Of a stretch of DNA of 64,000 nt, positions 1 to 64,000 are shown in pieces. Under the pieces are notes generated by a model. That model was not told the DNA's origin, did no database searches, and saw nothing but the letters and a program-made list of their open reading frames with translations. How positions within the stretch are numbered: position 1 is the first letter of the stretch; each line of letters begins with the position of its first letter. This DNA comes from an uncultured Clostridia bacterium (GTDB lineage: Bacteria; Bacillota; Clostridia; Oscillospirales; Butyricicoccaceae). The stretch spans positions 1 through 64,000 of the forward strand of contig CAMEZQ010000007.1 of NCBI GenBank assembly GCA_945947915.1. The letters are read 5' to 3'. The position numbers and the translations under genes are program-made.

Positions 1-114
1 AAAAGGAGCCGGAACGCAATGCGGATCGAAAAAGAAAAATATATGGCCGAAGCCCTGGCGCTGGCCCGGGAATGTGCCGACCTGCTTTCCGATTTTTTCA
101 AAGCCCTGCGATAG
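1..114 (+). CDS. 3' end of an unidentified gene (partial)
   Basis: A reading frame open from base 1 ends at TAG 112-114 and encodes a charged, helix-forming tail. An ATG at 19 sits behind an AAAAGGAG-like stretch at 1-8, so a free-standing 31-residue peptide cannot be excluded. A truncated C-terminus of a gene entering from the left is more likely. The family is not recognisable from this fragment. It is followed by a strong hairpin terminator shared with the convergent rex gene. Confidence 0.45.
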   Translation, partial: KRSRNAMRIEKEKYMAEALALARECADLLSDFFKALR

Positions 115-154
115 GGCGGTTTTATCCAGTATAGTCCGCTTATATGCATATGTC

Positions 155-188
155 AAAAAGTCCTGCCGCACGGCAGGGCTTTTTTTCT
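155..188. terminator. Bidirectional terminator between the left-edge gene and rex
   Basis: CCTGCCG (162-168) pairs with CGGCAGG (171-177) across a 2-base loop. An A-run lies on the left and a T-run at 180-188 on the right, so it can stop transcription in both directions. Confidence 0.85.
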
Positions 189-827
189 TCAGTCCCGTTT
201 TGTCCGGTCGCCGATGCGGTAGGACAGCACCATGAGGCTTTCGGCAAAATGGACGTTTTCCACCGGCACCGTGTCGATCTCCAGGTGCAGGTCGATGTTG
301 GTAAAATTCCAGATGCCGCGGATGCCGCAGTCGCACAGCAGCGCCGCCGTTTCGTGGGCGTATTCCCGGGGCAGAGTCAGCACACCTACATCGGGCCTGT
401 GTTCCCTGCAGAAATCCCGCAGCGTATCCATGGCGCAGACCGGCACGCCCGAGATCTCGGTTCCGATCAGGCCGGCATCGACGTCAAAGGCGGCGATCAG
501 CCGGAATCCGTTGGTGAGAAAATTGAAATTGTTGATGATGGCGCTGCCCAGATTGCCGGCGCCCACCAGCACGGCCGTTTTCATCTCGTCCAGCCGCAGG
601 ATCCGGCCGATGGATTCCAGCAGGCCGTCCACGGGATATCCGTAGCCCTGCTGTCCGAAGCCGCCGAAGCAGTTGAAATCCTGGCGCACCTGTGAAGCCG
701 TCAGCCCCATTTTTTCTCCCAGATCCCTGGACGAGATCTTGGTCACGCCCAGTTCCCGCAGTTCCTGCAGGTGCGTGTGATATCTGGGCAAGCGTTTGAT
801 AACGGCCTGTGATACTTTCTTTTCCAT
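189..827 (-). CDS. rex: Redox-sensing transcriptional repressor Rex
   Basis: Rex proteins sense the NADH/NAD+ ratio and repress fermentation and anaerobic energy genes when NADH is low. The 212-residue product has the family's usual length. Residues 1-75 form the winged helix (S-R-D-L-G and S-Q-V-R-Q-D-F). A Rossmann domain follows, with the dinucleotide motif GAGNLG at 89-94 and an acidic residue at D115. The C-terminal swap helix is present. The ATG follows a GGGAGGGG-type ribosome binding site. It is the last gene downstream of polA-rimI-tsaD, but 246 bases separate it from tsaD, enough for its own promoter. That gap carries a cluster of DnaA-box-like sites. Identification is firm; its targets are not visible here. 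Confidence 0.95.
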   Translation of the reverse strand: MEKKVSQAVIKRLPRYHTHLQELRELGVTKISSRDLGEKMGLTASQVRQDFNCFGGFGQQGYGYPVDGLLESIGRILRLDEMKTAVLVGAGNLGSAIINNFNFLTNGFRLIAAFDVDAGLIGTEISGVPVCAMDTLRDFCREHRPDVGVLTLPREYAHETAALLCDCGIRGIWNFTNIDLHLEIDTVPVENVHFAESLMVLSYRIGDRTKRD

Positions 828-883
828 GTTCGACCCCTCCCTGAAGTTTTGTTTGACGGGCGCTTCAAATCAAATACACAAAG

Positions 884-991
884 TTATGAACATTTTCCAC
901 AGAGTTATCCACAACCTGCGCGCCCTTGTGGACAGAGGGTTTGGGCGATCTTTCCACAGGCTGTGCAAGGTGCTTTTTCCGGTTATTCACA
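884..991. promoter_or_regulatory. Cluster of DnaA-box-like 9-mers upstream of rex
   Basis: Six 9-mers resemble the DnaA consensus TTATCCACA: TTATGAACA 884-892, TTTTCCACA 893-901, the perfect TTATCCACA 905-913, TGTGGACAG 927-935 (reverse orientation), CTTTCCACA 950-958 and TTATTCACA 983-991. One is perfect, two have one mismatch and three have two. From 909 on, centre spacings are about 22, 23 and 33 bases, close to whole helical turns. The cluster lies between the tsaD stop and the rex start. No dnaA or dnaN is present, so this looks like a regulatory or titration site rather than oriC. Confidence 0.6.
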
Positions 992-1073
992 GAATTTCGG
1001 GCACTTTCCGGTATTTTCCCGCAAAAAAGAATACTCTTTGTAGAATTACAGAGCGTTGAAAGACAAGCCGGCC

Positions 1074-2096
1074 TTATCTGCCGCACAGGCGGTCGGAAAC
1101 GGCCATATTGGCATAGCAGTTCTGGCTGCTGTCGGAAATATTGCCGGCCAGATATTCGTAATAGGCCTGGCAGGCGATCATGGCGCCGTTGTCGCCGCAC
1201 AGGCTGAGCGGCGGCAAATACAGCTCGATGCCCTCTTTGCGGCACAGCTCGGTCAGCCGGGCGCGCAGCACGCTGTTGGCCGCCACGCCGCCGGCCGCCG
1301 TGATGCGGGTGCGGCCGCTCTCTTTGGCCGCGGCCACCACGCGGGGCGCCACCGAATCGGCCACGGCGTAAGACACGGCGGCAGCCAGGTCGTTGGGGTC
1401 GATGGTCTCCCCCTTCTGGGCGGCGTTGTGGGCCAGGTTGACGGCGGCCGTCTTGAGGCCGGAGAAGGAAAAATCGAAGGGATGGCCGGCAACAGCCGCC
1501 CGGGGCAGCTTATAGCGGCCGGGGTCGCCGGTCTGGGAAAGCCGGTCGATGGCGGCGCCGCCGGGATAGGGCAGCGACAGGACGCGGCCGATCTTGTCAA
1601 AGGCCTCGCCGGCAGCGTCGTCCCGGGTGGTGCCCAGCACGGTCATCCGGGTATAATCGGCCACGTCGATGATGACGGTATGGCCCCCCGAAGCCACCAA
1701 AGCCGTAAAGGGCGGCTGAAGCTGGGGAAAGGCCACATAGGCGGCGGCGATATGGCCGCGGATATGATGTACGGGAATAAAGGGCACCTCCAGCATGAGG
1801 CTGCAGGCCTTGGCGAAGTTGGCCCCCACCAGCAGCGCCCCGATGAGGCCGGGGGCGCAGGTGGCCGCCACGGCGTCCAGGTCCTTCCATTCGACCCCGG
1901 CCTGGCGCACGGCCTCGGCCGCCACCGCCGTGATCTTTTCGGCGTGCTTGCGGGAGGCGATCTCGGGCACGACGCCGCCGTAAAGGGCGTGCATATCGAT
2001 CTGTGAATAAACGACGTTGGAAAGGATCTCCCGTCCGTTCCGGCTGACCGAGGCCGCCGTTTCGTCGCAGGAGCTTTCCAGAGCAAGAATCAGCAT
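1074..2096 (-). CDS. tsaD: tRNA N6-adenosine threonylcarbamoyltransferase TsaD
   Basis: TsaD transfers the threonylcarbamoyl group from TC-AMP to A37 of ANN-decoding tRNAs, working in the cytoplasm with TsaB and TsaE. The 340-residue product shows the ASKHA-fold signature ESSCDETA at 7-14. The metal-binding H-x3-H is at H111/H115, and the C-terminal metal Asp is D302 in CGDNGAM. The length is normal for the family. Its start overlaps the end of rimI by 7 bases, implying translational coupling. tsaB and tsaE are not in this window, although rimI and tsaD are often linked to them. Confidence 0.96.
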   Translation of the reverse strand: MLILALESSCDETAASVSRNGREILSNVVYSQIDMHALYGGVVPEIASRKHAEKITAVAAEAVRQAGVEWKDLDAVAATCAPGLIGALLVGANFAKACSLMLEVPFIPVHHIRGHIAAAYVAFPQLQPPFTALVASGGHTVIIDVADYTRMTVLGTTRDDAAGEAFDKIGRVLSLPYPGGAAIDRLSQTGDPGRYKLPRAAVAGHPFDFSFSGLKTAAVNLAHNAAQKGETIDPNDLAAAVSYAVADSVAPRVVAAAKESGRTRITAAGGVAANSVLRARLTELCRKEGIELYLPPLSLCGDNGAMIACQAYYEYLAGNISDSSQNCYANMAVSDRLCGR

Positions 2097-2557
2097 AATT
2101 CCACCACCATGATCACGGCGTCTTCCGCCGGGTTTTGATAATAATTTTTCCGCTTGCCGCAGGCCGAGAAGCCAAAGCGCCGATAGAGATGCATCGCCGG
2201 CAGGTTGTGCTCGCGCACTTCCAGCATGACCTGCCCGGCGCCCCGCCGGCGGGCTTCCTCCAGAAAGCCGCTGAGCAGCGCGGCGGCAATGCCCCGCCGC
2301 CGCATCTGGGGCAGCACGGCCAGATTGTTGACGTCGCAGTTCTCATAAAGGGCCACGCCGCCGATATAGCCGGCCAATTCGCCGTCGACAAAGGCCAGCA
2401 GATAAAAACAATAGGGGTTGTCCAGTTCGGCCTGAAAGGCCGCCTGGGGCCAGGGATCGGAGAAGCACGCGCTTTCGGCCGCGGCCAGCAGGGGCACATC
2501 CTCCGGCCGCAGCCCCAGCCGCAGCTCCAGCCCCGGGATCTCTTTCTGTATCGTCAT
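2090..2557 (-). CDS. rimI: Ribosomal protein S18 alanine N-acetyltransferase (RimI family)
   Basis: A 155-residue GNAT enzyme expected to acetylate the N-terminal amine of a ribosomal protein with acetyl-CoA. Visible marks are the N-terminal CFSDPW stretch typical of RimI, the N-N-L-A-V strand, the acetyl-CoA loop around Q-M-R-R-R-G-I-A, and the final L-Y-R-R-F-G-F followed by the K-x-Y-Y motif. It starts 6 bases after the polA stop and overlaps tsaD at its 3' end. The rimI-tsaD pairing is widespread in Firmicutes and supports the call over a generic GNAT. The actual substrate is inferred. Confidence 0.9.
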   Translation of the reverse strand: MTIQKEIPGLELRLGLRPEDVPLLAAAESACFSDPWPQAAFQAELDNPYCFYLLAFVDGELAGYIGGVALYENCDVNNLAVLPQMRRRGIAAALLSGFLEEARRRGAGQVMLEVREHNLPAMHLYRRFGFSACGKRKNYYQNPAEDAVIMVVELC

Positions 2558-2563
2558 GCGCCC

Positions 2564-5188
2564 TTACCCCTTGGCATCGTGCCATGTGCGGCCCCAGCTG
2601 ACGTCGGCCCGCATGGGCACCGAAAGGCTGGCCGCCTGCTCCATTTCCCGCACCAGCAGGGCGGCGGCGGCTTCCCGTTCTTCCTCGGGACATTCCAGGA
2701 TCAGTTCGTCGTGCACCTGCAGAATGAGCCTCGACTGCATGCCGGCAGCCCGCAGTGCGGCGCTGACCCGGATCATGGCCAGCTTGATAATGTCGGCGGC
2801 CGTGCCCTGGATGGGCGTATTGAGGGCCACCCGCTCGCCGAAGGCGCGGACGTTGAAATTGGACGCCTTCAGCTCGGGGATCCAGCGCCGGCGGCCGTAG
2901 GCCGACGTGACGAAGCCGTCTTCCCGGGCCTGCTGCTTGATGCGCTCCATATAATCGCGCACGCCGTGGTATTTTTCCAGATAGGCGTCCATATACTGCT
3001 GGGCCTGCTTGGGAAAGACGCCGATGTCCTCTGACAGCGAAAAGGCCGAAATGCCGTAGACGATGCCGAAATTGACGGCCTTGGCCCGGGAGCGCATCTG
3101 GGGCGTCACCTGGTCGACGGGCACGCCGAATACCTGGGCGGCCGTCACCGTGTGAATATCCTCGCCGCCGGCAAAGGCGGCCTGCATATCGGCGTCGCCG
3201 GCGATGTGGGCCAGCACCCGCAGCTCGATCTGGGAATAGTCGGCATCGACAAAGACCCAGCCCGCCCGCGGCACGAAGCACTTGCGGATCTCGGCGCCGA
3301 CGGCCTCCCGCACCGGGATATTCTGCATATTGGGATCGGTGGAGGACAGCCGTCCGGTGGCCGTCACCATCTGATTGAAGGAGGAATGGACCCGCCCGTC
3401 GGGCGCCACCGCCTTGAGCAGGCCTTCCACATAGGTAGATTTCAGCTTGGTCAGCTTGCGGTATTCCAGGATCATATCGATGATGGGATGGACCTCCCGC
3501 AGCTTTTCCAGGGTGTCGGCGTCGGTGGAATAGCCCGTTTTTGTCTTTTTGCGGGCCGGCAGGCCCAGTTTTTCAAAAAGCACGCTGCCCAGCTGCCGGG
3601 GCGAGCTGATGTTGAAGGTCTCCCCGGCCGCCGCGTAGATCTTTTCCTCCAGGCCGGCGATCTCGGCCGTCAGACCGTCGCCGAAGGCCCGGAGGCGGCC
3701 GGTGTCCAGCTCCATGCCCAGATGCTGCATCTCTGCCAGAATGGGGATCAGAGGCAGCTCGATGTCGCGGTTGAGCTCGGTCATGCCGTTCTGCGCCAGC
3801 TGCTCCCGGTAAAGCCAGTAAAGGGCGTCGGTCGCCTGGGCGCGGCGGCCAAGCTGCCGCAGGCCGGCGTTTTCCTCCAGCCCCAGGGTCATCTGGCCGT
3901 CCTCTCCCTCGCCGGAAGCCAGGGCGTAGTCCAGCGCCGTCAGGGCGCAGGTCTCCAGAGAAAAATCGCTGGAGGTGGGCGACAGCAGATAGGCGGCCAC
4001 GGCGGTATCAAAAACCGGCGCGGCCGGTGTGATGCCCCGCTGCCAGCAGGCCAGCGCCAGCGGCTTGGCGTCGTGGGCGATATACCCGCCGCCGCCCAGC
4101 AGATCTTCCAGCGCCGCCTGCCACGCCGTTTCGCCGACCCGGCCGGCCTCCGCCAGCCAGAGCCGGCCGTCCACGACAAAGGCGCCGGCCGTCAGCCCGT
4201 CATTCAAGGCGCAGACCACCTGGCCCGACGCCAGCAGGCTGCGCAGGGCGCCGCCGTCGGTCACCGCCGTGCCGGACTGCGTTTCCACAGCCGCCTGCGC
4301 CTTCCCGGACGCGGGCGGCTCCAGCCCCAGGCGCTTGATGAGGCTGCGCAGTTCCATACGGTTGAGAAAATCGTAAAAGGCGCCGGGATCGCCGGCGCCC
4401 GGCCGCAGATCCTCGGCCGAACGCCCGATGGGCACGTCGGTGACCCCCTTGGCCAGATCGTAGCTGAGGAAGGCCGAATCGCGCCCCTCGGCCAGCTTTT
4501 TGCGCATGGCCGGCTTGAGGCCCTCGTCGTCCAGATGCTCGTAGACCCCCTCCAGCGAGCCGTACCGCACCAGCAGGTCCATGGCGCCTTTTTCGCCGAT
4601 GCCGGGCACGCCGGGGATATTATCCGATTTGTCGCCCATCAGGGCTTTGAGATCGACGATGCGGTCGGCCGTCAGACCGCTGTACTGCTCGGCAAAGCGC
4701 TGGGCATCGAAGATCTCGGTCTGGGTCTGCCCCATTTTCGTGGTCACCAGGGCCACCTGGGCGCCCTGGGCGATGAACTGCAGGCTGTCGCGGTCGCCGG
4801 TGACGATGACGCAGGCGTCTCCGTTCTCCCGGCACTGCCGCGCCAGCGTGCCCAGCAGGTCGTCGGCTTCAAAGCCCTCCAGCTCCAGGCGGGGCACCCC
4901 CATGTCGTCCAGACATTCCTTGAGCAGGGGGACCTGGGCGGCCAGATCCTCAGGCATGGGCTTGCGCTGGGCCTTGTACCCCTCGTACATCCGGTGCCGG
5001 AAGGTCTTGGCCTTGAGGTCAAAGCAGACGCAGACGGCGTCGGGCGAAAGGTCGCCCAGCAGCTTGTAATACATATTCAGAAAGCCGTAGAGGGCGTTTG
5101 TCGGCACGCCGTCCCTGGTGCTCAGCGGCCGGACGCCGTAGAAGGCACGGTTGATCAGGCTGTTGCCATCGATGGCCATAAGCTTCAT
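2564..5188 (-). CDS. polA: DNA polymerase I
   Basis: The 874-residue protein fills gaps and removes RNA primers during replication and repair. Residues 1 to about 270 are the 5'-3' exonuclease (flap) domain, with DGNSLINRAF near the N-terminus and the G-D-K-S-D-N-I-P-G-V-P-G-I-G helix-hairpin. The middle 3'-5' exonuclease domain has lost its catalytic acids: V-V-C-A-L-N-D stands where D-x-E is expected, and H-D-A-K-P where the second Asp should be. Proofreading should therefore be absent. The polymerase motifs A (DADYSQIELR), B (RSRAKAVNFGIVYG) and C (VHDELILE, Asp 827) are intact. The start was placed at the ATG at 5188 behind AGAGGTAACGA. The frame stays open further upstream, but that stretch runs back through the divergent tRNA. 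Confidence 0.96.
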   Translation of the reverse strand: MKLMAIDGNSLINRAFYGVRPLSTRDGVPTNALYGFLNMYYKLLGDLSPDAVCVCFDLKAKTFRHRMYEGYKAQRKPMPEDLAAQVPLLKECLDDMGVPRLELEGFEADDLLGTLARQCRENGDACVIVTGDRDSLQFIAQGAQVALVTTKMGQTQTEIFDAQRFAEQYSGLTADRIVDLKALMGDKSDNIPGVPGIGEKGAMDLLVRYGSLEGVYEHLDDEGLKPAMRKKLAEGRDSAFLSYDLAKGVTDVPIGRSAEDLRPGAGDPGAFYDFLNRMELRSLIKRLGLEPPASGKAQAAVETQSGTAVTDGGALRSLLASGQVVCALNDGLTAGAFVVDGRLWLAEAGRVGETAWQAALEDLLGGGGYIAHDAKPLALACWQRGITPAAPVFDTAVAAYLLSPTSSDFSLETCALTALDYALASGEGEDGQMTLGLEENAGLRQLGRRAQATDALYWLYREQLAQNGMTELNRDIELPLIPILAEMQHLGMELDTGRLRAFGDGLTAEIAGLEEKIYAAAGETFNISSPRQLGSVLFEKLGLPARKKTKTGYSTDADTLEKLREVHPIIDMILEYRKLTKLKSTYVEGLLKAVAPDGRVHSSFNQMVTATGRLSSTDPNMQNIPVREAVGAEIRKCFVPRAGWVFVDADYSQIELRVLAHIAGDADMQAAFAGGEDIHTVTAAQVFGVPVDQVTPQMRSRAKAVNFGIVYGISAFSLSEDIGVFPKQAQQYMDAYLEKYHGVRDYMERIKQQAREDGFVTSAYGRRRWIPELKASNFNVRAFGERVALNTPIQGTAADIIKLAMIRVSAALRAAGMQSRLILQVHDELILECPEEEREAAAALLVREMEQAASLSVPMRADVSWGRTWHDAKG

Positions 5189-5228
5189 ATTCGTTACCTC
5201 TCGGGAAAGCCAAAGTTTTATCTGAAAT

Positions 5229-5257
5229 ATTATATAGTATTCTTCAAAAAAAATCAA
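5229..5257 (-). promoter_or_regulatory. Sigma-A promoter of polA
   Basis: On the minus strand, TTGATT (5252-5257) and TATAAT (5229-5234) are separated by 17 bases, about 40 bases upstream of the polA start. It is divergent from the tRNA-Gln promoter. Confidence 0.75.
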
Positions 5258-5266
5258 CAAACCCCC

Positions 5267-5294
5267 TTGACAACCGGCAAAAATGGGATATAAT
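5267..5294 (+). promoter_or_regulatory. Consensus sigma-A promoter of tRNA-Gln
   Basis: Perfect TTGACA (5267-5272) and TATAAT (5289-5294) hexamers with a 16-base spacer lie 12 bases before the mature tRNA 5' end. Confidence 0.9.
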
Positions 5295-5306
5295 AATTTA
5301 TGCCGA

Positions 5307-5380
5307 TGCGATGTTGTGTAACGGTAGCACAGCTGACTCTGGATCAGTTTGTCAGGGTTCGAATCCTTGCATCGCAGCCA
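5307..5380 (+). tRNA. tRNA-Gln (anticodon CTG)
   Basis: A 74-base cloverleaf. Acceptor TGCGATG (5307-5313) pairs with CATCGCA (5370-5376), followed by discriminator G and an encoded CCA. The D arm is GTG/CAC. The anticodon stem is GCTGA/TCAGT with loop CTCTGGA, giving anticodon CTG at 5339-5341. The T arm is CAGGG/CCTTG with loop TTCGAAT. It has its own consensus promoter and a strong terminator, so it is a single-gene transcription unit. It reads CAG codons. Confidence 0.95.
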
Positions 5381-5382
5381 GT

Positions 5383-5417
5383 AAGACCTCACAGGAAACT
5401 GTGAGGTCTTTTTTTGT
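5383..5417 (+). terminator. Terminator of tRNA-Gln
   Basis: A 12-bp perfect stem (5383-5394 with 5399-5410), a GAAA tetraloop and a T-run. Confidence 0.92.
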
Positions 5418-5439
5418 TTTCTTTTGGCCGCTCTTCCTG

Positions 5440-5445
5440 TATAAT
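5440..5445 (+). promoter_or_regulatory. Possible -10 box of the DUF3841 pair
   Basis: TATAAT at 5440-5445 lies between the tRNA terminator and the first DUF3841 gene. No good -35 hexamer is seen upstream at 16-18 bases. Confidence 0.45.
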
Positions 5446-5478
5446 CAAAGACAAAGAGATGCTATGGGAGGTTCATAT

Positions 5479-6036
5479 ATGGAACAAACATCTGTCCGCG
5501 TCTGGACCAAGCAGAGCGCCGTCGTCTGGGACATTCTGCAGCGGGAGGGCATCTATCACGCCCGGCGGGCCGATATCCTCCGCACCGAGGAAGCCGCCCT
5601 GATCGGAACGGCCTACGACTGGCTGGCGCAGAATACGCCGGGCGCCGGTGCAAAGCCCAAAGATGCCGAATATCCCATATGGCTCTCCTTTTCCCGGGCC
5701 GCCACCATGCTGCCCACGCCGGGCACGGTGGTGATGGAGCTGGCCGTCGACCCCGAGAGCATCACCCGCGTCAACATCGCCAAATGGGGCGCCATCCTCA
5801 ATTATTCCTATATCCCCAAAGACCCGGCCGACGCCCGGCGGCATCAGGCCCTGCTGCGGGAGTACGGCACCGGCGACGCCCGGGCCGTGATGACCCCCTT
5901 CTTCCCCCAGATCCGGCGGGAGATCACAGACAGCTGGAAGCGCCTGTTTGACGACAGCATCCAGCTGGGCAGCCCGGCCTGCTACGGAAATATATGGGAG
6001 GTACGCAGAGAATGGATACAGCAGATCATACAGTAA
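5479..6036 (+). CDS. DUF3841 family protein, copy 1
   Basis: A cytoplasmic 185-residue protein without signal peptide or membrane segments. It resembles the uncharacterised DUF3841 family: a V-R-V-W-T-x-Q start, A-Y-D-W-L near residue 47, the E-Y-P-I-W stretch, and a C-terminal S-W-K-R-L-F followed by R-R-E-W-I. The start was set at the ATG at 5479 behind TGGGAGG, because the frame runs back into the tRNA. The next gene is a diverged paralogue that overlaps it. The function is unknown; aromatic residues are conspicuously conserved between the two copies. Confidence 0.75.
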   Translation: MEQTSVRVWTKQSAVVWDILQREGIYHARRADILRTEEAALIGTAYDWLAQNTPGAGAKPKDAEYPIWLSFSRAATMLPTPGTVVMELAVDPESITRVNIAKWGAILNYSYIPKDPADARRHQALLREYGTGDARAVMTPFFPQIRREITDSWKRLFDDSIQLGSPACYGNIWEVRREWIQQIIQ

Positions 6037-6602
6037 ATACCGTGACTCTTTTCGCGTCACAGGCCGAGCCGGTGTGGCAGGCCGTCCTGCGGGACGGCGC
6101 CGCCTACTCCAAAGCCGCCTATGTGCGCAAAAAATACGGGGAAAGCGCCCCCGTTTTTCTCACGGCCTACGACTGGTTCGTCGGCCAGCTGCCCCGCTTC
6201 GTCCCCAAACCGCCGGGCGCCGAATATCCCTACTGGGCCTTCGGCGACCAGTATCTCATGGAGGCCGGCAGCGCCTCCCGCATCCTGCGGCTGGAGGTGC
6301 CGGTCGGTGAAGCCGTCTTTTTCGATATGTACGACTGGAACCGCATCATGCAGATGCAGTATCTGGGAAAGGACCCCGGGGAGGAGCGGGCCTTCCGGCA
6401 GGAGCTGGCCCTGCGGGGCATCACGCCCTCAGAGGTCATGCTGACGGCCTTTTATCCCGAGCTGCGCGCCCGGGTCTGCGCCAGCTGGCAGCGCCTTTTC
6501 CGCCATCACGAGGCGGTGCGGCAGGGCGACCGCACCGGTGTGGGCAGCCTGCAGGCCGGCCTCTGGTGCATCCGCCGGGAATGGGTCACCGACGTGCGGT
6601 GA
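6012..6602 (+). CDS. DUF3841 family protein, copy 2
   Basis: A 196-residue paralogue of the preceding gene, overlapping its end by 25 bases. The same landmarks recur in order: V-T-L-F-x-x-Q, A-Y-D-W-F, G-A-E-Y-P-Y-W, S-W-Q-R-L-F and R-R-E-W-V. The start at 6012 is chosen because GGGAGG at 5996-6001 lies ten bases before it; an earlier in-frame ATG at 5994 is part of that ribosome binding site. The spacing and overlap suggest the two are co-translated and may act together. The biochemical role is unknown. A 54-base gap leads to the FAH-family gene, possibly in the same operon. Confidence 0.72.
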   Translation: MDTADHTVNTVTLFASQAEPVWQAVLRDGAAYSKAAYVRKKYGESAPVFLTAYDWFVGQLPRFVPKPPGAEYPYWAFGDQYLMEAGSASRILRLEVPVGEAVFFDMYDWNRIMQMQYLGKDPGEERAFRQELALRGITPSEVMLTAFYPELRARVCASWQRLFRHHEAVRQGDRTGVGSLQAGLWCIRREWVTDVR

Positions 6603-6656
6603 GCCCCGGGAAAGACATTTTTATTTGATCATTACAGCAGAAAGGCGGCGCATATC

Positions 6657-7544
6657 ATGCGATTTTACACAGTGGAACGGGCGGGCAGATGCCTGCCGGC
6701 TTTATCGGGCGACGGCGGGAAGACCGCCTTCCTGTTTGCCGACCTGGGTATAGAGGCGGAGGACCTGGCCGGCTTCATCCGCCGGCGCGGCGCCGACGGG
6801 CTGCCGGACGCCGCCGAAGCCCTCCGGAAGGCCGACCCGGGCAAAGCTTTCCCGGTGCAGGGGGCCAAGCTCTGCGCGCCCATCATGCACCCCGACCAGG
6901 ACGTCATCTGCCTGGGCATCAATTACGACGAGCACGCCGTGGAGGCCGGCCGCTTCTCCCAGGAGGCCTTCGGCGGCGAGCGCCCCTACACCATCTATTT
7001 TTCCAAGCGGGTCAGCTGCGCCACCGGCGACGGCGACCCCATCCCCGCCTATCCCCATCTGGTGGAAGGGCTGGATTATGAGGTGGAGCTGGGCGTCATC
7101 CTGGGCCGGGACGTGCGCGGCGCCGCGGCCGAAACGGCCGAGGAAAGCATATTCGGCTATACCATCATCAACGACGTCAGCGCCCGCAACCTCCAGACCC
7201 GCCACAAGCAGTGGTATCTGGGCAAAAGCCTCGACGGCTTCACCCCCATGGGGCCCTGCATCGTCACCCCCGACGAACTGGGCGACGCCGCCTGCCTGGA
7301 CATCTGCTGCACGGTCAACGGCGAGCTGCGGCAGCACAGCAATACCCGGTATATGATCCAGAGCACGGCAAAGGCCATCGCCGAACTGAGCTCCGGCATG
7401 ACCCTCCGTGCAGGCACCATTCTGGCCACCGGCACCCCCGCCGGCGTGGGCATGGGCTTCGACCCGCCCCGCTTCCTGCGGCCCGGCGAAACCGTCTGCT
7501 GCAGGATCGAAGGCATCGGCACGCTGACCAACACCGTCCGGTAA
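6657..7544 (+). CDS. Fumarylacetoacetate hydrolase (FAH) family protein
   Basis: A 295-residue enzyme of the FAH superfamily, whose members hydrolyse, decarboxylate or isomerise beta-keto acids using Mg2+ or Mn2+. The metal ligands are visible as E142 and E144 in DYEVELG and D173 in INDVSARN. The K-S-x-D-G-F-T-P-M-G-P motif and the terminal T-G-T-P-A-G-V-G-M-G segment are also present. About 70 N-terminal residues form the small lead domain common in this group. The exact substrate cannot be read from sequence; 2-hydroxyhepta-2,4-dienedioate isomerase-like or acylpyruvase activities are options. It ends in a strong terminator. Confidence 0.85.
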   Translation: MRFYTVERAGRCLPALSGDGGKTAFLFADLGIEAEDLAGFIRRRGADGLPDAAEALRKADPGKAFPVQGAKLCAPIMHPDQDVICLGINYDEHAVEAGRFSQEAFGGERPYTIYFSKRVSCATGDGDPIPAYPHLVEGLDYEVELGVILGRDVRGAAAETAEESIFGYTIINDVSARNLQTRHKQWYLGKSLDGFTPMGPCIVTPDELGDAACLDICCTVNGELRQHSNTRYMIQSTAKAIAELSSGMTLRAGTILATGTPAGVGMGFDPPRFLRPGETVCCRIEGIGTLTNTVR

Positions 7545-7568
7545 GGCCATCGGTATATTTTTACAGAC

Positions 7569-7622
7569 AAAAAAAGGCTCCGTCTGCCCTCCGGGAGATC
7601 CGGAAGACAGGCGGAGCCTTTC
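7569..7622 (+). terminator. Terminator of the FAH-family gene
   Basis: AAAGGCTCCG (7573-7582) pairs with CGGAGCCTTT (7612-7621), extended by wobble pairs. Confidence 0.8.
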
Positions 7623-7626
7623 TGTG

Positions 7627-7695
7627 AAACCGGCGCGTGTCCGTGAAAAAACGATCTGACAGAAAAAGTCCGGCCGCAGCCGGACTTTTTTTGAC
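7627..7695 (-). repeat. Dispersed structured repeat, partial copy e (reverse orientation)
   Basis: Read on the minus strand, this starts with the GTCCGG/CCGGAC hairpin and T-run (7664-7692). It continues with the repeat's GATCGTTTTTTCACGG and ACGCGCCGG segments, then breaks off. It is a 5'-end fragment of the repeat found complete at 12212, 15048, 47956 and 53774. Its hairpin serves as terminator of the convergent M23 peptidase gene. Confidence 0.8.
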
Positions 7696-7716
7696 CGTTT
7701 GAAACGAAGCCTTGCC

Positions 7717-9354
7717 TTATTTGCTGATGTAATTGAGGGGATTGACCGTCTTGCCGTTGAGGCGGATCTCAAAGTGGACGTGGGGGCCGGTGGAACGGCC
7801 GGTGCTGCCCACCAGGGCGATGGTCTCGCCCTTGGCGACGCTCTGCCCCACCTTGACCAGCAGCTTGCTGCAGTGGGCATAAACCGTGGTAAAGCCGTTG
7901 CCGTGGTCGATAAAGACACAGTAGCCGTAATTGCCCTTCCAGCCGGCATAGGTGACCTTGCCGCCGTCGGAAGCAAAGATCGACGTGCCCACCGCGCCGG
8001 CAAAATCGACGCCGGTGTGGAAATCGCCCAGGCTCCGGCGATAGCCATAGCCCGAGGAAAAATACCCGTTGGAGGGCTTCCTGAAGCTGCCTGTGGCGGC
8101 CTTCTTGGGCGGCTGCTTGGTGCCGACCTCGATGATCTCATCCACCGGCTCCACGGTGTTGATCCATTCCAGAATGGTGCGCGACTGCTCCTGCCCATCG
8201 ACATAGACGACATCGGCCGTCACTTCGGCCTCGCCGTAAACGCCGGCCTGCTTGACGCGGCTCTGGGTGGTATATAGCGCGTCGGTGGTCTGCTTGACGG
8301 TCTCGTAGCCCACCCGGCGGGTGTAATGCTCGGTGACCGTTTCCTTGACCGACAGGGTCGGCACCGAAGCCGCCAGCGTGATCTTATCGCCCACATGGAT
8401 CTTTTCGGCCTGCAGGCCGGGATTGATGGAAAGAATGGCCGAGACCGTCGTATCGTATTTCTGGGCGATGGCCGAAACGGTATCGCCGGCCTGCACGGTG
8501 TAGACCACCGATTCGCTGGTATTGCCCGAAAGCCGGCTCTCGATCTCGTCGATGGACATCAGGGTCACATCGGTGCCGCTGGCCGGCCTCACCGCGACAT
8601 CCTGCACGAACTCCACGCGGCCGCCGTGGGTGGACACGGCGTTGGATTCCAGCATGCGCTGTTTGAGCAGCTCCAGGGCCGTGCGGCTATCGTGGGCGCC
8701 CACCACCTGGCCGTCGACGGTCAGCACATATCTGGCCGTCTGGTTGCCCAGGCTCGACAGAATGAAATTGGAAACGCTTTCTTCATTGACGGCCTGGCCG
8801 CCGGTGCTGTAGCCCAGGCTGTAGGCCACATCCAGATCCAGGCTATACGGCGTGCCGAGATAATCCGACACCTGCTCGCTCACCCGGTCCAGAATGGCCT
8901 CCATCTCGCTGCGGCTGGAAACATAGCCCATGGTCTGCCCGTTGATGGAGACCTTGAGCTCGATGCCCAAAAAGCTGGTCGTGCAGATGCAGACGGTGGC
9001 CGTCAGCAGCAGCATGCAGGGGATCAGACGGTCGCGCGGCGCCGAACGGCTGCGCAGCCGGAGCCCTGCCAGGCGAAGCTCGGCGCCCGCCGCGGCCAGC
9101 AGCTCCGCCAGCGGATCGATATAGCGGGCGGCCCGCCGGAGCACCCGCCAGACCCAGTCAAAGCCCCGGCAGGCCAGGCTGTATACGCCCGACAAAACCA
9201 GGGCCAGAAATCCGAAAAGATTATGTACCGCCTGGGTGGTCCGGCCGATGCCGGCCAGGCGGCCGATCTGAAGCCGGAACACCACCCACTTGCGGTGGAG
9301 CACCGAAAGCAGCGCTGTCAGACCTCTTTTGCGATATTGATTCAGTGTAGCCAT
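7717..9354 (-). CDS. Membrane-anchored M23 peptidase with LysM and G5 domains
   Basis: A 545-residue cell-wall endopeptidase expected to cut peptidoglycan cross-bridges outside the membrane. Hydrophobic segments lie at 46-62 and 110-131. The rest is outside: LysM (283-328) and G5 (331-412) bind wall glycans. The M23 domain (432-540) carries HTGVD (H446, D450), H494 and HVH (H525, H527), so the zinc site is complete. The start is the ATG at 9354 after AAGAAGG. The frame is open for 21 more upstream codons, but no better ribosome binding site is seen there. A related architecture occurs in SpoIIQ-like and cell-separation enzymes; the nearby spoIIE fits a developmental role, but this is inference. 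Confidence 0.9.
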   Translation of the reverse strand: MATLNQYRKRGLTALLSVLHRKWVVFRLQIGRLAGIGRTTQAVHNLFGFLALVLSGVYSLACRGFDWVWRVLRRAARYIDPLAELLAAAGAELRLAGLRLRSRSAPRDRLIPCMLLLTATVCICTTSFLGIELKVSINGQTMGYVSSRSEMEAILDRVSEQVSDYLGTPYSLDLDVAYSLGYSTGGQAVNEESVSNFILSSLGNQTARYVLTVDGQVVGAHDSRTALELLKQRMLESNAVSTHGGRVEFVQDVAVRPASGTDVTLMSIDEIESRLSGNTSESVVYTVQAGDTVSAIAQKYDTTVSAILSINPGLQAEKIHVGDKITLAASVPTLSVKETVTEHYTRRVGYETVKQTTDALYTTQSRVKQAGVYGEAEVTADVVYVDGQEQSRTILEWINTVEPVDEIIEVGTKQPPKKAATGSFRKPSNGYFSSGYGYRRSLGDFHTGVDFAGAVGTSIFASDGGKVTYAGWKGNYGYCVFIDHGNGFTTVYAHCSKLLVKVGQSVAKGETIALVGSTGRSTGPHVHFEIRLNGKTVNPLNYISK

Positions 9355-9426
9355 AGAAACCTTCTTTACAAAATATAAGCACGAAAGCACGCGATAAGCA
9401 TTACAAATTGGTAACAATCCGTTGCA

Positions 9427-9455
9427 ATCATACTATAAAGCGGCCGTTTTGTCAA
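9427..9455 (-). promoter_or_regulatory. Sigma-A promoter of the M23 peptidase gene
   Basis: On the minus strand, TTGACA (9450-9455) and TATGAT (9427-9432) have a 17-base spacer. Confidence 0.8.
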
Positions 9456-9511
9456 CACTATGGCGCATCTGTCGTTTTTTCAGGCCGGATGCCCGGCCCC
9501 GCTCTGCCCGG

Positions 9512-9790
9512 TCACAGCCCCAGCAGAGGCAGCAGGAACAGAAGCCCCGCCCCGCAGGCGCCGCCCAGCAGAAAGGCCAGCACATAGGGCAGGACCCGGT
9601 GCTTGCGCATGGCCGGCAGGGCGGCGACGGTGTATTTCCCGGCGATGGAATCGGCCAGCCGCAGCAGATCCTCCGGGCTGTCCAGCTTTTCCCGGTCGCT
9701 TTCGGGGGCCAGAATAAAAATGGCCTGCTCAAACCCGCTCTTCTCGCCGGGATTCAGAATAACCGCCTGCTTGGCCGTGCCTTTGACCAT
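9512..9790 (-). CDS. Small membrane protein downstream of spoIIE
   Basis: A 92-residue protein of unrecognised family. Residues 1-60 are polar and mixed. The C-terminal 25 residues are a single hydrophobic, Gly/Ala/Leu-rich segment that would anchor it as a tail in the membrane. The start has a good GGGAGG ribosome binding site. It lies 40 bases after the spoIIE stop on the same strand, with no terminator between, so it is probably co-transcribed and may be a sporulation or SpoIIE-associated factor. That role is inferred from position only. Confidence 0.65.
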   Translation of the reverse strand: MVKGTAKQAVILNPGEKSGFEQAIFILAPESDREKLDSPEDLLRLADSIAGKYTVAALPAMRKHRVLPYVLAFLLGGACGAGLLFLLPLLGL

Positions 9791-9830
9791 GATCTCATTT
9801 CCTCCCTGTCACAATCGGTTTCGACAGGCT

Positions 9831-12128
9831 TTATTCTGCCCCGCCGGCCGGCTGTTTATCCGCGGACGACACCGAAAGCACCAATACGGTCAGGTCGTCC
9901 CGGCTCTCCTGCCCGCAGGCATTCAGCACCTCGCCGGCCGTCAGCTCCCGGCGGCACAGCAGGCCGGCATCGCCGATCTCGGCGCCGTCGCTGGCCATGA
10001 CGATGCGGCTGCCGTCCCGCACCAGCAGGTCGACCGGACGCAGGGGCTGGCTGCCGCCCGGGTCGGCCCCCGGCGGCAGGGCCGTCACCGAAATGGCCGT
10101 CATCTGCCCCTGATCGATCTGATAGCTGTCGGCCGCGCCGCACTTGATCATCCGGCCCATGCCGGTAAACAGGTCGATCTCCAGCAGGTCCAGCGTGGCA
10201 AAGCCCTCGCTGCCCCGCGCCCGCAGAAAAGGCACCACGGCCCGGGCGCTCTCCACCAGCGAACAGCCGCTGCGCACGAAGGCGGCCAGAAGCTCCACGG
10301 CGTTTTTGGACAGCCGGGCCGCTTCCTCGCCCGTGCCCATCCCGTCGGACAGCAGCACGACGGCCCGTCCGTCTTCGGTGTGCAGAAACATATGATAATC
10401 GCCGCAGACCTCCTCCCCCGGCTTTTTGCGCACGGCGCTGCTGACCGACACCCGCAGCGCCTCCCGCTCTTTATACAGATAAATATCGCCGTCTTTGCCG
10501 CAGACCGGCTCGCAGGGCAGGAACCGGCGGTTCAGCGCCAGCTCGGCCGAACGCAGAAAAGATCCCTCGTCGACCCACGGCTCGCCGGCGGGGAAAGGCC
10601 CGACGCGCATGTGCAGCCGGCCGTCCTTCTGATAGACTTCGGCCTCCAGCCCCCGCCGGTAGGCCGGCAGGATGCGGGCGATCTGCTTTTCGGCCAGCGG
10701 CTTGCGGACGTAATCTCCCCGGGCCGCGCCGGCCAGGTCGTCGACGGCGGCGCTGATACCGGCATACTGCTCCCGCAGCAGGCGGGCCTGTCCAGCCGCC
10801 TCCGCCCGTTTGGCCCGCCGCCGCAGATAGGACATATATTCCTGGTTGACGGCGGCGCACAGGGCCGTCTTGCTGACACACCGGGCGGCCAGGCGTCCGG
10901 AGAGCTGCCCCGGAGAAGTGTGGCCGCTGGCCCGCAGCCCGGGCAGCAGATCGTTGAGGTCGCCGAAGGTGGAAACGTAATCCTCGATCCAGCAGGTCCG
11001 GGCCATGCCGCAATTCCGGCAGACGGCGGCCACGGCCCGGTCAAAGACCACCGATACGTCCTCCTCGGCCGGTTCGGCGGCAGCCGCGCTGCGCGAAAGG
11101 GCCGCGATGGCCCGGCCCAGGTCACGCAGGCGCCGGGAGGCCGCTTCGGCCGCCGGCGCTCCGGCAAAGGCGTGCATACCGCCGCCGCGTCTGCCTGCCG
11201 TTTCAGAAAAAGCCGTCCCCTCGCCGGGCAGCAGCAGAAAGACCGACGCCGCCAGGAAATAATCGTAGATGCATCCCATGGCCCGCGGCTCGGCAAAGCC
11301 CCACAGCAGCACGGTGACGCCGGTGAGCAGAAAGGCCAGGCAGAAGGGAATGCGTCCGCTGCCGGGCATCAGCGCCGCCGCCACGGCCGAAAGCCCGAAT
11401 ACGGCGGCGAAAAAAGGCCCTCCGCCGCAGGCCATATCGAGAAAGGCGCCGATGACCAGGCCGAAGGCCGCCCCCGACAGGCGCTGCCCGGTGCCCGTCC
11501 GTCCCCGGTCGGAAAAGACAGCGCCGCAGGTGACCGACATGGTCAGCACCACCGCCGCGGCCACGGCCGGCGAGATGAGGCCGAACAGGCGCAGCCCGGC
11601 AAAGGCGGCAATGGTCATCATGCCCAATACGGCCTGCCGCACCCGCCCCTTTTCCCCCTCCCGGGGCAGCAGCAGGCAGTAGGTGCACAGGGCGGTCAGC
11701 GCTCCCTCCAGCGCCAGCAGGCCCACGCGGCCGATGCCCTCGGTCAGCGCGAAAGGCAGCTTGATGACGGCGATGATCCCCGCCAGCGCCGGCGGCAGGA
11801 ACAGCTCCCGCGCATCGCATTCCCGCAGCAGGAAGGCGTCGGCCGCCAGCGCGACGATGCAGGCCGCGCCGTACAGCAGTCCCTCCCGCGCGCCGCAGAC
11901 CATGAGGCTGCCCAGAAATGCGCCGCAGCAGCCCCATAGCCGGTCGTTCTCTTTCAGCGACAGCGCGTAGCACAGCCCGAAGGGCCGGATATACCCCATC
12001 AGGCAGGCGTCGGTCAGCAAAAAGGCCAGCAGAAAATGGCCGAAGCCGGCGTATCTGCCCATCCGTTTCCCAAGCTGCGCCATCTGTTCCCGCCCGGCGG
12101 CCGGACGTTTTGTTTCACGAGTCTGCAT
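9831..12128 (-). CDS. spoIIE: Stage II sporulation protein E (SpoIIE), PP2C-type phosphatase
   Basis: SpoIIE dephosphorylates SpoIIAA in the forespore to release sigma-F, and also acts at the polar septum. The 765-residue product has a polytopic N-terminal half with about ten hydrophobic segments between residues 25 and 320. A cysteine-containing regulatory middle follows, then a C-terminal PP2C domain. Phosphatase motifs include L-L-S-D-G-M-G-T-G and M-A-S-D-G-A-E-I-G-D, which supply metal-binding Asp residues. The length is slightly under the Bacillus protein (about 827). A strong AAAGGAG precedes the ATG. No convincing Spo0A box was found upstream, where the region is interrupted by a dispersed repeat. 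The presence of spoIIE shows the organism sporulates or descends from spore formers. Confidence 0.95.
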   Translation of the reverse strand: MQTRETKRPAAGREQMAQLGKRMGRYAGFGHFLLAFLLTDACLMGYIRPFGLCYALSLKENDRLWGCCGAFLGSLMVCGAREGLLYGAACIVALAADAFLLRECDARELFLPPALAGIIAVIKLPFALTEGIGRVGLLALEGALTALCTYCLLLPREGEKGRVRQAVLGMMTIAAFAGLRLFGLISPAVAAAVVLTMSVTCGAVFSDRGRTGTGQRLSGAAFGLVIGAFLDMACGGGPFFAAVFGLSAVAAALMPGSGRIPFCLAFLLTGVTVLLWGFAEPRAMGCIYDYFLAASVFLLLPGEGTAFSETAGRRGGGMHAFAGAPAAEAASRRLRDLGRAIAALSRSAAAAEPAEEDVSVVFDRAVAAVCRNCGMARTCWIEDYVSTFGDLNDLLPGLRASGHTSPGQLSGRLAARCVSKTALCAAVNQEYMSYLRRRAKRAEAAGQARLLREQYAGISAAVDDLAGAARGDYVRKPLAEKQIARILPAYRRGLEAEVYQKDGRLHMRVGPFPAGEPWVDEGSFLRSAELALNRRFLPCEPVCGKDGDIYLYKEREALRVSVSSAVRKKPGEEVCGDYHMFLHTEDGRAVVLLSDGMGTGEEAARLSKNAVELLAAFVRSGCSLVESARAVVPFLRARGSEGFATLDLLEIDLFTGMGRMIKCGAADSYQIDQGQMTAISVTALPPGADPGGSQPLRPVDLLVRDGSRIVMASDGAEIGDAGLLCRRELTAGEVLNACGQESRDDLTVLVLSVSSADKQPAGGAE

Positions 12129-12182
12129 AATCTCAATCTCCTTTTGGTAACATTTACCATTCTACCCGGAGCCATGCCGGGA

Positions 12183-12211
12183 ATTTATCGGGAAATGCAG
12201 TGGGAAATAGA
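12183..12211. repeat. 29-bp direct repeat flanking dispersed repeat copy a (left)
   Basis: Identical to 12385-12413. It begins ATTTATCGGG and ends GGGAAATAGA. The pair brackets a 173-bp dispersed element. Confidence 0.9.
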
Positions 12212-12384
12212 TTTTGGACACGCGCCCGCTGCCGGGCTTTTCTATGGAATTGTTTTTCCACGGACACGCGCCGGGGAAAAACGCCTTAACCCGCCGGTTT
12301 TCCGCAGAAAAACGGCGAAACCGGCCCGCAGGCCGGAGCCTGTTTGTCGAAGAAAACCCAGCGCAGCGGTTTTCTGACGGCCGC
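12212..12384 (+). repeat. Dispersed structured repeat, full copy a
   Basis: Hairpin A is 12223-12240. Stem B pairs TTTTTCC (from 12253) with GGGGAAAAA. Hairpin C1 is GCCGGTTTTCC/GAAAAACGGC-like. Hairpin C2 is CCGGCC-CGCA-GGCCGG at 12321-12336. Stem D is TGTCGAAGAAAACC with GGTTTTCTGAC at 12344-12378. It lies between divergent genes rather than behind one, so terminator activity alone does not explain it. Confidence 0.85.
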
Positions 12385-12413
12385 ATTTATCGGGAAATGC
12401 AGTGGGAAATAGA
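12385..12413. repeat. 29-bp direct repeat flanking dispersed repeat copy a (right)
   Basis: Perfect match to 12183-12211. Confidence 0.9.
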
Positions 12414-12445
12414 GTTCCGGACATGCTTTATTTACAAAAACCCGT

Positions 12446-12474
12446 TTGAATCTGCAGGCATATCTTGTTATAAT
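12446..12474 (+). promoter_or_regulatory. Sigma-A promoter of the patatin-like gene
   Basis: TTGAAT (12446-12451), 17-base spacer, TATAAT (12469-12474); the ATG follows 33 bases later. Confidence 0.85.
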
Positions 12475-12507
12475 CTTAAAAACAAAAAGAGAAACGGAGG
12501 GTTATCC

Positions 12508-13683
12508 ATGCTTGGAATCGCACTGGAGGGCGGCGGCGCCAAGGGCGCGTTTCACATCGGCGCCATTCAGGCCTGTATGGAGATGGGCGTATATCCGCCC
12601 CAGGCCGTAGCCGGCACCTCGATCGGCGCCATGAACGCCGCCATGATCGCCCAGGGAGATTACGAAAAGGCACGGCAGCTCTGGGAGAATATCAGCGGCA
12701 AGGATATTTACGATCCGGAAAACGAAAAGCTGATCTATGCCAACCTGCGGGAGCTGCAGCTGCAGGATCTGCCCGAGATGTGGGAGAGCATCAAGGATTT
12801 TTTTGCCGACCGCGGCATCAACAATACCAATATGCGGCGCATCATCGCCGAAAACATCGACCCCGACAAGCTGATGGCCAGCCCCATCGATTACGGCATC
12901 GTCACCTTTGCCCTGCCGGATTTTGAGGCCGTGGAGATCTTCAAGGAGGAAATGGGCAAGGAAAACATCCCCACCTATATTCTGGCCAGCGCCGCTTTCC
13001 CCGGCTTCCAGAAGGTGAGCATGGGTCAGCGCTTTTTCGTCGACGGCGGCGTTTACGACAACTGCCCCGTCAATATGCTGCTGGAGCGGGGCTGCGACCG
13101 CGTCATCGCCGTGCGCACCAACGCCGTGGGCATCACACGCTACGACGAAAAGGACGCCCGGGTGACCACCATCACCCCCAGCGAGGATCTGGGGTCGCTG
13201 ATGAAGTTTTCTCCCGAAACGGCCCGGCACAACATCGAGCTGGGCTATTACGACGGCCTGCGCGCCCTCATGCATCTGGGCGGACGGCACTATTACCTCA
13301 CCGATACGGGCCACGGGCTTTCTGCCCGCCTCTACGGCCTGCCCGACGGACTGATCCTGTCCTGCGCCCGGTCGCTGCGCATCAGCAGCCGCATCCATCC
13401 CCGGCGCCTGCTTTTTGAGCGCCTGCTGCCTGTTCTGTTCGACGAACTGGACCTGACCCGGTCGGACAGCTACGACGACCTCGTGCTGGCCATGATCGAA
13501 GACCGGGCCGAGCGCTGCGGCATCCGCCGCCTGAGCCTCTATACGGCCCGGGAGCTGTTTGCCCTGGGGCTGGCTGCCCATCCCCCCGCACGCCAGAAAG
13601 CCCTGCCCCGGGTCATCGACGCCATCCTCGGCGCGCTGGCCCAGACCGACGGCAGTTCACCCACAAACGCTTTCAAGGCATAA
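12508..13683 (+). CDS. Patatin-like phospholipase / lipid acyl hydrolase
   Basis: A 391-residue serine hydrolase of the patatin (RssA-like) family, expected to release acyl groups from lipids. The catalytic dyad is visible: Ser38 in GTSIG (36-40) and Asp179 in DGG (179-181). The oxyanion loop is GGGAKG at 8-13. Residues 1-200 are the patatin domain. The C-terminal half is less conserved and may cap the active site. There is no signal peptide, so it is cytoplasmic or peripheral. The start is the ATG at 12508 behind CGGAGG; an open frame upstream crosses the repeat and promoter and is not used. Confidence 0.88.
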   Translation: MLGIALEGGGAKGAFHIGAIQACMEMGVYPPQAVAGTSIGAMNAAMIAQGDYEKARQLWENISGKDIYDPENEKLIYANLRELQLQDLPEMWESIKDFFADRGINNTNMRRIIAENIDPDKLMASPIDYGIVTFALPDFEAVEIFKEEMGKENIPTYILASAAFPGFQKVSMGQRFFVDGGVYDNCPVNMLLERGCDRVIAVRTNAVGITRYDEKDARVTTITPSEDLGSLMKFSPETARHNIELGYYDGLRALMHLGGRHYYLTDTGHGLSARLYGLPDGLILSCARSLRISSRIHPRRLLFERLLPVLFDELDLTRSDSYDDLVLAMIEDRAERCGIRRLSLYTARELFALGLAAHPPARQKALPRVIDAILGALAQTDGSSPTNAFKA

Positions 13684-13742
13684 GTCACAGAAAAGCGCGC
13701 GCCTGCCGGGGCGGACAAGTGGAATTGAAATGGAAAAATAAA

Positions 13743-13790
13743 ACCGCCCCGAAGCTTTCCCGGATGGGAAAACCTCGGGGCGGTATTTTC
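13743..13790. terminator. Bidirectional terminator between the patatin gene and the GH3 gene
   Basis: ACCGCCCCGA (13743-13752) pairs with TCGGGGCGGT (13775-13784). An inner TTTCCC-GGAT-GGGAAA stem and A/T-rich flanks are present. Confidence 0.85.
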
Positions 13791-13803
13791 TGAGCATCTG
13801 TAA

Positions 13804-14994
13804 TTACAGGATGCCCAGGTCGATCTTCCAGAGCAGAATACGCAGGACGGAATCATCGATGCGGCTTTCGGAAATGCGGCCCGCACGGACGGCATCCACC
13901 ACGGCGGGCACCTGCTGCTCAAACTCGGTGCAGCAGATCAGGTCGTTGCCGGCCTCCACGGCCAGCACGGCGGCTTCGGGCACCGAGGTGAACTGCCGGA
14001 TGGCGTCCATATAGAGGTCGTCGGTGACGATGACGCCGTCAAAGCCCAGCTCCTCCCGCAGCAGCCTGTGTACCTCCGGCGAGAGGGAAGCCGGATTTTC
14101 GGCGTCCATGGCCTGCACCACGTTGTGGCAGACCAGCACGGCGTCGGCGCCGCAGGCGATGCCCTCCCGGAAGGGCTGCAGGTCGGCGCTCTCAAAGGTC
14201 TCCAGCGGCCGGTCGTCGAAGGTCATGGCCGTATGGCTGTCGCCCACGTCGCCGTAGCCGGGGAAATGCTTGAGGACGCTGCCCATGCCCTCGGCCTCCA
14301 TGACCGAGACCACGTTGCGCACATACTGGGCCGTCAGCTCGGCGCTGCGGCCGAAGGAACGCTGATACATAAAGGCATTGGCATCCAGGGTGACATCGGC
14401 CACCGGAGCCATGTTGACATTGATGCCCAGGCTGGAAAGCAGCCGGCATTTGTCGGCCGTATCGGTCTGGATCAGGTCGAAGCCGCCTTCGTCATAGAGG
14501 GCGCGGGGCGATTTGAAAGGCACCGAACGGAAGGCCTTGTAGCGGCTGACGCGGTTGACCGTGCCGCCCTCCTCGTCGACGGCGATCAGCAGGGGCGTTT
14601 TGACCGCCGCCTGCAGGGCGGCGATATCGGCGGCCGCCTGCTCGCGGGTCTTGTCCTGAAAATCCCGGCCGAAAAGGATATAGCCGCCCAGCGCATACTG
14701 CGACGCCTGTTCGGCGGCGTCGGTCTCCGGGCAGCGGGCCAGGAACATCTGCCCCACCTTTTCCTCCAGCGTCATGGCCGCCAGCGTCGATACGGCCTTC
14801 TCCTCCTCCGGGGTGCGGACCACATCGGACGTATCGGGTGCCGCATCGCCGGACGCGTCATCCTGGCTGCCGGCGGGATCGGCCGCTTCTTCCTCGACCG
14901 GGCCGGCGTCTGTCGCGGGGATCTCGGTGGTCCCCACCGGGCCGCAGCCGACCGCCAGCAGCAGGGCCAGCAGCAGAGGTATGATCTTTCGCAT
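13804..14994 (-). CDS. Glycoside hydrolase family 3 lipoprotein (beta-N-acetylhexosaminidase type)
   Basis: A 396-residue lipoprotein with lipobox LAVGC (Cys17), then an acidic linker to about residue 65. A GH3 TIM barrel follows. NagZ-like marks are KHFPGYGD (242-249) followed by DSH (252-254), the His/Asp general acid-base loop, and the nucleophile region VTDDL with candidate Asp325. Such enzymes trim N-acetylglucosamine from muropeptides at the cell surface. Start selection: the ATG at 14994 has GGAGGAG upstream and gives a proper signal sequence. Other GH3 specificities cannot be ruled out. Confidence 0.88.
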   Translation of the reverse strand: MRKIIPLLLALLLAVGCGPVGTTEIPATDAGPVEEEAADPAGSQDDASGDAAPDTSDVVRTPEEEKAVSTLAAMTLEEKVGQMFLARCPETDAAEQASQYALGGYILFGRDFQDKTREQAAADIAALQAAVKTPLLIAVDEEGGTVNRVSRYKAFRSVPFKSPRALYDEGGFDLIQTDTADKCRLLSSLGINVNMAPVADVTLDANAFMYQRSFGRSAELTAQYVRNVVSVMEAEGMGSVLKHFPGYGDVGDSHTAMTFDDRPLETFESADLQPFREGIACGADAVLVCHNVVQAMDAENPASLSPEVHRLLREELGFDGVIVTDDLYMDAIRQFTSVPEAAVLAVEAGNDLICCTEFEQQVPAVVDAVRAGRISESRIDDSVLRILLWKIDLGIL

Positions 14995-15019
14995 AGGCAA
15001 TCTCCTCCATAGGATAAAA

Positions 15020-15047
15020 TCGCCGCAGCGCAAAGCTGCGGCGAAGG
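15020..15047. repeat. 28-bp flanking hairpin repeat, left of dispersed repeat copy b
   Basis: A CGCCGCAGC/GCTGCGGCG hairpin with a GCAAA loop. It matches 15221-15248 with one mismatch, in the loop. Confidence 0.88.
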
Positions 15048-15220
15048 GTGCAAAGAGCCCGCCTTCATGCAGGCTTTTCTATAAGATGTTTTTTCACGGA
15101 CATGTGCCGGGAAAAAACACCCCTGCCCGCCGGTTTTTCCGCAGAAAAACGGCGAAACCGGCCCGCGGGCCGGAGCCAAAATGTCGAAGAAAACCCAGCG
15201 CAGCGGTTTTCTGACAGCTT
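15048..15220 (+). repeat. Dispersed structured repeat, full copy b
   Basis: The same hairpin order as copy a, and the same 173-bp distance between flanking duplicates. Stem B here pairs TTTTTTC with GGGAAAAAA, so both arms changed together relative to copy a. C2 reads CCGGCCCGCGGGCCGG. Stem D ends in CTGACAGC. It sits upstream of the GH3 gene and downstream of the DUF1177 gene, antisense to their transcription. Confidence 0.87.
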
Positions 15221-15248
15221 TCGCCGCAGCACAAAGCTGCGGCGAAGG
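15221..15248. repeat. 28-bp flanking hairpin repeat, right of dispersed repeat copy b
   Basis: The second copy of the flanking hairpin (loop ACAAA). It also lies just downstream of the DUF1177 stop and could act in its termination. Confidence 0.85.
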
Positions 15249-15268
15249 ATGGGTGGGATGAAGGCGGG

Positions 15269-16204
15269 TTATTTTCTGCCCTTGGTCTGGAAATGCTTCA
15301 TATCGCCGTACAGCTCGACCAGCAGCTTATACTCCTCGGGATCGTAGAAGCTGCACTGACCGCGGGTAAAGTCCTTGGCGACCTCAATAATGAAGCGGGC
15401 GGCTTCCTCCACATCGACGATGTGGGTGGCGCCGGTGGCACAGCCAGCCACGGGCGTTTCGGTGGTGATGGCGATACCGACGACGGGCGCCGTGGTGGCC
15501 ACACTGGGCTGCAGGATGCTGTTCATGTGATAAACGCCGTTGCCGTAGGGGGTAATGTCCTGCAGCGACAGGGGGAAGACATAGGCCGGCTGGCCGGTGA
15601 CACGGCTCATGATCTCCACCAGATCGTCGCTGGCCTTGAGGATATAGCCCTCCTTGACGGGGCAGGAAATGGCGAAGCCCCGCTTGCAGATGATCTTATT
15701 GCCCTTGGTAGTGTCGGCCGACAGGACGGCGTCGACATCCATCTCCACCTCCAGGCGGTTGATGGTCTCCATTTCCACGGGCGAGCCCATGAAGGGGGTG
15801 GGGAAATGGGGCGAGGTGGGCGCGTTGGGGCAGACGTGGGTCGTGACGATGACGTCGCCAGGCAGCACATCGCCCTTCTTCTTCATCTCGCACAGCTTGA
15901 GGGCGGCCGAAATGGCAGTCAGCGCGCCGTCGCCGTCGGAGACGAAACCGATCATCTCGGGACGTGCGCCCAGGCCGCCCAGACGGCCGGTGACGCCCAG
16001 TGTGGGGGCCGTACCGCCCGACAGCTTGCCGTTTTCACCGCGGATGATGATGCGGACGAAATCCGTTGTGCCTTTGGGGCCGTTCAGCGTCTGGACCTCG
16101 ACACAGTCGCCGAAGCCCCGGGCGGCAAAGAAATCCTTGACGGCCTGGCCGCTGGCGGCGGGATCGTCGAGGATCTCGAATATATCCATGACCTGCTTGA
16201 GCAT
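15269..16204 (-). CDS. DUF1177 family protein
   Basis: A 311-residue soluble protein matching the uncharacterised DUF1177 family by overall sequence pattern: the N-terminal L-K-Q-V-x-D-I-F-E-I-L-D-D, the V-T-T-H-V-C-P-N-A-P segment, and G-C-A-T-G-A-T-H near the C-terminus. Conserved His, Cys and Asp residues suggest a metal or catalytic site. In my recollection, members occur beside amino acid or peptide utilisation genes. That fits this window (pyroglutamyl peptidase and M42 peptidase are present) but is not proof. The function remains unknown. The start has GGAGAG about ten bases upstream. Confidence 0.82.
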   Translation of the reverse strand: MLKQVMDIFEILDDPAASGQAVKDFFAARGFGDCVEVQTLNGPKGTTDFVRIIIRGENGKLSGGTAPTLGVTGRLGGLGARPEMIGFVSDGDGALTAISAALKLCEMKKKGDVLPGDVIVTTHVCPNAPTSPHFPTPFMGSPVEMETINRLEVEMDVDAVLSADTTKGNKIICKRGFAISCPVKEGYILKASDDLVEIMSRVTGQPAYVFPLSLQDITPYGNGVYHMNSILQPSVATTAPVVGIAITTETPVAGCATGATHIVDVEEAARFIIEVAKDFTRGQCSFYDPEEYKLLVELYGDMKHFQTKGRK

Positions 16205-16252
16205 AAGAAAACACTCTCCGTTTCCGTAATATTTTGGTTTTTCACCAAGATA

Positions 16253-16281
16253 ATTCTATCATAGCCGCCGCCGCTTTGCAA
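16253..16281 (-). promoter_or_regulatory. Sigma-A promoter of the DUF1177 gene
   Basis: On the minus strand, TTGCAA (16276-16281), 17-base spacer, TAGAAT (16253-16258). Confidence 0.7.
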
Positions 16282-16350
16282 GAAAGTTGACAAACCGCCC
16301 CGGAGGATCGTATGATAATCTTGATCTTTTTCCCGACAGGAGGGTCCCGT

Positions 16351-17382
16351 ATGTATCCCAATCTGCAGCGTTACCTGCAAAGCCACAGCCAGATGGAGCC
16401 GGTTGACCTGATCAAATACTGCTATCAGTCGGTGTTGGGGCCGGGCCACATGGCGCCCGACCGCCAGACCGCCGCCGCGCGCGTGCGGGAAGAACTGGCC
16501 GCCTGCGGCCGCCCCGATTTTTATCTGCCCGACTTTGAACGGCTGGAGGGGGGCGCCGCCCGTCTGGACATCGGCTGCGGACTGCGCCCCGAGAGCGTGG
16601 CCGGCCTCTTCTGCCTGACGGCGGAAAAATGGCCTCTCCGCCTGAAAGGCTACCGGCAGGTGCTGGAGATGCTGCGCCATCCCGACGTGCGCGCCTGCCT
16701 GCCCTTCCCGGCCGCCGACCTGGACCGGGCCATCGAAGACTGGGAGGCGCAGAAATGGCCGGCCGTCAGCCACAGCCAGCGCTATCACCAGTTCTACCGC
16801 GCCAACTACCGGGTGATCTATGAAAAATACCTGCCTTTTCTGGAGGCCGTCCAGGCCCTGGAATCGCTGCCCCGCCCCGCAGTGGTGGCCATCGACGGCC
16901 GCTGCGGCAGCGGAAAATCCACGCTGGCTGAGGTGCTGGCCTATATCTTTGGCGCCCAGGTCGTGCATATGGACGATTTCTTTCTGCCCTTTGAACAAAA
17001 AACACCCCAGCGGCTGGCCCGGCCCGGCGGCAACGTCCATTACGAACGCTTCAATCAGGAAGTGACGCCCCTGCTGCGGAGCGGCCAGGCTATTTCTCAC
17101 GGGGTTTACGACTGCGCGTCCGGCACCATCCTGCGGCGGCGGCTGATCCTTCCCAGCCGGCTGCTCCTTGTGGAGGGCTCCTACAGCCAAAGCCCCGACA
17201 TCGGGTTCGACTTCGACCTGCGCATCTTTGTCACCACCGACCCCGATACCCAGCTGGCCCGCATCACGGCCCGGGACCCCGCCAAGGCCGAAGCCTTCCG
17301 CACCCGCTGGATCCCCATGGAGGAACAGTATTTCACGGCCTTCGATATTCAGCGCCGCGCCGATCTGGTGGTGCGCACATGA
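16351..17382 (+). CDS. Uncharacterised N-terminal domain fused to a uridine-kinase-like P-loop kinase
   Basis: A 343-residue cytoplasmic protein in two parts. Residues 1-170 form a helical domain of unknown function with a G-P-G-H-M loop near 30-34. Residues 175-343 are a P-loop kinase resembling uridine kinase/phosphoribulokinase: Walker A GRCGSGKST (183-191), M-D-D-F-F (207-211) in the substrate region, and a terminal R-A-D-L-V-V. The ATG at 16351 follows CAGGAGGG. The phosphate acceptor is unknown; the kinase domain lacks enough landmarks to call uridine. It is a single-gene unit with its own terminator. Confidence 0.78.
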   Translation: MYPNLQRYLQSHSQMEPVDLIKYCYQSVLGPGHMAPDRQTAAARVREELAACGRPDFYLPDFERLEGGAARLDIGCGLRPESVAGLFCLTAEKWPLRLKGYRQVLEMLRHPDVRACLPFPAADLDRAIEDWEAQKWPAVSHSQRYHQFYRANYRVIYEKYLPFLEAVQALESLPRPAVVAIDGRCGSGKSTLAEVLAYIFGAQVVHMDDFFLPFEQKTPQRLARPGGNVHYERFNQEVTPLLRSGQAISHGVYDCASGTILRRRLILPSRLLLVEGSYSQSPDIGFDFDLRIFVTTDPDTQLARITARDPAKAEAFRTRWIPMEEQYFTAFDIQRRADLVVRT

Positions 17383-17412
17383 AAAAAAGCCCCGCTATGC
17401 GGGGCTTTTTTC
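17383..17412. terminator. Terminator after the kinase fusion gene
   Basis: An AAAAAGCCCCGC-TAT-GCGGGGCTTTTT stem-loop directly after the stop codon. It is also suited to stop the convergent membrane-protein gene. Confidence 0.88.
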
Positions 17413-17416
17413 TGTT

Positions 17417-17860
17417 TTACACCTCCCGGCGGCCGTAAAAGCCGTAGACGGTGAGAAAGCCTGCCAAAAGAAAAAGAATATAACGGGGAAACCGCACAAA
17501 TTCACCCTGGCCCACGGGGAACAGCAGGCTGAAAACGCCCCACTGGGGGACGCCGGTGTCGAGCCCCAGCAGCACCAGCGGCAGGAGGCAGTATGCCAGC
17601 ACAAGGCATCCGCCCACCGCCCAGGGCAGTCTGACCCGGAAGCCGTGGGCTCCGCCGCCGGCGATAAGCAGGGCCATCGCCGCGCCGCACAGAAAGTATA
17701 CGGCAAAATCGGCCATGTTCCGCAGCCAGATGGACCGCAGCCCCGGCGTGAACTGCAGGTCCTGCGCCCAGGTATCCAGAGGCCCGGCGGCCAGCGCCGT
17801 CAGTACGGCCAGCAGGATAAGCCCGCAGACCGACGGCAGGTAATTTTTCATTGACTTCAT
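17417..17860 (-). CDS. Hypothetical four-helix membrane protein
   Basis: A 147-residue integral membrane protein with four hydrophobic stretches near residues 8-26, 47-67, 79-101 and 122-143. No family is recognised. GGGGAGGA six bases before the ATG at 17860 favours this start over a second ATG three codons later. It follows the HAD-GNAT gene on the same strand, but a hairpin with a T-run (dispersed repeat fragment f) separates them. It may therefore be transcribed independently. Confidence 0.6.
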   Translation of the reverse strand: MKSMKNYLPSVCGLILLAVLTALAAGPLDTWAQDLQFTPGLRSIWLRNMADFAVYFLCGAAMALLIAGGGAHGFRVRLPWAVGGCLVLAYCLLPLVLLGLDTGVPQWGVFSLLFPVGQGEFVRFPRYILFLLAGFLTVYGFYGRREV

Positions 17861-17880
17861 GAGCAGTCCTCCCCGCTGAT

Positions 17881-17922
17881 TTCAGCTTGCCCCAAAAGTC
17901 CGGCATAGCCGGACTTTTTCTT
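17881..17922. repeat. Dispersed structured repeat, left-end fragment f
   Basis: Only the first module is present: TTCAGCTTGCC followed by the AAAAGTCCGG-CATAG-CCGGACTTTTT hairpin. The same leader TTTCAGCTTGCC precedes full copy c. On the minus strand it acts as terminator of the HAD-GNAT gene. Confidence 0.75.
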
Positions 17923-17934
17923 TAGCGTAAAATT

Positions 17935-19098
17935 CTAAAATGAATAGCGCATGGGGACGTTTTTCCCGCTCTGCACCGCAAAGCCCAGCTTTTCATAAAG
18001 GGGACGGCCCTGGGGCGCGGCCTGCAGATCTATATAGGAAAGGTCGAGGGTTGCGGCGTGTTCCATCAGCAGCCGCATGACGCCTTCGGCATAGCCCAGA
18101 CGGCGGGCATCCGGAACGGTGTAGACATTGAGGACCGTGGCGGTGCGGCCGTTGATGTGCCACAGATTGGCCGGCTGTTCGATGACATGGAGATGTGCGC
18201 TGGCCACATCGCGCCCGTCCACCGTGCAGAGATAACCGAAGATATCGCGGTTCAAATGCGCCTGCAGAAACGCCGTGCGTTGGGCGCGCACCTGCTGCGC
18301 CTGCGCCTCTGTCATATCCGGACGCTTTTCCCGCAAAAAGTCGATGACCATATCGCAGAGCGTCCCGATGTCATCCGGCGTGGCCATGCGGTATTGGGGC
18401 ACAAGGCCGAGGATGGACAGAAATTCCCCCAAACGGCGGATCTCATAGTCGCAGCCCACGGTGTCCGGCTTGCCTGCCGGATTGAACCAGCAGGTAGTGA
18501 GGCCATAGGCTTTGCCGCCCCGCATATCGGAAGAAAGGCTGTCACCCAGAATGACGGTGCTGCCCCGCTTCTCCCGGCCGATCCGGTCGAAAACCGCGTC
18601 GAAGAAGCCGGCCCCGGGCTTTTCGCAGCCCACCGACTGGGAGGCGAACACGCCGTCGAACAGCCCCTCCAGCCCGGCGGCCCGGATACGTTTCATCTGG
18701 GTATCGATAAAGCCGTTGGTCACCACATACAGCTCCACCCGGCCGCACAGCGCCCGGCAGAGCTCCATCGCCCCGGGCAGCAGCACGGCGCTTTGGGCCA
18801 GCCCGGCCCGGAAGGCCGCGTTGTATTCCATCGGATCGCCCGTCATGCCCAGATACGCCAGAAACTCGGCAAAGCGCCGCGCGGAAAGCTGCGCGCGGGT
18901 GATCTCGCCCCGTTCCAGGGCTTTCCAGCAGGCGCCGTTGATGGCCTCGAAGGCCTCCATCTCCTCCCCGGTCAGCCGGCGTCCCTTTTGGGCAAAGAGA
19001 TCCTGCAGGGAAGCGCGGGAGGCCGCCCCGAAGTCGAGCAGGGTGTCATCGAGGTCGATGAGCACCACCGAACAATGATTTAAAGACAAATGATCCAC
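17935..19098 (-). CDS. HAD-family hydrolase fused to a GNAT acetyltransferase
   Basis: A two-domain protein of up to 387 residues. Residues 1-230 are a HAD phosphatase of the YjjG/YfnB type: nucleophile motif DLDDT (15-19), V-T-N-G, the lysine motif C-E-K-P, and the acidic G-D-S-L-S-S-D-M. Residues 235-387 are a GNAT domain with V-x-N-V-Y-T-V-P and a terminal L-Y-E-K-L-G-F. YjjG-type HADs clean up nucleotide monophosphates; the acetyltransferase substrate is unknown. The frame opens with GTG at 19098, but GAGGGG overlaps it. A TTG at 19089, seven bases after that ribosome binding site, may be the true start. Confidence 0.85.
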   Translation of the reverse strand: MDHLSLNHCSVVLIDLDDTLLDFGAASRASLQDLFAQKGRRLTGEEMEAFEAINGACWKALERGEITRAQLSARRFAEFLAYLGMTGDPMEYNAAFRAGLAQSAVLLPGAMELCRALCGRVELYVVTNGFIDTQMKRIRAAGLEGLFDGVFASQSVGCEKPGAGFFDAVFDRIGREKRGSTVILGDSLSSDMRGGKAYGLTTCWFNPAGKPDTVGCDYEIRRLGEFLSILGLVPQYRMATPDDIGTLCDMVIDFLREKRPDMTEAQAQQVRAQRTAFLQAHLNRDIFGYLCTVDGRDVASAHLHVIEQPANLWHINGRTATVLNVYTVPDARRLGYAEGVMRLLMEHAATLDLSYIDLQAAPQGRPLYEKLGFAVQSGKNVPMRYSF

Positions 19099-19236
19099 CC
19101 CTCTGTTTGATATCCTCTGCCTTCATTATAGCAAGGCATCCCGGCGGCGGCAAGAGAAGGCTTGCTTTTCGGCCCGCGGCATTATATGATACAATCAAAT
19201 ACAGATCCCGCAAATTTTCAAAAAGAGGTGTGTTCT

Positions 19237-19848
19237 ATGAAGATCCTGGTCACCGGCTTTGAGCCCTTCGGCGGCGAAAGCGTCAATCCCTCGTGGATGG
19301 CGGTGGAACGCCTGCCCGATACACTGGACGGCGCGAAGATCGTCAAGCGGCGTCTGCCCGTCGTTTATTTCCGCGCGCTGGACATTCTGGAAAAGGAGAT
19401 CGAGACCCTGCGGCCCGATGTGGTGGTCATGACCGGCCAGGCCGGCGGCAGCGACGCCATGCGCATCGAACGGGTGGGCATCAATCTCTGCGAGGCCAAG
19501 CTGCCCGACAACGACGGTGTGCAGCTGATGGGCGCGCCCATCGTCGCGGACGGTCCCAACGCCTATTTCTCCACCTTCCCCTACCGCGAGATGCTGGCAG
19601 CCGTGGAGGAAGCCGGCATCCCCGTGCGCCACTCCTTCTCGGCCGGCGCCTACCTGTGCAATCATGTGCTCTACGGCGCGCTGCATCTGGCCGAAACCAA
19701 ATTCCCCGGCCTGCGTGCCGGCTTTATCCACGTCCCCTTCCTGCCCGAGCAGACGGAGGGCAAGCCGGCCGGCACCCCCTCCCTGCCCCTGGAGGACATC
19801 GCCCGGGCCCTCCGGCTGATGGTGGAGGCCATCGTCCGCCAGGGCTGA
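19237..19848 (+). CDS. pcp: Pyrrolidone-carboxylate (pyroglutamyl) peptidase
   Basis: A cytosolic cysteine peptidase that removes N-terminal pyroglutamate from peptides. The 203-residue length is typical. The catalytic triad is visible as Glu79 in I-E-R-V-G-I-N, Cys141 in A-G-A-Y-L-C-N-H and His165 in F-I-H-V-P-F. The N-terminal T-G-F-E-P-F-G-G is the family hallmark. The start is the ATG at 19237 after AAAGAGG. It fits peptide scavenging together with the solute-binding proteins and M42 peptidase further on. Confidence 0.96.
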   Translation: MKILVTGFEPFGGESVNPSWMAVERLPDTLDGAKIVKRRLPVVYFRALDILEKEIETLRPDVVVMTGQAGGSDAMRIERVGINLCEAKLPDNDGVQLMGAPIVADGPNAYFSTFPYREMLAAVEEAGIPVRHSFSAGAYLCNHVLYGALHLAETKFPGLRAGFIHVPFLPEQTEGKPAGTPSLPLEDIARALRLMVEAIVRQG

Positions 19849-19866
19849 GCCCATACGCCGGCAAAT

Positions 19867-19899
19867 AAAAAGAGACAGCCCGCAGGCTGTCTCTTTTTT
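19867..19899. terminator. Bidirectional terminator between pcp and the EF-G-like gene
   Basis: AAAGAGACAGCC-CGCA-GGCTGTCTCTTTTTT; A/T runs on both sides. Confidence 0.9.
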
Positions 19900-19927
19900 A
19901 TATCCCAAAAGGGGAGAAAATGCAGTT

Positions 19928-22006
19928 TTATTCGTCGGTGTCCTGATACTGGGATTCGGCGATGACCTTCTCCTGGATCATGGGCGGGACTTCCTCATAG
20001 CGCTCGAACTTGGTGGTGAAGGAGCCTCTGCCCTGGGTCATGGAGCGCAGGGTGATGGCATAGTCGCTGACCTCGGCCATGGGGACCTCGGCCTCGATGA
20101 CCTGGGTGCCGTCCTCGGCGGGATTCATGCCCATGATGCGGCCGCGGCGCTTGTTGAGGTCGCCGATGACGTCGCCCATGTAGCTGTCGGGCACGTTGAT
20201 CTTGATGGAGCAGACCGGCTCGAGGATGACGGGGTTGGCGTTGGGGATACCGGCCTTATAAGCCAGGCGTGCCGCCATCTTGAAGGAAAGCTCGTTGGAG
20301 TCGACGTCGTGATAGGAGCCGTCGGTCAGGGTCGCCTTGAGGCCGACCATGGGATAACCGGCCAGGACGCCGTGCTCCATGGCTTCGCGGATGCCCTTTT
20401 CAACGGCGGGATGGAAGTTCTTGGGAACGCTGCCGCCGAAGATGGTCTCTTCAAAGATGAAGTCCTGATCGCCGTCGTAGATGGGCTCGAAGTCCATCTT
20501 GACGTGGCCGTACTGGCCGTGGCCGCCCGACTGCTTCTTATGCTTGCCTTCGACGCTGACCTTTTTGCGGATCTTCTCGCGGTAAGCCACCTTGGGTGCG
20601 CTCAGCTCGACCTCGACGCCGAACTTGCTCTTGAGCTTGGAGCAGAGGACGTCCAGATGGATATCGCCGGCGCCCGAAATGACCATCTGCTTGGTCTCGG
20701 CGTTGTTGACCAGCGTGAAGGAGGGATCCTCGTCGCGCAGACGGTTGAGGCCGGAGACCATCTTTTCCTCGCCGCCCTTGACCTTGGGCGCGATGGCTCT
20801 GGAATAGCTGGGCTCGGCAAAGGCGACGCCGCGCAGGCGGATGCCGCTGCCGTTGAGGTTGAGGGTGTCGCCGGTGCGGGTGTTCTGCAGCTTGGAAACG
20901 GCGCCGATGTCGCCGCAGCCGATCTTGTCGACCTCATACTGCTTCTTGCCCTTGACGATGTAGATGTGGCCCATCTTCTCGGCAGCGCCGGTCTGGGCGT
21001 TGATGAGGGTCATGTCGGGGGTCAGGTCGCCCTGCATGACTTTGAAATAGGAGAACCGGCCGTACTGGTCGGCGATGGTCTTGAAGACGAAAATGGATGT
21101 GCTGCCGTTGGGGTCGAAATGCATCTCCACGGCGCTGCCGTCCTCATCGACGCCGCGCTCGACGCGCACTTCGTTGGGCGAGGGGGCAAAGTTGATGATG
21201 GCGCGGATCATATCCATGGTGCCCAGGCCGGTGTAGGCCGAGCCGCAGATGACGGGGGAGATGTCGCCGGCGATGACGCCTTTGCGCAGGCCGGCCAGGA
21301 TCTCTTCGTTGGTGAAGGACTCACCGGCGAAGTATTTCTCCATCATTTCTTCCGAGCTTTCGGCAACGGTCTCGATGAGGGAGGCGCGCAGTCTGGCCAC
21401 CTTTTCCTTCTTGTTCTCGGGGACCTCGTGCTCGGTGATCTTGCCGTTTTCGGCCTTGTAGACGATCTCGGACAAAAGGTTGATGACGCCCTCCGACTTG
21501 CCATTCGCATCGAACAGAGGAATGACGAAGGGTGTGACGCTGTTGCCGAAGGCCATACGCAGGGAGGCGTAGGCGTTTTCGTAATCGGCCTGCTCCTCGT
21601 CGACCTTGGAGATATAGAAGAAGGCGGGCAGCTTGCGCTTCTTGACTTCCTTCCACGCCTTTTCGGTGCCGACGGCGCAGCCGTTCTTGGCCGAGACGAC
21701 GATGATGCCGGCGTCGGCGGCGCGCAGCGCGCTCATGACCTCGCCCTCAAAATCGAAATAACCCGGGGTGTCGATCAGGTTGATGATGTTGCCCTTGAAC
21801 TCGATGGGCGCCAGCGAAAGCTGGATGGAGATCTGACGCTTGATCTCCTCGGCGTCAAAGTCGCTGACGGTGTTGCCGTCGGCTGTATTGCCCAGACGGT
21901 CGGTGCCGCCGGTCATGTAAAGCATGCTCTCCACCAGCGATGTCTTGCCGTCGCCGCCGTGGCCGAGCAGGCAGACGTTTCTGATTTTGTCCAGAGTGTA
22001 GGCCAT
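19928..22006 (-). CDS. EF-G-like translational GTPase (non-canonical paralogue)
   Basis: A 692-residue protein with the five-domain layout of elongation factor G. The G domain is divergent. G1 is GHGGDGKT (15-22) instead of A-H-x-D-x-G-K-T. The switch I RGIT is replaced by K-R-Q-I-S (56-60). G3 is DTPG (79-82). G4 is SKVD (133-136) instead of NKxD. Domain IV keeps G-G-H-G-Q-Y-G-H-V, and domain V ends normally. This matches the EF-G-like subfamily found alongside the true EF-G, which should be encoded elsewhere with the ribosomal genes. Its job is unclear; recycling or stress-specific translocation are possibilities. AAAGGAG precedes the ATG at 22006. Confidence 0.85.
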   Translation of the reverse strand: MAYTLDKIRNVCLLGHGGDGKTSLVESMLYMTGGTDRLGNTADGNTVSDFDAEEIKRQISIQLSLAPIEFKGNIINLIDTPGYFDFEGEVMSALRAADAGIIVVSAKNGCAVGTEKAWKEVKKRKLPAFFYISKVDEEQADYENAYASLRMAFGNSVTPFVIPLFDANGKSEGVINLLSEIVYKAENGKITEHEVPENKKEKVARLRASLIETVAESSEEMMEKYFAGESFTNEEILAGLRKGVIAGDISPVICGSAYTGLGTMDMIRAIINFAPSPNEVRVERGVDEDGSAVEMHFDPNGSTSIFVFKTIADQYGRFSYFKVMQGDLTPDMTLINAQTGAAEKMGHIYIVKGKKQYEVDKIGCGDIGAVSKLQNTRTGDTLNLNGSGIRLRGVAFAEPSYSRAIAPKVKGGEEKMVSGLNRLRDEDPSFTLVNNAETKQMVISGAGDIHLDVLCSKLKSKFGVEVELSAPKVAYREKIRKKVSVEGKHKKQSGGHGQYGHVKMDFEPIYDGDQDFIFEETIFGGSVPKNFHPAVEKGIREAMEHGVLAGYPMVGLKATLTDGSYHDVDSNELSFKMAARLAYKAGIPNANPVILEPVCSIKINVPDSYMGDVIGDLNKRRGRIMGMNPAEDGTQVIEAEVPMAEVSDYAITLRSMTQGRGSFTTKFERYEEVPPMIQEKVIAESQYQDTDE

Positions 22007-22068
22007 AAGTTGTTTCTCTCCTTTATGTAGAATCGTATAGATTTGCGCTTCAGCCGCTGTCACAAATT

Positions 22069-22097
22069 ATTATATAATAGGCCGTTGACTTTTTCAA
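22069..22097 (-). promoter_or_regulatory. Sigma-A promoter of the EF-G-like gene
   Basis: On the minus strand, TTGAAA (22092-22097), 17-base spacer, TATAAT (22069-22074). Confidence 0.82.
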
Positions 22098-22154
22098 CAT
22101 TTTTTATCGGCAGGGGCCGAAAAAACTTGTCCTGTTTGACGAAATCGGCCGTTG

Positions 22155-22190
22155 AAAAGGCGTCTGCCCCATCAGGCAGACGCCTTTTTT
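22155..22190 (-). terminator. Terminator of the P-type-ATPase-like gene
   Basis: AAGGCGTCTGCC pairs with GGCAGACGCCTT (22157-22186) around a 6-base loop, immediately after the stop codon. Confidence 0.85.
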
Positions 22191-24319
22191 CAAAACCGTG
22201 TCATAAAAATCGAGGCAAACCGCACCGGCACCAGCCAGATGAGCAGATACAGGGCGATATTGCCCGGCGAAGCCAGATAGATCTTGTCCATGGCGGCCAG
22301 GAAATACATGGTGATCATGCCGATGACGCTGCAGGCATAGCCGCAGAAAAGATTGAGGCGCACCGACCGCACCAGCGCCCGCGCCCCGGCCAGCACCTCG
22401 GCAAAGGCCAGCACGCTGTCCCGGGCCAGAATGGCGCACACCGGCTGGTCGTCGGCCAGATTCTCGTTCCAATAGGCCTCCCGCACCCGCAGCTCGGGGA
22501 TCTGCGCCCGGCCGTGCCGGACGGCGAAACGATCCTCCACCAGCTTTTCGCTGACGCTGAAGTCCCGGAGGGCCAGATCGGCCGTGATGCCGCACCGGCC
22601 CAGAATGCCGAAGGCGGTGTAGGGCTGGGGCTGGACGGTGTATTTCAGCGTGAAGATGGCGGCCATATAGGAATTGACCGAAACGAAAACGGCGTTTTTC
22701 TTGTCGCCGCCCTCGTGGACCATCACGCCCATCTTCTGCAGAAACTCGGCGCTGCCCATCAGGACGTAATCGCTCTGCACCTGGGCCGCGATGCCGCCGC
22801 CCTCAAAATAGCGCACGTTGAGGGCGCGGCGGGGCACCAGATACTGCTCCCTTGCGAAGTCGCCGAAGGCCTTGCCCACGCCGCCGCCCACCTCCTTCAT
22901 CACGGCGGCCGCGTCGGCCACCACCTGCTCCATCTTGATGGTGTTGGAGGTGATCTTCATGCCGGCGATATGGACGGCGCCCAGGGGAAACACGTCGCCG
23001 TCCAGCAGCGCCGCGTGCCGCACCCGGGCCAGCCGGCCGGCCGCCGGCGTATCCAGAATGGCGGCGCCCGAAGCAAAGAGCCGGCGGGCCACCCGCGCCC
23101 AGGGGCCGGTGGAGGCCACACACAGGGCACAGGGCGCCAGCACCGAGCTGATGACGGCCAGCGACCACACGAAACGCCCGCCGTCGCCCCGCCCGAAGCT
23201 GGCCACGGCGGCCAGCACGACGGCAGCCACGATGGCCACCGGCGCGAACACGCAGGAGGTGCGCTCGACCATATCCTGCGCGGCGGCGTCGTCGGTCTCG
23301 GCATAGGCCCGACTGTGGGTCTTGACGGCCGCACGGTAGCGTTTGCCGCCCACCGCCTTGACGGCCGTGGGGTCGGCGGCCATCTCCATGCATTTATAGG
23401 TGCGGCGCAGGGTCATGGCACGGCTGCGCTTGCCCGCCAGGGCAAAAAAGCAGCACAGGATGGCCACAAAGGCCAGCGGCTGCCCTTCCGACAGGCCCAG
23501 CGCCAGAAAGACGCAGTGCAGCAGGCAGCAAAGCGCCGAAAAAACCGTCAGGCTGTCCAGGGTCGGCCGCAGGCGCAAAAGCCGCCACAGGCCGGCCGTG
23601 GTCACCTCCCAGGCCAGCAGCAGCGCCAGAAAAACGCCGCCCGCCAGCAGCACATCCTGCAAAAGCTCCGGCGCCACGCCGGCTACGGCCGGCAGGCCGG
23701 GCAGGCCCAGCGCCGCGCCGAAGGTCAGATAGCCGGCGCCGGCCAGCAGCAGGGCCAGAAAGACCAGCCGCATGGACATGGCCACCAGCTTGCGTCCCAG
23801 CCGCTTGACGCCCCGGCTGGGATCGTCAAAAGCCACGTTGAGGAAATCGTAGGGCAGGTCCCCGGCTTCCTCCTCTTCTTCATAGGGCTCTTCTTCGATA
23901 TAATATTCTTCATCGTCGTCGGAAACGGGATAGGGGACAAATTGCTCCTCCCCGGCCCGGGCTGCGCCGGCCTCTTCCCGTTCCGGCCTCTCTTCCCGTT
24001 CCGCCGCCTCCGGCTCCCCGTCGGCTCCGCTGTCCGGCCCGCGGCGGCCGCGGCTGCGGAAGAGAATGACCCTGCGGCCCGGCGCCTTGTCCTCGCCCCG
24101 CACCTCGTCCTCTTCCGGCGCTTCTTTTTCCGGCTGTGCGTCGTGGCGCAGACGGCGCGGCTCTGCCGGCCCTTCGGCGCGGCTGTCGGGCCGCGCCTGG
24201 GGAATGAGCAGGTCGGGTCCGCCGGCTTCATCTCCGCCGTCATTCTGTCCGGCCCGGACCTCGGCGATGATGTCGTCAATGGAGAAGCGCTCCTGCCCTT
24301 CATTTGTTCTGTCGCTCAA
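22190..24319 (-). CDS. Degenerate P1B-type ATPase-like membrane protein, catalytic motifs missing
   Basis: A 709-residue protein. Residues 1-160 are acidic and low-complexity, with several Glu/Asp runs. The remainder follows the topology of a P1B metal ATPase: hydrophobic segments about 182-210, 222-245, 255-295, 355-375, 385-402 and two near the C-terminus. Alignable landmarks are altered. A-P-C (395-397) stands where the CPC metal motif belongs. L-D-G-D-V (439-443) replaces the phosphorylated DKTGT. The N-domain-like G-G-G-I-A-A-Q-V stretch (507-514) remains, but the GDGxNDxP hinge is absent. It therefore should not hydrolyse ATP by the P-type cycle. It starts 12 bases after the rlmB stop, so the two are co-transcribed. 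The function is unknown; a regulatory or structural membrane role is an inference. Confidence 0.7.
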   Translation of the reverse strand: MSDRTNEGQERFSIDDIIAEVRAGQNDGGDEAGGPDLLIPQARPDSRAEGPAEPRRLRHDAQPEKEAPEEDEVRGEDKAPGRRVILFRSRGRRGPDSGADGEPEAAEREERPEREEAGAARAGEEQFVPYPVSDDDEEYYIEEEPYEEEEEAGDLPYDFLNVAFDDPSRGVKRLGRKLVAMSMRLVFLALLLAGAGYLTFGAALGLPGLPAVAGVAPELLQDVLLAGGVFLALLLAWEVTTAGLWRLLRLRPTLDSLTVFSALCCLLHCVFLALGLSEGQPLAFVAILCCFFALAGKRSRAMTLRRTYKCMEMAADPTAVKAVGGKRYRAAVKTHSRAYAETDDAAAQDMVERTSCVFAPVAIVAAVVLAAVASFGRGDGGRFVWSLAVISSVLAPCALCVASTGPWARVARRLFASGAAILDTPAAGRLARVRHAALLDGDVFPLGAVHIAGMKITSNTIKMEQVVADAAAVMKEVGGGVGKAFGDFAREQYLVPRRALNVRYFEGGGIAAQVQSDYVLMGSAEFLQKMGVMVHEGGDKKNAVFVSVNSYMAAIFTLKYTVQPQPYTAFGILGRCGITADLALRDFSVSEKLVEDRFAVRHGRAQIPELRVREAYWNENLADDQPVCAILARDSVLAFAEVLAGARALVRSVRLNLFCGYACSVIGMITMYFLAAMDKIYLASPGNIALYLLIWLVPVRFASIFMTRF

Positions 24320-24330
24320 CTGATCACCCG

Positions 24331-25176
24331 TTATCCTCTTTGACGCAAAGCTTCATACAGCAGCACGGCGGCGGCGTTGGAGGCGTTGAGCGACTGGATG
24401 CGCCCCTTTTGGGGGATGCTGACGATGCAGTCGCTCTGCTCCCGCACCATGCGGGAGATCCCGGCGCCCTCCGCGCCGATGACGATGGCCGTCGGCCGGG
24501 CCAGGTCGGTCCCGTACATGGTCTGTCCGCCCATATCGGCGGCCACGACGGCGATGCCCCGTGCCTTGAGGTCCTCGATGGTCTGCTGCAGGTTGGACAC
24601 CTTGGCCACCGGCAGATATTCCAGCGCGCCGGCGGCCGCCTTGGCGCAGGCGGCGTTGATGCCGGCGCTGCGCCGCTTGGGCACGATGACGCCGTGGGCG
24701 CCCACCACCTCGCAGGTGCGGATGATGGCCCCCAGATTGTGGGGATCGGTGATGCCGTCGCAGATCACCAGCAGGGGAGCCTGGTCCCGCGCCCGGGCCA
24801 GCGCCAGGATCTCCTCCACCGATGCATACTGCACGGCGGCGCACAGGGCGATGATGCCCTGGTGGGCGCCGGTCTCGGAAAGCCTGTCCAGCTTGTGCCG
24901 GTCGGTCTCCTGGGCCTGGATGCCCTTTTCCCGGGCCTTGGCGATGAGATATCCCACCGTTTTATGGGAGCCGGGGGCGAAAAGGATCTTGTCGATCTCC
25001 CGGCCGCTCTCCAGCGCTTCCTCCACGGCATTCTTGCCCTCCAGAATGAGGGCGCGCTCCTCCTCGCTGCGTTCGTCCCGCGCCGCGGCCGCCGGTCCGC
25101 GCCGGACGCCGCCCCGGGGGCGGCCCGGCCCGGTCTGTCTGTTCTGTCTGTAATTCTTTTTATTGTCTTCTCTCAC
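24331..25176 (-). CDS. rlmB: 23S rRNA (guanosine-2'-O)-methyltransferase RlmB / TrmH family
   Basis: A 281-residue SpoU-class RNA methyltransferase using S-adenosylmethionine. Residues 1-40 are basic and disordered. Residues 45-120 form the L30e-like substrate-binding domain (E-G-K-N-A-V-E-E-A-L). The knotted SpoU domain follows, with motif 1 N-L-G-A-I-I-R-T, motif 2 V-I-G-A-E-G-x-G-I and motif 3 I-P-x-x-G-x-x-x-S-L-N-A-S. The GTG at 25176 was chosen because AGAGGT lies eight bases upstream; the frame runs on far into non-coding DNA. G2251 of 23S rRNA is the usual target; a tRNA target is possible. Confidence 0.9.
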   Translation of the reverse strand: MREDNKKNYRQNRQTGPGRPRGGVRRGPAAAARDERSEEERALILEGKNAVEEALESGREIDKILFAPGSHKTVGYLIAKAREKGIQAQETDRHKLDRLSETGAHQGIIALCAAVQYASVEEILALARARDQAPLLVICDGITDPHNLGAIIRTCEVVGAHGVIVPKRRSAGINAACAKAAAGALEYLPVAKVSNLQQTIEDLKARGIAVVAADMGGQTMYGTDLARPTAIVIGAEGAGISRMVREQSDCIVSIPQKGRIQSLNASNAAAVLLYEALRQRG

Positions 25177-25279
25177 GATACTGTACCTCTGTCGATCTGC
25201 GCCTGGGCGCCGAAGCGCCGCTGCCTTTATACGGAATGAAGACGATGCCGCCGCGGGCAGCGGCGCATCGTTACAGATT

Positions 25280-25308
25280 ATTGTATCATGTTTTGACAGG
25301 TTTTGAAA
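25280..25308 (-). promoter_or_regulatory. Probable promoter of rlmB
   Basis: On the minus strand, TTTCAA (25303-25308), 17-base spacer, TACAAT (25280-25285). Confidence 0.6.
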
Positions 25309-25333
25309 CAGCCACTTTGCGCCGCCGGCAAAA

Positions 25334-26518
25334 TTATTTGCCCTCTCCGGCCGCCGGCGACAGAAAGCGGCGGTGCACAGCCTGCAGGCCGCGCTCGGCA
25401 TCTCCGCCGTCGATCCACACCGACAGGGCCGTGCCGCTGTCCGACAGGCCGTAGACCGGCACGCCGGCCGCCTCCAGACACTCCAGCATGCCGGCCGTGC
25501 AGCCGGCCGCCAGGCCGCTGCCGACGATGGACAGCCGCCGCTGCCCCGGCGTGATCTCATACATGCCGGGATAAAACAGCGCCAGCGTTTCCTCCACGGC
25601 GGCGCGGTCGGCCTCGTGGGCCGTGAAGATCAGCGCCTCTCCCCAGGCGATGGTCTCGATATTGACCCCGCGTCCGGCCAATACGGCAAAGAGCCGGTGG
25701 CGTCCCCGGCGCGCGCCGCCGTCCTCCAGACGCACCTGCAGGGTCGGCGCGCTCAGCGCGGCGCCCGCCACGGCGTTTTTCTCCAGGCCTTCCTTTCCGA
25801 TCATTGTACCTGCCTCCTCTGTCATACTGCTCCGGATCTCCACCGGCACCTGATATTGCTTTGCCAGCACGGCCGCCCGGTCGTGCAGCACCCGCGCGCC
25901 CAGACGGGCCAGCTCGATGGTCTCGTCATACCCCAGCGCCCGGTGTCTGCGGGCCTCGGGCACCACCCGCGGATCGGCCGTGTAAATGCCGCTGACGTCG
26001 GTATAGATGCGGCACAGGTCGGCCTCCAGGGCCGCCGCCAGCGCCACGGCCGTGGTATCGGAGCCGCCGCGGCCGATGGTGGTCACTTCACCGTCCGGCC
26101 CGACCCCCTGGAACCCGGCCACCACGGCCACCTGCCCGGCGGCCAGACATTCCCGCAGCGCCCGGGTGTCGATGCGCTCGATATGCGCCCGTCCGTGGGG
26201 GCCTTTGGTATGGATGCCGGCCTGCCAGCCGCAGAAGGCCCGGGCCGGTACGCCCATCTCCTCCAGCGCCAGCGTCAGAAGTGCGGCCGAGATCTGCTCT
26301 CCCGAAGCCAGCAGCAGGTCGAGGGCCGCCGCTTCGGCTTCCTCCGCCTGCTCGCACGCCCGCCCCAGCAGCCGGTCGGTCGTTTTGCCCGGCGCCGACA
26401 CCACCACCGCCAGGCGGTGGCCCGCCTTCCGGGCCGCTGCCGTCCGCGCCGCTGCACGGCGGACCAGCGCGGCACTCTCCAGCGAGGTGCCGCCGTATTT
26501 CTCTATGATCAATGCCAT
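25334..26518 (-). CDS. Aspartate kinase
   Basis: A 394-residue monofunctional aspartokinase, the first step toward lysine, threonine and methionine and, in spore formers, dipicolinate. The catalytic amino-acid-kinase domain covers residues 1-240: KYGGTS (7-12), the G-R-G-G-S-D-T-T loop and Y-T-D-V-S-G-I-Y-T-A-D-P. Two C-terminal ACT-type regions (about 255-385) provide feedback control. The length suits the class with an alpha subunit. No lysine riboswitch is evident in the 185 bases upstream. It is divergent from the YtvI-like gene. Which end product inhibits it cannot be told. Confidence 0.93.
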   Translation of the reverse strand: MALIIEKYGGTSLESAALVRRAAARTAAARKAGHRLAVVVSAPGKTTDRLLGRACEQAEEAEAAALDLLLASGEQISAALLTLALEEMGVPARAFCGWQAGIHTKGPHGRAHIERIDTRALRECLAAGQVAVVAGFQGVGPDGEVTTIGRGGSDTTAVALAAALEADLCRIYTDVSGIYTADPRVVPEARRHRALGYDETIELARLGARVLHDRAAVLAKQYQVPVEIRSSMTEEAGTMIGKEGLEKNAVAGAALSAPTLQVRLEDGGARRGRHRLFAVLAGRGVNIETIAWGEALIFTAHEADRAAVEETLALFYPGMYEITPGQRRLSIVGSGLAAGCTAGMLECLEAAGVPVYGLSDSGTALSVWIDGGDAERGLQAVHRRFLSPAAGEGK

Positions 26519-26632
26519 ATATATCCTCCCGTGTGTCCGTTATACCTCCAGAATATGCGCGCGGCGCCCCGGAGGTTTCTGCGCGGCTCATATAATTTTT
26601 ACTTTAGACTGTTAATTCCCCAAACAATCGTG

Positions 26633-26638
26633 TATAAT
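26633..26638 (+). promoter_or_regulatory. -10 box upstream of the YtvI-like gene
   Basis: TATAAT at 26633-26638 in a T/A-rich stretch, 66 bases before the ATG. No clear -35 element at standard spacing. Confidence 0.5.
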
Positions 26639-26703
26639 AATAATATCGGGGCCGACCGTACGCCCTGTCCCACTGGTATTCCGCTGGCAAAGGGGGGTTA
26701 TCC

Positions 26704-27825
26704 ATGCTCCACGAGAATAAGCACATCAACTTTTTTCTCCGGCTCGGCTATTTCCTGCTGATCGTTCTGTCGGTGAGCTTTCTGGCCCGCTACGGGCTGC
26801 GCATCGCCTGGCCTTTTCTGACGGCCCTGCTCTTTTCGGCCATCATCCGCCGCCCGGTGGAGTTTATTTCCCGCAAGGCCCGCCTGCCCCGCGGTCCGCT
26901 GGCCGCCTGCTTTATCCTGGTGCTGCTGGCGCTGGCCGCCACCCTGATCTATCTTCTGGCCTCTTTTCTGTTCTACCGTTCCATGGCGCTGCTGGACGCC
27001 CTGCCCCGGCTTTGGGAAAAGGCCCAGAGCGATCTGAGCCTCTTCGAGCACTCGATGGACAGCCTGCTGCGCGAGGCCTTTCCCTTTCTGCGGGACATGC
27101 CCTTCCTCTCCATCGAAAGCCTGCTGTTTTCCTCGGCTTCCTCCATTGATGTGATGGGCGTTTTCTCCACCGTTTCCTCGGCGGCCTTTTCCATTCCCAG
27201 CCTGCTGTTCACCACCGTTTTTATCTTCCTGGGCACCTATTTCTTCACCGTCCAGCGGGAGGAGATCCACGAATTCCTGGCCCGCCTCATCTCTCCGGCC
27301 GCTTTTGAAGCCGCCGTCCGGCTGCGGGAATTTCTCTATACCTCGGTTTTCCGCTGGTGCAAGGCCCAGCTGCTGCTCATCTGCATCACCTGCGGCGAGC
27401 TGATCTGTGCCTTTCTGCTGCTGCGGCAGGAAAACGCCCTGCCGCTGGCCATGCTCATCGCCCTCATCGACGCCCTGCCCATCCTGGGCGTGGGCACCGT
27501 GCTGATCCCCTGGTCCATCTTCTGCCTGCTGACCGGCGCCTTCCGCAAAGCGCTGGGCCTGATGCTCACCTATCTCGTGGTCCTCTGCGTCCGCAACTCC
27601 ATCGAGCCCCGGGTCGTCGGCCAGAAGATCGGTCTGAATCCCTTCGTCACCCTGCTCAGTATGTATATCGGCTACCGCCTGGGCGGCTTTTTCGGCCTGG
27701 CCTTCGTCCCCATCGCCGTGCTCTCCATCCTGCACCTGCAGGAGCTGGGTTATCTCAATCTTTGGCAGGACCAATCGCCGTCCGCCGGTTTATCGAAAGG
27801 AGCCAACGATCCCCATGAATTATAA
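26704..27825 (+). CDS. AI-2E/YtvI family integral membrane protein
   Basis: A 373-residue polytopic protein with about eight hydrophobic segments. It matches the AI-2E transporter superfamily and most closely the sporulation-associated YtvI group. Visible features are paired helices at the N-terminus (10-75), a large soluble loop (95-150) and the conserved C-terminal I-D-A-L-P-I-L-G-V-G-T-V followed by N-S-I-E-P-R-V-V-G. GGGGGG lies seven bases before the ATG. Transport of autoinducer-2 should not be assumed; many members are Na+/H+ antiporter-like or of unknown substrate. Its end overlaps the MarR gene by 11 bases, so the two are translationally coupled. Confidence 0.82.
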   Translation: MLHENKHINFFLRLGYFLLIVLSVSFLARYGLRIAWPFLTALLFSAIIRRPVEFISRKARLPRGPLAACFILVLLALAATLIYLLASFLFYRSMALLDALPRLWEKAQSDLSLFEHSMDSLLREAFPFLRDMPFLSIESLLFSSASSIDVMGVFSTVSSAAFSIPSLLFTTVFIFLGTYFFTVQREEIHEFLARLISPAAFEAAVRLREFLYTSVFRWCKAQLLLICITCGELICAFLLLRQENALPLAMLIALIDALPILGVGTVLIPWSIFCLLTGAFRKALGLMLTYLVVLCVRNSIEPRVVGQKIGLNPFVTLLSMYIGYRLGGFFGLAFVPIAVLSILHLQELGYLNLWQDQSPSAGLSKGANDPHEL

Positions 27826-28348
27826 CGAACTGGCGGCACGCCTGCGAAAGGTCCATCTGCTGCGCAGGATCTGGATCCAGAAAGCGCAGTCCGACGCCGA
27901 GCTCTACTTCGGCCAGCTGCCCATTCTGGAATATGTCATGGGCCACGACGGCTGCACTCAGGCCGAGATCGCCGAGAGCCTGTGCGTCACCCCCGCCTCC
28001 ATCTCCACCTCCACCAAGCGGCTGCAGAAGGCCGGCCTGCTGACCAAAACCACCGACCCCGGCAATCTGCGCTGCAACCGCCTGTCCATCACGCCCCAGG
28101 GCCGCGCCCGCTGCGAGAACAACCGCCGCATGGTCGACCGCATCCACATCCGGATGTTCAAGGATATCCCGGAAGACGAGCTGGAAGCCTTCGAGCGCAC
28201 CCTCAACAAGATCCTGCGCAACCTGGCGCCCCCCGACGCCAATCCCGAGAGCGTCACGCCCACCGAGATCGCCACCCTCATCAACAAGATCCACAAGAAT
28301 GACGAGCTGCTGAAAAAACAGCAGACCCTTCCCGACGCCGATCAGTGA
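27815..28348 (+). CDS. MarR family transcriptional regulator
   Basis: A 177-residue winged-helix regulator. Residues 30-110 hold the domain: L-P-I-L-E-Y-V, the recognition helix region C-V-T-P-A-S-I-S-T-S-T-K-R-L and the wing N-L-R-C-N-R-L-S-I-T. The C-terminal helices for dimerisation extend about 40 residues beyond a typical MarR and are polar. It overlaps the upstream membrane-protein gene, so it probably controls that operon or a linked function. The ligand is unknown. A strong terminator follows at 28456. Confidence 0.88.
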   Translation: MNYNELAARLRKVHLLRRIWIQKAQSDAELYFGQLPILEYVMGHDGCTQAEIAESLCVTPASISTSTKRLQKAGLLTKTTDPGNLRCNRLSITPQGRARCENNRRMVDRIHIRMFKDIPEDELEAFERTLNKILRNLAPPDANPESVTPTEIATLINKIHKNDELLKKQQTLPDADQ

Positions 28349-28455
28349 CCGGCTGTTTTACATAACAAACAGAAAATTATATGATAAATATTCCGAATTG
28401 TAATATTTTGCCGCATTCTGGCGGCCAGATTTGTTTTTCAGGCAGAATATAGAGA

Positions 28456-28490
28456 AAGACCTGCGGCAAGGCCGCAGGTCTTTTCTTTTT
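28456..28490. terminator. Terminator after the MarR gene
   Basis: A perfect 12-bp stem (28456-28467 with 28471-28482), AAG loop and T-rich tail. Confidence 0.9.
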
Positions 28491-28522
28491 GCAATATTTT
28501 ATTTAAAAATTACGTTCTGTAT

Positions 28523-31159
28523 TTATTCCAGCGGCTGCTCAGGCATCCGCAGCCGCTGACCGCCGCCCTGTGCCCGGCTCTGTTCCAGGACCTGCCGGAT
28601 GCTCTGATTGACGGCCTCGACCTCCTGGCGGAACTCGCTGGCCGACACCCGCACGGCGCCGTGACCCAGAATGATGATCTGCTCCAGATTGTCCGACGTG
28701 GCCACCCGCACCCGGTTGTGCCGGGCAATGCTGTAGGTGGTGCGCTCGATATACATATCGGCCGTCTCCCGCTCTTTGGTATAGACCACATAGACGCCGC
28801 CCTGCTGCTCGATCTTTTCCACGCCGCCCTTGACTTTATAGGCGTCAAAGACCAGAATGACCGTGCTGCCGCGGTAACCGTGGTAGTTGATCAGCACGTC
28901 CAGCAGGGTCTGACGGGCGGCTTCCAGATCCTGATCGGCCAGCGCCTTCAGCTCCTCCCAGGCGAAAATGATATTGTAGCCGTCCACCAACAGGTATTCC
29001 CGGCCGGGCGCGGGCACGGCTTCCCTCTGCCGGGGCGCGGGCGCTTCGGCGGGCCGCGCCGGCTTTTTGACCGGGGCGAAGGTGTCGCGCTTGACGTTGG
29101 TGCCGTAGGTCATCTGGAAAATACGGGCCAGGATCTCCTCCTCCTCCCGGGAAAAGGGCACCAGCGTGGAGGCGCGGCGCACGGCCGTGTCCGCTTCGGG
29201 CAGCTCCACCTTGTTGAGCCGGGTCTTGAGAGGACTGACCGTGTGGGCCTCCCCGGGTACCTTATACCAGGGCACCACATGTCCGGCGCCGTGGGAACAG
29301 AAGACCGAATCGCAGGGGTTATCCACGTCCCGGTCGCTGTCGTAGCCCGAAGCCGCGATGACTTCGGCCTCGTTGTGGCAGGGCAGATAGCCCCGCAGGC
29401 GGAAGGTGATCCGCCCCCGGCCGTGGGTGAAGCCGGTCAGCTCCCGGGGATAATCCTTGATGCAGGCCACCGGCGCCGTGCCGGTCAGCACGGCCGTTTC
29501 GCCGTCGGTCTCCCCGGGCTGGAACTCCCCGTTCATGCGCTGTATATCGTTGATGACCCGGCCCATGGCGGCCGACGGCACCTCGATGCGGAAATCGTAC
29601 CAGGGCTCCAGCAGGCGGCATTTGGCCCGCTTGAGGCCCTGCCGGACGGCCCGGTAGGTGGCCTGCCGGAAATCGCCGCCCTCGGTGTGCTTGAGATGGG
29701 CGCGGCCGGCCAGCAGCGTGATCTTCATATCGGTGATGGGCGCGCCGGTCAGCACGCCCACATGTTCCTTTTCGGCCAGATGGGTGAGGACGAGGCGCTG
29801 CCAATTGAGATCCAGCTGATTCACCGGACAGACGGAATCAAAGACCAGGCCGCTGCCCGGCTCTCCTGGCTCCAGCAGCAGCCGCACCTCGGCATAGTGG
29901 CGCAGCGGCTCGTAGTGGCCGATGCCCTCCACCGCTTCGGTGATGGTCTCCCGATAGACGATGCTGCCCTGGCCGAACTCAACGGGGACGCCGAACCGGC
30001 TTTCCATGATCTGCCGCAGCACCTCCAGCTGGATCTCCCCCATCAGCCGCACATGGATCTCCTGCAGCTGTTCGTTCCATTCCACCCGCAGCTGTGGGTC
30101 TTCCTCCTGCAGCCGGCGCATATAGCCCAGCACCGTATGGGCGTCGAAGGTCTCGGGATAGAGCAGCCGGTAGGTCAGCACCGGCTGCAGCTCGGGCGCC
30201 TCGGCCTGGGGCGCGCAGCCCAGCCCCATGCCGGGATAGGTGCGGGTCAGCCCGGTGACGGCGCACACCGTCCCGGCCGGCGCCGTCTGGACGGCTTCAA
30301 AGCGGGCGCCGGAATAGACCCGCAGCTGGTTGGCCTTCTCCTCCCAGGCGTCCTCGCCGTCGCCGCCCCGCACAGTGTCCCGCACCCGCAGCGCGCCGCC
30401 GGTCACCTTGAGATAGGTCAGCCGCTCGTCTTTTTCGTCCCGGGCGATCTTAAAGACCTCGGCGCCGAATTCCGCCGGATAATCGGGCATCCGGGTCAGC
30501 TCCCGCATGGCCCGGAGCAGCGCGTCCACCCCTTCCAGCCGCAGTGCCGAGCCGAAGAAACAGGGATAGATCCGCCGTTCCGCGATGAGCCGGGCAACGG
30601 CCCCGGGGGCGATATCGCCGGTCTCCAGATACTGCTCCATCAGGCCCTCGTCACAGAGGGCGATGTCCTCCAACACCGCCTCCCACGGGCGGGAGAAATC
30701 GACGAAGCCCTCGCCCAGGCGGCGGCGCAGATCGGATAAAAGCTGCCGCTGCACGGCGCCGGCCAGGTCCATCTTGTTGATAAAAAGAAACACCGGGATG
30801 CCGTGGCTGCGCAGCAGCGACCAGAGGGTCTCGGTGTGGGCCTGCACGCCGTCGGTGCCGCTGACCACCAGCACGGCATAGTCCAGCACCCGCAGGGTGC
30901 GCTCGGCCTCGGAGGAAAAATCCACATGGCCGGGGGTATCCAGCAGGGTGATGGAGCAGTCCTCCCCCTCCAGCATGGCCTGCTTGGAAAAGATGGTGAT
31001 GCCACGCTGCCGTTCGATATCAAAGGTGTCGAGAAAAGCGTCGCCGTGGTCGACCCGCCCCAGCCGGCGGATGCTGCCGGCCGTATAGAGCAGCGCTTCG
31101 CTGAGGGTGGTCTTGCCCGAATCGACGTGGGCCAGAATGCCGAATACAAGTCGTTTCAT
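28523..31159 (-). CDS. Tet(M)-like ribosomal GTPase fused to a C-terminal NYN (Rae1/YacP-like) nuclease domain
   Basis: An 878-residue fusion. Residues 1 to about 670 resemble ribosomal protection proteins of the Tet(M)/Tet(O) family: G1 AHVDSGKT (10-17), RGIT (52-55), DTPG (74-77), NKMD (128-131), then domains II-V. All GTPase motifs are canonical. A proline-rich linker (about 695-720) leads to residues 721-855. This is a PIN-like NYN domain with L-L-V-D-G-Y-N-I (D726, N729), V-F-D-A-Y (D772), D801 and T-S-D-N (D823). It resembles Rae1/YacP, a ribosome-dependent mRNA endonuclease acting in the A site. The natural reading is a GTPase that delivers or clears a nuclease at the ribosomal A site. 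Whether it gives tetracycline resistance is unknown. Confidence 0.88.
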   Translation of the reverse strand: MKRLVFGILAHVDSGKTTLSEALLYTAGSIRRLGRVDHGDAFLDTFDIERQRGITIFSKQAMLEGEDCSITLLDTPGHVDFSSEAERTLRVLDYAVLVVSGTDGVQAHTETLWSLLRSHGIPVFLFINKMDLAGAVQRQLLSDLRRRLGEGFVDFSRPWEAVLEDIALCDEGLMEQYLETGDIAPGAVARLIAERRIYPCFFGSALRLEGVDALLRAMRELTRMPDYPAEFGAEVFKIARDEKDERLTYLKVTGGALRVRDTVRGGDGEDAWEEKANQLRVYSGARFEAVQTAPAGTVCAVTGLTRTYPGMGLGCAPQAEAPELQPVLTYRLLYPETFDAHTVLGYMRRLQEEDPQLRVEWNEQLQEIHVRLMGEIQLEVLRQIMESRFGVPVEFGQGSIVYRETITEAVEGIGHYEPLRHYAEVRLLLEPGEPGSGLVFDSVCPVNQLDLNWQRLVLTHLAEKEHVGVLTGAPITDMKITLLAGRAHLKHTEGGDFRQATYRAVRQGLKRAKCRLLEPWYDFRIEVPSAAMGRVINDIQRMNGEFQPGETDGETAVLTGTAPVACIKDYPRELTGFTHGRGRITFRLRGYLPCHNEAEVIAASGYDSDRDVDNPCDSVFCSHGAGHVVPWYKVPGEAHTVSPLKTRLNKVELPEADTAVRRASTLVPFSREEEEILARIFQMTYGTNVKRDTFAPVKKPARPAEAPAPRQREAVPAPGREYLLVDGYNIIFAWEELKALADQDLEAARQTLLDVLINYHGYRGSTVILVFDAYKVKGGVEKIEQQGGVYVVYTKERETADMYIERTTYSIARHNRVRVATSDNLEQIIILGHGAVRVSASEFRQEVEAVNQSIRQVLEQSRAQGGGQRLRMPEQPLE

Positions 31160-31250
31160 CTATATAAAGCCTCGGTTTTCGCAGGATAGGCGGCCGCCCG
31201 GGCCGCCGTTTTTATTTTACCACATCCTGCTTTGCCGCACAACTTTATGC

Positions 31251-31283
31251 AAAAACCCCCTGTCCCGCAAGGGGGCAGGGGGT
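31251..31283 (-). terminator. Terminator of the MalY-type gene
   Basis: On the minus strand, ACCCCCTG (31276-31283) pairs with CAGGGGGT (31255-31262) and is followed by TTTTT. Confidence 0.8.
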
Positions 31284-31315
31284 GTCTTCCGCATCGGTTG
31301 AAAGATGCCGGCGCC

Positions 31316-32485
31316 TTATTTGCGCAGGGTCTGGATGCCTTCCAGCAGCTGCTTGCAGGCCTGCTCCACGGTGGCGCGGGTGCAGGCCAGATTCATGCGG
31401 CAATAGCCGTCCCAGGCCTGACCGAAGAAGGAGCCGTTGTTCATGGCCAGACCGCACTTGTCGCCGATGAAGCTCTTGAGTTCATCGCCGTGCATGCCCA
31501 GCTTCTCGCAGTTGAGCCATGCCAGATAGGTGCCTTCCATGGGATGGACGACGATCTCGGGGATGTTCTTCTGAATGAAGTCGCACACATAATCGCGGTT
31601 GCCCTTGATATAGACCAGCAGTTCATCCAGCCACTGAGCGCTCTGGGTATAGGCGGCCACCAGAATGGGCTCGACGAAGCAGTTGGAGGAGTTGCAGTGG
31701 GCGCTGTTGACCATGGCGCGGATCTTGTCCCGCACCTCGGCGTCCTTAATGATGATGTTGGACACCAATACGCTGGCCAGATTGAAGGTCTTGGTGGGGG
31801 CCGTGCAGGTGATGGTGTGCTGGGCCGTCCACTCGTTGAGGGAGGCAAAGACGATATGCTCGCCTTCCAGGATCAGGTCGTTGTGGATCTCGTCGGAGAT
31901 GACATAGAGGTTGTGGCGCTGGCAGATGTCGGCCAGCTTCTCCAGTTCTTCCCGCTTCCAGACACGGCCCGAGGGATTGTGGGGCGAGCAGAGCATAAAG
32001 ACGCGGGTCTTGTCGGTGATCTTGCGCTCCAGATCCTCAAAGTCGAAGGTATAGTATTCGTTGTCGTTGTTGAGGGGCGTTTCAATGATGTTGCAGCCGT
32101 TCTTCTTGATGACGTTGTAGAAGGGGCCATAGACCGGCACTTCCACCAGCACGTCGTCGCCGGGCTGACAGAGTGTCTGAATGGCGAAGTCCAGAGCCGG
32201 CACGACGCCGGGCGTGAAGAGGATCTCTTCCTTGGCCACGTCGAAGTTGTGGCGCGTCTTCATCCAGTGAATGACAGCGTCGTAATAGGCGTCCGACAGG
32301 AAGGTATAGCCGAAGACGGCCTGGTCGGCCTTCTTGTGGATGGCGTCCACGATGGGGGGCGCCACGGCAAAGTCCATATCGGCGATCCACATGGGCAGCA
32401 TGGGGCCGCTGCCGAACTGGGCCGTGCGATCCCACTTGATGCTGTTTGTGCCCCGTCTGTCGGGCACAATGTCAAAATTATACAT
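31316..32485 (-). CDS. MalY/PatB-type PLP enzyme (cystathionine beta-lyase-like aminotransferase)
   Basis: A 389-residue fold-type I PLP enzyme. The Schiff-base lysine is K232 in A-P-T-K-T-F-N-L-A. D198 in S-D-E-I-H-N-D contacts the PLP nitrogen. N170 in P-H-N-P-S-G-R binds the cofactor oxygen. The N-terminal M-W-I-A-D-M-D-F is characteristic of MalY/PatB proteins, which split cystathionine or cysteine into thiol, pyruvate and ammonia. An aminotransferase activity is also possible. The gene stands behind its own promoter, whose -35 overlaps an 18-bp palindrome, so regulated expression is likely. The DUF401 permease lies directly upstream on the same strand and may supply a substrate. Confidence 0.9.
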   Translation of the reverse strand: MYNFDIVPDRRGTNSIKWDRTAQFGSGPMLPMWIADMDFAVAPPIVDAIHKKADQAVFGYTFLSDAYYDAVIHWMKTRHNFDVAKEEILFTPGVVPALDFAIQTLCQPGDDVLVEVPVYGPFYNVIKKNGCNIIETPLNNDNEYYTFDFEDLERKITDKTRVFMLCSPHNPSGRVWKREELEKLADICQRHNLYVISDEIHNDLILEGEHIVFASLNEWTAQHTITCTAPTKTFNLASVLVSNIIIKDAEVRDKIRAMVNSAHCNSSNCFVEPILVAAYTQSAQWLDELLVYIKGNRDYVCDFIQKNIPEIVVHPMEGTYLAWLNCEKLGMHGDELKSFIGDKCGLAMNNGSFFGQAWDGYCRMNLACTRATVEQACKQLLEGIQTLRK

Positions 32486-32543
32486 GATTTTTTCCTCCGG
32501 TTTCTATGCTGCGGGGCAGATCTTGCCTCACAGATCCATTCTT

Positions 32544-32575
32544 ATCTTACATTTGCATATTTGACAAGTCAAATA
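32544..32575 (-). promoter_or_regulatory. Promoter and palindromic operator of the MalY-type gene
   Basis: On the minus strand, TTGACT (32567-32572), 17-base spacer, TAAGAT (32544-32549). An inverted repeat with 8-bp arms, TATTTGAC-AA-GTCAAATA (32558-32575), covers the -35 box. This is the position and size of a MarR, GntR or TetR-type operator. Confidence 0.72.
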
Positions 32576-32597
32576 GAAAAAGCCGATAAATCCCTGC

Positions 32598-33851
32598 TCA
32601 GATAAAAATCATACGATAGAGCAGGAAGAGGGCCATCGAGGACAGCGCCAGCACCGGCATCATGCGCAGATGCTGCTTGTAGACCTCCCCCGACGGACAT
32701 TCCATGACCTTGATGGTCAAAAGCTGGCAGAGGTGGAAGGGGGAGAAATAATAGCCCAAAAAGCTCCAGACCAGAATATAGAAGGCATAGACCGTCATGG
32801 TCATGGGGGGCAGCCCCATGCCGGCGATGAAGGGCAGCAGGATGCCCAGCGGCACCATGCTGATGCCGGTGGTCAGGCCGAAGGCCAGACCGACCAGCGG
32901 CACGATGAGCATAAAGCTGAGGATGGAATCGCCCACCAGCATGCCGCCGACGCCGGACATGACCACATCGAGGTTTTTGACCACATTCTGCATGAAATAG
33001 ACGCCCACCAGCATGAGGACGGTATCCAGCGCGAAGCCCTGGGCGGCGCTTTTGAGGTACTCGCTCTTATCCTTGCCGATGAGGAAGAAGGTCAAAAGGA
33101 TGCAGAGGAAGACGGCCTGATACATCTGCAGCCCGAAGACCACATTGAAGACCATGGCCATATAGATGGGCGACAGGTACTTTAAGACATCCAGCAGCGC
33201 CTGTCCCCGGCTGCCCTGCCGGGGGGAGCGGCTGTCGGGCACCGTGCGGATATAGAAGAACCACGCGCCGCCCAGCAGAAAGACCACAAAGCCCAGATTG
33301 AGTCCGATGAGGCTGTAAATGTTGATGCTGTCCAGCACCGAGCCGATGGTCAGAATGGTGGTGTTATAGGGCAGGATGAACATGGCGAAATGGCGGAAAT
33401 AGAGGTTGATGACCGCCTTGCGCTCGCCGGAAATGCCCAGCTCGGTGCCGATGGAATCGACAAAGGGGGCCGACAGGAAGGCGCCGCCGGGCACCGGCAG
33501 CATCCCCATGATGCCGGGCAGGATCATGATGAGGGCCTTCTTGCTGGGGATGAGCTGCTCCAGCGCGTGGACGATGCGTTCCAGGATCCCGTATTTTTTA
33601 AGGGTACTGCCCAGCACGCCGATCTCGATGACGACGATAAGGGTCTGCAGGGTAGAAAACGTGGTGAAGACCCGCTTCAGGGAATCCAGCATAACACCTG
33701 CCGAAAGGCCGCCGATGACGGCCATGATCAGGCCGGTCAGACAAAGCAGCGGACCAAGCGGCGCTTTCTTTCCGCCGGATACCTTCGGATAATACTTGAG
33801 CATGACCGGCAGCAGCAGAAAGGCCACGATCAGCCCGACAAATTGACGCAT
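32598..33851 (-). CDS. DUF401 family membrane protein (putative permease)
   Basis: A 417-residue polytopic membrane protein with about eleven hydrophobic segments. It fits the DUF401 family of the ion-transporter-like group. Features include the M-G-M-L-P-V-P-G-G-A-F-L-S-A-P loop near residue 120, resembling re-entrant loops of carboxylate permeases, and a matching G-L-T-T-G-I-S-M-V-P-L-G loop in the second half. The substrate is unknown. It precedes the MalY-type gene by 112 bases and follows the solute-binding array, but has its own promoter. Amino acid or peptide uptake is an inference from location. Confidence 0.78.
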   Translation of the reverse strand: MRQFVGLIVAFLLLPVMLKYYPKVSGGKKAPLGPLLCLTGLIMAVIGGLSAGVMLDSLKRVFTTFSTLQTLIVVIEIGVLGSTLKKYGILERIVHALEQLIPSKKALIMILPGIMGMLPVPGGAFLSAPFVDSIGTELGISGERKAVINLYFRHFAMFILPYNTTILTIGSVLDSINIYSLIGLNLGFVVFLLGGAWFFYIRTVPDSRSPRQGSRGQALLDVLKYLSPIYMAMVFNVVFGLQMYQAVFLCILLTFFLIGKDKSEYLKSAAQGFALDTVLMLVGVYFMQNVVKNLDVVMSGVGGMLVGDSILSFMLIVPLVGLAFGLTTGISMVPLGILLPFIAGMGLPPMTMTVYAFYILVWSFLGYYFSPFHLCQLLTIKVMECPSGEVYKQHLRMMPVLALSSMALFLLYRMIFI

Positions 33852-33949
33852 AACATATCCCTCTCTTTTCCGAAAACAGCCGTTTTCTGTAATTGCATTT
33901 TACGGATCCTGTCGACAAAGCCCGTCTGATGGATCCTTCGGCAGATATC

Positions 33950-33978
33950 ATTATACAGGATTTCTCCCCTGGGAACAA
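33950..33978 (-). promoter_or_regulatory. Sigma-A promoter of the DUF401 gene
   Basis: On the minus strand, TTGTTC (33973-33978), 17-base spacer, TATAAT (33950-33955). A GAAAAC-AGCC-GTTTTC hairpin lies in the leader. Confidence 0.78.
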
Positions 33979-34017
33979 GAGCAAACCCGAAGCCGTTTAA
34001 CTTTTTATTGCAGACAC

Positions 34018-34053
34018 AAAAAAGCAGGGCGCATCCAATGGATACGCCCTGCT
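34018..34053 (-). terminator. Terminator of solute-binding gene 1
   Basis: AGCAGGGCG-type arms at 34023-34036 and 34040-34053, with a T-run on the minus strand. Confidence 0.85.
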
Positions 34054-34099
34054 GTGCGATACAGAACCTGTTTTTCAGAAAGCGTCTGCCCTGCGCGGT

Positions 34100-35665
34100 T
34101 TATTCCGCCCAGGAGACGTAATGCCAATAGGTGTTGCCCGAAGCGTTGACCTCAAAGCCCTGCAGATCGGCGTCCATGGCACGGACGACGTTCATCGAAT
34201 AGGTGGGCACCTGGGGGCAGATCGACTGGATGTAAGCGACGCACTCTTCAATCAGCTTCATGCGCTCGGTCTCGTCCAGGGTCTGAACAGCGGTGTCGTA
34301 CAGCTCGTCGATCTTGGGATCGTTGGTGCGGGACCAGTTGGAGCCGCCGATCATCTTGGAGTGATACTTATACTCGATAAAGCCCAGGGTGTTGGAGGTG
34401 GTGCAGTTGCCGATGCAGGTCTCAAAGTTACCTTCGGCAGCGGTGGACAGGTAGGTGGCCAGGTCCATGGACTCCAGGTTCATGGTGACGCCGTACTCAG
34501 CCAGGGTGGCCTGGATGACTTCGCCGCAGCGGCGCTTGACGTCATCCGAGCAGATGCAGGAGAAGACGACCGTGGTGGGGTCGACGCCCGACTTGTCCAG
34601 GTACTCCTGGGCCAGTTCGGGATTGTATTCATCCATGTTGACATCGGTCGCGCCGGCGAACATGCCGGGGGTCTGACGATAGTTGGCCGTACCGGCGCCG
34701 TTCAGGGCGACCTCGACCAGCGCTTCCTTCTGAATGGCGCAGTTCATGAAGTGACGGAAATCCTGATTGTCAAAAGGTGCGATCTCATTGTTCAGGATCA
34801 GCCAGTTGAAAGAGGTGCCGGGGATATTATAAACGGCCACCTCAGGGTTTTCTTCCAGACGATCCAGGTCGTTGGTCTCGACTTCGATGATGACATCGAT
34901 CTCGCCGGCTTCCAGAGCGATGGTTCTGGAGGAGCCTTCGGGGATGATTCTCCAGGTCATATGCTTGATGGCCGGAGCGCCTTTCCAGTAATTTTCGTTG
35001 GCTTCAAACTCAATGCTGTTGCCCAGATCCCACTTGACAAACTTGTAGGCGCCCGAGCCGACAGGGTTGGCGTTGAAGTCGTTGCCCTCTTCGATCAGCT
35101 TCTTGGGCACGATCTTATGAGAGGACATATCGTACAGTGTCTTGGCGTAGACAGTCTTGGTGGTGACCTTGAACTGTGTCTCGTTCAGGACCTCAACAGC
35201 TTCCCAGAACTGAGAATAGTTGGTGGTGTAGGCGCTGTTCTCTCTGGCGTACTCCATGGAAGCCACCAGGTCTTCTGCGGTCACCTTGTCGCCGTTATGG
35301 AAATAAACGTCATCGCGAATGGTGAAGACCCACTCGGTATCGCTGGGGTTCTCCCAGGAAGTAATGACGCCCGGTTCCGGCTCCAGCGTATCGACATTGG
35401 TACGAAGGAAGGTATCAAATGTCAGTGAGTTCATGTAGTTGGAGGCGATGGCGCTGTGTTCGTAAGGATGCAGCGTGGGCGGCTCGTTGGCTGTGGCGAT
35501 AACGATGCTGTCCTTTGTTTCGCCGGTTGTTTCACTGCCGGCCGTGTCGCCGGTGTTTTCCCCGTCGGTTTCCCCTGTTGTGTCGTTCTTACCGCAGCCG
35601 GCGAAAGCCGCCAGAACGAACACCAGAGCCAGTACGAGGGAGAGAAGCTTTGTCCACTTCTTCAT
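34100..35665 (-). CDS. Family 5 extracellular solute-binding lipoprotein, array copy 1
   Basis: A 521-residue lipoprotein. The signal peptide ends in lipobox A-F-A-G-C (Cys24), followed by a Gly/Thr-rich linker. The mature part starts with I-V-I-A-T-A-N-E-P-P-T-L-H-P, the N-terminal lobe of SBP_bac_5 proteins (OppA/DppA). A CxC-containing segment F-S-C-I-C-S-D-D-V-K-R-R around residue 365 recurs in all five paralogues. Such proteins capture oligopeptides, nickel complexes or sugars and pass them to an ABC permease. None is encoded nearby, so a distant permease must be shared. It is closest to copy 3, with long identical DNA stretches. It has its own promoter and terminator. Confidence 0.9.
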   Translation of the reverse strand: MKKWTKLLSLVLALVFVLAAFAGCGKNDTTGETDGENTGDTAGSETTGETKDSIVIATANEPPTLHPYEHSAIASNYMNSLTFDTFLRTNVDTLEPEPGVITSWENPSDTEWVFTIRDDVYFHNGDKVTAEDLVASMEYARENSAYTTNYSQFWEAVEVLNETQFKVTTKTVYAKTLYDMSSHKIVPKKLIEEGNDFNANPVGSGAYKFVKWDLGNSIEFEANENYWKGAPAIKHMTWRIIPEGSSRTIALEAGEIDVIIEVETNDLDRLEENPEVAVYNIPGTSFNWLILNNEIAPFDNQDFRHFMNCAIQKEALVEVALNGAGTANYRQTPGMFAGATDVNMDEYNPELAQEYLDKSGVDPTTVVFSCICSDDVKRRCGEVIQATLAEYGVTMNLESMDLATYLSTAAEGNFETCIGNCTTSNTLGFIEYKYHSKMIGGSNWSRTNDPKIDELYDTAVQTLDETERMKLIEECVAYIQSICPQVPTYSMNVVRAMDADLQGFEVNASGNTYWHYVSWAE

Positions 35666-35804
35666 GTTTGGGTTCTCCTTTTCTTTTTCCTTTTTTATTC
35701 AAAGCCGCGCCTGTGGGCACGGCGATGAACCAATACCAATCAAAAGACGAATATCCGGCACAGGCCGGGATCGTTATTTTTTTATCAGAACTGTGCATAA
35801 CTTC

Positions 35805-35833
35805 ATTGTATGCAGAAACGCTGGAAAAAGCAA
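35805..35833 (-). promoter_or_regulatory. Promoter of solute-binding gene 1
   Basis: On the minus strand, TTGCTT (35828-35833), 17-base spacer, TACAAT (35805-35810). The leader is about 135 bases. Confidence 0.65.
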
Positions 35834-36003
35834 TACCTAACATTGAAAAAAATACATCTGCTTTTTGCACAGATTTAACAATTTTCAACTTTTTCTTCGC
35901 AAACACTTCATATTCTGTGGATTTTTCATATTTTTTCGCACTTTTTTGACCTGTATTTTCATACAAAACAAATGCAAAAAACAGAAATTTATGTAAAATT
36001 ATG

Positions 36004-36039
36004 TAAAAAGCGGAGCGTATTCTTAAAATACGCTCCGCT
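36004..36039 (-). terminator. Terminator of solute-binding gene 2
   Basis: AGCGGAGCGTATT pairs with AATACGCTCCGCT (36009-36039). Confidence 0.85.
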
Positions 36040-36073
36040 GTATATTGGTTTTGTGTGCGAGTACTGCCGATTG

Positions 36074-37618
36074 TTATTCACCCCAGGAGACATCCTCCCA
36101 ATGGAGGCCGCCGGAGGGCGAGACCTTGATGCCCTGCAGATTGGCATTGTAAGCGCGGGTGACATTGGTCAGATAGGTGGTGACCTGCGGGCACATCTCA
36201 TTGAGGCGTGCGGCGCACTGCTCCAGCAGATCCATGCGATCCTTTTCATCCAGCGTCTTGACGGCCTTCAGATACAGCTCATCCAGCTTGTCGTCGGTGA
36301 AGTTCTTGGCCGAACCGCCGGCAGCCACCGACAGATACTTGCCCTCGATATAGGACATCATATCCGATGTGGTATAGCCGCCCAGCGCCGCTTCAAAGTC
36401 GCCGTCCTGCACCGCTGCCAGATAGGTGGCCAGGTCCATGGATTCCAGATTCATCGTGATGCCGAACTCGGCCAGGTTGGCCTGAATGACCTCGGCGGCG
36501 CGCCGCTTGACGTCATCCGAGCAGATGCAGGAGAAGACGACGGTACTGGGATCCATGCCCGATTGATCGAGATACTCCTGGGCTTTCTTCAGATCGTAGC
36601 TGTCGATATTCTCCTCGGAATAACCCGGGAAAACCGCGGGCGTCTGGCCCCAGATGCCGGTGCCGGCGCCGTTGAGGGCCACCTGCATGACGGCGTTCTT
36701 ATCCACCATGCAGTTGAGGGCCTTGCGGAAGTCCACATTGTCAAAGGGATACTGCTTGGTATTGAGGATCATGCCGTTGTGACCGGTGCCGGTCTGGTTG
36801 AGGACGGTGATGCCCTTGCTCTCCTGCAGGCGGGTCAGGTCGTTGGATTCGACTTCCACGATGAAGTCGATCTCGCCGGCCTCCAGCGCGATGGTGCGGG
36901 AGGAGCCTTCGGGTACGATGCGCCAGGTCATGCTCTTAATGGCCGGGGCGCCCTTGAAATAATCTTCAAAAGCTTCAAATTCCAGGCTGTCGCCCAGGGT
37001 CCACTTGACGTACTTATACGGGCCTGTGCCGATGGGGTTGGCATTGAAGTCGTTGCCCGCGTCGATCAGGCTCTTGGGCACGATCTTCATACGGGTCAGG
37101 TTGATGGTGGCTTTGGCGCAGGGGGTGGGGGTATGGACGCGGATGGTGTAATCATCCACCACTTCGATCTCATCCCACCAGTTGGTGTAGATGCTGGTGT
37201 AGGCCGAATAATCGCTGCGGCCCCATTCCATCGAAGCCTTGACATCGGCGGCCTTCATTTCCTCGCCGTTGTGGAACTTGACGCCCTTGACCAGCTGGAT
37301 CTCCCAGTTGTTGTCATCGATGGGCGCGACCTTCTCGGCCAGACAGGGGATCGGCTCCATGGTGTCGAGATCCGATGTCATCAGTGTGTTGTAGGTCAGG
37401 CCGTTCATGTAGTTGGCGGCCACGGCATTGTGGTTATAGGGATGCAGCGTGGGCGGTTCATTGGCCGTGGCGATGATCACATCGGTGCGGCCGGAAGCTG
37501 TCTGCCCCTCCCCGCCGCTGGTCGTCTGATCATCCTCCGTCTTGCCGCAGGCGGCAAACAGCGCGAAGACCATCAGCATGGCCATAGTCAGGCTGAATAA
37601 TTTGACCAGTTTCTTCAT
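36074..37618 (-). CDS. Family 5 extracellular solute-binding lipoprotein, array copy 2
   Basis: 514 residues with lipobox L-F-A-A-C (Cys24). It is the most diverged of the five: the mature N-terminus reads D-V-I-I-A-T-A-N-E-P-P-T-L-H-P-Y-N-H. Several ligand-region segments differ from the others, for example P-C-A-K-A-T-I-N-L-T-R-M where the others have V-Y-A-K-T-L-Y-D. The F-S-C-I-C-S-D-D-V-K-R-R and N-L-E-S-M-D-L-A-T-Y-L segments are retained. This suggests a different substrate preference on a common scaffold, an inference. It has an independent promoter and terminator. Confidence 0.9.
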   Translation of the reverse strand: MKKLVKLFSLTMAMLMVFALFAACGKTEDDQTTSGGEGQTASGRTDVIIATANEPPTLHPYNHNAVAANYMNGLTYNTLMTSDLDTMEPIPCLAEKVAPIDDNNWEIQLVKGVKFHNGEEMKAADVKASMEWGRSDYSAYTSIYTNWWDEIEVVDDYTIRVHTPTPCAKATINLTRMKIVPKSLIDAGNDFNANPIGTGPYKYVKWTLGDSLEFEAFEDYFKGAPAIKSMTWRIVPEGSSRTIALEAGEIDFIVEVESNDLTRLQESKGITVLNQTGTGHNGMILNTKQYPFDNVDFRKALNCMVDKNAVMQVALNGAGTGIWGQTPAVFPGYSEENIDSYDLKKAQEYLDQSGMDPSTVVFSCICSDDVKRRAAEVIQANLAEFGITMNLESMDLATYLAAVQDGDFEAALGGYTTSDMMSYIEGKYLSVAAGGSAKNFTDDKLDELYLKAVKTLDEKDRMDLLEQCAARLNEMCPQVTTYLTNVTRAYNANLQGIKVSPSGGLHWEDVSWGE

Positions 37619-37698
37619 GGATTTCTCTCCTTTTCTCCGTTTGTTGATTTTGTTAACAAATGCACCGAAAATTTATTAACAAAAATTAACTCACCTAT

Positions 37699-37727
37699 AC
37701 TTTACACAGAAACTGCCGCGCTTGCAA
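37699..37727 (-). promoter_or_regulatory. Promoter of solute-binding gene 2
   Basis: On the minus strand, TTGCAA (37722-37727), 17-base spacer, TAAAGT (37699-37704). The leader contains a TTTGTTAACAAA palindrome at about 37651-37662. Confidence 0.65.
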
Positions 37728-37836
37728 CCATCAGAAGCGATTTTCTCTACAAGCCTCTCCTTTTTTGTATATATTGCACAATTATCTATATTTTTTTGGG
37801 AAAGAAACCAAAAAATCGCCCGATTTCCCGCGGAAC

Positions 37837-37868
37837 AAAAAAAGAGACGGTCCATAAGGACCGTCTCT
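37837..37868 (-). terminator. Terminator of solute-binding gene 3
   Basis: AGAGACGGTCC (37843-37853) pairs with GGACCGTCTCT (37858-37868); T-run on the minus strand. Confidence 0.88.
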
Positions 37869-37909
37869 GAAAACAAATTCTGTTTTACAGGCTTTCGCCT
37901 CGGCGCTGA

Positions 37910-39487
37910 TTACTCAGCCCAGGACACATACTGCCAGTAGGTGTTGCCCGAAGCGTTGACCTCAAAGCCCTGCAGATTGGCGTCCAGAGCGCGGACGACG
38001 TTGGAGGAGTAGGTCGGGATCTGGGGGCACAGCTCCTGGATGTAAGCGACGCACTCTTCGATCAGCTTCATGCGCTCGGTCTCGTCCAGGGTCTGAACAG
38101 CGGTGTCGTACAGCTCGTCGATCTTGGGATCGTTGGTGCGGGTGAAGTTGGAGCCGCCGATGGACTTGGAGTGATACTTGTACTCAACAAAGCCCAGGGT
38201 GTTGGAGGTGGTGCAGCCGCCGATGGTGGCTTCAAAGTTACCTTCAGCAGCGGTGGACAGGTAGGTGGCCAGGTCCATGGACTCCAGGTTCATGGTGACA
38301 CCGTACTCAGCCAGGGTGGCCTGGATAACTTCGGCGCAGCGACGCTTGACGTCATCCGAGCAGATGCAGGAGAAGACAACCGTGGTGGGATCGATGCCCG
38401 ACTTGTCCAGGTACTCCTGGGCCAGTTCGGGATTGTATTCATCCATGTTGACATCGGTCGCGCCGGCAAACATGCTGGGCGACTGACGGTAGTTGGCTGT
38501 ACCGGCGCCGTTCAGGGCGACCTCGACCAGCGCTTCCTTCTGGATGGCGCAGTTCATGAAGTGACGGAAGTCCTGATTGTCAAAAGGAGCCTTCTCGTTG
38601 TTCAGGATCAGCCAGCTAAAGGATGTGCCCGGCTTCTCAACGATCTGAACGTTGGAATCTTCTTCCAGACGAGCCAGGTCGTTGGTCTCGACTTCGATGA
38701 TGGCGTCGATCTCACCGGCTTCCAGAGCGATGGTTCTGGAGGAGCCTTCGGGGATGATTCTCCAGGTCATGTTCTTGATGGCCGGAGCGCCGTCCCAGTA
38801 TTCCTCATTGGCAACGAAGGTGATGCTGTCGCCCAGCTTCCACTCGACGAACTTATACGGACCGGTGCCGACGGGGTTGGCGTTGAAGTCATTGCCCTCT
38901 TCGATCAGCTTCTTGGACAGGATCTTATGGGAGGACATGTCGTACAGCGTCTTGGCGTAGACAGTCTTGGTGGTGACCTTGAACTGTGTCTCGCTCAGAA
39001 CTTCGACAGATTCCCAGAACTGAGAGTAGTTGGAGGTATAGGCCTCGTTCTCACGGGCATACTCCATGCTGGCAACCATATCCTCAGCGGTCAGCTTATC
39101 GCCATTGTGGAAATAAACGTCGTCACGAATGGTGAAAATCCACTCGGTATCGCTGGGGTTCTCCCAGGAAGTGATGACGCCCGGTTCGGGTTCCAGGGTC
39201 TCAACATTGGTGCGCAGGAAATAGTCGTGTGTCAGATAGTTCATGTAGGTCGCCGCGACTGCGCTGTGAAGATAAGGATGCAGCGTGGGAGGCTCGTTGG
39301 CCGTCGCGATGACGATGCTGTCCTTGGTCTCGCCTGTGGAAGCAGTGTTGTTGTTCTGCTCTGTGTCGCTGCTGGTGTCTGTGCTGGTATCGGTGGTGTC
39401 GTTGCTGCCGCCGCAGCCGACCATCATCGAAAAAGCCATTGCAAAGACCATCGCCAGGCCGAGCAGACGGATCCATGTGTGCTTCAT
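37910..39487 (-). CDS. Family 5 extracellular solute-binding lipoprotein, array copy 3
   Basis: 525 residues with a distinct signal peptide and lipobox M-M-V-G-C (Cys25), then a Ser/Thr/Asp-rich linker. From S-I-V-I-A-T-A-N-E-P-P-T-L-H-P onward it is nearly the same as copy 1, and DNA blocks of about 80 bp are identical (38061-38142 versus 34251-34332). This implies a recent duplication or gene conversion. The signal peptide and promoter are not shared with copy 1. The transcription start lies next to an inverted repeat (39557-39580), so this copy may be under separate control. Confidence 0.9.
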   Translation of the reverse strand: MKHTWIRLLGLAMVFAMAFSMMVGCGGSNDTTDTSTDTSSDTEQNNNTASTGETKDSIVIATANEPPTLHPYLHSAVAATYMNYLTHDYFLRTNVETLEPEPGVITSWENPSDTEWIFTIRDDVYFHNGDKLTAEDMVASMEYARENEAYTSNYSQFWESVEVLSETQFKVTTKTVYAKTLYDMSSHKILSKKLIEEGNDFNANPVGTGPYKFVEWKLGDSITFVANEEYWDGAPAIKNMTWRIIPEGSSRTIALEAGEIDAIIEVETNDLARLEEDSNVQIVEKPGTSFSWLILNNEKAPFDNQDFRHFMNCAIQKEALVEVALNGAGTANYRQSPSMFAGATDVNMDEYNPELAQEYLDKSGIDPTTVVFSCICSDDVKRRCAEVIQATLAEYGVTMNLESMDLATYLSTAAEGNFEATIGGCTTSNTLGFVEYKYHSKSIGGSNFTRTNDPKIDELYDTAVQTLDETERMKLIEECVAYIQELCPQIPTYSSNVVRALDANLQGFEVNASGNTYWQYVSWAE

Positions 39488-39556
39488 GTTCTTTTCTCCT
39501 TTTTTTGATTTTCATTTTCTTTCATCCGCCGGCAAGCGGAAAAAGAAAATTATTAC

Positions 39557-39580
39557 TGCGAAATTCTTGTTTATTTCGCA
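39557..39580. promoter_or_regulatory. Inverted repeat at the transcription start of solute-binding gene 3
   Basis: TGCGAAAT (39557-39564) and ATTTCGCA (39573-39580) are perfect 8-bp arms separated by 8 bases, just downstream of the -10 box of copy 3. This is an operator-like position. Confidence 0.5.
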
Positions 39581-39586
39581 ATGATT

Positions 39587-39615
39587 ATAATAATTTAAAG
39601 CTAACGCAATTTCAA
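39587..39615 (-). promoter_or_regulatory. Promoter of solute-binding gene 3
   Basis: On the minus strand, TTGAAA (39610-39615), 17-base spacer, TATTAT (39587-39592). Confidence 0.6.
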
Positions 39616-39700
39616 CTCCTTTTTTACATTTTTGTATATAGGTCACAAGCAATATCTGTTACCACGATGCTGTTTTTGGTGATTTTTCTTTTATCCATAT

Positions 39701-39732
39701 AAAAAGACGACCCCATCTGGGGTCGTCTTTTT
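39701..39732 (-). terminator. Terminator of solute-binding gene 4
   Basis: AAAAAGACGACCCC-ATCT-GGGGTCGTCTTTTT, a perfect 14-bp stem including the A/T ends. Confidence 0.9.
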
Positions 39733-39783
39733 ATATTTGTGACTTTCAGTTACGCTGTTTTTCTGCTGATCCCGGCGGGAAGA

Positions 39784-41364
39784 TTATTCGCCCCAGGAGA
39801 CATACTGCCAGCGGAGGGTGTTGGCGGCCGAAACTTCGATACCCTGCAGGTCATCGATGTAAGCTCTGGTAACGTTGGCGCCGTAGGTGGGAACCTGCGG
39901 GCAGATCTCGTTGATGTAGTTGGCGCACTCGGTGAGGATAGCGTTGCGCTCATCGGCATCCAGAGTCTTGGTGGCCTTGTCGTACAGCTCGTCGATCTTG
40001 GGATCGTTGGTGCGGGTCCAGTTGGAACCGTTGATGGACTTGGAGGTGAACTTGCCTTCGATGAAGGACATCATGTTGGACGATGTATAACCGCCGATGC
40101 AGGTCTCAAAGTCGCCGTCAGCAGCAGCCGACAGATAGGTGGCCAGGTCCATGGACTCCAGGTTCATGGTGACGCCGAACTCGGCCAGGTTGGCCTGGAT
40201 AACTTCGCCGCAGCGGCGCTTGACGTCATCCGAGCAGATGCAGGAGAAGACGACGGTCTTGGGATCGACGCCCGACTTGTCGAGGTACTCCTGGGCCTTT
40301 TCCAGATCATAGCCGTCGGGGATCTCGGTGGCAGCGCCGCCGGAGAAGACAACGGGGGTCTGGGTGTAGTTGCCGGTGCCGGCGCCGTTCAGAGCAACGG
40401 CCACCAGGGCGTCCTTCTCGATGGCGCAGTTCATGAAGTGACGGAAGTCCTGATTGTCAAAGGGAGCCTTTTCGTTGTTCAGGACCAGGAAGTTGAAGGA
40501 GGTACCGGTCTTGTTGATGACTTCGATGCCGTCGGTCTCTTCCAGACGGCCCAGGTCGTTGTTGTCGACCTCAACGATGAAGTCGATCTCGCCGGCTTCC
40601 AGCGCGATGGTTCTGGAGGAGCCTTCGGGGATGATGCGGTACTTCAGATGCTTGATGGCGGGAGCACCTTCCCAGTAATCTTCAAAGGCTTCGAACTCGA
40701 CGCTGTCGCCCAGGGTCCACTTGACGTACTTATAGGGACCGGTGCCGATGGGGTTGGCAGCAACGGCGTCGTTGCCCTGCTCCACCAGCTCCTTGGGCAG
40801 AACGTAATGGGAGCTCAGGTCGATCAGTGTCTTGGCGTAAACTTCCTTTGTGGTGACGACGACGGTGTAGTCGTCAACGATCTCCAGCTTTTCCCAGAAG
40901 GTCGAGTAGGTGTTGGTGTAGGAAGAATTCTCTCTGGCGTATTCCATCGAAGCGACGATGTCTTCAGCGGTCATGTCGCTGCCGTCGTGGAACTTGACAC
41001 CCTTGCGGATGTTCAGCTGCCACTGCTTGTCGTTGAGGATCTCATAGGATTCGATCAGGCAGGGTTCGGGTTCCAGAGTTTCGATGTTGGACTGGAACAG
41101 GGTGTTGTGGGTCAGGATGTTCATGTAGCCGCCGGCAACAGCACTGTGCTGATGGGGGGCCAGCGTGGGAGGCTCGTTGGCTGTGGCGATGACGACCAGG
41201 TCGTTGGCCTTGTTCTGCGACTGTACGCCGCCGGAGGATGTCTTCTCGCCGCCGTCGGTCTTCTCACCGTCGGTGTTGTCGTTGCCGCCGCCGCAGGCAG
41301 CCATCAGCGAGAAGGCCAGCATAAAGACCAGTGTCAGGCTGAGCAGTTTGACCAGTTTCTTCAT
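39784..41364 (-). CDS. Family 5 extracellular solute-binding lipoprotein, array copy 4
   Basis: 526 residues. The signal peptide is almost identical to that of copy 5 (lipobox S-L-M-A-A-C, Cys24). The linker is rich in Asp/Gly/Lys. Mature segments include V-V-I-A-T-A-N-E-P-P-T-L-A-P-H-Q-H, F-S-C-I-C-S-D-D-V-K-R-R and the terminal W-Q-Y-V-S-W-G-E. It pairs with copy 5 as the second closely related pair in the array. The substrate is unknown. The replacement of L-H-P-Y by L-A-P-H-Q at the start of the mature domain separates copies 4 and 5 from 1-3. Confidence 0.9.
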   Translation of the reverse strand: MKKLVKLLSLTLVFMLAFSLMAACGGGNDNTDGEKTDGGEKTSSGGVQSQNKANDLVVIATANEPPTLAPHQHSAVAGGYMNILTHNTLFQSNIETLEPEPCLIESYEILNDKQWQLNIRKGVKFHDGSDMTAEDIVASMEYARENSSYTNTYSTFWEKLEIVDDYTVVVTTKEVYAKTLIDLSSHYVLPKELVEQGNDAVAANPIGTGPYKYVKWTLGDSVEFEAFEDYWEGAPAIKHLKYRIIPEGSSRTIALEAGEIDFIVEVDNNDLGRLEETDGIEVINKTGTSFNFLVLNNEKAPFDNQDFRHFMNCAIEKDALVAVALNGAGTGNYTQTPVVFSGGAATEIPDGYDLEKAQEYLDKSGVDPKTVVFSCICSDDVKRRCGEVIQANLAEFGVTMNLESMDLATYLSAAADGDFETCIGGYTSSNMMSFIEGKFTSKSINGSNWTRTNDPKIDELYDKATKTLDADERNAILTECANYINEICPQVPTYGANVTRAYIDDLQGIEVSAANTLRWQYVSWGE

Positions 41365-41464
41365 TGCGTGTGTCTCCTTTTCAAAAATATTACGGTTTTT
41401 ACCGCTTCGTTAAGTTTTTAAAATTTCTTTCTGAAATTATTAAATAAACTTAACTCTGGTTTAC

Positions 41465-41493
41465 AGTTTAATTCAAGCAGATACAAATTGCAA
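41465..41493 (-). promoter_or_regulatory. Promoter of solute-binding gene 4
   Basis: On the minus strand, TTGCAA (41488-41493), 17-base spacer, TAAACT (41465-41470). Confidence 0.6.
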
Positions 41494-41597
41494 TACCTTT
41501 ATGGTGATTTCAGCTTTTTGCGCATCAGCTTTGTGCACCCTGCCCAAATTTATGCTTTGTTTTGTACAGATATGACACAGCATTTTTAAAATCTGCA

Positions 41598-41629
41598 TAA
41601 AAGAAGCGGCTCCAAAAGGAGCCGCCTTT
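41598..41629 (-). terminator. Terminator of solute-binding gene 5
   Basis: GCGGCTCC-AAAA-GGAGCCGC (41606-41625); T-rich on the minus-strand exit. Confidence 0.85.
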
Positions 41630-41660
41630 GAAAAATCTGTCTGTGTGTCCTGAATGCCGA

Positions 41661-43238
41661 TCAGTTAGCCCAGGAAACGGCACCCCAATACAGTGTATTG
41701 GTGGCCGAAACCTCGACGCCCTGCAGGTCAGAGTTGAAGGCGCGGGTGACATTGGCGCCGTAGGTGGGGACCTGGGGGCAGATCTCGTTGATATAGTTGG
41801 CCAGCTCGGTCAGCTTGGCGTTGCGCTCGGCGTCGTCCAGAATGCCGACGGCCTCGTAATACATCTCATCGATCTTGGGATCGACCGTGCGGGACCAGTT
41901 GGAGCCGCCGATCTGCTTCTCGGTGAACTTGCCCTCGATGAAGTTGAGCATCAGATTGGTGGTGTAGCCGCCGATGCAGGTATCGAAATCACCGGTACCG
42001 GCGGTATCCAGATAGGTGGCCAGGTCCATGGACTCCAGGTTCATGGTGACGCCGTACTCGGCCAGCGAAGCCTGGATGACCTCGCCGCAGCGGCGCTTGA
42101 CGTCATCCGAGCAGATGCAGGAGAAGACGACGGTGGAGGGATCAACGCCCGACTTGTCGAGATACTGCTGGGCCAGCTCCTTGTCGTAGCTGTCGGGGAT
42201 CTCGGTGGCGGCGCCTTCAAAGACGACGGGGGTCTGGGTGTAGTTGCCGGTGCCGGCGCCGTTCAGGGCCACCTCGACCAGCGCGTCTTTATTGATGGCG
42301 CAGTTCATGAAGTGACGGAAATCCTGATTGTCAAAGGGGGCGCGCTCGTTGTTCAGAACCAGGAAGTTGAAGGAGGTACCGGTCTTATTGATGACTTCGA
42401 TGCCGTCGGTCTCTTCCAGGCGGGCCAGGTCGTTGTTGTCGACCTCGACGATGAAGTCGATCTCACCGGCTTCCAGCGCGATGGTTCTGGAGGAGCCCTC
42501 GGGGATGATGCGGTACTTCAGATGCTTGATGGCGGGAGCGCCTTCCCAGTAATCTTCAAAGGCTTCGAACTCGACGCTGTCGCCCAGAGTCCACTTGACG
42601 AACTTGTAGGGGCCGGTGCCGATGGGGTTGGCGGCAATGGCTTCGTTGCCCTGCTCGATCAGCGACTTGGGCAGGATATAGTGGGAAGCCAGGTCGTACA
42701 GGGTCTTGGCATAAACTTCCTTGGTGGTGACCAGGACGGTGTATTCATCCTCGGCAACGACGCTCTCCCAGAACTGGGTGAAGGTCGATGTGTAGGTCGA
42801 CTGGGCACGGGCGTATTCCATGGAGGCCACGACGTCTTCGGCCTTCAGCTCGCTGCCGTCGTGGAACTTGACGCCCTGGCGGACGTGCAGGCGCCATTCC
42901 TTATCGGAAACGTTCTCGTAGGATTCGATCAGGCCGGGCTCGGGAGCCAGGGTCTCGATGTTGGTCTTGAACATGCCGTTGTGGGTCAGGATGTTCATAT
43001 AGCCGCCGGCGACGGCGTTGTGCTGGTGGGGGGCCATCGTGGGGGGCTCGTTGGCTGTGGCGATGACGACCAGGTCGTTGGCCTTGTTCTGCGACTGCAC
43101 GCCGCTGCCCGAGGCCGTCTTGTCTCCGCCGTCGTTTCCGTCGGTCTTTCCGCTGTCGCCGCCGCCGCAGGCAGCCATCAGCGAGAAGGCCAGCATAAAG
43201 ACCAGCGTCAGACTGAGCAATTTGACCAGTTTCTTCAT
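41661..43238 (-). CDS. Family 5 extracellular solute-binding lipoprotein, array copy 5
   Basis: 525 residues, the first gene of the array in the direction of transcription. The ATG at 43238 is chosen because AAAAGGAG precedes it and it opens the lipoprotein signal peptide (Cys24); the frame is open for 24 more codons upstream without a signal. It is very similar to copy 4. Shared DNA blocks surround the T-C-I-G-G-Y-T and K-H-L-K-Y-R-I-I-P-E-G-S segments. Like its neighbours it lacks a linked ABC permease. It is divergent from the M42 aminopeptidase, which could process the peptides imported. Confidence 0.9.
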   Translation of the reverse strand: MKKLVKLLSLTLVFMLAFSLMAACGGGDSGKTDGNDGGDKTASGSGVQSQNKANDLVVIATANEPPTMAPHQHNAVAGGYMNILTHNGMFKTNIETLAPEPGLIESYENVSDKEWRLHVRQGVKFHDGSELKAEDVVASMEYARAQSTYTSTFTQFWESVVAEDEYTVLVTTKEVYAKTLYDLASHYILPKSLIEQGNEAIAANPIGTGPYKFVKWTLGDSVEFEAFEDYWEGAPAIKHLKYRIIPEGSSRTIALEAGEIDFIVEVDNNDLARLEETDGIEVINKTGTSFNFLVLNNERAPFDNQDFRHFMNCAINKDALVEVALNGAGTGNYTQTPVVFEGAATEIPDSYDKELAQQYLDKSGVDPSTVVFSCICSDDVKRRCGEVIQASLAEYGVTMNLESMDLATYLDTAGTGDFDTCIGGYTTNLMLNFIEGKFTEKQIGGSNWSRTVDPKIDEMYYEAVGILDDAERNAKLTELANYINEICPQVPTYGANVTRAFNSDLQGVEVSATNTLYWGAVSWAN

Positions 43239-43317
43239 TTGATTCTTCTCCTTTTCTTTTTTCATGGTGTGTTTCGGTCGGCAAAAATTCTTTACCCGAA
43301 ATTTTACCACGTTTTAA

Positions 43318-43346
43318 ATCTTAGTTTATATTTTATGCTTTTTCAA
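43318..43346 (-). promoter_or_regulatory. Promoter of solute-binding gene 5
   Basis: On the minus strand, TTGAAA (43341-43346), 17-base spacer, TAAGAT (43318-43323). Confidence 0.65.
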
Positions 43347-43527
43347 GCGTTATTTCAGCTTTTTATGAAAAATAGTCAACATTTTTCGTCAATATAAATA
43401 ATCAAAAGAAAATTCTGCATAAATTTTCATCATTTGATTTAGTCTATTTTCACGAATCTATATTACAGAATATTAATAATTCTGTTTTGAATTTTTTTCT
43501 CTTTATGCGATACTTCTTTCGGCCGCG

Positions 43528-43556
43528 TTGTTCCGGGCGTTTTTTCGTGCTATACT
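43528..43556 (+). promoter_or_regulatory. Extended -10 promoter of the M42 peptidase gene
   Basis: TTGTTC (43528-43533), 17-base spacer, TATACT (43551-43556) preceded by TG at 43548-43549. Confidence 0.75.
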
Positions 43557-43606
43557 TTTGATGTCCGGACAGCCCCCATTCGGGCGCTGCCGGCTTTGAT
43601 ATGCTT

Positions 43607-43634
43607 TTACATATTACATATTACATATTACATA
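43607..43634 (+). repeat. Four tandem copies of TTACATA in the 5' UTR of the M42 peptidase gene
   Basis: A perfect 4 x 7-bp repeat (43607-43634) directly abuts the ribosome binding site AAGGAGG (43635-43641). Slippage would change the leader by 7 bases per unit. Confidence 0.9.
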
Positions 43635-43648
43635 AAGGAGGCATTCCC

Positions 43649-44710
43649 ATGAAGATCGACCCTGTCAGAAAACAGCAATACAAAGACACGCTGCGCGCGC
43701 TTTTGCAGATCTCCTCCCCCTCGGGCCGGGAGCGTCCCATGACCGAGCATCTCCGCAAGCTGGCCCAGCCGCTGGCCCAGGAGGTCTTTTACGACAATTA
43801 CGGCAACCTGCTGGTCCATGTGGGCGGCAGCGGCGAGCGGCTGATGCTGTGCGCCCACGCCGACGAGCTGGGATACTGGATCCGCAGCATCTCCGACGAC
43901 GGCTTCTTGAGCGCCACCAAGATCGGCGTGCCCGACAAATGCGTCGAAGCCCGGCAGGTGATGGTCAACGGCACCATTCCCGGCGTGGTGGGCACCAAGG
44001 CCGCCCATCTGCAGACCCCCGAGGAGCGTCTCAAGCTGGTAAATCCCCGGGAGATCTTCATCGACATCGGCGTTTCCTCCCGGGCCGAGGCCGAGGCGCT
44101 GGGCATCGGCGTGGGCAGCTACGCCTCCCCCGTCTGCAATTATATGGAGATGCACGATCCCGACCTCATCTGCTGCCGCGCGCTGGACAACCGGGCCGGC
44201 TGCGCCGTGCTCATCGAGCTGCTGCGCCATCTGGATCCCGCGGCCCTGACCTGTGAGCTCTGGCTGGCCTTTACGCTGCAGGAGGAGGTCGGCCTGCGGG
44301 GCGCCGCCGCCGCGGCCAACTACCTGTGCCCCAGCCGCATGATCGCCGTCGACACCGTCCCCTGCGCCGACACGCCGGGCATGAACTGGAAGCGCGACCT
44401 GCCCGTCCAGCTGGGCCGCGGCGTGGTCTGCAGCCTTTCCGAGGGCATGCACCCCATGAACTTCATCCATCCCGACATGGAGGCCCGCATCATGGCCCTG
44501 CGCGACAAATACGATATTCCCCTGCAGCCTCTGTCGGTGTGCGGCTTCAGCTGCTCCACCGACGCCCTGGGCAGCACCATCCAGGGCCGCGGCATCGCCG
44601 GCGCCACTCTGACCATCCCCCGCCGCTACTCCCATTCGCCCACCGAGCTGATGCACGTCAACGACGCCATGGCCATGCTGGAGCTGCTCACCCGCTTCGT
44701 CACCGAATGA
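43649..44710 (+). CDS. M42 family metallo-aminopeptidase / glutamyl aminopeptidase-like
   Basis: A 353-residue cytosolic zinc peptidase of the M42 (PepA/FrvX/YsdC) family. Metal and catalytic residues are visible: His70 in C-A-H-A-D-E-L-G, Asp180 in A-L-D-N-R-A-G, the Glu pair 212-213 in L-Q-E-E-V-G-L-R-G, Asp235 in A-V-D-T-V, and the last His in Y-S-H-S-P-T-E. The insert between residues 80 and 165 is the oligomerisation (PDZ-like) domain. The ATG at 43649 follows AAGGAGG. It probably trims peptides taken up through the adjacent binding proteins, by context only. Confidence 0.92.
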   Translation: MKIDPVRKQQYKDTLRALLQISSPSGRERPMTEHLRKLAQPLAQEVFYDNYGNLLVHVGGSGERLMLCAHADELGYWIRSISDDGFLSATKIGVPDKCVEARQVMVNGTIPGVVGTKAAHLQTPEERLKLVNPREIFIDIGVSSRAEAEALGIGVGSYASPVCNYMEMHDPDLICCRALDNRAGCAVLIELLRHLDPAALTCELWLAFTLQEEVGLRGAAAAANYLCPSRMIAVDTVPCADTPGMNWKRDLPVQLGRGVVCSLSEGMHPMNFIHPDMEARIMALRDKYDIPLQPLSVCGFSCSTDALGSTIQGRGIAGATLTIPRRYSHSPTELMHVNDAMAMLELLTRFVTE

Positions 44711-44775
44711 TCCTTCTTTCCTGACCCGGCGCAAGTTTATCCATTCTTTCCAAAATTCTTGAATTGATTTTGGCA

Positions 44776-44824
44776 TATCTCCCGATCTTTTCGGCAAAAC
44801 AGCCGGAAAGACGGGAGATTTTTT
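44776..44824 (+). terminator. Terminator of the M42 peptidase gene
   Basis: ATCTCCCG (44777-44784) pairs with CGGGAGAT (44812-44819) with a further inner stem, followed by T-run. Confidence 0.8.
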
Positions 44825-44893
44825 ATAGACTATTGCCAAGAATTCAAAGGGCTTGCCGGAAAAAGCCGACCCGGACCCCATGCCCAGGCCGAT

Positions 44894-44922
44894 TTGACTG
44901 TTTGCATACGCAGGTATAGAAT
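44894..44922 (+). promoter_or_regulatory. Sigma-A promoter of the MATE gene
   Basis: TTGACT (44894-44899), 17-base spacer, TAGAAT (44917-44922). Confidence 0.78.
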
Positions 44923-44988
44923 AGCCCTATATTCTGTATTGAAAAAACCGCTGCTGCCGCGGCGGCACACAAGAAGGAGTGGGGTATT

Positions 44989-46371
44989 TTGGGTAAGCTG
45001 AAAGACTTTTTCCGCATGCCGGTCAGCGACGATCAGGCGCTGATGGAGCAGCAGAAAAAGCTTTATCCGGCCGTCTTTATCGAGCAGACCTCGGCCATGC
45101 TGCTGGGTCTGGTCAACGTCGCCGTCACCGGTACGATCTCCAGCGCGGCGCTGGCCGGCGTGGGCCAGGTCAACACCATCAACAATGTCATCGTCTATTT
45201 CTTCAGCAACTACGCCATGGGCGGCAACGTCATGGTGGCCCAGAACGTTGGCGCCGGCAATCCGGAAGGCGTCAAAAAGAGCGCTTCCCAGTCGCTGCTG
45301 CTGGGTATGCTGTTCAGTCTGCTGCTGACCACCGGCATCTTTATCTTCCGCGTACCCATGCTCTACGCCCTTTACGGCGGTGTGGACGCCGACGTCATGC
45401 GCTATTCCATCGAATATTTCTCCATCTCCCTGCTGGCCACCCCCCTGTGGTTCATCTATTACCAGTGCGTCGGCTGCTTCCGCAGCGCCGGCGACACCAA
45501 GACCCCCATGAAGGTCAGCATGCTGATGAACTGCGTCAACATCGTCCTCAGCATCCTGTTCGTCATTGTCCTCGACCTGGGCCCCAAAGGCGCCGGCTAT
45601 TCCATGGTGACGGCCGTCGGCACGGCGGCGCTGGTCTGCCTCTTTAAGATCTTCAATCCCGCCAGCCGGGTCTGCATCCGCGGCGAGTTCCGCCTGCGGC
45701 TGGAAAAGAACATCGTCAGCAAGACCCTGTCGGTGGGCATCCCCGCCGGCCTGGAAAATCTGATGTTCAACGGCGGCAAGGTCATTCTGCAGGTCTTCCT
45801 GTCCAACATGGGCACCACCGTCATTTCGGCCTACCAGGTGGCCAACTCGCTGATCAGCGTCACCCAGCTGCCCCTCATCTCCTATTCGGCGCTGGTCATC
45901 ACGCTGGTGGGCCAGTCGGCCGGCACCGGCTCCAAAACCCGGGTGCGCGCCACGGCCGAGCATATGATGCGCACCGGCCGCAAGCTGAGCCGCCTCTCCA
46001 TGATCTATAAAGTGCTGCTCTGCTATCCGCTGGCCTTCTGCTTCTCCCGCGACCCCGCCGTCATCCGTACCGCCTTGGGGATGTTCCTCATCGAGACGGC
46101 CTTCATGCCCTTCTGGGCCGATTCCTTCATGCTGCCCAACTGCTTCCGTTCCACCCGCGACGTCAGGATCACCCTGGTGGCCGGCTCCATCACCATGTGG
46201 ACCGTCCGCGTCGGCGGCGCGTGGCTGCTGGGCGTCAAGCTGGGCATGCAGGGCTACGGCATCATGCTGGCCATGTGCCTCGACTGGATCGCCCGCAGCT
46301 CGGTCTTCACGCCCCGCTTCCGCGGCGACAAGTGGCTGGCCAAGGTGGGCGCTGAAGCCCCCGCCAAATAA
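44989..46371 (+). CDS. MATE family efflux transporter
   Basis: A 460-residue polytopic transporter with about twelve hydrophobic segments in two pseudo-symmetric halves, the MATE layout. Family cues include I-E-Q-T-S-A-M-L-L-G-L-V-N near the first helix, the Y-Y-Q-C-V-G-C-F-R-S-A-G-D-T-K-T-P loop (about 157-173) and a second-half G-I-P-A-G-L-E-N-L-M-F-N-G. It would export cationic or metabolic compounds against Na+ or H+. The start is TTG at 44989 with AAGGAG ten bases upstream. It has its own promoter and terminator. The substrate is unknown. Confidence 0.9.
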   Translation: MGKLKDFFRMPVSDDQALMEQQKKLYPAVFIEQTSAMLLGLVNVAVTGTISSAALAGVGQVNTINNVIVYFFSNYAMGGNVMVAQNVGAGNPEGVKKSASQSLLLGMLFSLLLTTGIFIFRVPMLYALYGGVDADVMRYSIEYFSISLLATPLWFIYYQCVGCFRSAGDTKTPMKVSMLMNCVNIVLSILFVIVLDLGPKGAGYSMVTAVGTAALVCLFKIFNPASRVCIRGEFRLRLEKNIVSKTLSVGIPAGLENLMFNGGKVILQVFLSNMGTTVISAYQVANSLISVTQLPLISYSALVITLVGQSAGTGSKTRVRATAEHMMRTGRKLSRLSMIYKVLLCYPLAFCFSRDPAVIRTALGMFLIETAFMPFWADSFMLPNCFRSTRDVRITLVAGSITMWTVRVGGAWLLGVKLGMQGYGIMLAMCLDWIARSSVFTPRFRGDKWLAKVGAEAPAK

Positions 46372-46386
46372 CCGAACAAACCCTGC

Positions 46387-46420
46387 CGTCCGGCATGCCT
46401 GTCATGCCGGACGTTTTTTT
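46387..46420 (+). terminator. Terminator of the MATE gene
   Basis: CGTCCGGCATG-CCTGT-CATGCCGGACG followed by seven T. Confidence 0.92.
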
Positions 46421-46439
46421 ATAAAATTCAAAAAAGCTC

Positions 46440-46470
46440 TTGACTTCAACTTGACTTTAAGTTTTATACT
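46440..46470 (+). promoter_or_regulatory. MerR-type promoter and operator of the flavoprotein gene
   Basis: TTGACT (46440-46445) and TATACT (46465-46470) are separated by 19 bases, longer than standard. A near-perfect dyad, ACTTCAA-N6-TTTAAGT (46443-46462), lies inside the spacer. A 19-base spacer holding a dyad is the hallmark of MerR-family activators, which twist the DNA to realign the boxes. Confidence 0.72.
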
Positions 46471-46512
46471 GTACCCAACCAGACAACCGATACTCTGAAG
46501 GAGGTACATCTC

Positions 46513-47049
46513 ATGGCAAAGAATATCCTGATCCTCACCGGCAGTCCCCGTGCGGGCGGCAACAGCGACGCCCTGGCCGCCGCCTTTGCCGAAGGCGCCC
46601 GGGAGGCCGGACATACGGTGCAGGTCTTCGACGCCGGCCGCGCGTCTATCCTGCCCTGCCGGGCCTGCGACGCCTGCAAAAAGGCCGGCAAATGCGTCTT
46701 TAACGACGATTTCCAGAAGCTAGACCCCATGCTGCGGGAGGCTGACGTCATCGCGCTGGTCTCGCCCCTCTACTGGTACGACGTATCGGCTCAGCTCAAG
46801 CTGGCCATCGACAAGCTCAAGTCCTTCTCGGGCGCGCTGCACATCAGGGAGAGCGTGCTGCTCATGTGCGGCGCCGTGGAGGATACCGCCCGCTTTGACG
46901 GCGCGGTGCAGGTCTACAAGCGCATCACCGAAGGCAGCCTGAAGTGGACCGACCGGGGCGTTATCCTGGCCGGCGGCTGCAGCCCCAAGGGCGCGATTGC
47001 CGACCATCCGGCACTGGAACAGGCCCGCGCGCTGGGCAAAAGCCTCTGA
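46513..47049 (+). CDS. Flavodoxin-fold NAD(P)H/FMN reductase, iron-sulfur flavoprotein-like
   Basis: A 178-residue flavodoxin-like protein. The FMN phosphate loop is T-G-S-P-R-A-G-G-N-S (9-18), and the P-L-Y-W-Y-D flavin loop lies near 90. A compact cysteine motif C49-x2-C52-x2-C55-x5-C61 matches those that bind a [4Fe-4S] cluster in archaeal and clostridial iron-sulfur flavoproteins. Related reductases with similar cysteines lack proof of a cluster. It is expected to reduce quinones, oxygen species or other electrophiles. The MerR-type promoter suggests induction by a metal, redox or electrophile signal. No merR gene is in the window. Confidence 0.85.
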   Translation: MAKNILILTGSPRAGGNSDALAAAFAEGAREAGHTVQVFDAGRASILPCRACDACKKAGKCVFNDDFQKLDPMLREADVIALVSPLYWYDVSAQLKLAIDKLKSFSGALHIRESVLLMCGAVEDTARFDGAVQVYKRITEGSLKWTDRGVILAGGCSPKGAIADHPALEQARALGKSL

Positions 47050-47377
47050 TCCCGTCGTAATCCCCGAACGGAACCATCCCCCTTTTTTCCACATCCACCT
47101 TCACACCCCCTGCGAAACAGCCCTTCGGCCTATGGCCGAAGGGCTGTTTCCGTTCCACTCGTCGCTGCCGCAAGCGCCATTCCATGCCGCTCCGGGCTCT
47201 CCTTGCCGCTATCCTTTTCCCGCACACAAAATCCCATAGACATTTTTGTCTGTTTATGTTAATCTATTGGGGACGAGTTTCCACACCTCGTCCAAGCACG
47301 GCCGCGCAGCCGTGTTCGTTCGGAAGTCCGGACAAAATGGGCTTTCGTTCTCTAAATAATAAAATGGAGGTTTTTTT
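47050..47377 (+). other. Intergenic region between the flavoprotein gene and queT
   Basis: 328 bases. A perfect 17-bp stem-loop (47114-47150, loop TAT) without T-run follows the flavoprotein gene and may end its transcript. 47151-47230 shows nothing recognisable. A weak promoter (TAGACA 47237-47242, 17 bases, TAATCT 47260-47265) could drive the structured leader 47266-47377. Confidence 0.6.
47266..47377 (+). promoter_or_regulatory. Structured leader of queT, candidate preQ1-type riboswitch
   Basis: Stem 1 is GGACGAG (47271-47277) with CTCGTCC (47287-47293). Stem 2 is GCACGGC (47296-47302) with GCCGTGT (47309-47315). A short CGGA/TCCG element and an A-rich strand CTCTAAATAATAAAA follow, ending at the ribosome binding site TGGAGG. 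Queuosine-precursor transporters are often preceded by preQ1 riboswitches, and an A-rich 3' strand next to the ribosome binding site fits that plan. The class could not be matched by eye. Confidence 0.4.
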
Positions 47378-47905
47378 ATGCGCAAATTTACCGTTCGTGA
47401 CATGGCCTTTGCCGCCGTCATCGCCGCCGTTTACGCGGCCCTCACCGTCCTGCTGCCCGTGCCCCAGTACGGCGCCGTGCAGGTGCGCTTCGCCGAAGCG
47501 CTGACCGTGCTGCCCTTCTTCTTCCCGGCGGCCACCCCCGGCCTTTTCGTCGGCTGCGTCATCGCCAACCTGTTTTCCCCCTTCCCCCTGGATATCCTCT
47601 TCGGCTCCATGGCCACCCTGCTGGCCTGCCTGTGGACCCAGCGCATGAAGAGCCGCTGGCTGGCCCCCCTGCCCCCTATGCTGTGCAACGCCGTCATCGT
47701 CGGCGCCGAGATCGCATGGGCTGAGGTTGGCCTGACATCGGCTTTCCTGCCAGCCTTTGCCTTCAACGCACTGACCGTCGGCCTGGGCGAAGTGGTGGCC
47801 TGCTATGGTCTTGGCGCCATCCTCATTGGCGCGCTGGGCCGCAGCCCCTATTTCCGCACCCTCATGCCGGAAAACCGCCGGCAGGCGCTGGGCCTGAACG
47901 GCTGA
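47378..47905 (+). CDS. queT: QueT-family queuosine precursor ECF transporter S component
   Basis: A 175-residue membrane protein with five or six hydrophobic segments, the S component of an energy-coupling-factor importer for queuosine precursors (preQ1/queuine). QueT hallmarks are V-Q-V-R-F-A-E-A-L-T-V-L-P (35-47), G-C-V-I-A-N-L (59-65), I-L-F-G-S-M-A-T-L and P-L-P-P-M-L-C-N-A-V-I-V-G. ATG follows TGGAGG. The EcfA/T energising module is not in the window, as usual for group II ECF systems. A structured leader precedes it. Confidence 0.9.
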   Translation: MRKFTVRDMAFAAVIAAVYAALTVLLPVPQYGAVQVRFAEALTVLPFFFPAATPGLFVGCVIANLFSPFPLDILFGSMATLLACLWTQRMKSRWLAPLPPMLCNAVIVGAEIAWAEVGLTSAFLPAFAFNALTVGLGEVVACYGLGAILIGALGRSPYFRTLMPENRRQALGLNG

Positions 47906-47925
47906 ACGAACACCGATATATCCTA

Positions 47926-47955
47926 TAAAAAAGGCGTCCCCTGTGGGACGCCTTT
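47926..47955 (+). terminator. Terminator of queT; also left flank of dispersed repeat copy c
   Basis: AAGGCGTCCC-CTGT-GGGACGCCTT (47931-47954). An almost identical hairpin recurs at 48141-48165 on the other side of the repeat. Confidence 0.85.
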
Positions 47956-48137
47956 CAGCTTGCCAAAAAAGTCCGACTATGGTCGGACTTTTTCTATGCA
48001 ATTGTTTTCCCCCGGACATGCGCCGGGGAAAAACACCATAATCCGCCGGTTTTTCCGCAGAAAAACGGCGAAACCGGCCCGCAGGCCGGAACCGAAATGT
48101 CGAAGAAAACCCAGCGAAGCGGTTTTCTGACAGCCTC
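47956..48137 (+). repeat. Dispersed structured repeat, full copy c
   Basis: Starts CAGCTTGCC, then hairpin A AAAAAAGTCCGA/TCGGACTTTTT (47965-47993). Stem B here is GTTTTCCCC/GGGGAAAAAC, again with matched changes in both arms. C1 and C2 (CCGGCC-CGCA-GGCCGG, 48074-48089) and stem D ending CTGACAGC at 48134 follow. It lies between the convergent queT and ornithine-cyclodeaminase-family genes. Confidence 0.87.
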
Positions 48138-48168
48138 AAAAAGGCGTCCCGTAAAGGGACGCCTTTTT
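48138..48168 (-). terminator. Terminator of the ornithine-cyclodeaminase-family gene; right flank of repeat copy c
   Basis: AAGGCGTCCC-GTAAA-GGGACGCCTTTTT. Same stem as 47931-47954 with a different loop. Confidence 0.85.
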
Positions 48169-48179
48169 CCGTATTTCCA

Positions 48180-49169
48180 TTAGATCTCCAGCCAGACGCC
48201 CAGGCCCTGTTCTTTGGCCTTTTCATAGATCTGGCAGGCGGCGGCGATATCTTCCACCGAAATGCCGATGGTCTCAAACATGGTGATCTCACGGTCGTTG
48301 GTGCGGCCCTCCAGCCGGCCCAGCATAACGCTGCCGATCTCGCCCATGAAGTCTTCCTTCCTGACCTCGCCGGCCTGCATGGGAATGATCAGGTCGCCGG
48401 CGTCGCGCATGGTGGCCTCTTCCCAGTCGTAATAGACCTTGCAGCGGCGCACCACCGAAGTTTCCACCTCGCGGGCGGCGGCGCTGCAGGCGCCGACGGC
48501 ATTGAGGTGGGCGCCTTCCTTGAGCCACTCACCCTTGAGGAAGGGCGCGTCGCCCTTGGTGGAGGTGACGGTGCAGACGATATCGGCGTCGCGCACGGCT
48601 TCCTCGGGCACGGCGCAGGGAATGATCTCCACCTGGGGCAGCTTTTCCCACAGGACGGCGCAGGCGGCCTCGACGGCGGCCGGGAACTGATCCCAGACAT
48701 ACACCTTGCGGATGTCGCGGATGCTGCACATGGCCTCGGCATGGGCCTTGCCCTGGTTGCCGGCGCCCAGAATGGCCACGCTGGAAGCGTCCTTGCGGGC
48801 CAGCACATCGGTGGCGGCGGCACTGGTGGCGGCCGTGCGCACGACGGTGATCAGCTCGCCGTCGACAATGGCCAGCAGCGCGCCGGTCTCGGTGTCGAAC
48901 AGCGGGACGATGCCCTGGTTGGTGCCGTCCTTTCTGGTCTGGGGACCGGGGAAAATGATCACCTTGCTGCCGGTGACATTCTTGGTCAGCAGGGAGGCCG
49001 GCATAAGGGCCAGCATATTGCCGCTGCTGTGGGGGATCATCTGGCGCTGGAGCATTTTGATCTCATTCTGCGCGGCGGCGATCAGCGTGTCGCGCATGGC
49101 GGGAATGCAGTCCTGAACCGAAAGCAGCTGGGCACAAAGCTCCCGGTTGACGATCAGTGTCTTGTTCAT
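48180..49169 (-). CDS. Ornithine cyclodeaminase / mu-crystallin family protein
   Basis: A 329-residue NAD(P)-dependent enzyme. The N-terminal part contributes substrate residues (K69, and R111-T112 in V-V-R-T-A-A). The Rossmann motif GAGNQG is at 135-140. Family members deaminate ornithine to proline, act as lysine cyclodeaminase, alanine dehydrogenase or ketimine reductase. The exact reaction cannot be assigned by sequence reading alone. It is transcribed alone from a promoter at 49280-49308. It would fit an amino-acid-fermenting metabolism. Confidence 0.87.
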   Translation of the reverse strand: MNKTLIVNRELCAQLLSVQDCIPAMRDTLIAAAQNEIKMLQRQMIPHSSGNMLALMPASLLTKNVTGSKVIIFPGPQTRKDGTNQGIVPLFDTETGALLAIVDGELITVVRTAATSAAATDVLARKDASSVAILGAGNQGKAHAEAMCSIRDIRKVYVWDQFPAAVEAACAVLWEKLPQVEIIPCAVPEEAVRDADIVCTVTSTKGDAPFLKGEWLKEGAHLNAVGACSAAAREVETSVVRRCKVYYDWEEATMRDAGDLIIPMQAGEVRKEDFMGEIGSVMLGRLEGRTNDREITMFETIGISVEDIAAACQIYEKAKEQGLGVWLEI

Positions 49170-49279
49170 CGTCTTTACTCCTTTAATTATTCTGTAGAAA
49201 TCTGGCGGGCCGGCGTTCCGGCCTGCCCAGGATACTGCGCCTGCGGCCGGGCATGCCGCGGCATGGTTATGGTTTTTTC

Positions 49280-49308
49280 ATTATAACACGGCCCCCGGCG
49301 CCTGTACA
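49280..49308 (-). promoter_or_regulatory. Promoter of the ornithine-cyclodeaminase-family gene
   Basis: On the minus strand, TGTACA (49303-49308), 17-base spacer, TATAAT (49280-49285). Confidence 0.65.
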
Positions 49309-49321
49309 GGGCGGACAGGAT

Positions 49322-49360
49322 AAAAGCCCCGCCGGCGGAGGCGTTCCGCGGCGGGGCCTT
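49322..49360 (-). terminator. Terminator of the XpaC-like gene
   Basis: On the minus strand a GGCCCCGCCG-type arm pairs with GGCGGGGC and is followed by TTTT (49326-49358). Confidence 0.75.
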
Positions 49361-49372
49361 CTTCGGCTCGTT

Positions 49373-50506
49373 TTACTGCATGCCCTCTGTCCGGAGGGTA
49401 AAGGGGCTCTTCCCCAGGCCGTCGCCCGAGATCATGCTCTCCAGCACGTCGATGTCGGTGGAAACGTCCAGGGCTTCGTCCATATAGAGCATGTCCAGCT
49501 GCTTTTCAAAGCTCTGCAGCAGCACGTCCAGCACGGCCTCCACGTCCTTCATGGCGGCACGGACATTTTCGCCGCTGCTGCCCGACCGTTCAAACCGGCT
49601 GTAGGATTCCAGGATCTTGATGGTCTTGGGCAGATAGCGCTCCTTGAAGCTGCGGGCCAGGCGTTCCTTTTCGGGATAGGCGTCGGTGTAATTATAGATG
49701 CGGCGGGTCAGCATTTCCAGGCGGGTGATCTTTTCCGAGACCTCCGGCTGCCGGATGGTGTCGTTGATGGCGCGGATCTGATTGGCCGGATGGACGGCCG
49801 ACGGCGCCTGGTCGGCCGTCTGCTTCTTTTCAGCCTCCGGCGCCGGCCGGGGCGCGGCGGCGCCCAGGCGGCCGCGGGTCAGGACACGGCGCTCGTAATC
49901 GACGTAATAGCCCTCGAAAAAGCCGCCGTCCAGCATCTTCTGCAGGTCGATGCAGGCCTTTTCAAAGCTGATGCCCATGGCGCCGGCCAGACGGTCGAGC
50001 GAGACCTCGCTGCTGTCGCCGATCAGCCGGGCATACCGGCTGTACCGCTGGGCCTTGCCCAGAATGGACTGCCCCCAGAAGGTCAGCGCCAGGCCGGGCA
50101 CGCCGATGCACAGAAAGACCATGGAGGATACCATCAGGGCTTCCAGAAAATAGGAATAATCCATGATGAGGCCCAAAAATGTGATGGCGCTGGCCAGACC
50201 GCCCAGGAAGGTCAGGGCCACTCCCAGCCCACGCAGCATCCTGCCGCGGAAAAGCGACGGCATGCGCGTATTGTTTTTGGCTTTTTCGGCGGGGCGCACC
50301 CGCGCGCCGATCTCGCCGTCGGAGCTTTTATAAGGAACGTCGATATAATCCTCACCCACACGGTAGCCGCCCTTGCGGTATCGGGTGCGGCTCTGGCCGT
50401 CGTTTTCGCCAAACAGCTTGATCAACATGAGCACTGTGCCCACAGGCCAGAAAAAGACCAGCATGGCAATGACCAGCCACCAGGGAATATTCTTTCTATT
50501 TTCCAC
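49373..50506 (-). CDS. XpaC-like membrane protein (5-bromo-4-chloroindolyl phosphate hydrolysis family)
   Basis: A 377-residue protein. One hydrophobic segment lies near residues 10-30 and a pair near 95-150. A soluble helical C-terminus (about 240-370) resembles the XpaC family: A-I-N-D-x-I followed by I-Y-N-Y, R-Y-L-P-K-T-I-K-I-L-E-S-Y and S-F-E-K-Q-L-D-M-L. A winged-helix-like segment occupies about 155-205. XpaC is often paired with TelA-type toxic-anion-resistance proteins, but none is adjacent here. The start is GTG at 50506, eight bases after GGAGG; an upstream TTG start lacks a ribosome binding site. Function unknown. Confidence 0.72.
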   Translation of the reverse strand: MENRKNIPWWLVIAMLVFFWPVGTVLMLIKLFGENDGQSRTRYRKGGYRVGEDYIDVPYKSSDGEIGARVRPAEKAKNNTRMPSLFRGRMLRGLGVALTFLGGLASAITFLGLIMDYSYFLEALMVSSMVFLCIGVPGLALTFWGQSILGKAQRYSRYARLIGDSSEVSLDRLAGAMGISFEKACIDLQKMLDGGFFEGYYVDYERRVLTRGRLGAAAPRPAPEAEKKQTADQAPSAVHPANQIRAINDTIRQPEVSEKITRLEMLTRRIYNYTDAYPEKERLARSFKERYLPKTIKILESYSRFERSGSSGENVRAAMKDVEAVLDVLLQSFEKQLDMLYMDEALDVSTDIDVLESMISGDGLGKSPFTLRTEGMQ

Positions 50507-50551
50507 GGATCCACGCCTCCGATCGGTATCTTGGGGATTCAAACTGGTATT

Positions 50552-50580
50552 ATTATAGCATTTCCCCCAATCCTTGTCGA
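50552..50580 (-). promoter_or_regulatory. Promoter of the XpaC-like gene
   Basis: On the minus strand, TCGACA (50575-50580), 17-base spacer, TATAAT (50552-50557). Confidence 0.72.
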
Positions 50581-50689
50581 TAGGATTAAGAGAGTCTTAA
50601 TTTATGTTTCATCTGTTTTTTAATCCTTTTCCGCCGCCGGGCCGGTATAAAAGCTGATAAACACGCTTCTGTTTATTGGCTTTTTCTTT

Positions 50690-50719
50690 TTGACATCGGT
50701 ATGGACAGGGCCCTAAAAT
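50690..50719 (+). promoter_or_regulatory. Promoter of the 2-hydroxyacyl-CoA dehydratase pair
   Basis: TTGACA (50690-50695), 18-base spacer, TAAAAT (50714-50719); 37 bases before the first ATG. Confidence 0.75.
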
Positions 50720-50756
50720 AAAAGAAAGATCCTAATGATTCAGGAGGTCCTATCCT

Positions 50757-51947
50757 ATGCCGGCATCACTCCCCGCGCATTTTGAAGCCTTTTCCGAAGC
50801 ACACCAGCAGGGCTTTCTGGCTGTCAAAGCCCTGAAAGACAAGGGGCAGAAGATCTGCGGTTCCTTCTGCCAATATACCCCGGCCGAGATCATCATGGCC
50901 GCCGGCCTGTACCAGGTCACCCTGTGCGGCCGCAGCGCCGCGCCCATCAAAACGGCCGAGACCCAGCTGCCCGCCAACCTCTGCCCCCTCATCAAGGCCA
51001 GCTACGGCCATCTGCTGGAGGAGAGCTGCCCCTATGCCTATTTCTCCGATATCGTTGTGGGTGAAACCACCTGCGACGGCAAAAAGAAGATGTACGAGCT
51101 GATGGCCGAAAAGAAGATGATGCAGGTCATCCACCTGCCCAATCTGCCCGACTACGAGCGCTCGCTGGAGATGTGGGTCACCGAGATCCGGGCCTTCAGA
51201 AAGGGCCTGGAGGAAAAGCTCGATATCACCATCACCGACGATATGCTCAACGAAGCTATCGAATGGTGCAACGAGGAGCGCCGCCAGACGGCCCGCCTCT
51301 ACGAGCTGGGCAAATACGATCCCCCCGCCATCACCGGCTATCATATGCAGCACATCGAAGACGGCCAGCAGTATATGTTCGACCGTAAGATGAAGCTGCA
51401 GATGCTGCGGGAGTCCCTCGACCAGTGCGAAGCCGACTGGAAGGCCGGAAAGGGCCCCTTTGCCCCCGATCCCTGCCGGCCCCGCATCATCGTTTCGGGC
51501 ACCGGCCTGGCCGCCGTCACCGACAAGACCATCAAGGTCCTGGAGGAGCTGGGCGGCTGCGTCGTCTGCTACGAAGGCTGCAACGGCATCTCGGCCCGCC
51601 GCCGTCTGATCGACGAGGACCGCAGCCGCGACCCCATCGTGCGCATCGCCGAAAAATACATCGAAGTCCCCTGCGCCGTCGTTTCGCCCAACAACCGCCG
51701 CCTGGAGCAGGTGGCCGACACCATCGACGAATGGCAGGTCGACGGATATCTCTCCATCACCCTCCACTCCTGCAATCCCTTTGCCATCGAAACGGAAAAC
51801 ATCCGCCGGGTCTGCGAAAAGAAGGGCATTCCCCTGCTCCACATCGAGACCGATTTCACCCCCGGCGACGAAGGCCAGATCCGCACCCGCCTGCAGGCCT
51901 TTCTGGAGATGATCCGCGCCCGGAAGGAGGCCCGCCTCCATGGATAA
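50757..51947 (+). CDS. 2-hydroxyacyl-CoA dehydratase family subunit (D component), first of pair
   Basis: A 396-residue member of the HgdA/HgdB/FldB family. These iron-sulfur proteins dehydrate (R)-2-hydroxyacyl-CoA by ketyl radical chemistry during fermentation of glutamate, phenylalanine, leucine and others. Conserved cysteines appear in C-G-S-F-C-Q-Y, N-L-C-P-L, T-T-C-D-G-K-K-K-M and H-S-C-N-P-F. AGGAGG precedes the ATG. The following paralogue overlaps by 8 bases. The dehydratase needs an ATP-driven activator of the HgdC type, which is not in this window. A benzoyl-CoA reductase-like or double-cubane reductase role is also possible. Confidence 0.87.
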   Translation: MPASLPAHFEAFSEAHQQGFLAVKALKDKGQKICGSFCQYTPAEIIMAAGLYQVTLCGRSAAPIKTAETQLPANLCPLIKASYGHLLEESCPYAYFSDIVVGETTCDGKKKMYELMAEKKMMQVIHLPNLPDYERSLEMWVTEIRAFRKGLEEKLDITITDDMLNEAIEWCNEERRQTARLYELGKYDPPAITGYHMQHIEDGQQYMFDRKMKLQMLRESLDQCEADWKAGKGPFAPDPCRPRIIVSGTGLAAVTDKTIKVLEELGGCVVCYEGCNGISARRRLIDEDRSRDPIVRIAEKYIEVPCAVVSPNNRRLEQVADTIDEWQVDGYLSITLHSCNPFAIETENIRRVCEKKGIPLLHIETDFTPGDEGQIRTRLQAFLEMIRARKEARLHG

Positions 51948-53028
51948 AGCCACCCTCCGGGCGGCCATCGACGCCTGCCACGCCCGCGGCCAAAAGGTGG
52001 CCGTCTGCTTCTGCGCCCATGTGCCCGCCGAGATCCTGGAAGCCGCCGGCTTCTGCGTGCTGCGCCTCTTTCATCTGGACGACGTGGAGGACATCTCCTC
52101 CCGGGCCCTGCCCCGCAACCTCTGCCCCATCGTCAAAGAGTGCTACAGCCTGCTGGAGGATCCCGTGCTGCAGGAAGCCGACCTGATCATCACCGAAAGC
52201 TCCTGCGACGGCAAGAAAAAGATGTACGAGTTGATCTCCTGTCGGGACAAGACCTATTATTACCAGGTGCCCCAGGGCGCCGAACGCGATTACGTCCGCC
52301 CGCTGATGCGCTCGGAAGCCAATTATCTCATCAAGACCCTGCGCAGCCGCTTCGGCGCCGAGGTGACCGACGAAGGCCTGCGCCGCGCCGGCGCCGCCAT
52401 GAACGCCGAACGGGCCGCCATGATGGATCTGATGGCCCTGCAGAAGACGACCCCGCCGGCAGCCGGCGGTCTGGAGATCTACGAAGTGTTCCGCGCGGCC
52501 CAGGTCATTCCCGACCGCGCCGAACGCGCGGCCTTTCTTCGCAAAGAGACCGACCGACTGGCGCGCCAGGGCGCCGGCCCTTCGGGAGACGCCAGGCGCA
52601 TCCTGCTCACCGGCTGCCCCATCGGCGGCATCTACCAGAAGCTGATCCACGCCGTAGAGGATAACGGCGGCGTTGTGGTCTGCATGGAAAACTGTGAATT
52701 CGTCAAGAGCAATCACCGCCGCCTGGATCTGGAAAAAGACGATATGATCGAAGCGCTGGTCGACTGCTATCAGGATACCCCCTGCGCCATCATGGAGAGC
52801 AACGAGCGCCGCTTCCGCCTGATCGCCGAGCTGGCCGAGGAATACAAGGCAGACGGCGTCATCGACGCCGCCCTGCAGACCTGCCACCCCTATACCGTCG
52901 AGCGGGAAAAGCTCCACCGCTTCTGCGCCGCCCACGACCTGCCCTATCTCTATATCGAATCCGACCATTCCGATACCGACGCCGGCCAGATGAACACCCG
53001 CATCGCCGCTTTCATCGAGCTGCTGTAA
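51940..53028 (+). CDS. 2-hydroxyacyl-CoA dehydratase family subunit, second of pair
   Basis: A 362-residue paralogue of the upstream gene, starting within its last codons, so the two are coupled and probably form a heterodimer. The matching cysteine set is C-F-C-A-H-V-P, N-L-C-P-I, S-S-C-D-G-K-K-K-M and T-C-H-P-Y. It is shorter in the central region, consistent with the smaller subunit of such dimers. No acyl-CoA transferase, dehydrogenase or activator gene is linked, so the substrate is open. A strong terminator closes the unit at 53072. Confidence 0.87.
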   Translation: MDKATLRAAIDACHARGQKVAVCFCAHVPAEILEAAGFCVLRLFHLDDVEDISSRALPRNLCPIVKECYSLLEDPVLQEADLIITESSCDGKKKMYELISCRDKTYYYQVPQGAERDYVRPLMRSEANYLIKTLRSRFGAEVTDEGLRRAGAAMNAERAAMMDLMALQKTTPPAAGGLEIYEVFRAAQVIPDRAERAAFLRKETDRLARQGAGPSGDARRILLTGCPIGGIYQKLIHAVEDNGGVVVCMENCEFVKSNHRRLDLEKDDMIEALVDCYQDTPCAIMESNERRFRLIAELAEEYKADGVIDAALQTCHPYTVEREKLHRFCAAHDLPYLYIESDHSDTDAGQMNTRIAAFIELL

Positions 53029-53071
53029 ACCGCATACCCATACATTATATATTAAATAAGATATATAAAAT

Positions 53072-53108
53072 AAAAAACGCCCGGGACTGCCGTTCCGGGC
53101 GTTTTTTG
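53072..53108 (+). terminator. Terminator of the dehydratase pair
   Basis: AAAAAACGCCCGG.../...CCGGGCGTTTTTT stem-loop. Confidence 0.88.
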
Positions 53109-53134
53109 CCTGTCGGCCCGTTTTCTGCTATACT
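53106..53134 (+). promoter_or_regulatory. Promoter of the GrpB-family gene
   Basis: TTGCCT (53106-53111), 17-base spacer, TATACT (53129-53134) with TG two bases before. Confidence 0.65.
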
Positions 53135-53181
53135 GTTAGCCATCAGCCGCCCAGGCGGAAAGCAACGGAGGAAAACGAACC

Positions 53182-53718
53182 ATGCAGGGATTGAAACGGG
53201 GGACGGTGGCTCTGCTGCCCCATCAGGATATATGGCGGGAAGAAGCCCTGGAGACCATCGCCGGTCTGAAAGCCCTTTTGGGCGGTGCCGCCATAGACAT
53301 TCAGCATGTGGGAAGCACGGCCATTCCCACCATTCATGCCAAGCCCATCCTCGACATCGCCGTGGGCGTCGGCCGCCCGGAAGACATTCTTCCCTATACC
53401 GGGCCGCTGGAGCAGGCCGGCTTTTTCTTCCGGGGGCAGGACGTTCCGGGGCAGCTCCTCTTTGTCCGGGGCGACCTGCGGCAGGATACGCGCACCCATC
53501 ATATCCACATCGTCCCGTGGAACGGCCCGGCGTGGCAGGATTATATCGGGTTCCGGGACTATCTCATCGCCCATCCCGAAAAAGCCGCCGCCTACGAAGC
53601 CGTCAAGCAGGCCCTGGCCCTGCGCTTTCCCAACGACCGCGCGGCCTATACGGCCGGCAAGCAGGAGATCATCGGCCGCCTGCTGGCCGAAGCCCGTCTG
53701 CGGCAGTCCGGCCGTTGA
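53182..53718 (+). CDS. GrpB family protein (UPF0157 nucleotidyltransferase fold)
   Basis: A 178-residue soluble protein of the GrpB/UPF0157 family, which has a nucleotidyltransferase-like fold. Landmarks are I-Q-H-V-G-S-T-A-I-P (40-49), K-P-I-L-D-I-A-V (54-61) with the GS and Asp residues of the fold, and H-H-I-H-I-V-P (105-111). GGAGG lies before the ATG. In other genomes GrpB domains are sometimes fused to CoaE, but here it stands alone. The enzymatic role is unknown. Confidence 0.9.
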   Translation: MQGLKRGTVALLPHQDIWREEALETIAGLKALLGGAAIDIQHVGSTAIPTIHAKPILDIAVGVGRPEDILPYTGPLEQAGFFFRGQDVPGQLLFVRGDLRQDTRTHHIHIVPWNGPAWQDYIGFRDYLIAHPEKAAAYEAVKQALALRFPNDRAAYTAGKQEIIGRLLAEARLRQSGR

Positions 53719-53738
53719 ATTTCTGCCCCATGGGCAGC

Positions 53739-53769
53739 AAAAAGCCGCCCCCGGGAGGGCGGCTTTTTC
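53739..53769 (+). terminator. Terminator of the GrpB-family gene
   Basis: AAAAAGCCGCCC.../...GGGCGGCTTTTT stem-loop just before repeat copy d. Confidence 0.88.
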
Positions 53770-53773
53770 ATAT

Positions 53774-53949
53774 CAGCTTAAAAAAAGTCCGGCCGCAGCC
53801 GGACTTTTTTTATCAGATCGTTTTTTCACGGACATGCGCCGGGGAAAAACACCCCTGCCCGCCGGTTTTTCCGCAGAAAAACGGCGAAACCGGCCCGCAG
53901 GCCGGATCCCCTCTGTCGAGAAAAACCCAGCGCAGCGGTTTTTCGACAG
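53774..53949 (+). repeat. Dispersed structured repeat, full copy d
   Basis: Begins CAGCTT. Hairpin A is AAAAAAGTCCGG-CCGCAG-CCGGACTTTTTT (53781-53810). Stem B is TTTTTTC/GGGGAAAAA. C1 and C2 follow. Stem D is TGTCGAGAAAAACC/GGTTTTTCGACA: compared with copies a-c, both arms have changed and pairing is kept. It ends six bases before the pyrE stop codon, so it forms the 3' end of the pyr transcript on the opposite strand. No flanking duplication is seen here. Confidence 0.87.
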
Positions 53950-53954
53950 TCCCT

Positions 53955-54587
53955 TTACAGGGTCTGCCAGCTTTCATCCGAAGGATTCTTCTGGAAGGCC
54001 TCCAGCTTTTTGATGTCGCTCTCGGCGATGTAGCCGGTCTCGTGGGCGACGGCCACCAGCGCGTTGTAGTTGGACAGGGAGGTATTCTCCACATTGGCGG
54101 CAGCCAGGCGGTCGATGCCCTTCTGCAGACCGTAGGTGAAGATGGAAACGATACCCAGCACCTCGGCGCCATGCTCGCGCAGAACGTTGACGACATCGAT
54201 GACCGAACCGCCGGTGGAGATCAGATCCTCCACGACAACGACCTTCTGGCCCGGCTCGATGCGGCCCTCGATCTGGTTGTTTCTGCCGTGATCCTTGGCC
54301 GAAGCGCGGACATAGGCCATGGGCAGATCCAGAATGTTGGCCACCAGGGCGGCGTGGGCAATACCGGCGGTCGATGTGCCGGCGACAGCCTCGCACTGGG
54401 GGTACTTGGCCTTGATGATGTCGGCCAGGCCCTGCTCGATGACGTCGCGGACCCGGGGATAGGACAGGGTCAGGCGGTTGTCACAATAGATGGGCGACTT
54501 GATGCCGCTGGCCCAGGTGAAGGGCTCGTTGGGGCGGAGAAAAACCGCCTTGATATCCATAAGAAGCTTTGCTACCTGCTTTTCCAT
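53955..54587 (-). CDS. pyrE: Orotate phosphoribosyltransferase
   Basis: A 210-residue PRPP-dependent enzyme converting orotate to OMP. The PRPP-binding loop [13 protein letters not shown] and the catalytic-loop [11 protein letters not shown] are visible. It is the last gene of the pyr operon, 27 bases after pyrF. Its stop codon lies immediately beside dispersed repeat copy d, whose hairpins may provide transcript ending. Confidence 0.95.
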
Positions 54588-54614
54588 GATTACCGTTCTC
54601 CTTTATCTCTATAT

Positions 54615-55316
54615 TTAGCCGATGAAGTCCTTGCAGACTCTGCGGTAAGCCGCCACAACATCCTCGGCCTGGGTGATCGGCCGGCCGACGACGATAAATT
54701 CTGTGCCGGTCTCGCGGGCCTTGGCGGGGGTCATCACGCGGGACTGATCGCCCATGTTTCCGTCGGGATAGCGGATGCCCGGGGTGACAGTGATGAATTC
54801 CCTGCCGCAGGCGCCCTTGACGATGGCGGCCTCCAGCGGCGAGCAAACGACGCCATCCAGGCCGGCTTCCTTGGTGTTGCGGGCGTAATGGGCCACCGTT
54901 TCCTCCATGGAAGCGCCGATGAGCAGCTCCTTCTGCATCCGCGCCTCGCTGGTGGAGGTCAGCTGGGTGACGGCGATGAGCAGAGCCCGCTCGCCGCTGG
55001 CCCCTTCGGCCAGGCCCTCCAGCGCCGCCTTCATCATATCGATGGTGCCGGCAGCGTGGACATTGGTCATATCGACGCCCAGGCGGGCCAGATTGCGCAT
55101 GGCCTTATTGACGGTATTGGGGATATCATGCAGCTTGAGGTCGAGGAAGATCTTGTGGCCGCGGTCCTTGATGGCACGGACGATGTCGGGGCCTTCGCCG
55201 TAGAAAAGCTCCATGCCGATCTTGACGAAGGGCTTCTCCTCCTGGAACTTGTCCAGAAAAGCCATGGTGTCTGCCTTGTTTTTGAAGTCACAGGCGATGA
55301 TAACGTCTCTGTTCAT
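54615..55316 (-). CDS. pyrF: Orotidine-5'-phosphate decarboxylase
   Basis: A 233-residue TIM-barrel enzyme that makes UMP from OMP. The catalytic Asp-Lys-Asp array is D59-x-K61-x2-D64 in L-D-L-K-L-H-D. The C-terminal G-I-R-Y and V-V-G-R-P-I-T phosphate-binding segments are present. The ATG at 55316 overlaps the pyrD stop (TAATG), implying coupled translation. An upstream in-frame extension is rejected because it lies inside pyrD. Confidence 0.95.
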
Positions 55317-56236
55317 TAGAATTTCAGGCTCCTTCCGATAATATCTTGTACACAGCCAATGCCGTAGGCATCCAGCTTTTCGGGCAGCTCCCGGATGATT
55401 TTGGGACACGCGAAGGGATCGACCAGGTTCTGGGCGCCCACCTGAATGGCCGACGCGCCGGCCGACATGAACTCGATGACATCGTCGGCCGTCGAGATGC
55501 CGCCGACGCCGATGATGGGCAGATCGACGGCCTGGGCCACCTGATAGACCATGCGCAGGGCGATGGGCTTGATGGCCGGGCCGGAGAAGCCCGACATCTT
55601 GGTGCTGACGATGGGCCGGCCGGTGCGGGGGTCGATGACCATGCCCAGCAGGGTATTGATGAGGGTGATGCCGTCGGCGCCGCCCTGGGCGCAGGCTTTG
55701 GCGATGGCGGCGATATCGGTGACATTGGGCGACAGCTTCATAAAGACCGGCTTGTGGGTCACGGCCTTGACGGCCCGGGTGACCTCCTCGGCCGCCGCCG
55801 GATCGGTGCCGAAGGCCATGCCGCCGTGGCGGACGTTGGGGCAGCTGATGTTGATCTCCAGAATGTCGATCTCGGGCGCTTTGTCAAACTTCTCGGCCAC
55901 CATGACGTATTCGTCGATAGAAAAGCCGGAAATATTGGCCAGCAGCACGCCGTCGTAAATGGCGCGGACCTGGGGCAGCTCGTGGGCGACGACGGCGTCG
56001 ACGCCGGGATTCTGCAGGCCGACGGCATTGAGCATGCCCTCGCGGCACTCGGCGATGCGGGGGGTGGGATTGCCGAAGCGCTCCTCGCCGGTGGTGCCCT
56101 TGAGGCTGATGGCGCCCAGCACGTTGAGGTCATACCAGCGGGACATCTCCATGCCGAAGCCGAATGTGCCGCTGGCCGGCATGACGGGATTCTTGAGGAC
56201 GATCTCGCCCAGACGGGTCTCCAGTCTATTGGACAT
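55316..56236 (-). CDS. pyrD: Dihydroorotate dehydrogenase B, catalytic subunit (PyrDB)
   Basis: A 306-residue FMN enzyme oxidising dihydroorotate to orotate. The catalytic base is a cysteine, C132 in N-I-S-C-P-N, the mark of class 1B enzymes that pass electrons through PyrK to NAD+. The FMN-binding G-V-G-G-I and G-A-S-A-I-Q-V-G-A segments lie near the C-terminus. The ATG at 56236 is preferred over a TTG one codon earlier because GGAGGTGA is well spaced. It overlaps pyrK by 11 bases. Confidence 0.95.
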
Positions 56237-56966
56237 CAAAGGTCACCTCCGAAGTCAGGAATACGGGGCCGTCCTGGCAGACGCGCCTGGCGCCCACCAG
56301 GGTGTGGCAGGTGCAGCCCATGCAGGCGCCGAAGCCGCAGCCCATGCGCTCCTCAAAGGAGAGCTGGCCGGGGATGCCGGTGCAGTGCAGGCTGCGGAGC
56401 ATGGGCTGGGGGCCGCAGGCGAAGAAATAGTCGCAGTCGGTCTGGGCCAGGGCGTCGGTGACGAAGCCGTGGATACCCATGCTGCCGTCGTCGGTGGTCA
56501 CCAGCACCCGGGCGCCCAGTGCCTTGAACTCGTCAATATAAAAAGCGGCGTTTTTTGTGGCGAAGCCCAGGATGGCCGTCACATCACAGCCGGCCGCGAT
56601 GAGGCGGCGGGCTGTGTCGTACATGGGAGGAACGCCGGCGCCGCCGCCGATGACGGCGGCCTTTCTGCCCCGGGCGGCTTCCACGTCGAAGCCGTTGCCC
56701 AGGCCGCACAGCACGTCCAGCTGCTGTCCCGGCGCCATTTCCGAAAGCTGCCGGGTGCCCTTGCCCACCACTTTATAGATGATGGTCAGCCGGCCGTCTT
56801 CATAGTGGCAGACGCTGATGGGGCGGCGGAGATACAGCCCCTCCAGGGCGATGTTGATGAACTGGCCGGGATTGCGGAGGGACGATGTGTCCCCCGCTAG
56901 CTCCATCTCCCAGGTATCCGGCGCGATCTCCGCGTTGGAAAGGATCTTGTAATAGCCTTGTGTCAT
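56226..56966 (-). CDS. pyrK: Dihydroorotate dehydrogenase B, electron transfer subunit
   Basis: A 246-residue FAD and [2Fe-2S] protein that carries electrons from PyrD to NAD+. The FAD site is L-R-R-P-I-S-V-C near residue 47. The NAD-binding G-G-G-A-G-V-P-P lies around 112-119. The cluster is bound by C210, C215, C218 and C230. Overlap with pyrD and direct succession after carB support a stoichiometric complex. Confidence 0.95.
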   Translation of the reverse strand: MTQGYYKILSNAEIAPDTWEMELAGDTSSLRNPGQFINIALEGLYLRRPISVCHYEDGRLTIIYKVVGKGTRQLSEMAPGQQLDVLCGLGNGFDVEAARGRKAAVIGGGAGVPPMYDTARRLIAAGCDVTAILGFATKNAAFYIDEFKALGARVLVTTDDGSMGIHGFVTDALAQTDCDYFFACGPQPMLRSLHCTGIPGQLSFEERMGCGFGACMGCTCHTLVGARRVCQDGPVFLTSEVTFDVQ

Positions 56967-56999
56967 GGTTTTCTCCTCACTCTGTTTCGGCGGGGCAGG

Positions 57000-59900
57000 T
57001 TACATATCGATGGTGGAAACGCCCACGGTGATCTCCTCCAGCACGTCCAGCAGCACCGAAACGGTATCCAGCGAAGTGAACATGGTGACGTTGTGCTCGA
57101 CGGCGGCGCGGCGGATCATGATGCCGTCGGTGGGGTCGCCGTTGTGGGACTGGGTGTTGATGACATAGGTGACGTGGCCCTGCTTGAGGGAATCCAGGAT
57201 CTCGGTGGAGCCTTCGCTCAGCTTCCTGCGGGCGCGGGTGCGGATGCCGTTTTTCTTGAGGAAGGCGGCGGTGCCCACGGTGGCCTCGATGTTGAAGCCC
57301 AGGTTGTAGAAGCGGCGCACCAGCTCCAGCGCGGCTTCCTTGTCCTCGTCGGCGATGGTGACAAAGACGGTGCCGTAATTCTCCACCCGCAGGCCGGAGG
57401 CCTTGAGGGCCTTGTAGAGGGCGCGGTTGAGGCTGTCGTCATAGCCGATGGCCTCGCCGGTGGACTTCATCTCGGGAGACAGGTAGGCGTCGACGCCGGT
57501 GATCTTGGAATAGGAGAAAACGGGCGCCTTGACATACCAGCGCTTCTTCTCGGGGGCGACGCCGGTGCCCAGGCCCTGGTCCTTGAGGCTCTGGCCCAGC
57601 GCCACCTTGGTGGCGATGTTGGCCATCTTGACGCCGGTGACCTTGGAGAGGAAGGGCACGGTGCGGGAGGAGCGGGGGTTGACCTCGATGACATAGACGT
57701 TCTCGTCGGGATCGACGATGAACTGGATGTTGAAGGGGCCCTGGATGCCGATGCCCACGCCCAGCTTGACGCTGTAATCGATGATGGTCTGCTTGGCCTT
57801 TTCGCTGACCGAGAAGGTGGGATAGACCGAGATGGAGTCGCCCGAATGGACGCCGGTGCGCTCGACATGCTCCATGATGCCGGGGATATAGACGTCGGTG
57901 CCGTCGCAGATGCCGTCGATCTCCAGCTCCTTGCCCGAGATATATTTATCGACCAGCACGGGGGTCTCCTCGCTGGCCACGATGGCCTCCTTGAAGTAGC
58001 GGCGCAGCTCTTCCTCGCCGGTGACGATCTGCATGGCGCGGCCGCCCAGGACGTAGGAGGGACGCACCAGCACGGGATAGCCGATGCGCTGGGCCACCTT
58101 TACGCCGTCCTCGATGTTGGTGACGGCCTGGCCGGTGGGCTGGGGAATGCCCAGCTCTTCCATCAGCTTTTCAAAGCTGTCGCGGTTCTCAGCCCGCTCG
58201 ATGGCGGCCACCGAGGTGCCGATGATGGGAACATCCAGCGATTCCAGACGGGCCGCCAGGTTGATGGCCGTCTGGCCGCCCAGGGTGACGATGACGCCGT
58301 AGGGCTTTTCCAGGGCGATGATGTTCATGACGTCCTCGACGCACAGCGGCTCGAAGTAGAGCTTGTCGCTCATGGTATAGTCGGTGGAGACGGTTTCGGG
58401 GTTGTTGTTGATGATGATGGCCTCATAGCCGGCTTCCTTGATGGCCCAGATGGCGTGGACGGTGGAGAAGTCGAACTCGACGCCCTGGCCGATGCGGATG
58501 GGGCCGGCGCCCAGCACGATGACCGACTTGCGCTCGGTGACGATGGATTCGTTCTCCTCCTCGTAGGTGGAGTAGAAATAAGGCACATAGCTCTCGAACT
58601 CGCTGGCGCAGGTATCGATCATCTTATAGACCGGCATGATGCCGTTCTGCTGCCGCAGGCGGAAAACATCGGTCTCGGCCATCTTCCACTCTTTGCCGAT
58701 CCAGCGGTCGGAGAAGCCCATCTTCTTGGCCTCCCGCAGCACGCCCAGATCGCCCGGATGGGTGCGGATGACCGGCTCAAAGGAAACGATGTGGCGCATC
58801 TTATCGATAAAGAAGAAGTCGATCTTGGTGGCCTCGCAGATGATGACCGGATCGACGCCCCGGCGCAGCAGCTCGGCGATGGCATACAGGCGCTCGTCGG
58901 TGGGGTTCTTGATGTTGCACAGCAGATCGTGCTCGCTCATGTCGTCGAACTTGGACATATAGATGTGGCTGACACCCACCTCCAGGCCGCGGACGGCCTT
59001 GAGCAGGCTCTCCTCCATGGTGCGGCCGATGGCCATGACCTCGCCGGTGGCCTTCATCTGGGTCGACAGGACTTTAGACGCGCTGCCGAACTTGTCGAAG
59101 GGGAAGCGGGCGATCTTGCAGACCACATAGTCGAGGGCCGGCTCGAAGGAGGCCAGGGTGTTGGCCAGCATGATCTCATCCAGCCGCATGCCGGTGGCGA
59201 TGAGGGCCGAAACGCGGGCGATGGGATAGCCGCTGGCCTTGGAGGCCAGGGCCGAGGAACGGGAAACGCGGGGATTGACCTCGATGACGTAATATTTGAA
59301 GGAATAGGGGTCGAGGGCAAACTGGACATTGCAGCCGCCTTCGATCTTCAGGGCGCGGATGAGCCGCAGGGCGGCGTCGCGCAGCATATGATATTCCCGG
59401 TTGGTCAGGGTCTGGGAGGGGCAGACGACGATGGAGTCGCCGGTGTGGACGCCCACGGGGTCCAGATTCTCCATGTTGCAGACGGCGATGGCCGTGTCGT
59501 TGGCATCGCGCATGACTTCGTATTCGATCTCTTTATAGCCCTTGACCGATTTTTCCACCAGCACCTGCGACACAGGCGACAGCTTGAGGGCATTTTCGGC
59601 CAGCTCCAGCAGTTCCTCCTCGTTGTCGGCAAAGCCGCCGCCGGTGCCGCCCAGGGTAAAGGCGGGACGCAGCACCACGGGATAGCCGATCTCCAGAGCA
59701 GCCTGCTTCATTTCTTCAATAGAGTGGGTGATGACCGAATCGATGACCGGCTCGCCGATCTTTTTGCACAGCTCACGGAACATCTCGCGGTCCTCGGCCT
59801 GCTCGATGGAGCTGAAGCTGGTACCCAGGATCTCGCAGGAACACTCGCGCAGGACGCCCTTCTTGGCCAGCTGCATGGCCAGGTTAAGGCCGGTCTGGCC

Positions 59901-60173
59901 GCCCAGTGTGGGCAGCAGCGCGTCGGGGCGCTCCATGCGGATGATCTTGGCCACATATTCCAGAGTCAGCGGCTCCATATACACTTTATCGGCGATATCG
60001 GTGTCAGTCATGATGGTGGCCGGATTGGAATTGACCAGAATGACCTCATAGCCCTGTTCCTTGAGGGCCAGGCATGCCTGTGTGCCCGAATAGTCGAATT
60101 CGGCGGCCTGCCCGATGACGATGGGGCCGGAGCCGATGACCAGGATCTTTTTCAAATCTTCTCTCTTAGGCAT
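57000..60173 (-). CDS. carB: Carbamoyl-phosphate synthase large subunit
   Basis: A 1057-residue enzyme, full length. It has two homologous ATP-grasp halves: the first (1-400) makes carboxyphosphate, the second (550-930) phosphorylates carbamate. Each starts with K-x-x-x-x-G-S/A-G-P-I-x-I-G-Q. An oligomerisation domain lies between, and a C-terminal MGS-like allosteric domain (about 930-1057) is present. The ATG at 60173 sits eight bases after AGAGAGG; an in-frame GTG nine bases earlier overlaps that ribosome binding site. It overlaps carA by 8 bases. Inclusion in the pyr operon suggests this enzyme is tuned to pyrimidine supply. Confidence 0.96.
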
Positions 60174-61272
60174 TTTCTGCACCTCTCTTAGCCTTAAACT
60201 TTTTCATGTAATCGACGAAGATGCCGAACAGATATCCGCTGTCCTGGGGACCGGGGGCGCTTTCGGGGTGATACTGCACGGTGAAGATCATCTGCTCGTC
60301 GCAGCGGACGCCCTCGGCCGTGTTGTCCAGCAGGTTGATGTGGGTCAGCTCCAGGCAGGTGCCCTTGAGGCTGTCGGCGTCGACGGCGTAGGAGTGGTTC
60401 TGGGAGGTGATCTCGATCTTGTCGGTCAGCAGGTTCTTGACCGGATGGTTGCCGCCGCGGTGGCCAAACTTCATCTTATAGGTGCGGCCGCCGTTGGCCA
60501 GACAGGTCATCTGGTGGCCCAGGCAGATGCCGAAGACCGGCAGCTTGCCCTGGATCTGGCGGATCAGCTCGATGACCGGCGTAACATCCTCGGGGTCGCC
60601 GGGGCCGTTGGAGAGAAAGACGCCGTCGGGCCGCAGGGCCATGACCGTTTCAAAGGGCGTGTCGTAGGGCACGACGATGACGTTGCAGCCCCAGGCGTTG
60701 AGCCGGCGGATGATATTGTGCTTGATGCCGCAGTCGATGGCCACCACGTTATACTGGTAGTTGGGCGTGCGGCTGTACCAGATCTTTTTGCAGGAAACGG
60801 TGGGCACCTGGTCGTGGGGGATGGACACGGCCGAAATCCGCTCCTGCGCCTCCTCGGTGGGCACGTCGATGTCGGTGATGATGGCCCGCATGCTGCCCTC
60901 ATTGCGGATCATGCGGGTGATCATACGGGTGTCGACACCCGAAATGCCGGGGATGCCGTTTTCCTCCAGCTCCTGCGAAAGGGTCTTTGTATAGCGGAAA
61001 TTGGAGGGGCTGTCGTTGTATTCCCGCACGATGAACCCGCCGATGTGGGGGTTCTTTGTTTCATAATCCTCGTCGGCCAGGCCGTAGTTGCCGATCAGGG
61101 GATAGGTCATGCAGACGATCTGCCCGCAGTAGGACGGATCCGACATGATCTCCTGATAGCCGACGCACGATGTATTGAAAACGACCTCCTGGACCGTTTC
61201 GACGTCGGCGCCGAAGCCGCAGCCCAGGAATTCCCTGCCGTTTTCAAAAACAAGCTTTTTGTTGTATTTCAC
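60166..61272 (-). CDS. carA: Carbamoyl-phosphate synthase small subunit
   Basis: A 368-residue glutamine amidotransferase subunit that feeds ammonia to CarB. The N-terminal CPSase-specific domain occupies 1-170. The class I glutaminase domain has its nucleophile cysteine in F-G-I-C-L-G-H-Q, with the His/Glu partners in the Q-Y-H-P-E-S-A segment. The start codon is GTG at 61272 with AGGAGG eight bases upstream, inside the end of pyrC. The pyrC stop is two bases before. Confidence 0.95.
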
Positions 61273-61274
61273 CC

Positions 61275-62540
61275 TTACTTCCTCCTGTATACGATTTCAC
61301 CGCCGCAGAGGGTCAGCTCCGTGCGGCCATAAAGCTTCATGCCTGCAAAAGGCGTGCTCCTGCCCTTGGACAAAAAGGTATCGGGATCGACCGTGAACGG
61401 CGTTTCCAGCTCAAAGACAGCCAGATCGGCCGTTTCCCCCTCGGCCAGCCGCGCGCTGCGGCCCAGAATGGCTGCCGGACGGACGCTCATCAGCTCCAGC
61501 AGCTTTTCCAGCCCGATGACGCCGCCCCGCACCAGCTCGGTATAGCAGACGGCAAAGGCCGTTTCGCTGCCGACGATGCCGAAGGCGCTCTTTTCCAGCC
61601 CTCTGGATTTCTCCTCGGCCGAATGGGGGGCGTGGTCGGTGGCGATGACGTCGATGGTGCCGTCCCGCAGGCCCTCAAAGATGGCCTCCCGGTCCTCCCG
61701 GCCGCGCAGGGGCGGGTTCATTTTGTATTTTCCGTCGTCCGACTTGATATCCATATCGCAGAGAGCCACATGATGGGGCGTCACCTCGCAGGTGACCTGC
61801 ACCCCCCGCTTCTTGCCCTCGCGCACGGCCTGGATGCTCTCCCTGGCCGAGATATGGCAGATATGATAGCGCACGCCGGTCTTTTCGGCCAGCGCGATGT
61901 CGCGGATGATGGGGACGTATTCCGAAGCCGACGAGATGCCGCGCAGGCCCATGTGGGCGGCAAACTCGCCCTTGTGGACCGAGCCGCCCTCCAGCAGGCT
62001 CTCGTCCTCGCAGTGGGCCGAGATGAAGGAATCCTGCTGTTTCACCTGCTCCATGGCCGCCAGCATCAGCGTCTCGCTCTGGACTCCCTTGCCGTCGTCG
62101 GAATAGCCGGCCACTTTGCCGGCCATGCCGGCGATATCGGCCAGTACCTGTCCCTTTTCGCCCACGGTGATGGCGCCGAAGGGCAGCACGCGGATGCAGG
62201 CGTCCCGGGCAATGGCGTCCAGCTCGGCCTGCAGCGATTCCGGGCAGTCGGGCACGGGGTTCAGGTTGGGCATGGGGCAGACGGTGGTATAGCCGCCGGC
62301 GGCGGCCGCCGCTGTGCCGGTGGCGATGGTCTCTTTATATTCAAAGCCCGGCTCACGCAGATGGACGTGCAGATCGACCAGGCCGGGCGCGACGATGCAG
62401 CCCCGGCAGTCGATCACCTGGTCGGCCGCGCAGTCCAGATGGGGCGCCATGCGGACGATGCGGTCGCCTTCCACCAGCAGGTCGGTATCGGAAAAGCCGC
62501 TTTCGGTATAGACGCGGCCGTTTTTCAGCAGCAGCCGCAT
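61275..62540 (-). CDS. pyrC: Dihydroorotase
   Basis: A 421-residue type I dihydroorotase of the amidohydrolase superfamily, cyclising carbamoyl-aspartate. The zinc site starts with H58 and H60 in D-L-H-V-H-L-R-E-P-G. Further ligands are the His residues in I-S-A-H-C-E-D and H-I-C-H-I-S-A, and the catalytic Asp is in A-T-D-H-A-P-H. The C-terminus is normal. It starts one base after the pyrB stop (TAA-C-ATG). Confidence 0.95.
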   Translation of the reverse strand: MRLLLKNGRVYTESGFSDTDLLVEGDRIVRMAPHLDCAADQVIDCRGCIVAPGLVDLHVHLREPGFEYKETIATGTAAAAAGGYTTVCPMPNLNPVPDCPESLQAELDAIARDACIRVLPFGAITVGEKGQVLADIAGMAGKVAGYSDDGKGVQSETLMLAAMEQVKQQDSFISAHCEDESLLEGGSVHKGEFAAHMGLRGISSASEYVPIIRDIALAEKTGVRYHICHISARESIQAVREGKKRGVQVTCEVTPHHVALCDMDIKSDDGKYKMNPPLRGREDREAIFEGLRDGTIDVIATDHAPHSAEEKSRGLEKSAFGIVGSETAFAVCYTELVRGGVIGLEKLLELMSVRPAAILGRSARLAEGETADLAVFELETPFTVDPDTFLSKGRSTPFAGMKLYGRTELTLCGGEIVYRRK

Positions 62541-62541
62541 G

Positions 62542-63414
62542 TTATTTCACCGCCCTTTCCAGAACGGCCATGCGGACGAAGACGCCGTTCTGCATCTGCT
62601 TGAAGATGCGTGCTCTGGGGCACTCCATCAGGCTGTCGGCCAGCTCGACGTCGCGGTTGACGGGGGCCGGATGCATGATGATGGCCTTGTCCTTCATGGT
62701 CTTTTCCCGCTCGACAGTCAGGCCGTAGGCCTTGTGGAATTCCTCGGCGCTCATGGACATGGAGGCCGTATGGCGTTCCCGCTGGATGCGCAGCATCATC
62801 ACGATATCCGACGTACGGACGGCCTGGTCGAAATCCTCCTGCGCCAGAGAGGGCTCCAGGAACTCCTCGGGGCCGGCCGTCACCACCTCCATGCCCAGGC
62901 GGCGCATGACCTCATAGTTGGTATGGGCCACGCGGGAGTGGCTGATGTCGCCGGCGATGACGCACTTGAGGCCCTCAAAGCGGCCGAACTCCTGCCGGAT
63001 GGTCATCAGATCGAGCAGCGACTGGGTGGGATGGTTGCCCGTGCCGTCGCCGCCGTTGAGGATGCTGGCGTTGACATGGCCCAGCAGCTGGTTGTAATAC
63101 TCGTTGTCGGAATGGCGGATGACCAGCGCGTCGGGCCCGAAGCAGTCGAAGCATTTTACCGTGTCGTAAAAGCTCTCGTTCTTGTTGAGGGACGACGAGG
63201 CCGGATTAAAAGAAACGACCCGCATACCCAGTCTCTCTTCAGCCACATTGAAGCTGTACTGGGTGCGGGTCGATGATTCAAAAAAGAGGTTGCAGACGAT
63301 CTTATCGCTGAAATTGGGAATATCCATCCCCTGGCAGAACATTTGCGCCCTGTCAAGAATGGCAATGATCTCGTCGGTGTGCAGATCACTTAATTTCAGA
63401 AGGTTCTTACCCAT
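62542..63414 (-). CDS. pyrB: Aspartate carbamoyltransferase catalytic chain
   Basis: A 290-residue enzyme joining carbamoyl phosphate and aspartate. The carbamoyl-phosphate loop is S48-T49-R50-T51, followed by Gln52 where Arg is common. The H-P-T-Q-S-L-L-D-L motif and the C-terminal M-H-P-A-P-V-N-R segment bind substrates. The ATG at 63414 follows AAGGGAG; codons upstream are in the leader. It is the first gene of the operon. No pyrI regulatory chain is next to it. Confidence 0.95.
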   Translation of the reverse strand: MGKNLLKLSDLHTDEIIAILDRAQMFCQGMDIPNFSDKIVCNLFFESSTRTQYSFNVAEERLGMRVVSFNPASSSLNKNESFYDTVKCFDCFGPDALVIRHSDNEYYNQLLGHVNASILNGGDGTGNHPTQSLLDLMTIRQEFGRFEGLKCVIAGDISHSRVAHTNYEVMRRLGMEVVTAGPEEFLEPSLAQEDFDQAVRTSDIVMMLRIQRERHTASMSMSAEEFHKAYGLTVEREKTMKDKAIIMHPAPVNRDVELADSLMECPRARIFKQMQNGVFVRMAVLERAVK

Positions 63415-63486
63415 ATTCTTCTCGCTCCCTTTTCTATATGTTTGTCCGGCGCTGCCGGCGGGCAAAAGCTGCCCAAAATTTTTTCG

Positions 63487-63516
63487 ATTATACCACGGCG
63501 CACCCCTGCCGCGCAA
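63487..63516 (-). promoter_or_regulatory. Promoter of the pyr operon
   Basis: On the minus strand, TTGCGC (63511-63516), 18-base spacer, TATAAT (63487-63492). The leader of about 65 bases is too short for a classical PyrR attenuator and shows no PyrR-binding loop or terminator. Confidence 0.72.
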
Positions 63517-63554
63517 CTGTAATTTTTGACAAAATCCGCGTGGCGCCTGCAGGC

Positions 63555-63576
63555 TCCCTCTGTTCAGGGAGCCCGA
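63555..63576. other. Hairpin between the HD-domain gene and the pyr promoter
   Basis: GGCTCCCT-CTGTTC-AGGGAGCC, an 8-bp stem without a T-run. It may weakly end transcription from the HD-domain gene. Confidence 0.45.
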
Positions 63577-63588
63577 AGCGGCGGCGTC

Positions 63589-64000
63589 TTACGCGCCGAT
63601 GGCCTTCATGGCCTCCAGCGTTTCCTCCAGCAGCCTGTCCAGATCCCAGCCCAGCTGCTCGGCTCCCTGGGCGATGACATCGCGGGAGCAGCCGGCGGCG
63701 AACTTCTTGTCCTTATATTTTTTCTTGAGGGATTTCAGCTCCATGTCGGCGCAGCTCTTGGAGGGCCGCATGAGGGCGGCGGCGCCGATGAGGCCGGTCA
63801 GCTCGTCGATGGCGAACAAAACCTTTTCCATCTCATGCTCGGGCTGCGCCGTGCTGCCGGTCATGCCCCAGCCGTGGCTGGTGACGGCGTGGATGAACTC
63901 GCCGTCGAAGCCGGCCTTTTCCAGAAGCTCCACGGCCTTGACGCAGTGCTGCTCGGGCCACTGCTCAAAATCGATATCGTGCAGAAGGCCGACGACAGCC
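63589..64000 (-). CDS. HD-domain hydrolase, C-terminal part (cut by window edge)
   Basis: The frame is open to the right edge and gives the last 137 residues. The first visible segment, G-L-L-H-D-I-D-F-E-Q-W-P-E-Q-H, holds the HD metal motif. H-A-V-T-S-H-G-W and I-D-E-L-T-G-L follow, both typical of small HD phosphohydrolases. A GTG at 63933 lies inside the conserved domain and is not a likely start. The stop is about 170 bases upstream of pyrB on the same strand, before the pyr promoter. Substrate unknown. Confidence 0.82.
   Translation of the reverse strand, partial: AVVGLLHDIDFEQWPEQHCVKAVELLEKAGFDGEFIHAVTSHGWGMTGSTAQPEHEMEKVLFAIDELTGLIGAAALMRPSKSCADMELKSLKKKYKDKKFAAGCSRDVIAQGAEQLGWDLDRLLEETLEAMKAIGA

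Follow-up and report, generated by a model that had tools for sequence, protein, structure and literature searches.

The fusion gene and its surroundings

The window, a stretch of 64,000 nucleotides from an uncultured Clostridia bacterium, carries on its minus strand a gene (28523..31159) whose single open frame runs from an ATG at 31159 to a stop codon ending at 28523. According to its Pfam architecture, the 878-aa product joins a translational GTPase to a nuclease domain of the Rae1 (YacP) type. The first-pass annotation had described a continuous 878-codon frame without naming a strand; translation of the open reading frames confirmed this frame on the minus strand, and translation of 28523-31159 on the plus strand gives a product other than the fusion protein. 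Homologues that are 46-80% identical have the same layout, and because the architecture was found again in hundreds of genomes, it reflects neither chance nor an assembly join.

All parts of the protein are given here with their minus-strand coordinates. The G domain occupies residues 4-221 (30497..31150; PF00009 GTP_EFTU, E 1.5e-50) and contains all of the G motifs, which we read by eye as AHVDSGKTT (10-18), RGIT (52-55), DTPGH (74-78), NKMD (128-131) and GSA (203-205). G1 to G5 are thus canonical, as had been claimed, and they are invariant or nearly so in 31 members. The EF-G-like domains II, III, IV and V follow at residues 232-597 (29369..30466) and match EF-G_D2 (PF22042, 232-306), EFG_III (PF14492, 326-396), EFG_IV (PF03764, 399-513) and EFG_C (PF00679, 515-597). 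Alignments placed two tip loops in domain IV, GHYEPLRHYAEV at residues 412-425 (29885..29926) and AHLKHTEGGDFRQA at residues 487-500 (29660..29701), the second of which includes K490. A C-terminal extension with an SVFC motif, aligned at residues 604-640 (29240..29350) and predicted to form a hairpin plus a helix, leads into a linker of residues 641-720 (29000..29239) that is mostly disordered, with one predicted helix at 671-685. We ruled out that residues 616-628 of the extension form a Cx4CxHx3H zinc site, C621 being the sole invariant position. The NYN_YacP nuclease domain covers residues 723-864 (28568..28993; PF05991, E 1.5e-49). In a PDB sequence search, the closest solved chains were TetO and TetM for residues 1-594 and YacP/Rae1 (5mq8, 5mq9) for residues 722-873.

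The model of the NYN domain had a mean pLDDT of 84.8 and a pTM of 0.78, and a Foldseek search with it returned Rae1 as the only match at E<=0.001 (5mq9, E 1.2e-12, TM 0.72/0.78). The structural comparison with Rae1 that had been proposed as a check therefore gives an NYN fold. In the full-length model, residues 604-640 form a small, confident extension (block pLDDT 83-88), and the pLDDT across the linker 641-720 is 35-61. With its pTM of 0.54, the full-length model does not fix how the nuclease and the GTPase are placed with respect to each other. The predicted fold aligned to ribosome-bound EF-G over residues 1-609 (Z 37, rmsd about 10). The full-length Foldseek comparison covers the top chains only, places that were filled by one domain; TetM and TetO chains were absent among its best 50 rows, which has no bearing on kinship.

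A pattern scan of the sequence found a terminator-like hairpin between the fusion and the aminotransferase gene upstream of it (31255..31276, minus strand) and a second, two-way hairpin, not assigned to a strand (28454..28484), between the fusion and a converging gene for a MarR-type regulator. With such hairpins on either side, the fusion gene is probably transcribed by itself. Downstream of the MarR-type gene follow an AI-2E transporter, an amino acid kinase and, a few kb from the fusion, rlmB (24331-25155, minus strand), an order of neighbours that is largely conserved in the genus and not in the rest of the family. Clustering of the neighbours in 104 fused loci gave no conserved operon partner; the families present were common ones, such as ABC transporters, MATE proteins and response regulators, none of which occurred in more than 15 loci. 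A search for a leader RNA or attenuator upstream of the fusion gave no Rfam family above threshold.

The gene rlmB lies directly upstream of rae1 in B. subtilis and in most of the stand-alone loci that we checked. Among the fused loci, it is near the fusion only in the source genus, and there on the downstream side. Because the order is reversed and confined to one genus, we ruled out that rlmB is a relic of an ancestral rlmB-rae1 operon, and its proximity to the fusion is probably a coincidence.

The same strand of the window also encodes a 709-aa protein (22190-24319) with no Pfam match at E 1e-8, which is conserved at the same place in the genus, and an EF-G2-like second EF-G-type protein of 711 aa (19928-22063), about 6.5 kb from the fusion. 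The normal EF-G of the source genome is encoded on another contig (C49), so that EF-G and its EF-G2-like paralogue are separate genes beside the fusion. The fusion shares the five-domain plan of EF-G and differs from it in the tip loops and the C-terminus. In addition, the region 34100-41364 (minus strand) holds four tandem, closely similar solute-binding protein genes (34100-35665, 36074-37618, 37910-39487 and 39784-41364), the first of which matches extracellular solute-binding family 5.

Replacement of stand-alone Rae1 and changes in the nuclease domain

We examined a sample of 293 genomes drawn from the class Clostridia and sorted them by a search with the GTPase domain IV-V-extension together with NYN_YacP matches. 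An NYN_YacP protein was present in 192 of the 293; among the 151 matches listed, 59 were short stand-alone proteins, 87 lay in frames of at least 600 aa, and 5 were intermediate in length, probably because they are truncated at a contig end. The fusion is carried by 104 genomes (a few copies being split by contig ends), which bears out the earlier expectation that the architecture is widespread in Clostridia. Stand-alone Rae1 was found in 89 genomes, about 30 of them assigned by an NYN_YacP match without a GTPase-family match, and an unfused form of the GTPase (about 620-730 aa) in 19. Some lineages have neither the fusion nor stand-alone Rae1. A scan of named genomes gave at least 590 relatives of the fusion, the best 80 of which come from Oscillospiraceae, Lachnospiraceae, Ruminococcus, Butyrivibrio, Fusibacter, Anaerovorax and others. 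Fused and unfused forms were found in other families of the phylum too.

The fusion and stand-alone Rae1 occur together in a single genome (G321), against 31.6 expected (Fisher p 5e-20, a value that ignores the shared ancestry of the sampled genomes and so overstates the effect). Three further genomes with an apparent second NYN domain were set aside, the second match being below the family cut-off. Three families (f36, f37 and f65) contain both states, and one genus within f36 (g56) is itself mixed, with two fused genomes (G056 and G085) and one stand-alone genome (G243). The stand-alone Rae1 proteins of these three families form a clade separate from that of the fused domains (support 100/99) on an NYN tree whose bootstrap is not fully settled. 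The fusion thus replaces stand-alone Rae1, with one form giving way to a version of the other that has a separate line of descent. Such swapping, together with mutual exclusion, is expected if both forms do the same job, and this replacement is the strongest functional evidence that we have for the fusion.

The active site is the same in both forms. Residues D726, D772, D801, E805 and D823 are invariant in an alignment of 117 fused and 39 stand-alone NYN domains; the first-pass annotation had noted the retention of all of these except E805. Rae1/YacP of B. subtilis (5mq8, 5mq9), an endoribonuclease that cuts mRNA in the ribosomal A site (PMC6613710), has the NYN fold and all of these acidic residues in common with the fusion. 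However, it is a stand-alone protein of about 170 aa with a conserved C-terminal tail of the type LEK(W/L)RR, which the fused form lacks. The strict motif (LEK.RR) was found in 24/39 stand-alone domains and in 0/117 fused ones, and a relaxed form in 34/39 and 3/117, respectively. In addition, R837 is present in 100% of stand-alone and 75% of fused domains. In B. subtilis, the Rae1 substitution R166P suppresses an efp defect as rae1 null mutations do (PMC6613710) and thus behaves as a loss of function; R166 sits in the tail, as does W164, the position altered in the crystal entry 5mq9. The simplest inference from these comparisons is that the tail helps stand-alone Rae1 to act on the ribosome and that the GTPase made it dispensable. 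The loss of the tail and the relaxation of R837, with the catalytic site kept, suggest that targeting was taken over by another part of the protein.

We also found the fusion encoded in two unannotated Bacteriophage sp. records from human faeces (MT835563.1, 5421-8012, 57% identity; MT835514.1, 15276-17774, 47% identity), which may represent bacterial flanks of prophages. Residues 1-631 match PHROG 6880 with 464 bits.

The GTPase family and its unfused relatives

On a tree of the GTPase part, obtained by a quick search and carrying SH-aLRT supports only, the fused proteins form one clade (99), and the unfused proteins form its sister clade (86). A branch with a support of 100 separates both from the Tet(M/O/S/W/Q) and TetB(P)-like proteins, whose own branch has a support of 85. 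TetB(P) was considered as an unfused relative and ruled out, since a TetB(P)-like protein branches on the Tet side. With this topology, one fusion event plus some later losses suffice. A copy from Ligilactobacillus salivarius without the NYN domain (L182, 4986-6920) branches inside the fused clade and is most simply explained as a loss of that domain; this copy excepted, the fusion is stable across the clade. Megaplasmids of L. salivarius widely carry the NYN-less copy, annotated as a TetM/TetW/TetO/TetS family resistance protein, a label that is probably a mis-annotation.

Fused and unfused forms share features that set them apart. The tip loops GHFEPLRHYAEV, H.GVLTG and H.KHTEGGDFR are common to both and are unlike those of Tet proteins and EF-G; GHYEPLRHYAEV in particular is nearly or fully invariant in the fused family, occurs in the unfused sister clade too, and is absent from Tet(M/O/S/W). 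The SVFC extension is likewise found in the unfused relatives and is absent from Tet proteins and EF-G.

A separate Rae1 is present in 13/19 genomes with an unfused GTPase as compared with 75/170, a weak enrichment (p 0.054). The Rae1 of two unfused-GTPase genomes (G246 and G262) branches with the fused NYN domains, a placement that fits two parts that have either yet to be fused or come apart again. On the other hand, Rae1 is missing from 6/19 unfused-GTPase genomes, so the GTPase must also have work that does not involve it. In genome G143, a stand-alone Rae1 is accompanied by two unfused copies of the GTPase (L168, 4183-6150; L169, 3756-5699). We also observed a further Tet-like group of about 680-730 aa (L078, 3269-5305; L181, 3417-5618) with its own domain IV tip, HTHPLDFF. 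This group branches with the TetB(P)-like proteins, and each of its host genomes has a fused or an unfused member as well.

Proposed mode of action and alternatives

We propose that the fusion acts as a ribosome-dependent mRNA endonuclease of the Rae1 type and that the translational GTPase covalently attached to it has assumed its recruitment, and we put the probability of this reading at about 0.58. For the fusion itself, we infer ribosome binding, cleavage, the order of events and the control by, or coupling to, GTP. The first-pass annotation had suggested a factor that places an mRNA nuclease at stalled or drug-bound ribosomes. A translational GTPase joined to an intact Rae1-type nuclease is most simply read in that way as far as the placement at ribosomes is concerned, and the replacement of Rae1 adds new support; the part concerning drug-bound ribosomes and protection is not supported.

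In the proposed sequence of events, the GTPase in its GTP form would, in the manner of EF-G and Tet proteins, bind a paused ribosome whose A site is free, and the family-specific tip of domain IV would read the decoding centre. Domain IV would depart after GTP hydrolysis, and the NYN domain, tethered by the flexible linker, would move into the A site or to the mRNA entry side and cut the mRNA, leaving the ribosome open to rescue by tmRNA or similar systems. Alternatively, the nuclease could cut on a neighbouring ribosome or at the mRNA entrance. Tet proteins take up an A-site position that overlaps those of EF-G and tetracycline, and their departure depends on GTP hydrolysis (PMC8161019). A point missed by the first-pass annotation is that the A site has no room for domain IV and the nuclease at the same time. 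Because domain IV and Rae1 compete for this one site, a hand-over along the 80-residue disordered linker would be needed, and the likely order would be the GTPase first and the nuclease after GTP hydrolysis. Since Rae1 works without a GTPase in Bacillus, however, the GTPase need not recruit the nuclease. The wider proposal, that a new GTPase clade took over Rae1-type A-site nuclease targeting across Clostridia and that GTP hydrolysis licenses the hand-over, is tentative, and we would put it somewhat below even odds.

The resemblance to Tet proteins raises the question of tetracycline. The combination of a Tet protein with a nuclease is in print: Atkinson 2015 (PMC4342817) noted in two sentences, without experiment, that Tet proteins of ten Clostridiales had acquired a YacP-like NYN RNase domain, an architecture and bacterial group identical to ours, and suggested a resistance mechanism. 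Under that idea, the fusion would be a ribosomal protection protein with an added RNase. TetO and TetM are indeed its closest solved homologues by sequence, it has the five EF-G-like domains and intact G motifs of Tet(M)/Tet(O), with about 30% identity over residues 1-593, and NCBI labels some relatives as TetM/TetW/TetO/TetS family. However, the fused proteins fall outside the clade of resistance Tet proteins, and the match to the NCBIfam model NF012153 (tet_protect) scores 408.7 bits, below the cut-off of 775. The tip loops differ, and the fusion has in addition the SVFC extension, the linker and the nuclease. In TetM, Pro509 makes contact with C1054 where tetracycline binds (PMC8161019); the fusion has Lys490 at this position, and a lysine stands there in 78/79 named fused loci. 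The fusion also lacks a conserved operon partner, and one genome (G036) has, beside the fusion, a canonical 639-aa protein identical to Tet(W). These comparisons speak against the drug-protection role suggested by the first-pass annotation and make tetracycline protection unlikely, indeed rather improbable in our estimate; on this evidence, the fusion should not be classed among the tetracycline resistance proteins.

A different possibility is that the two halves are uncoupled, with the NYN domain doing the ordinary job of Rae1, the GTPase doing a separate job related to drugs, stalls or translocation, and the fusion fixing their joint expression only. The existence of the GTPase in unfused form, also in genomes without Rae1, the L. 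salivarius member of the fused clade that has lost its NYN domain, and the length and disorder of the linker all fit this explanation. The lost tail and the relaxed R837 beside an intact catalytic site argue against it, as does the stability of the fusion across the rest of the clade, and we consider it unlikely, although worth keeping in mind. The fusion might instead be a maturation or decay factor for rRNA or tRNA, with the GTPase docking on ribosomes or subunits and the NYN domain trimming or destroying rRNA. Atkinson 2015 (PMC4342817) quotes an early prediction on NYN domains that points in this direction, but the closest characterised relative, Rae1, cuts A-site mRNA and is replaced by the fusion, which makes such a role very improbable. 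Finally, a nuclease joined to a sensor-like GTPase, with copies in two gut phage records, could be seen as an anti-phage or toxin-like protein that shuts off translation. Such a protein is hard to reconcile with the lack of recurrent neighbours in 104 loci and with a single copy across many families, as for a housekeeping gene, and we regard this as the most far-fetched of the explanations; the PADLOC models gave no match for the fusion protein.

Returning to a Rae1-type nuclease targeted by its GTPase, the replacement of Rae1, the loss of the tail and the unfused sister clade add to earlier knowledge, to the extent of our checks, and the distinction of the GTPase clade from resistance Tet proteins likewise goes beyond the report of Atkinson 2015. 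In a literature search whose scope left aside the main Rae1 papers (Leroy 2017, Condon 2018, Deves 2023), we found no experimental paper on the fusion, and the NCBI product name for such proteins is "translation factor GTPase family protein". The earlier description of the system as little-described is thus right, but the system is not undescribed, and with its architecture in print since 2015 the novelty is limited.

Few bacterial nucleases are known to cleave mRNA at the ribosomal A site, and Rae1 is one of them. A nuclease of this type welded to a GTPase expected to probe the A site in many gut Clostridia makes the trigger of Rae1 testable, with GTP analogues and domain swaps. Our results suggest that mRNA cutting on stuck ribosomes is under GTPase control in fusion-bearing Clostridia, and, if true, the fusion would cleave mRNA on bacterial ribosomes at a moment set by its GTPase. 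Furthermore, public genomes label relatives of the GTPase as tetracycline resistance proteins, a name that the sequence evidence opposes and a point of relevance to resistance surveys. Ribosome-linked mRNA cleavage is also carried out by the Smr-domain collision nucleases MutS2 and SmrB, whose nuclease fold is unrelated to the NYN domain of the fusion. The source genome encodes a separate Smr-domain protein of 890 aa, so that Smr-type collision rescue is probably covered elsewhere in this organism.
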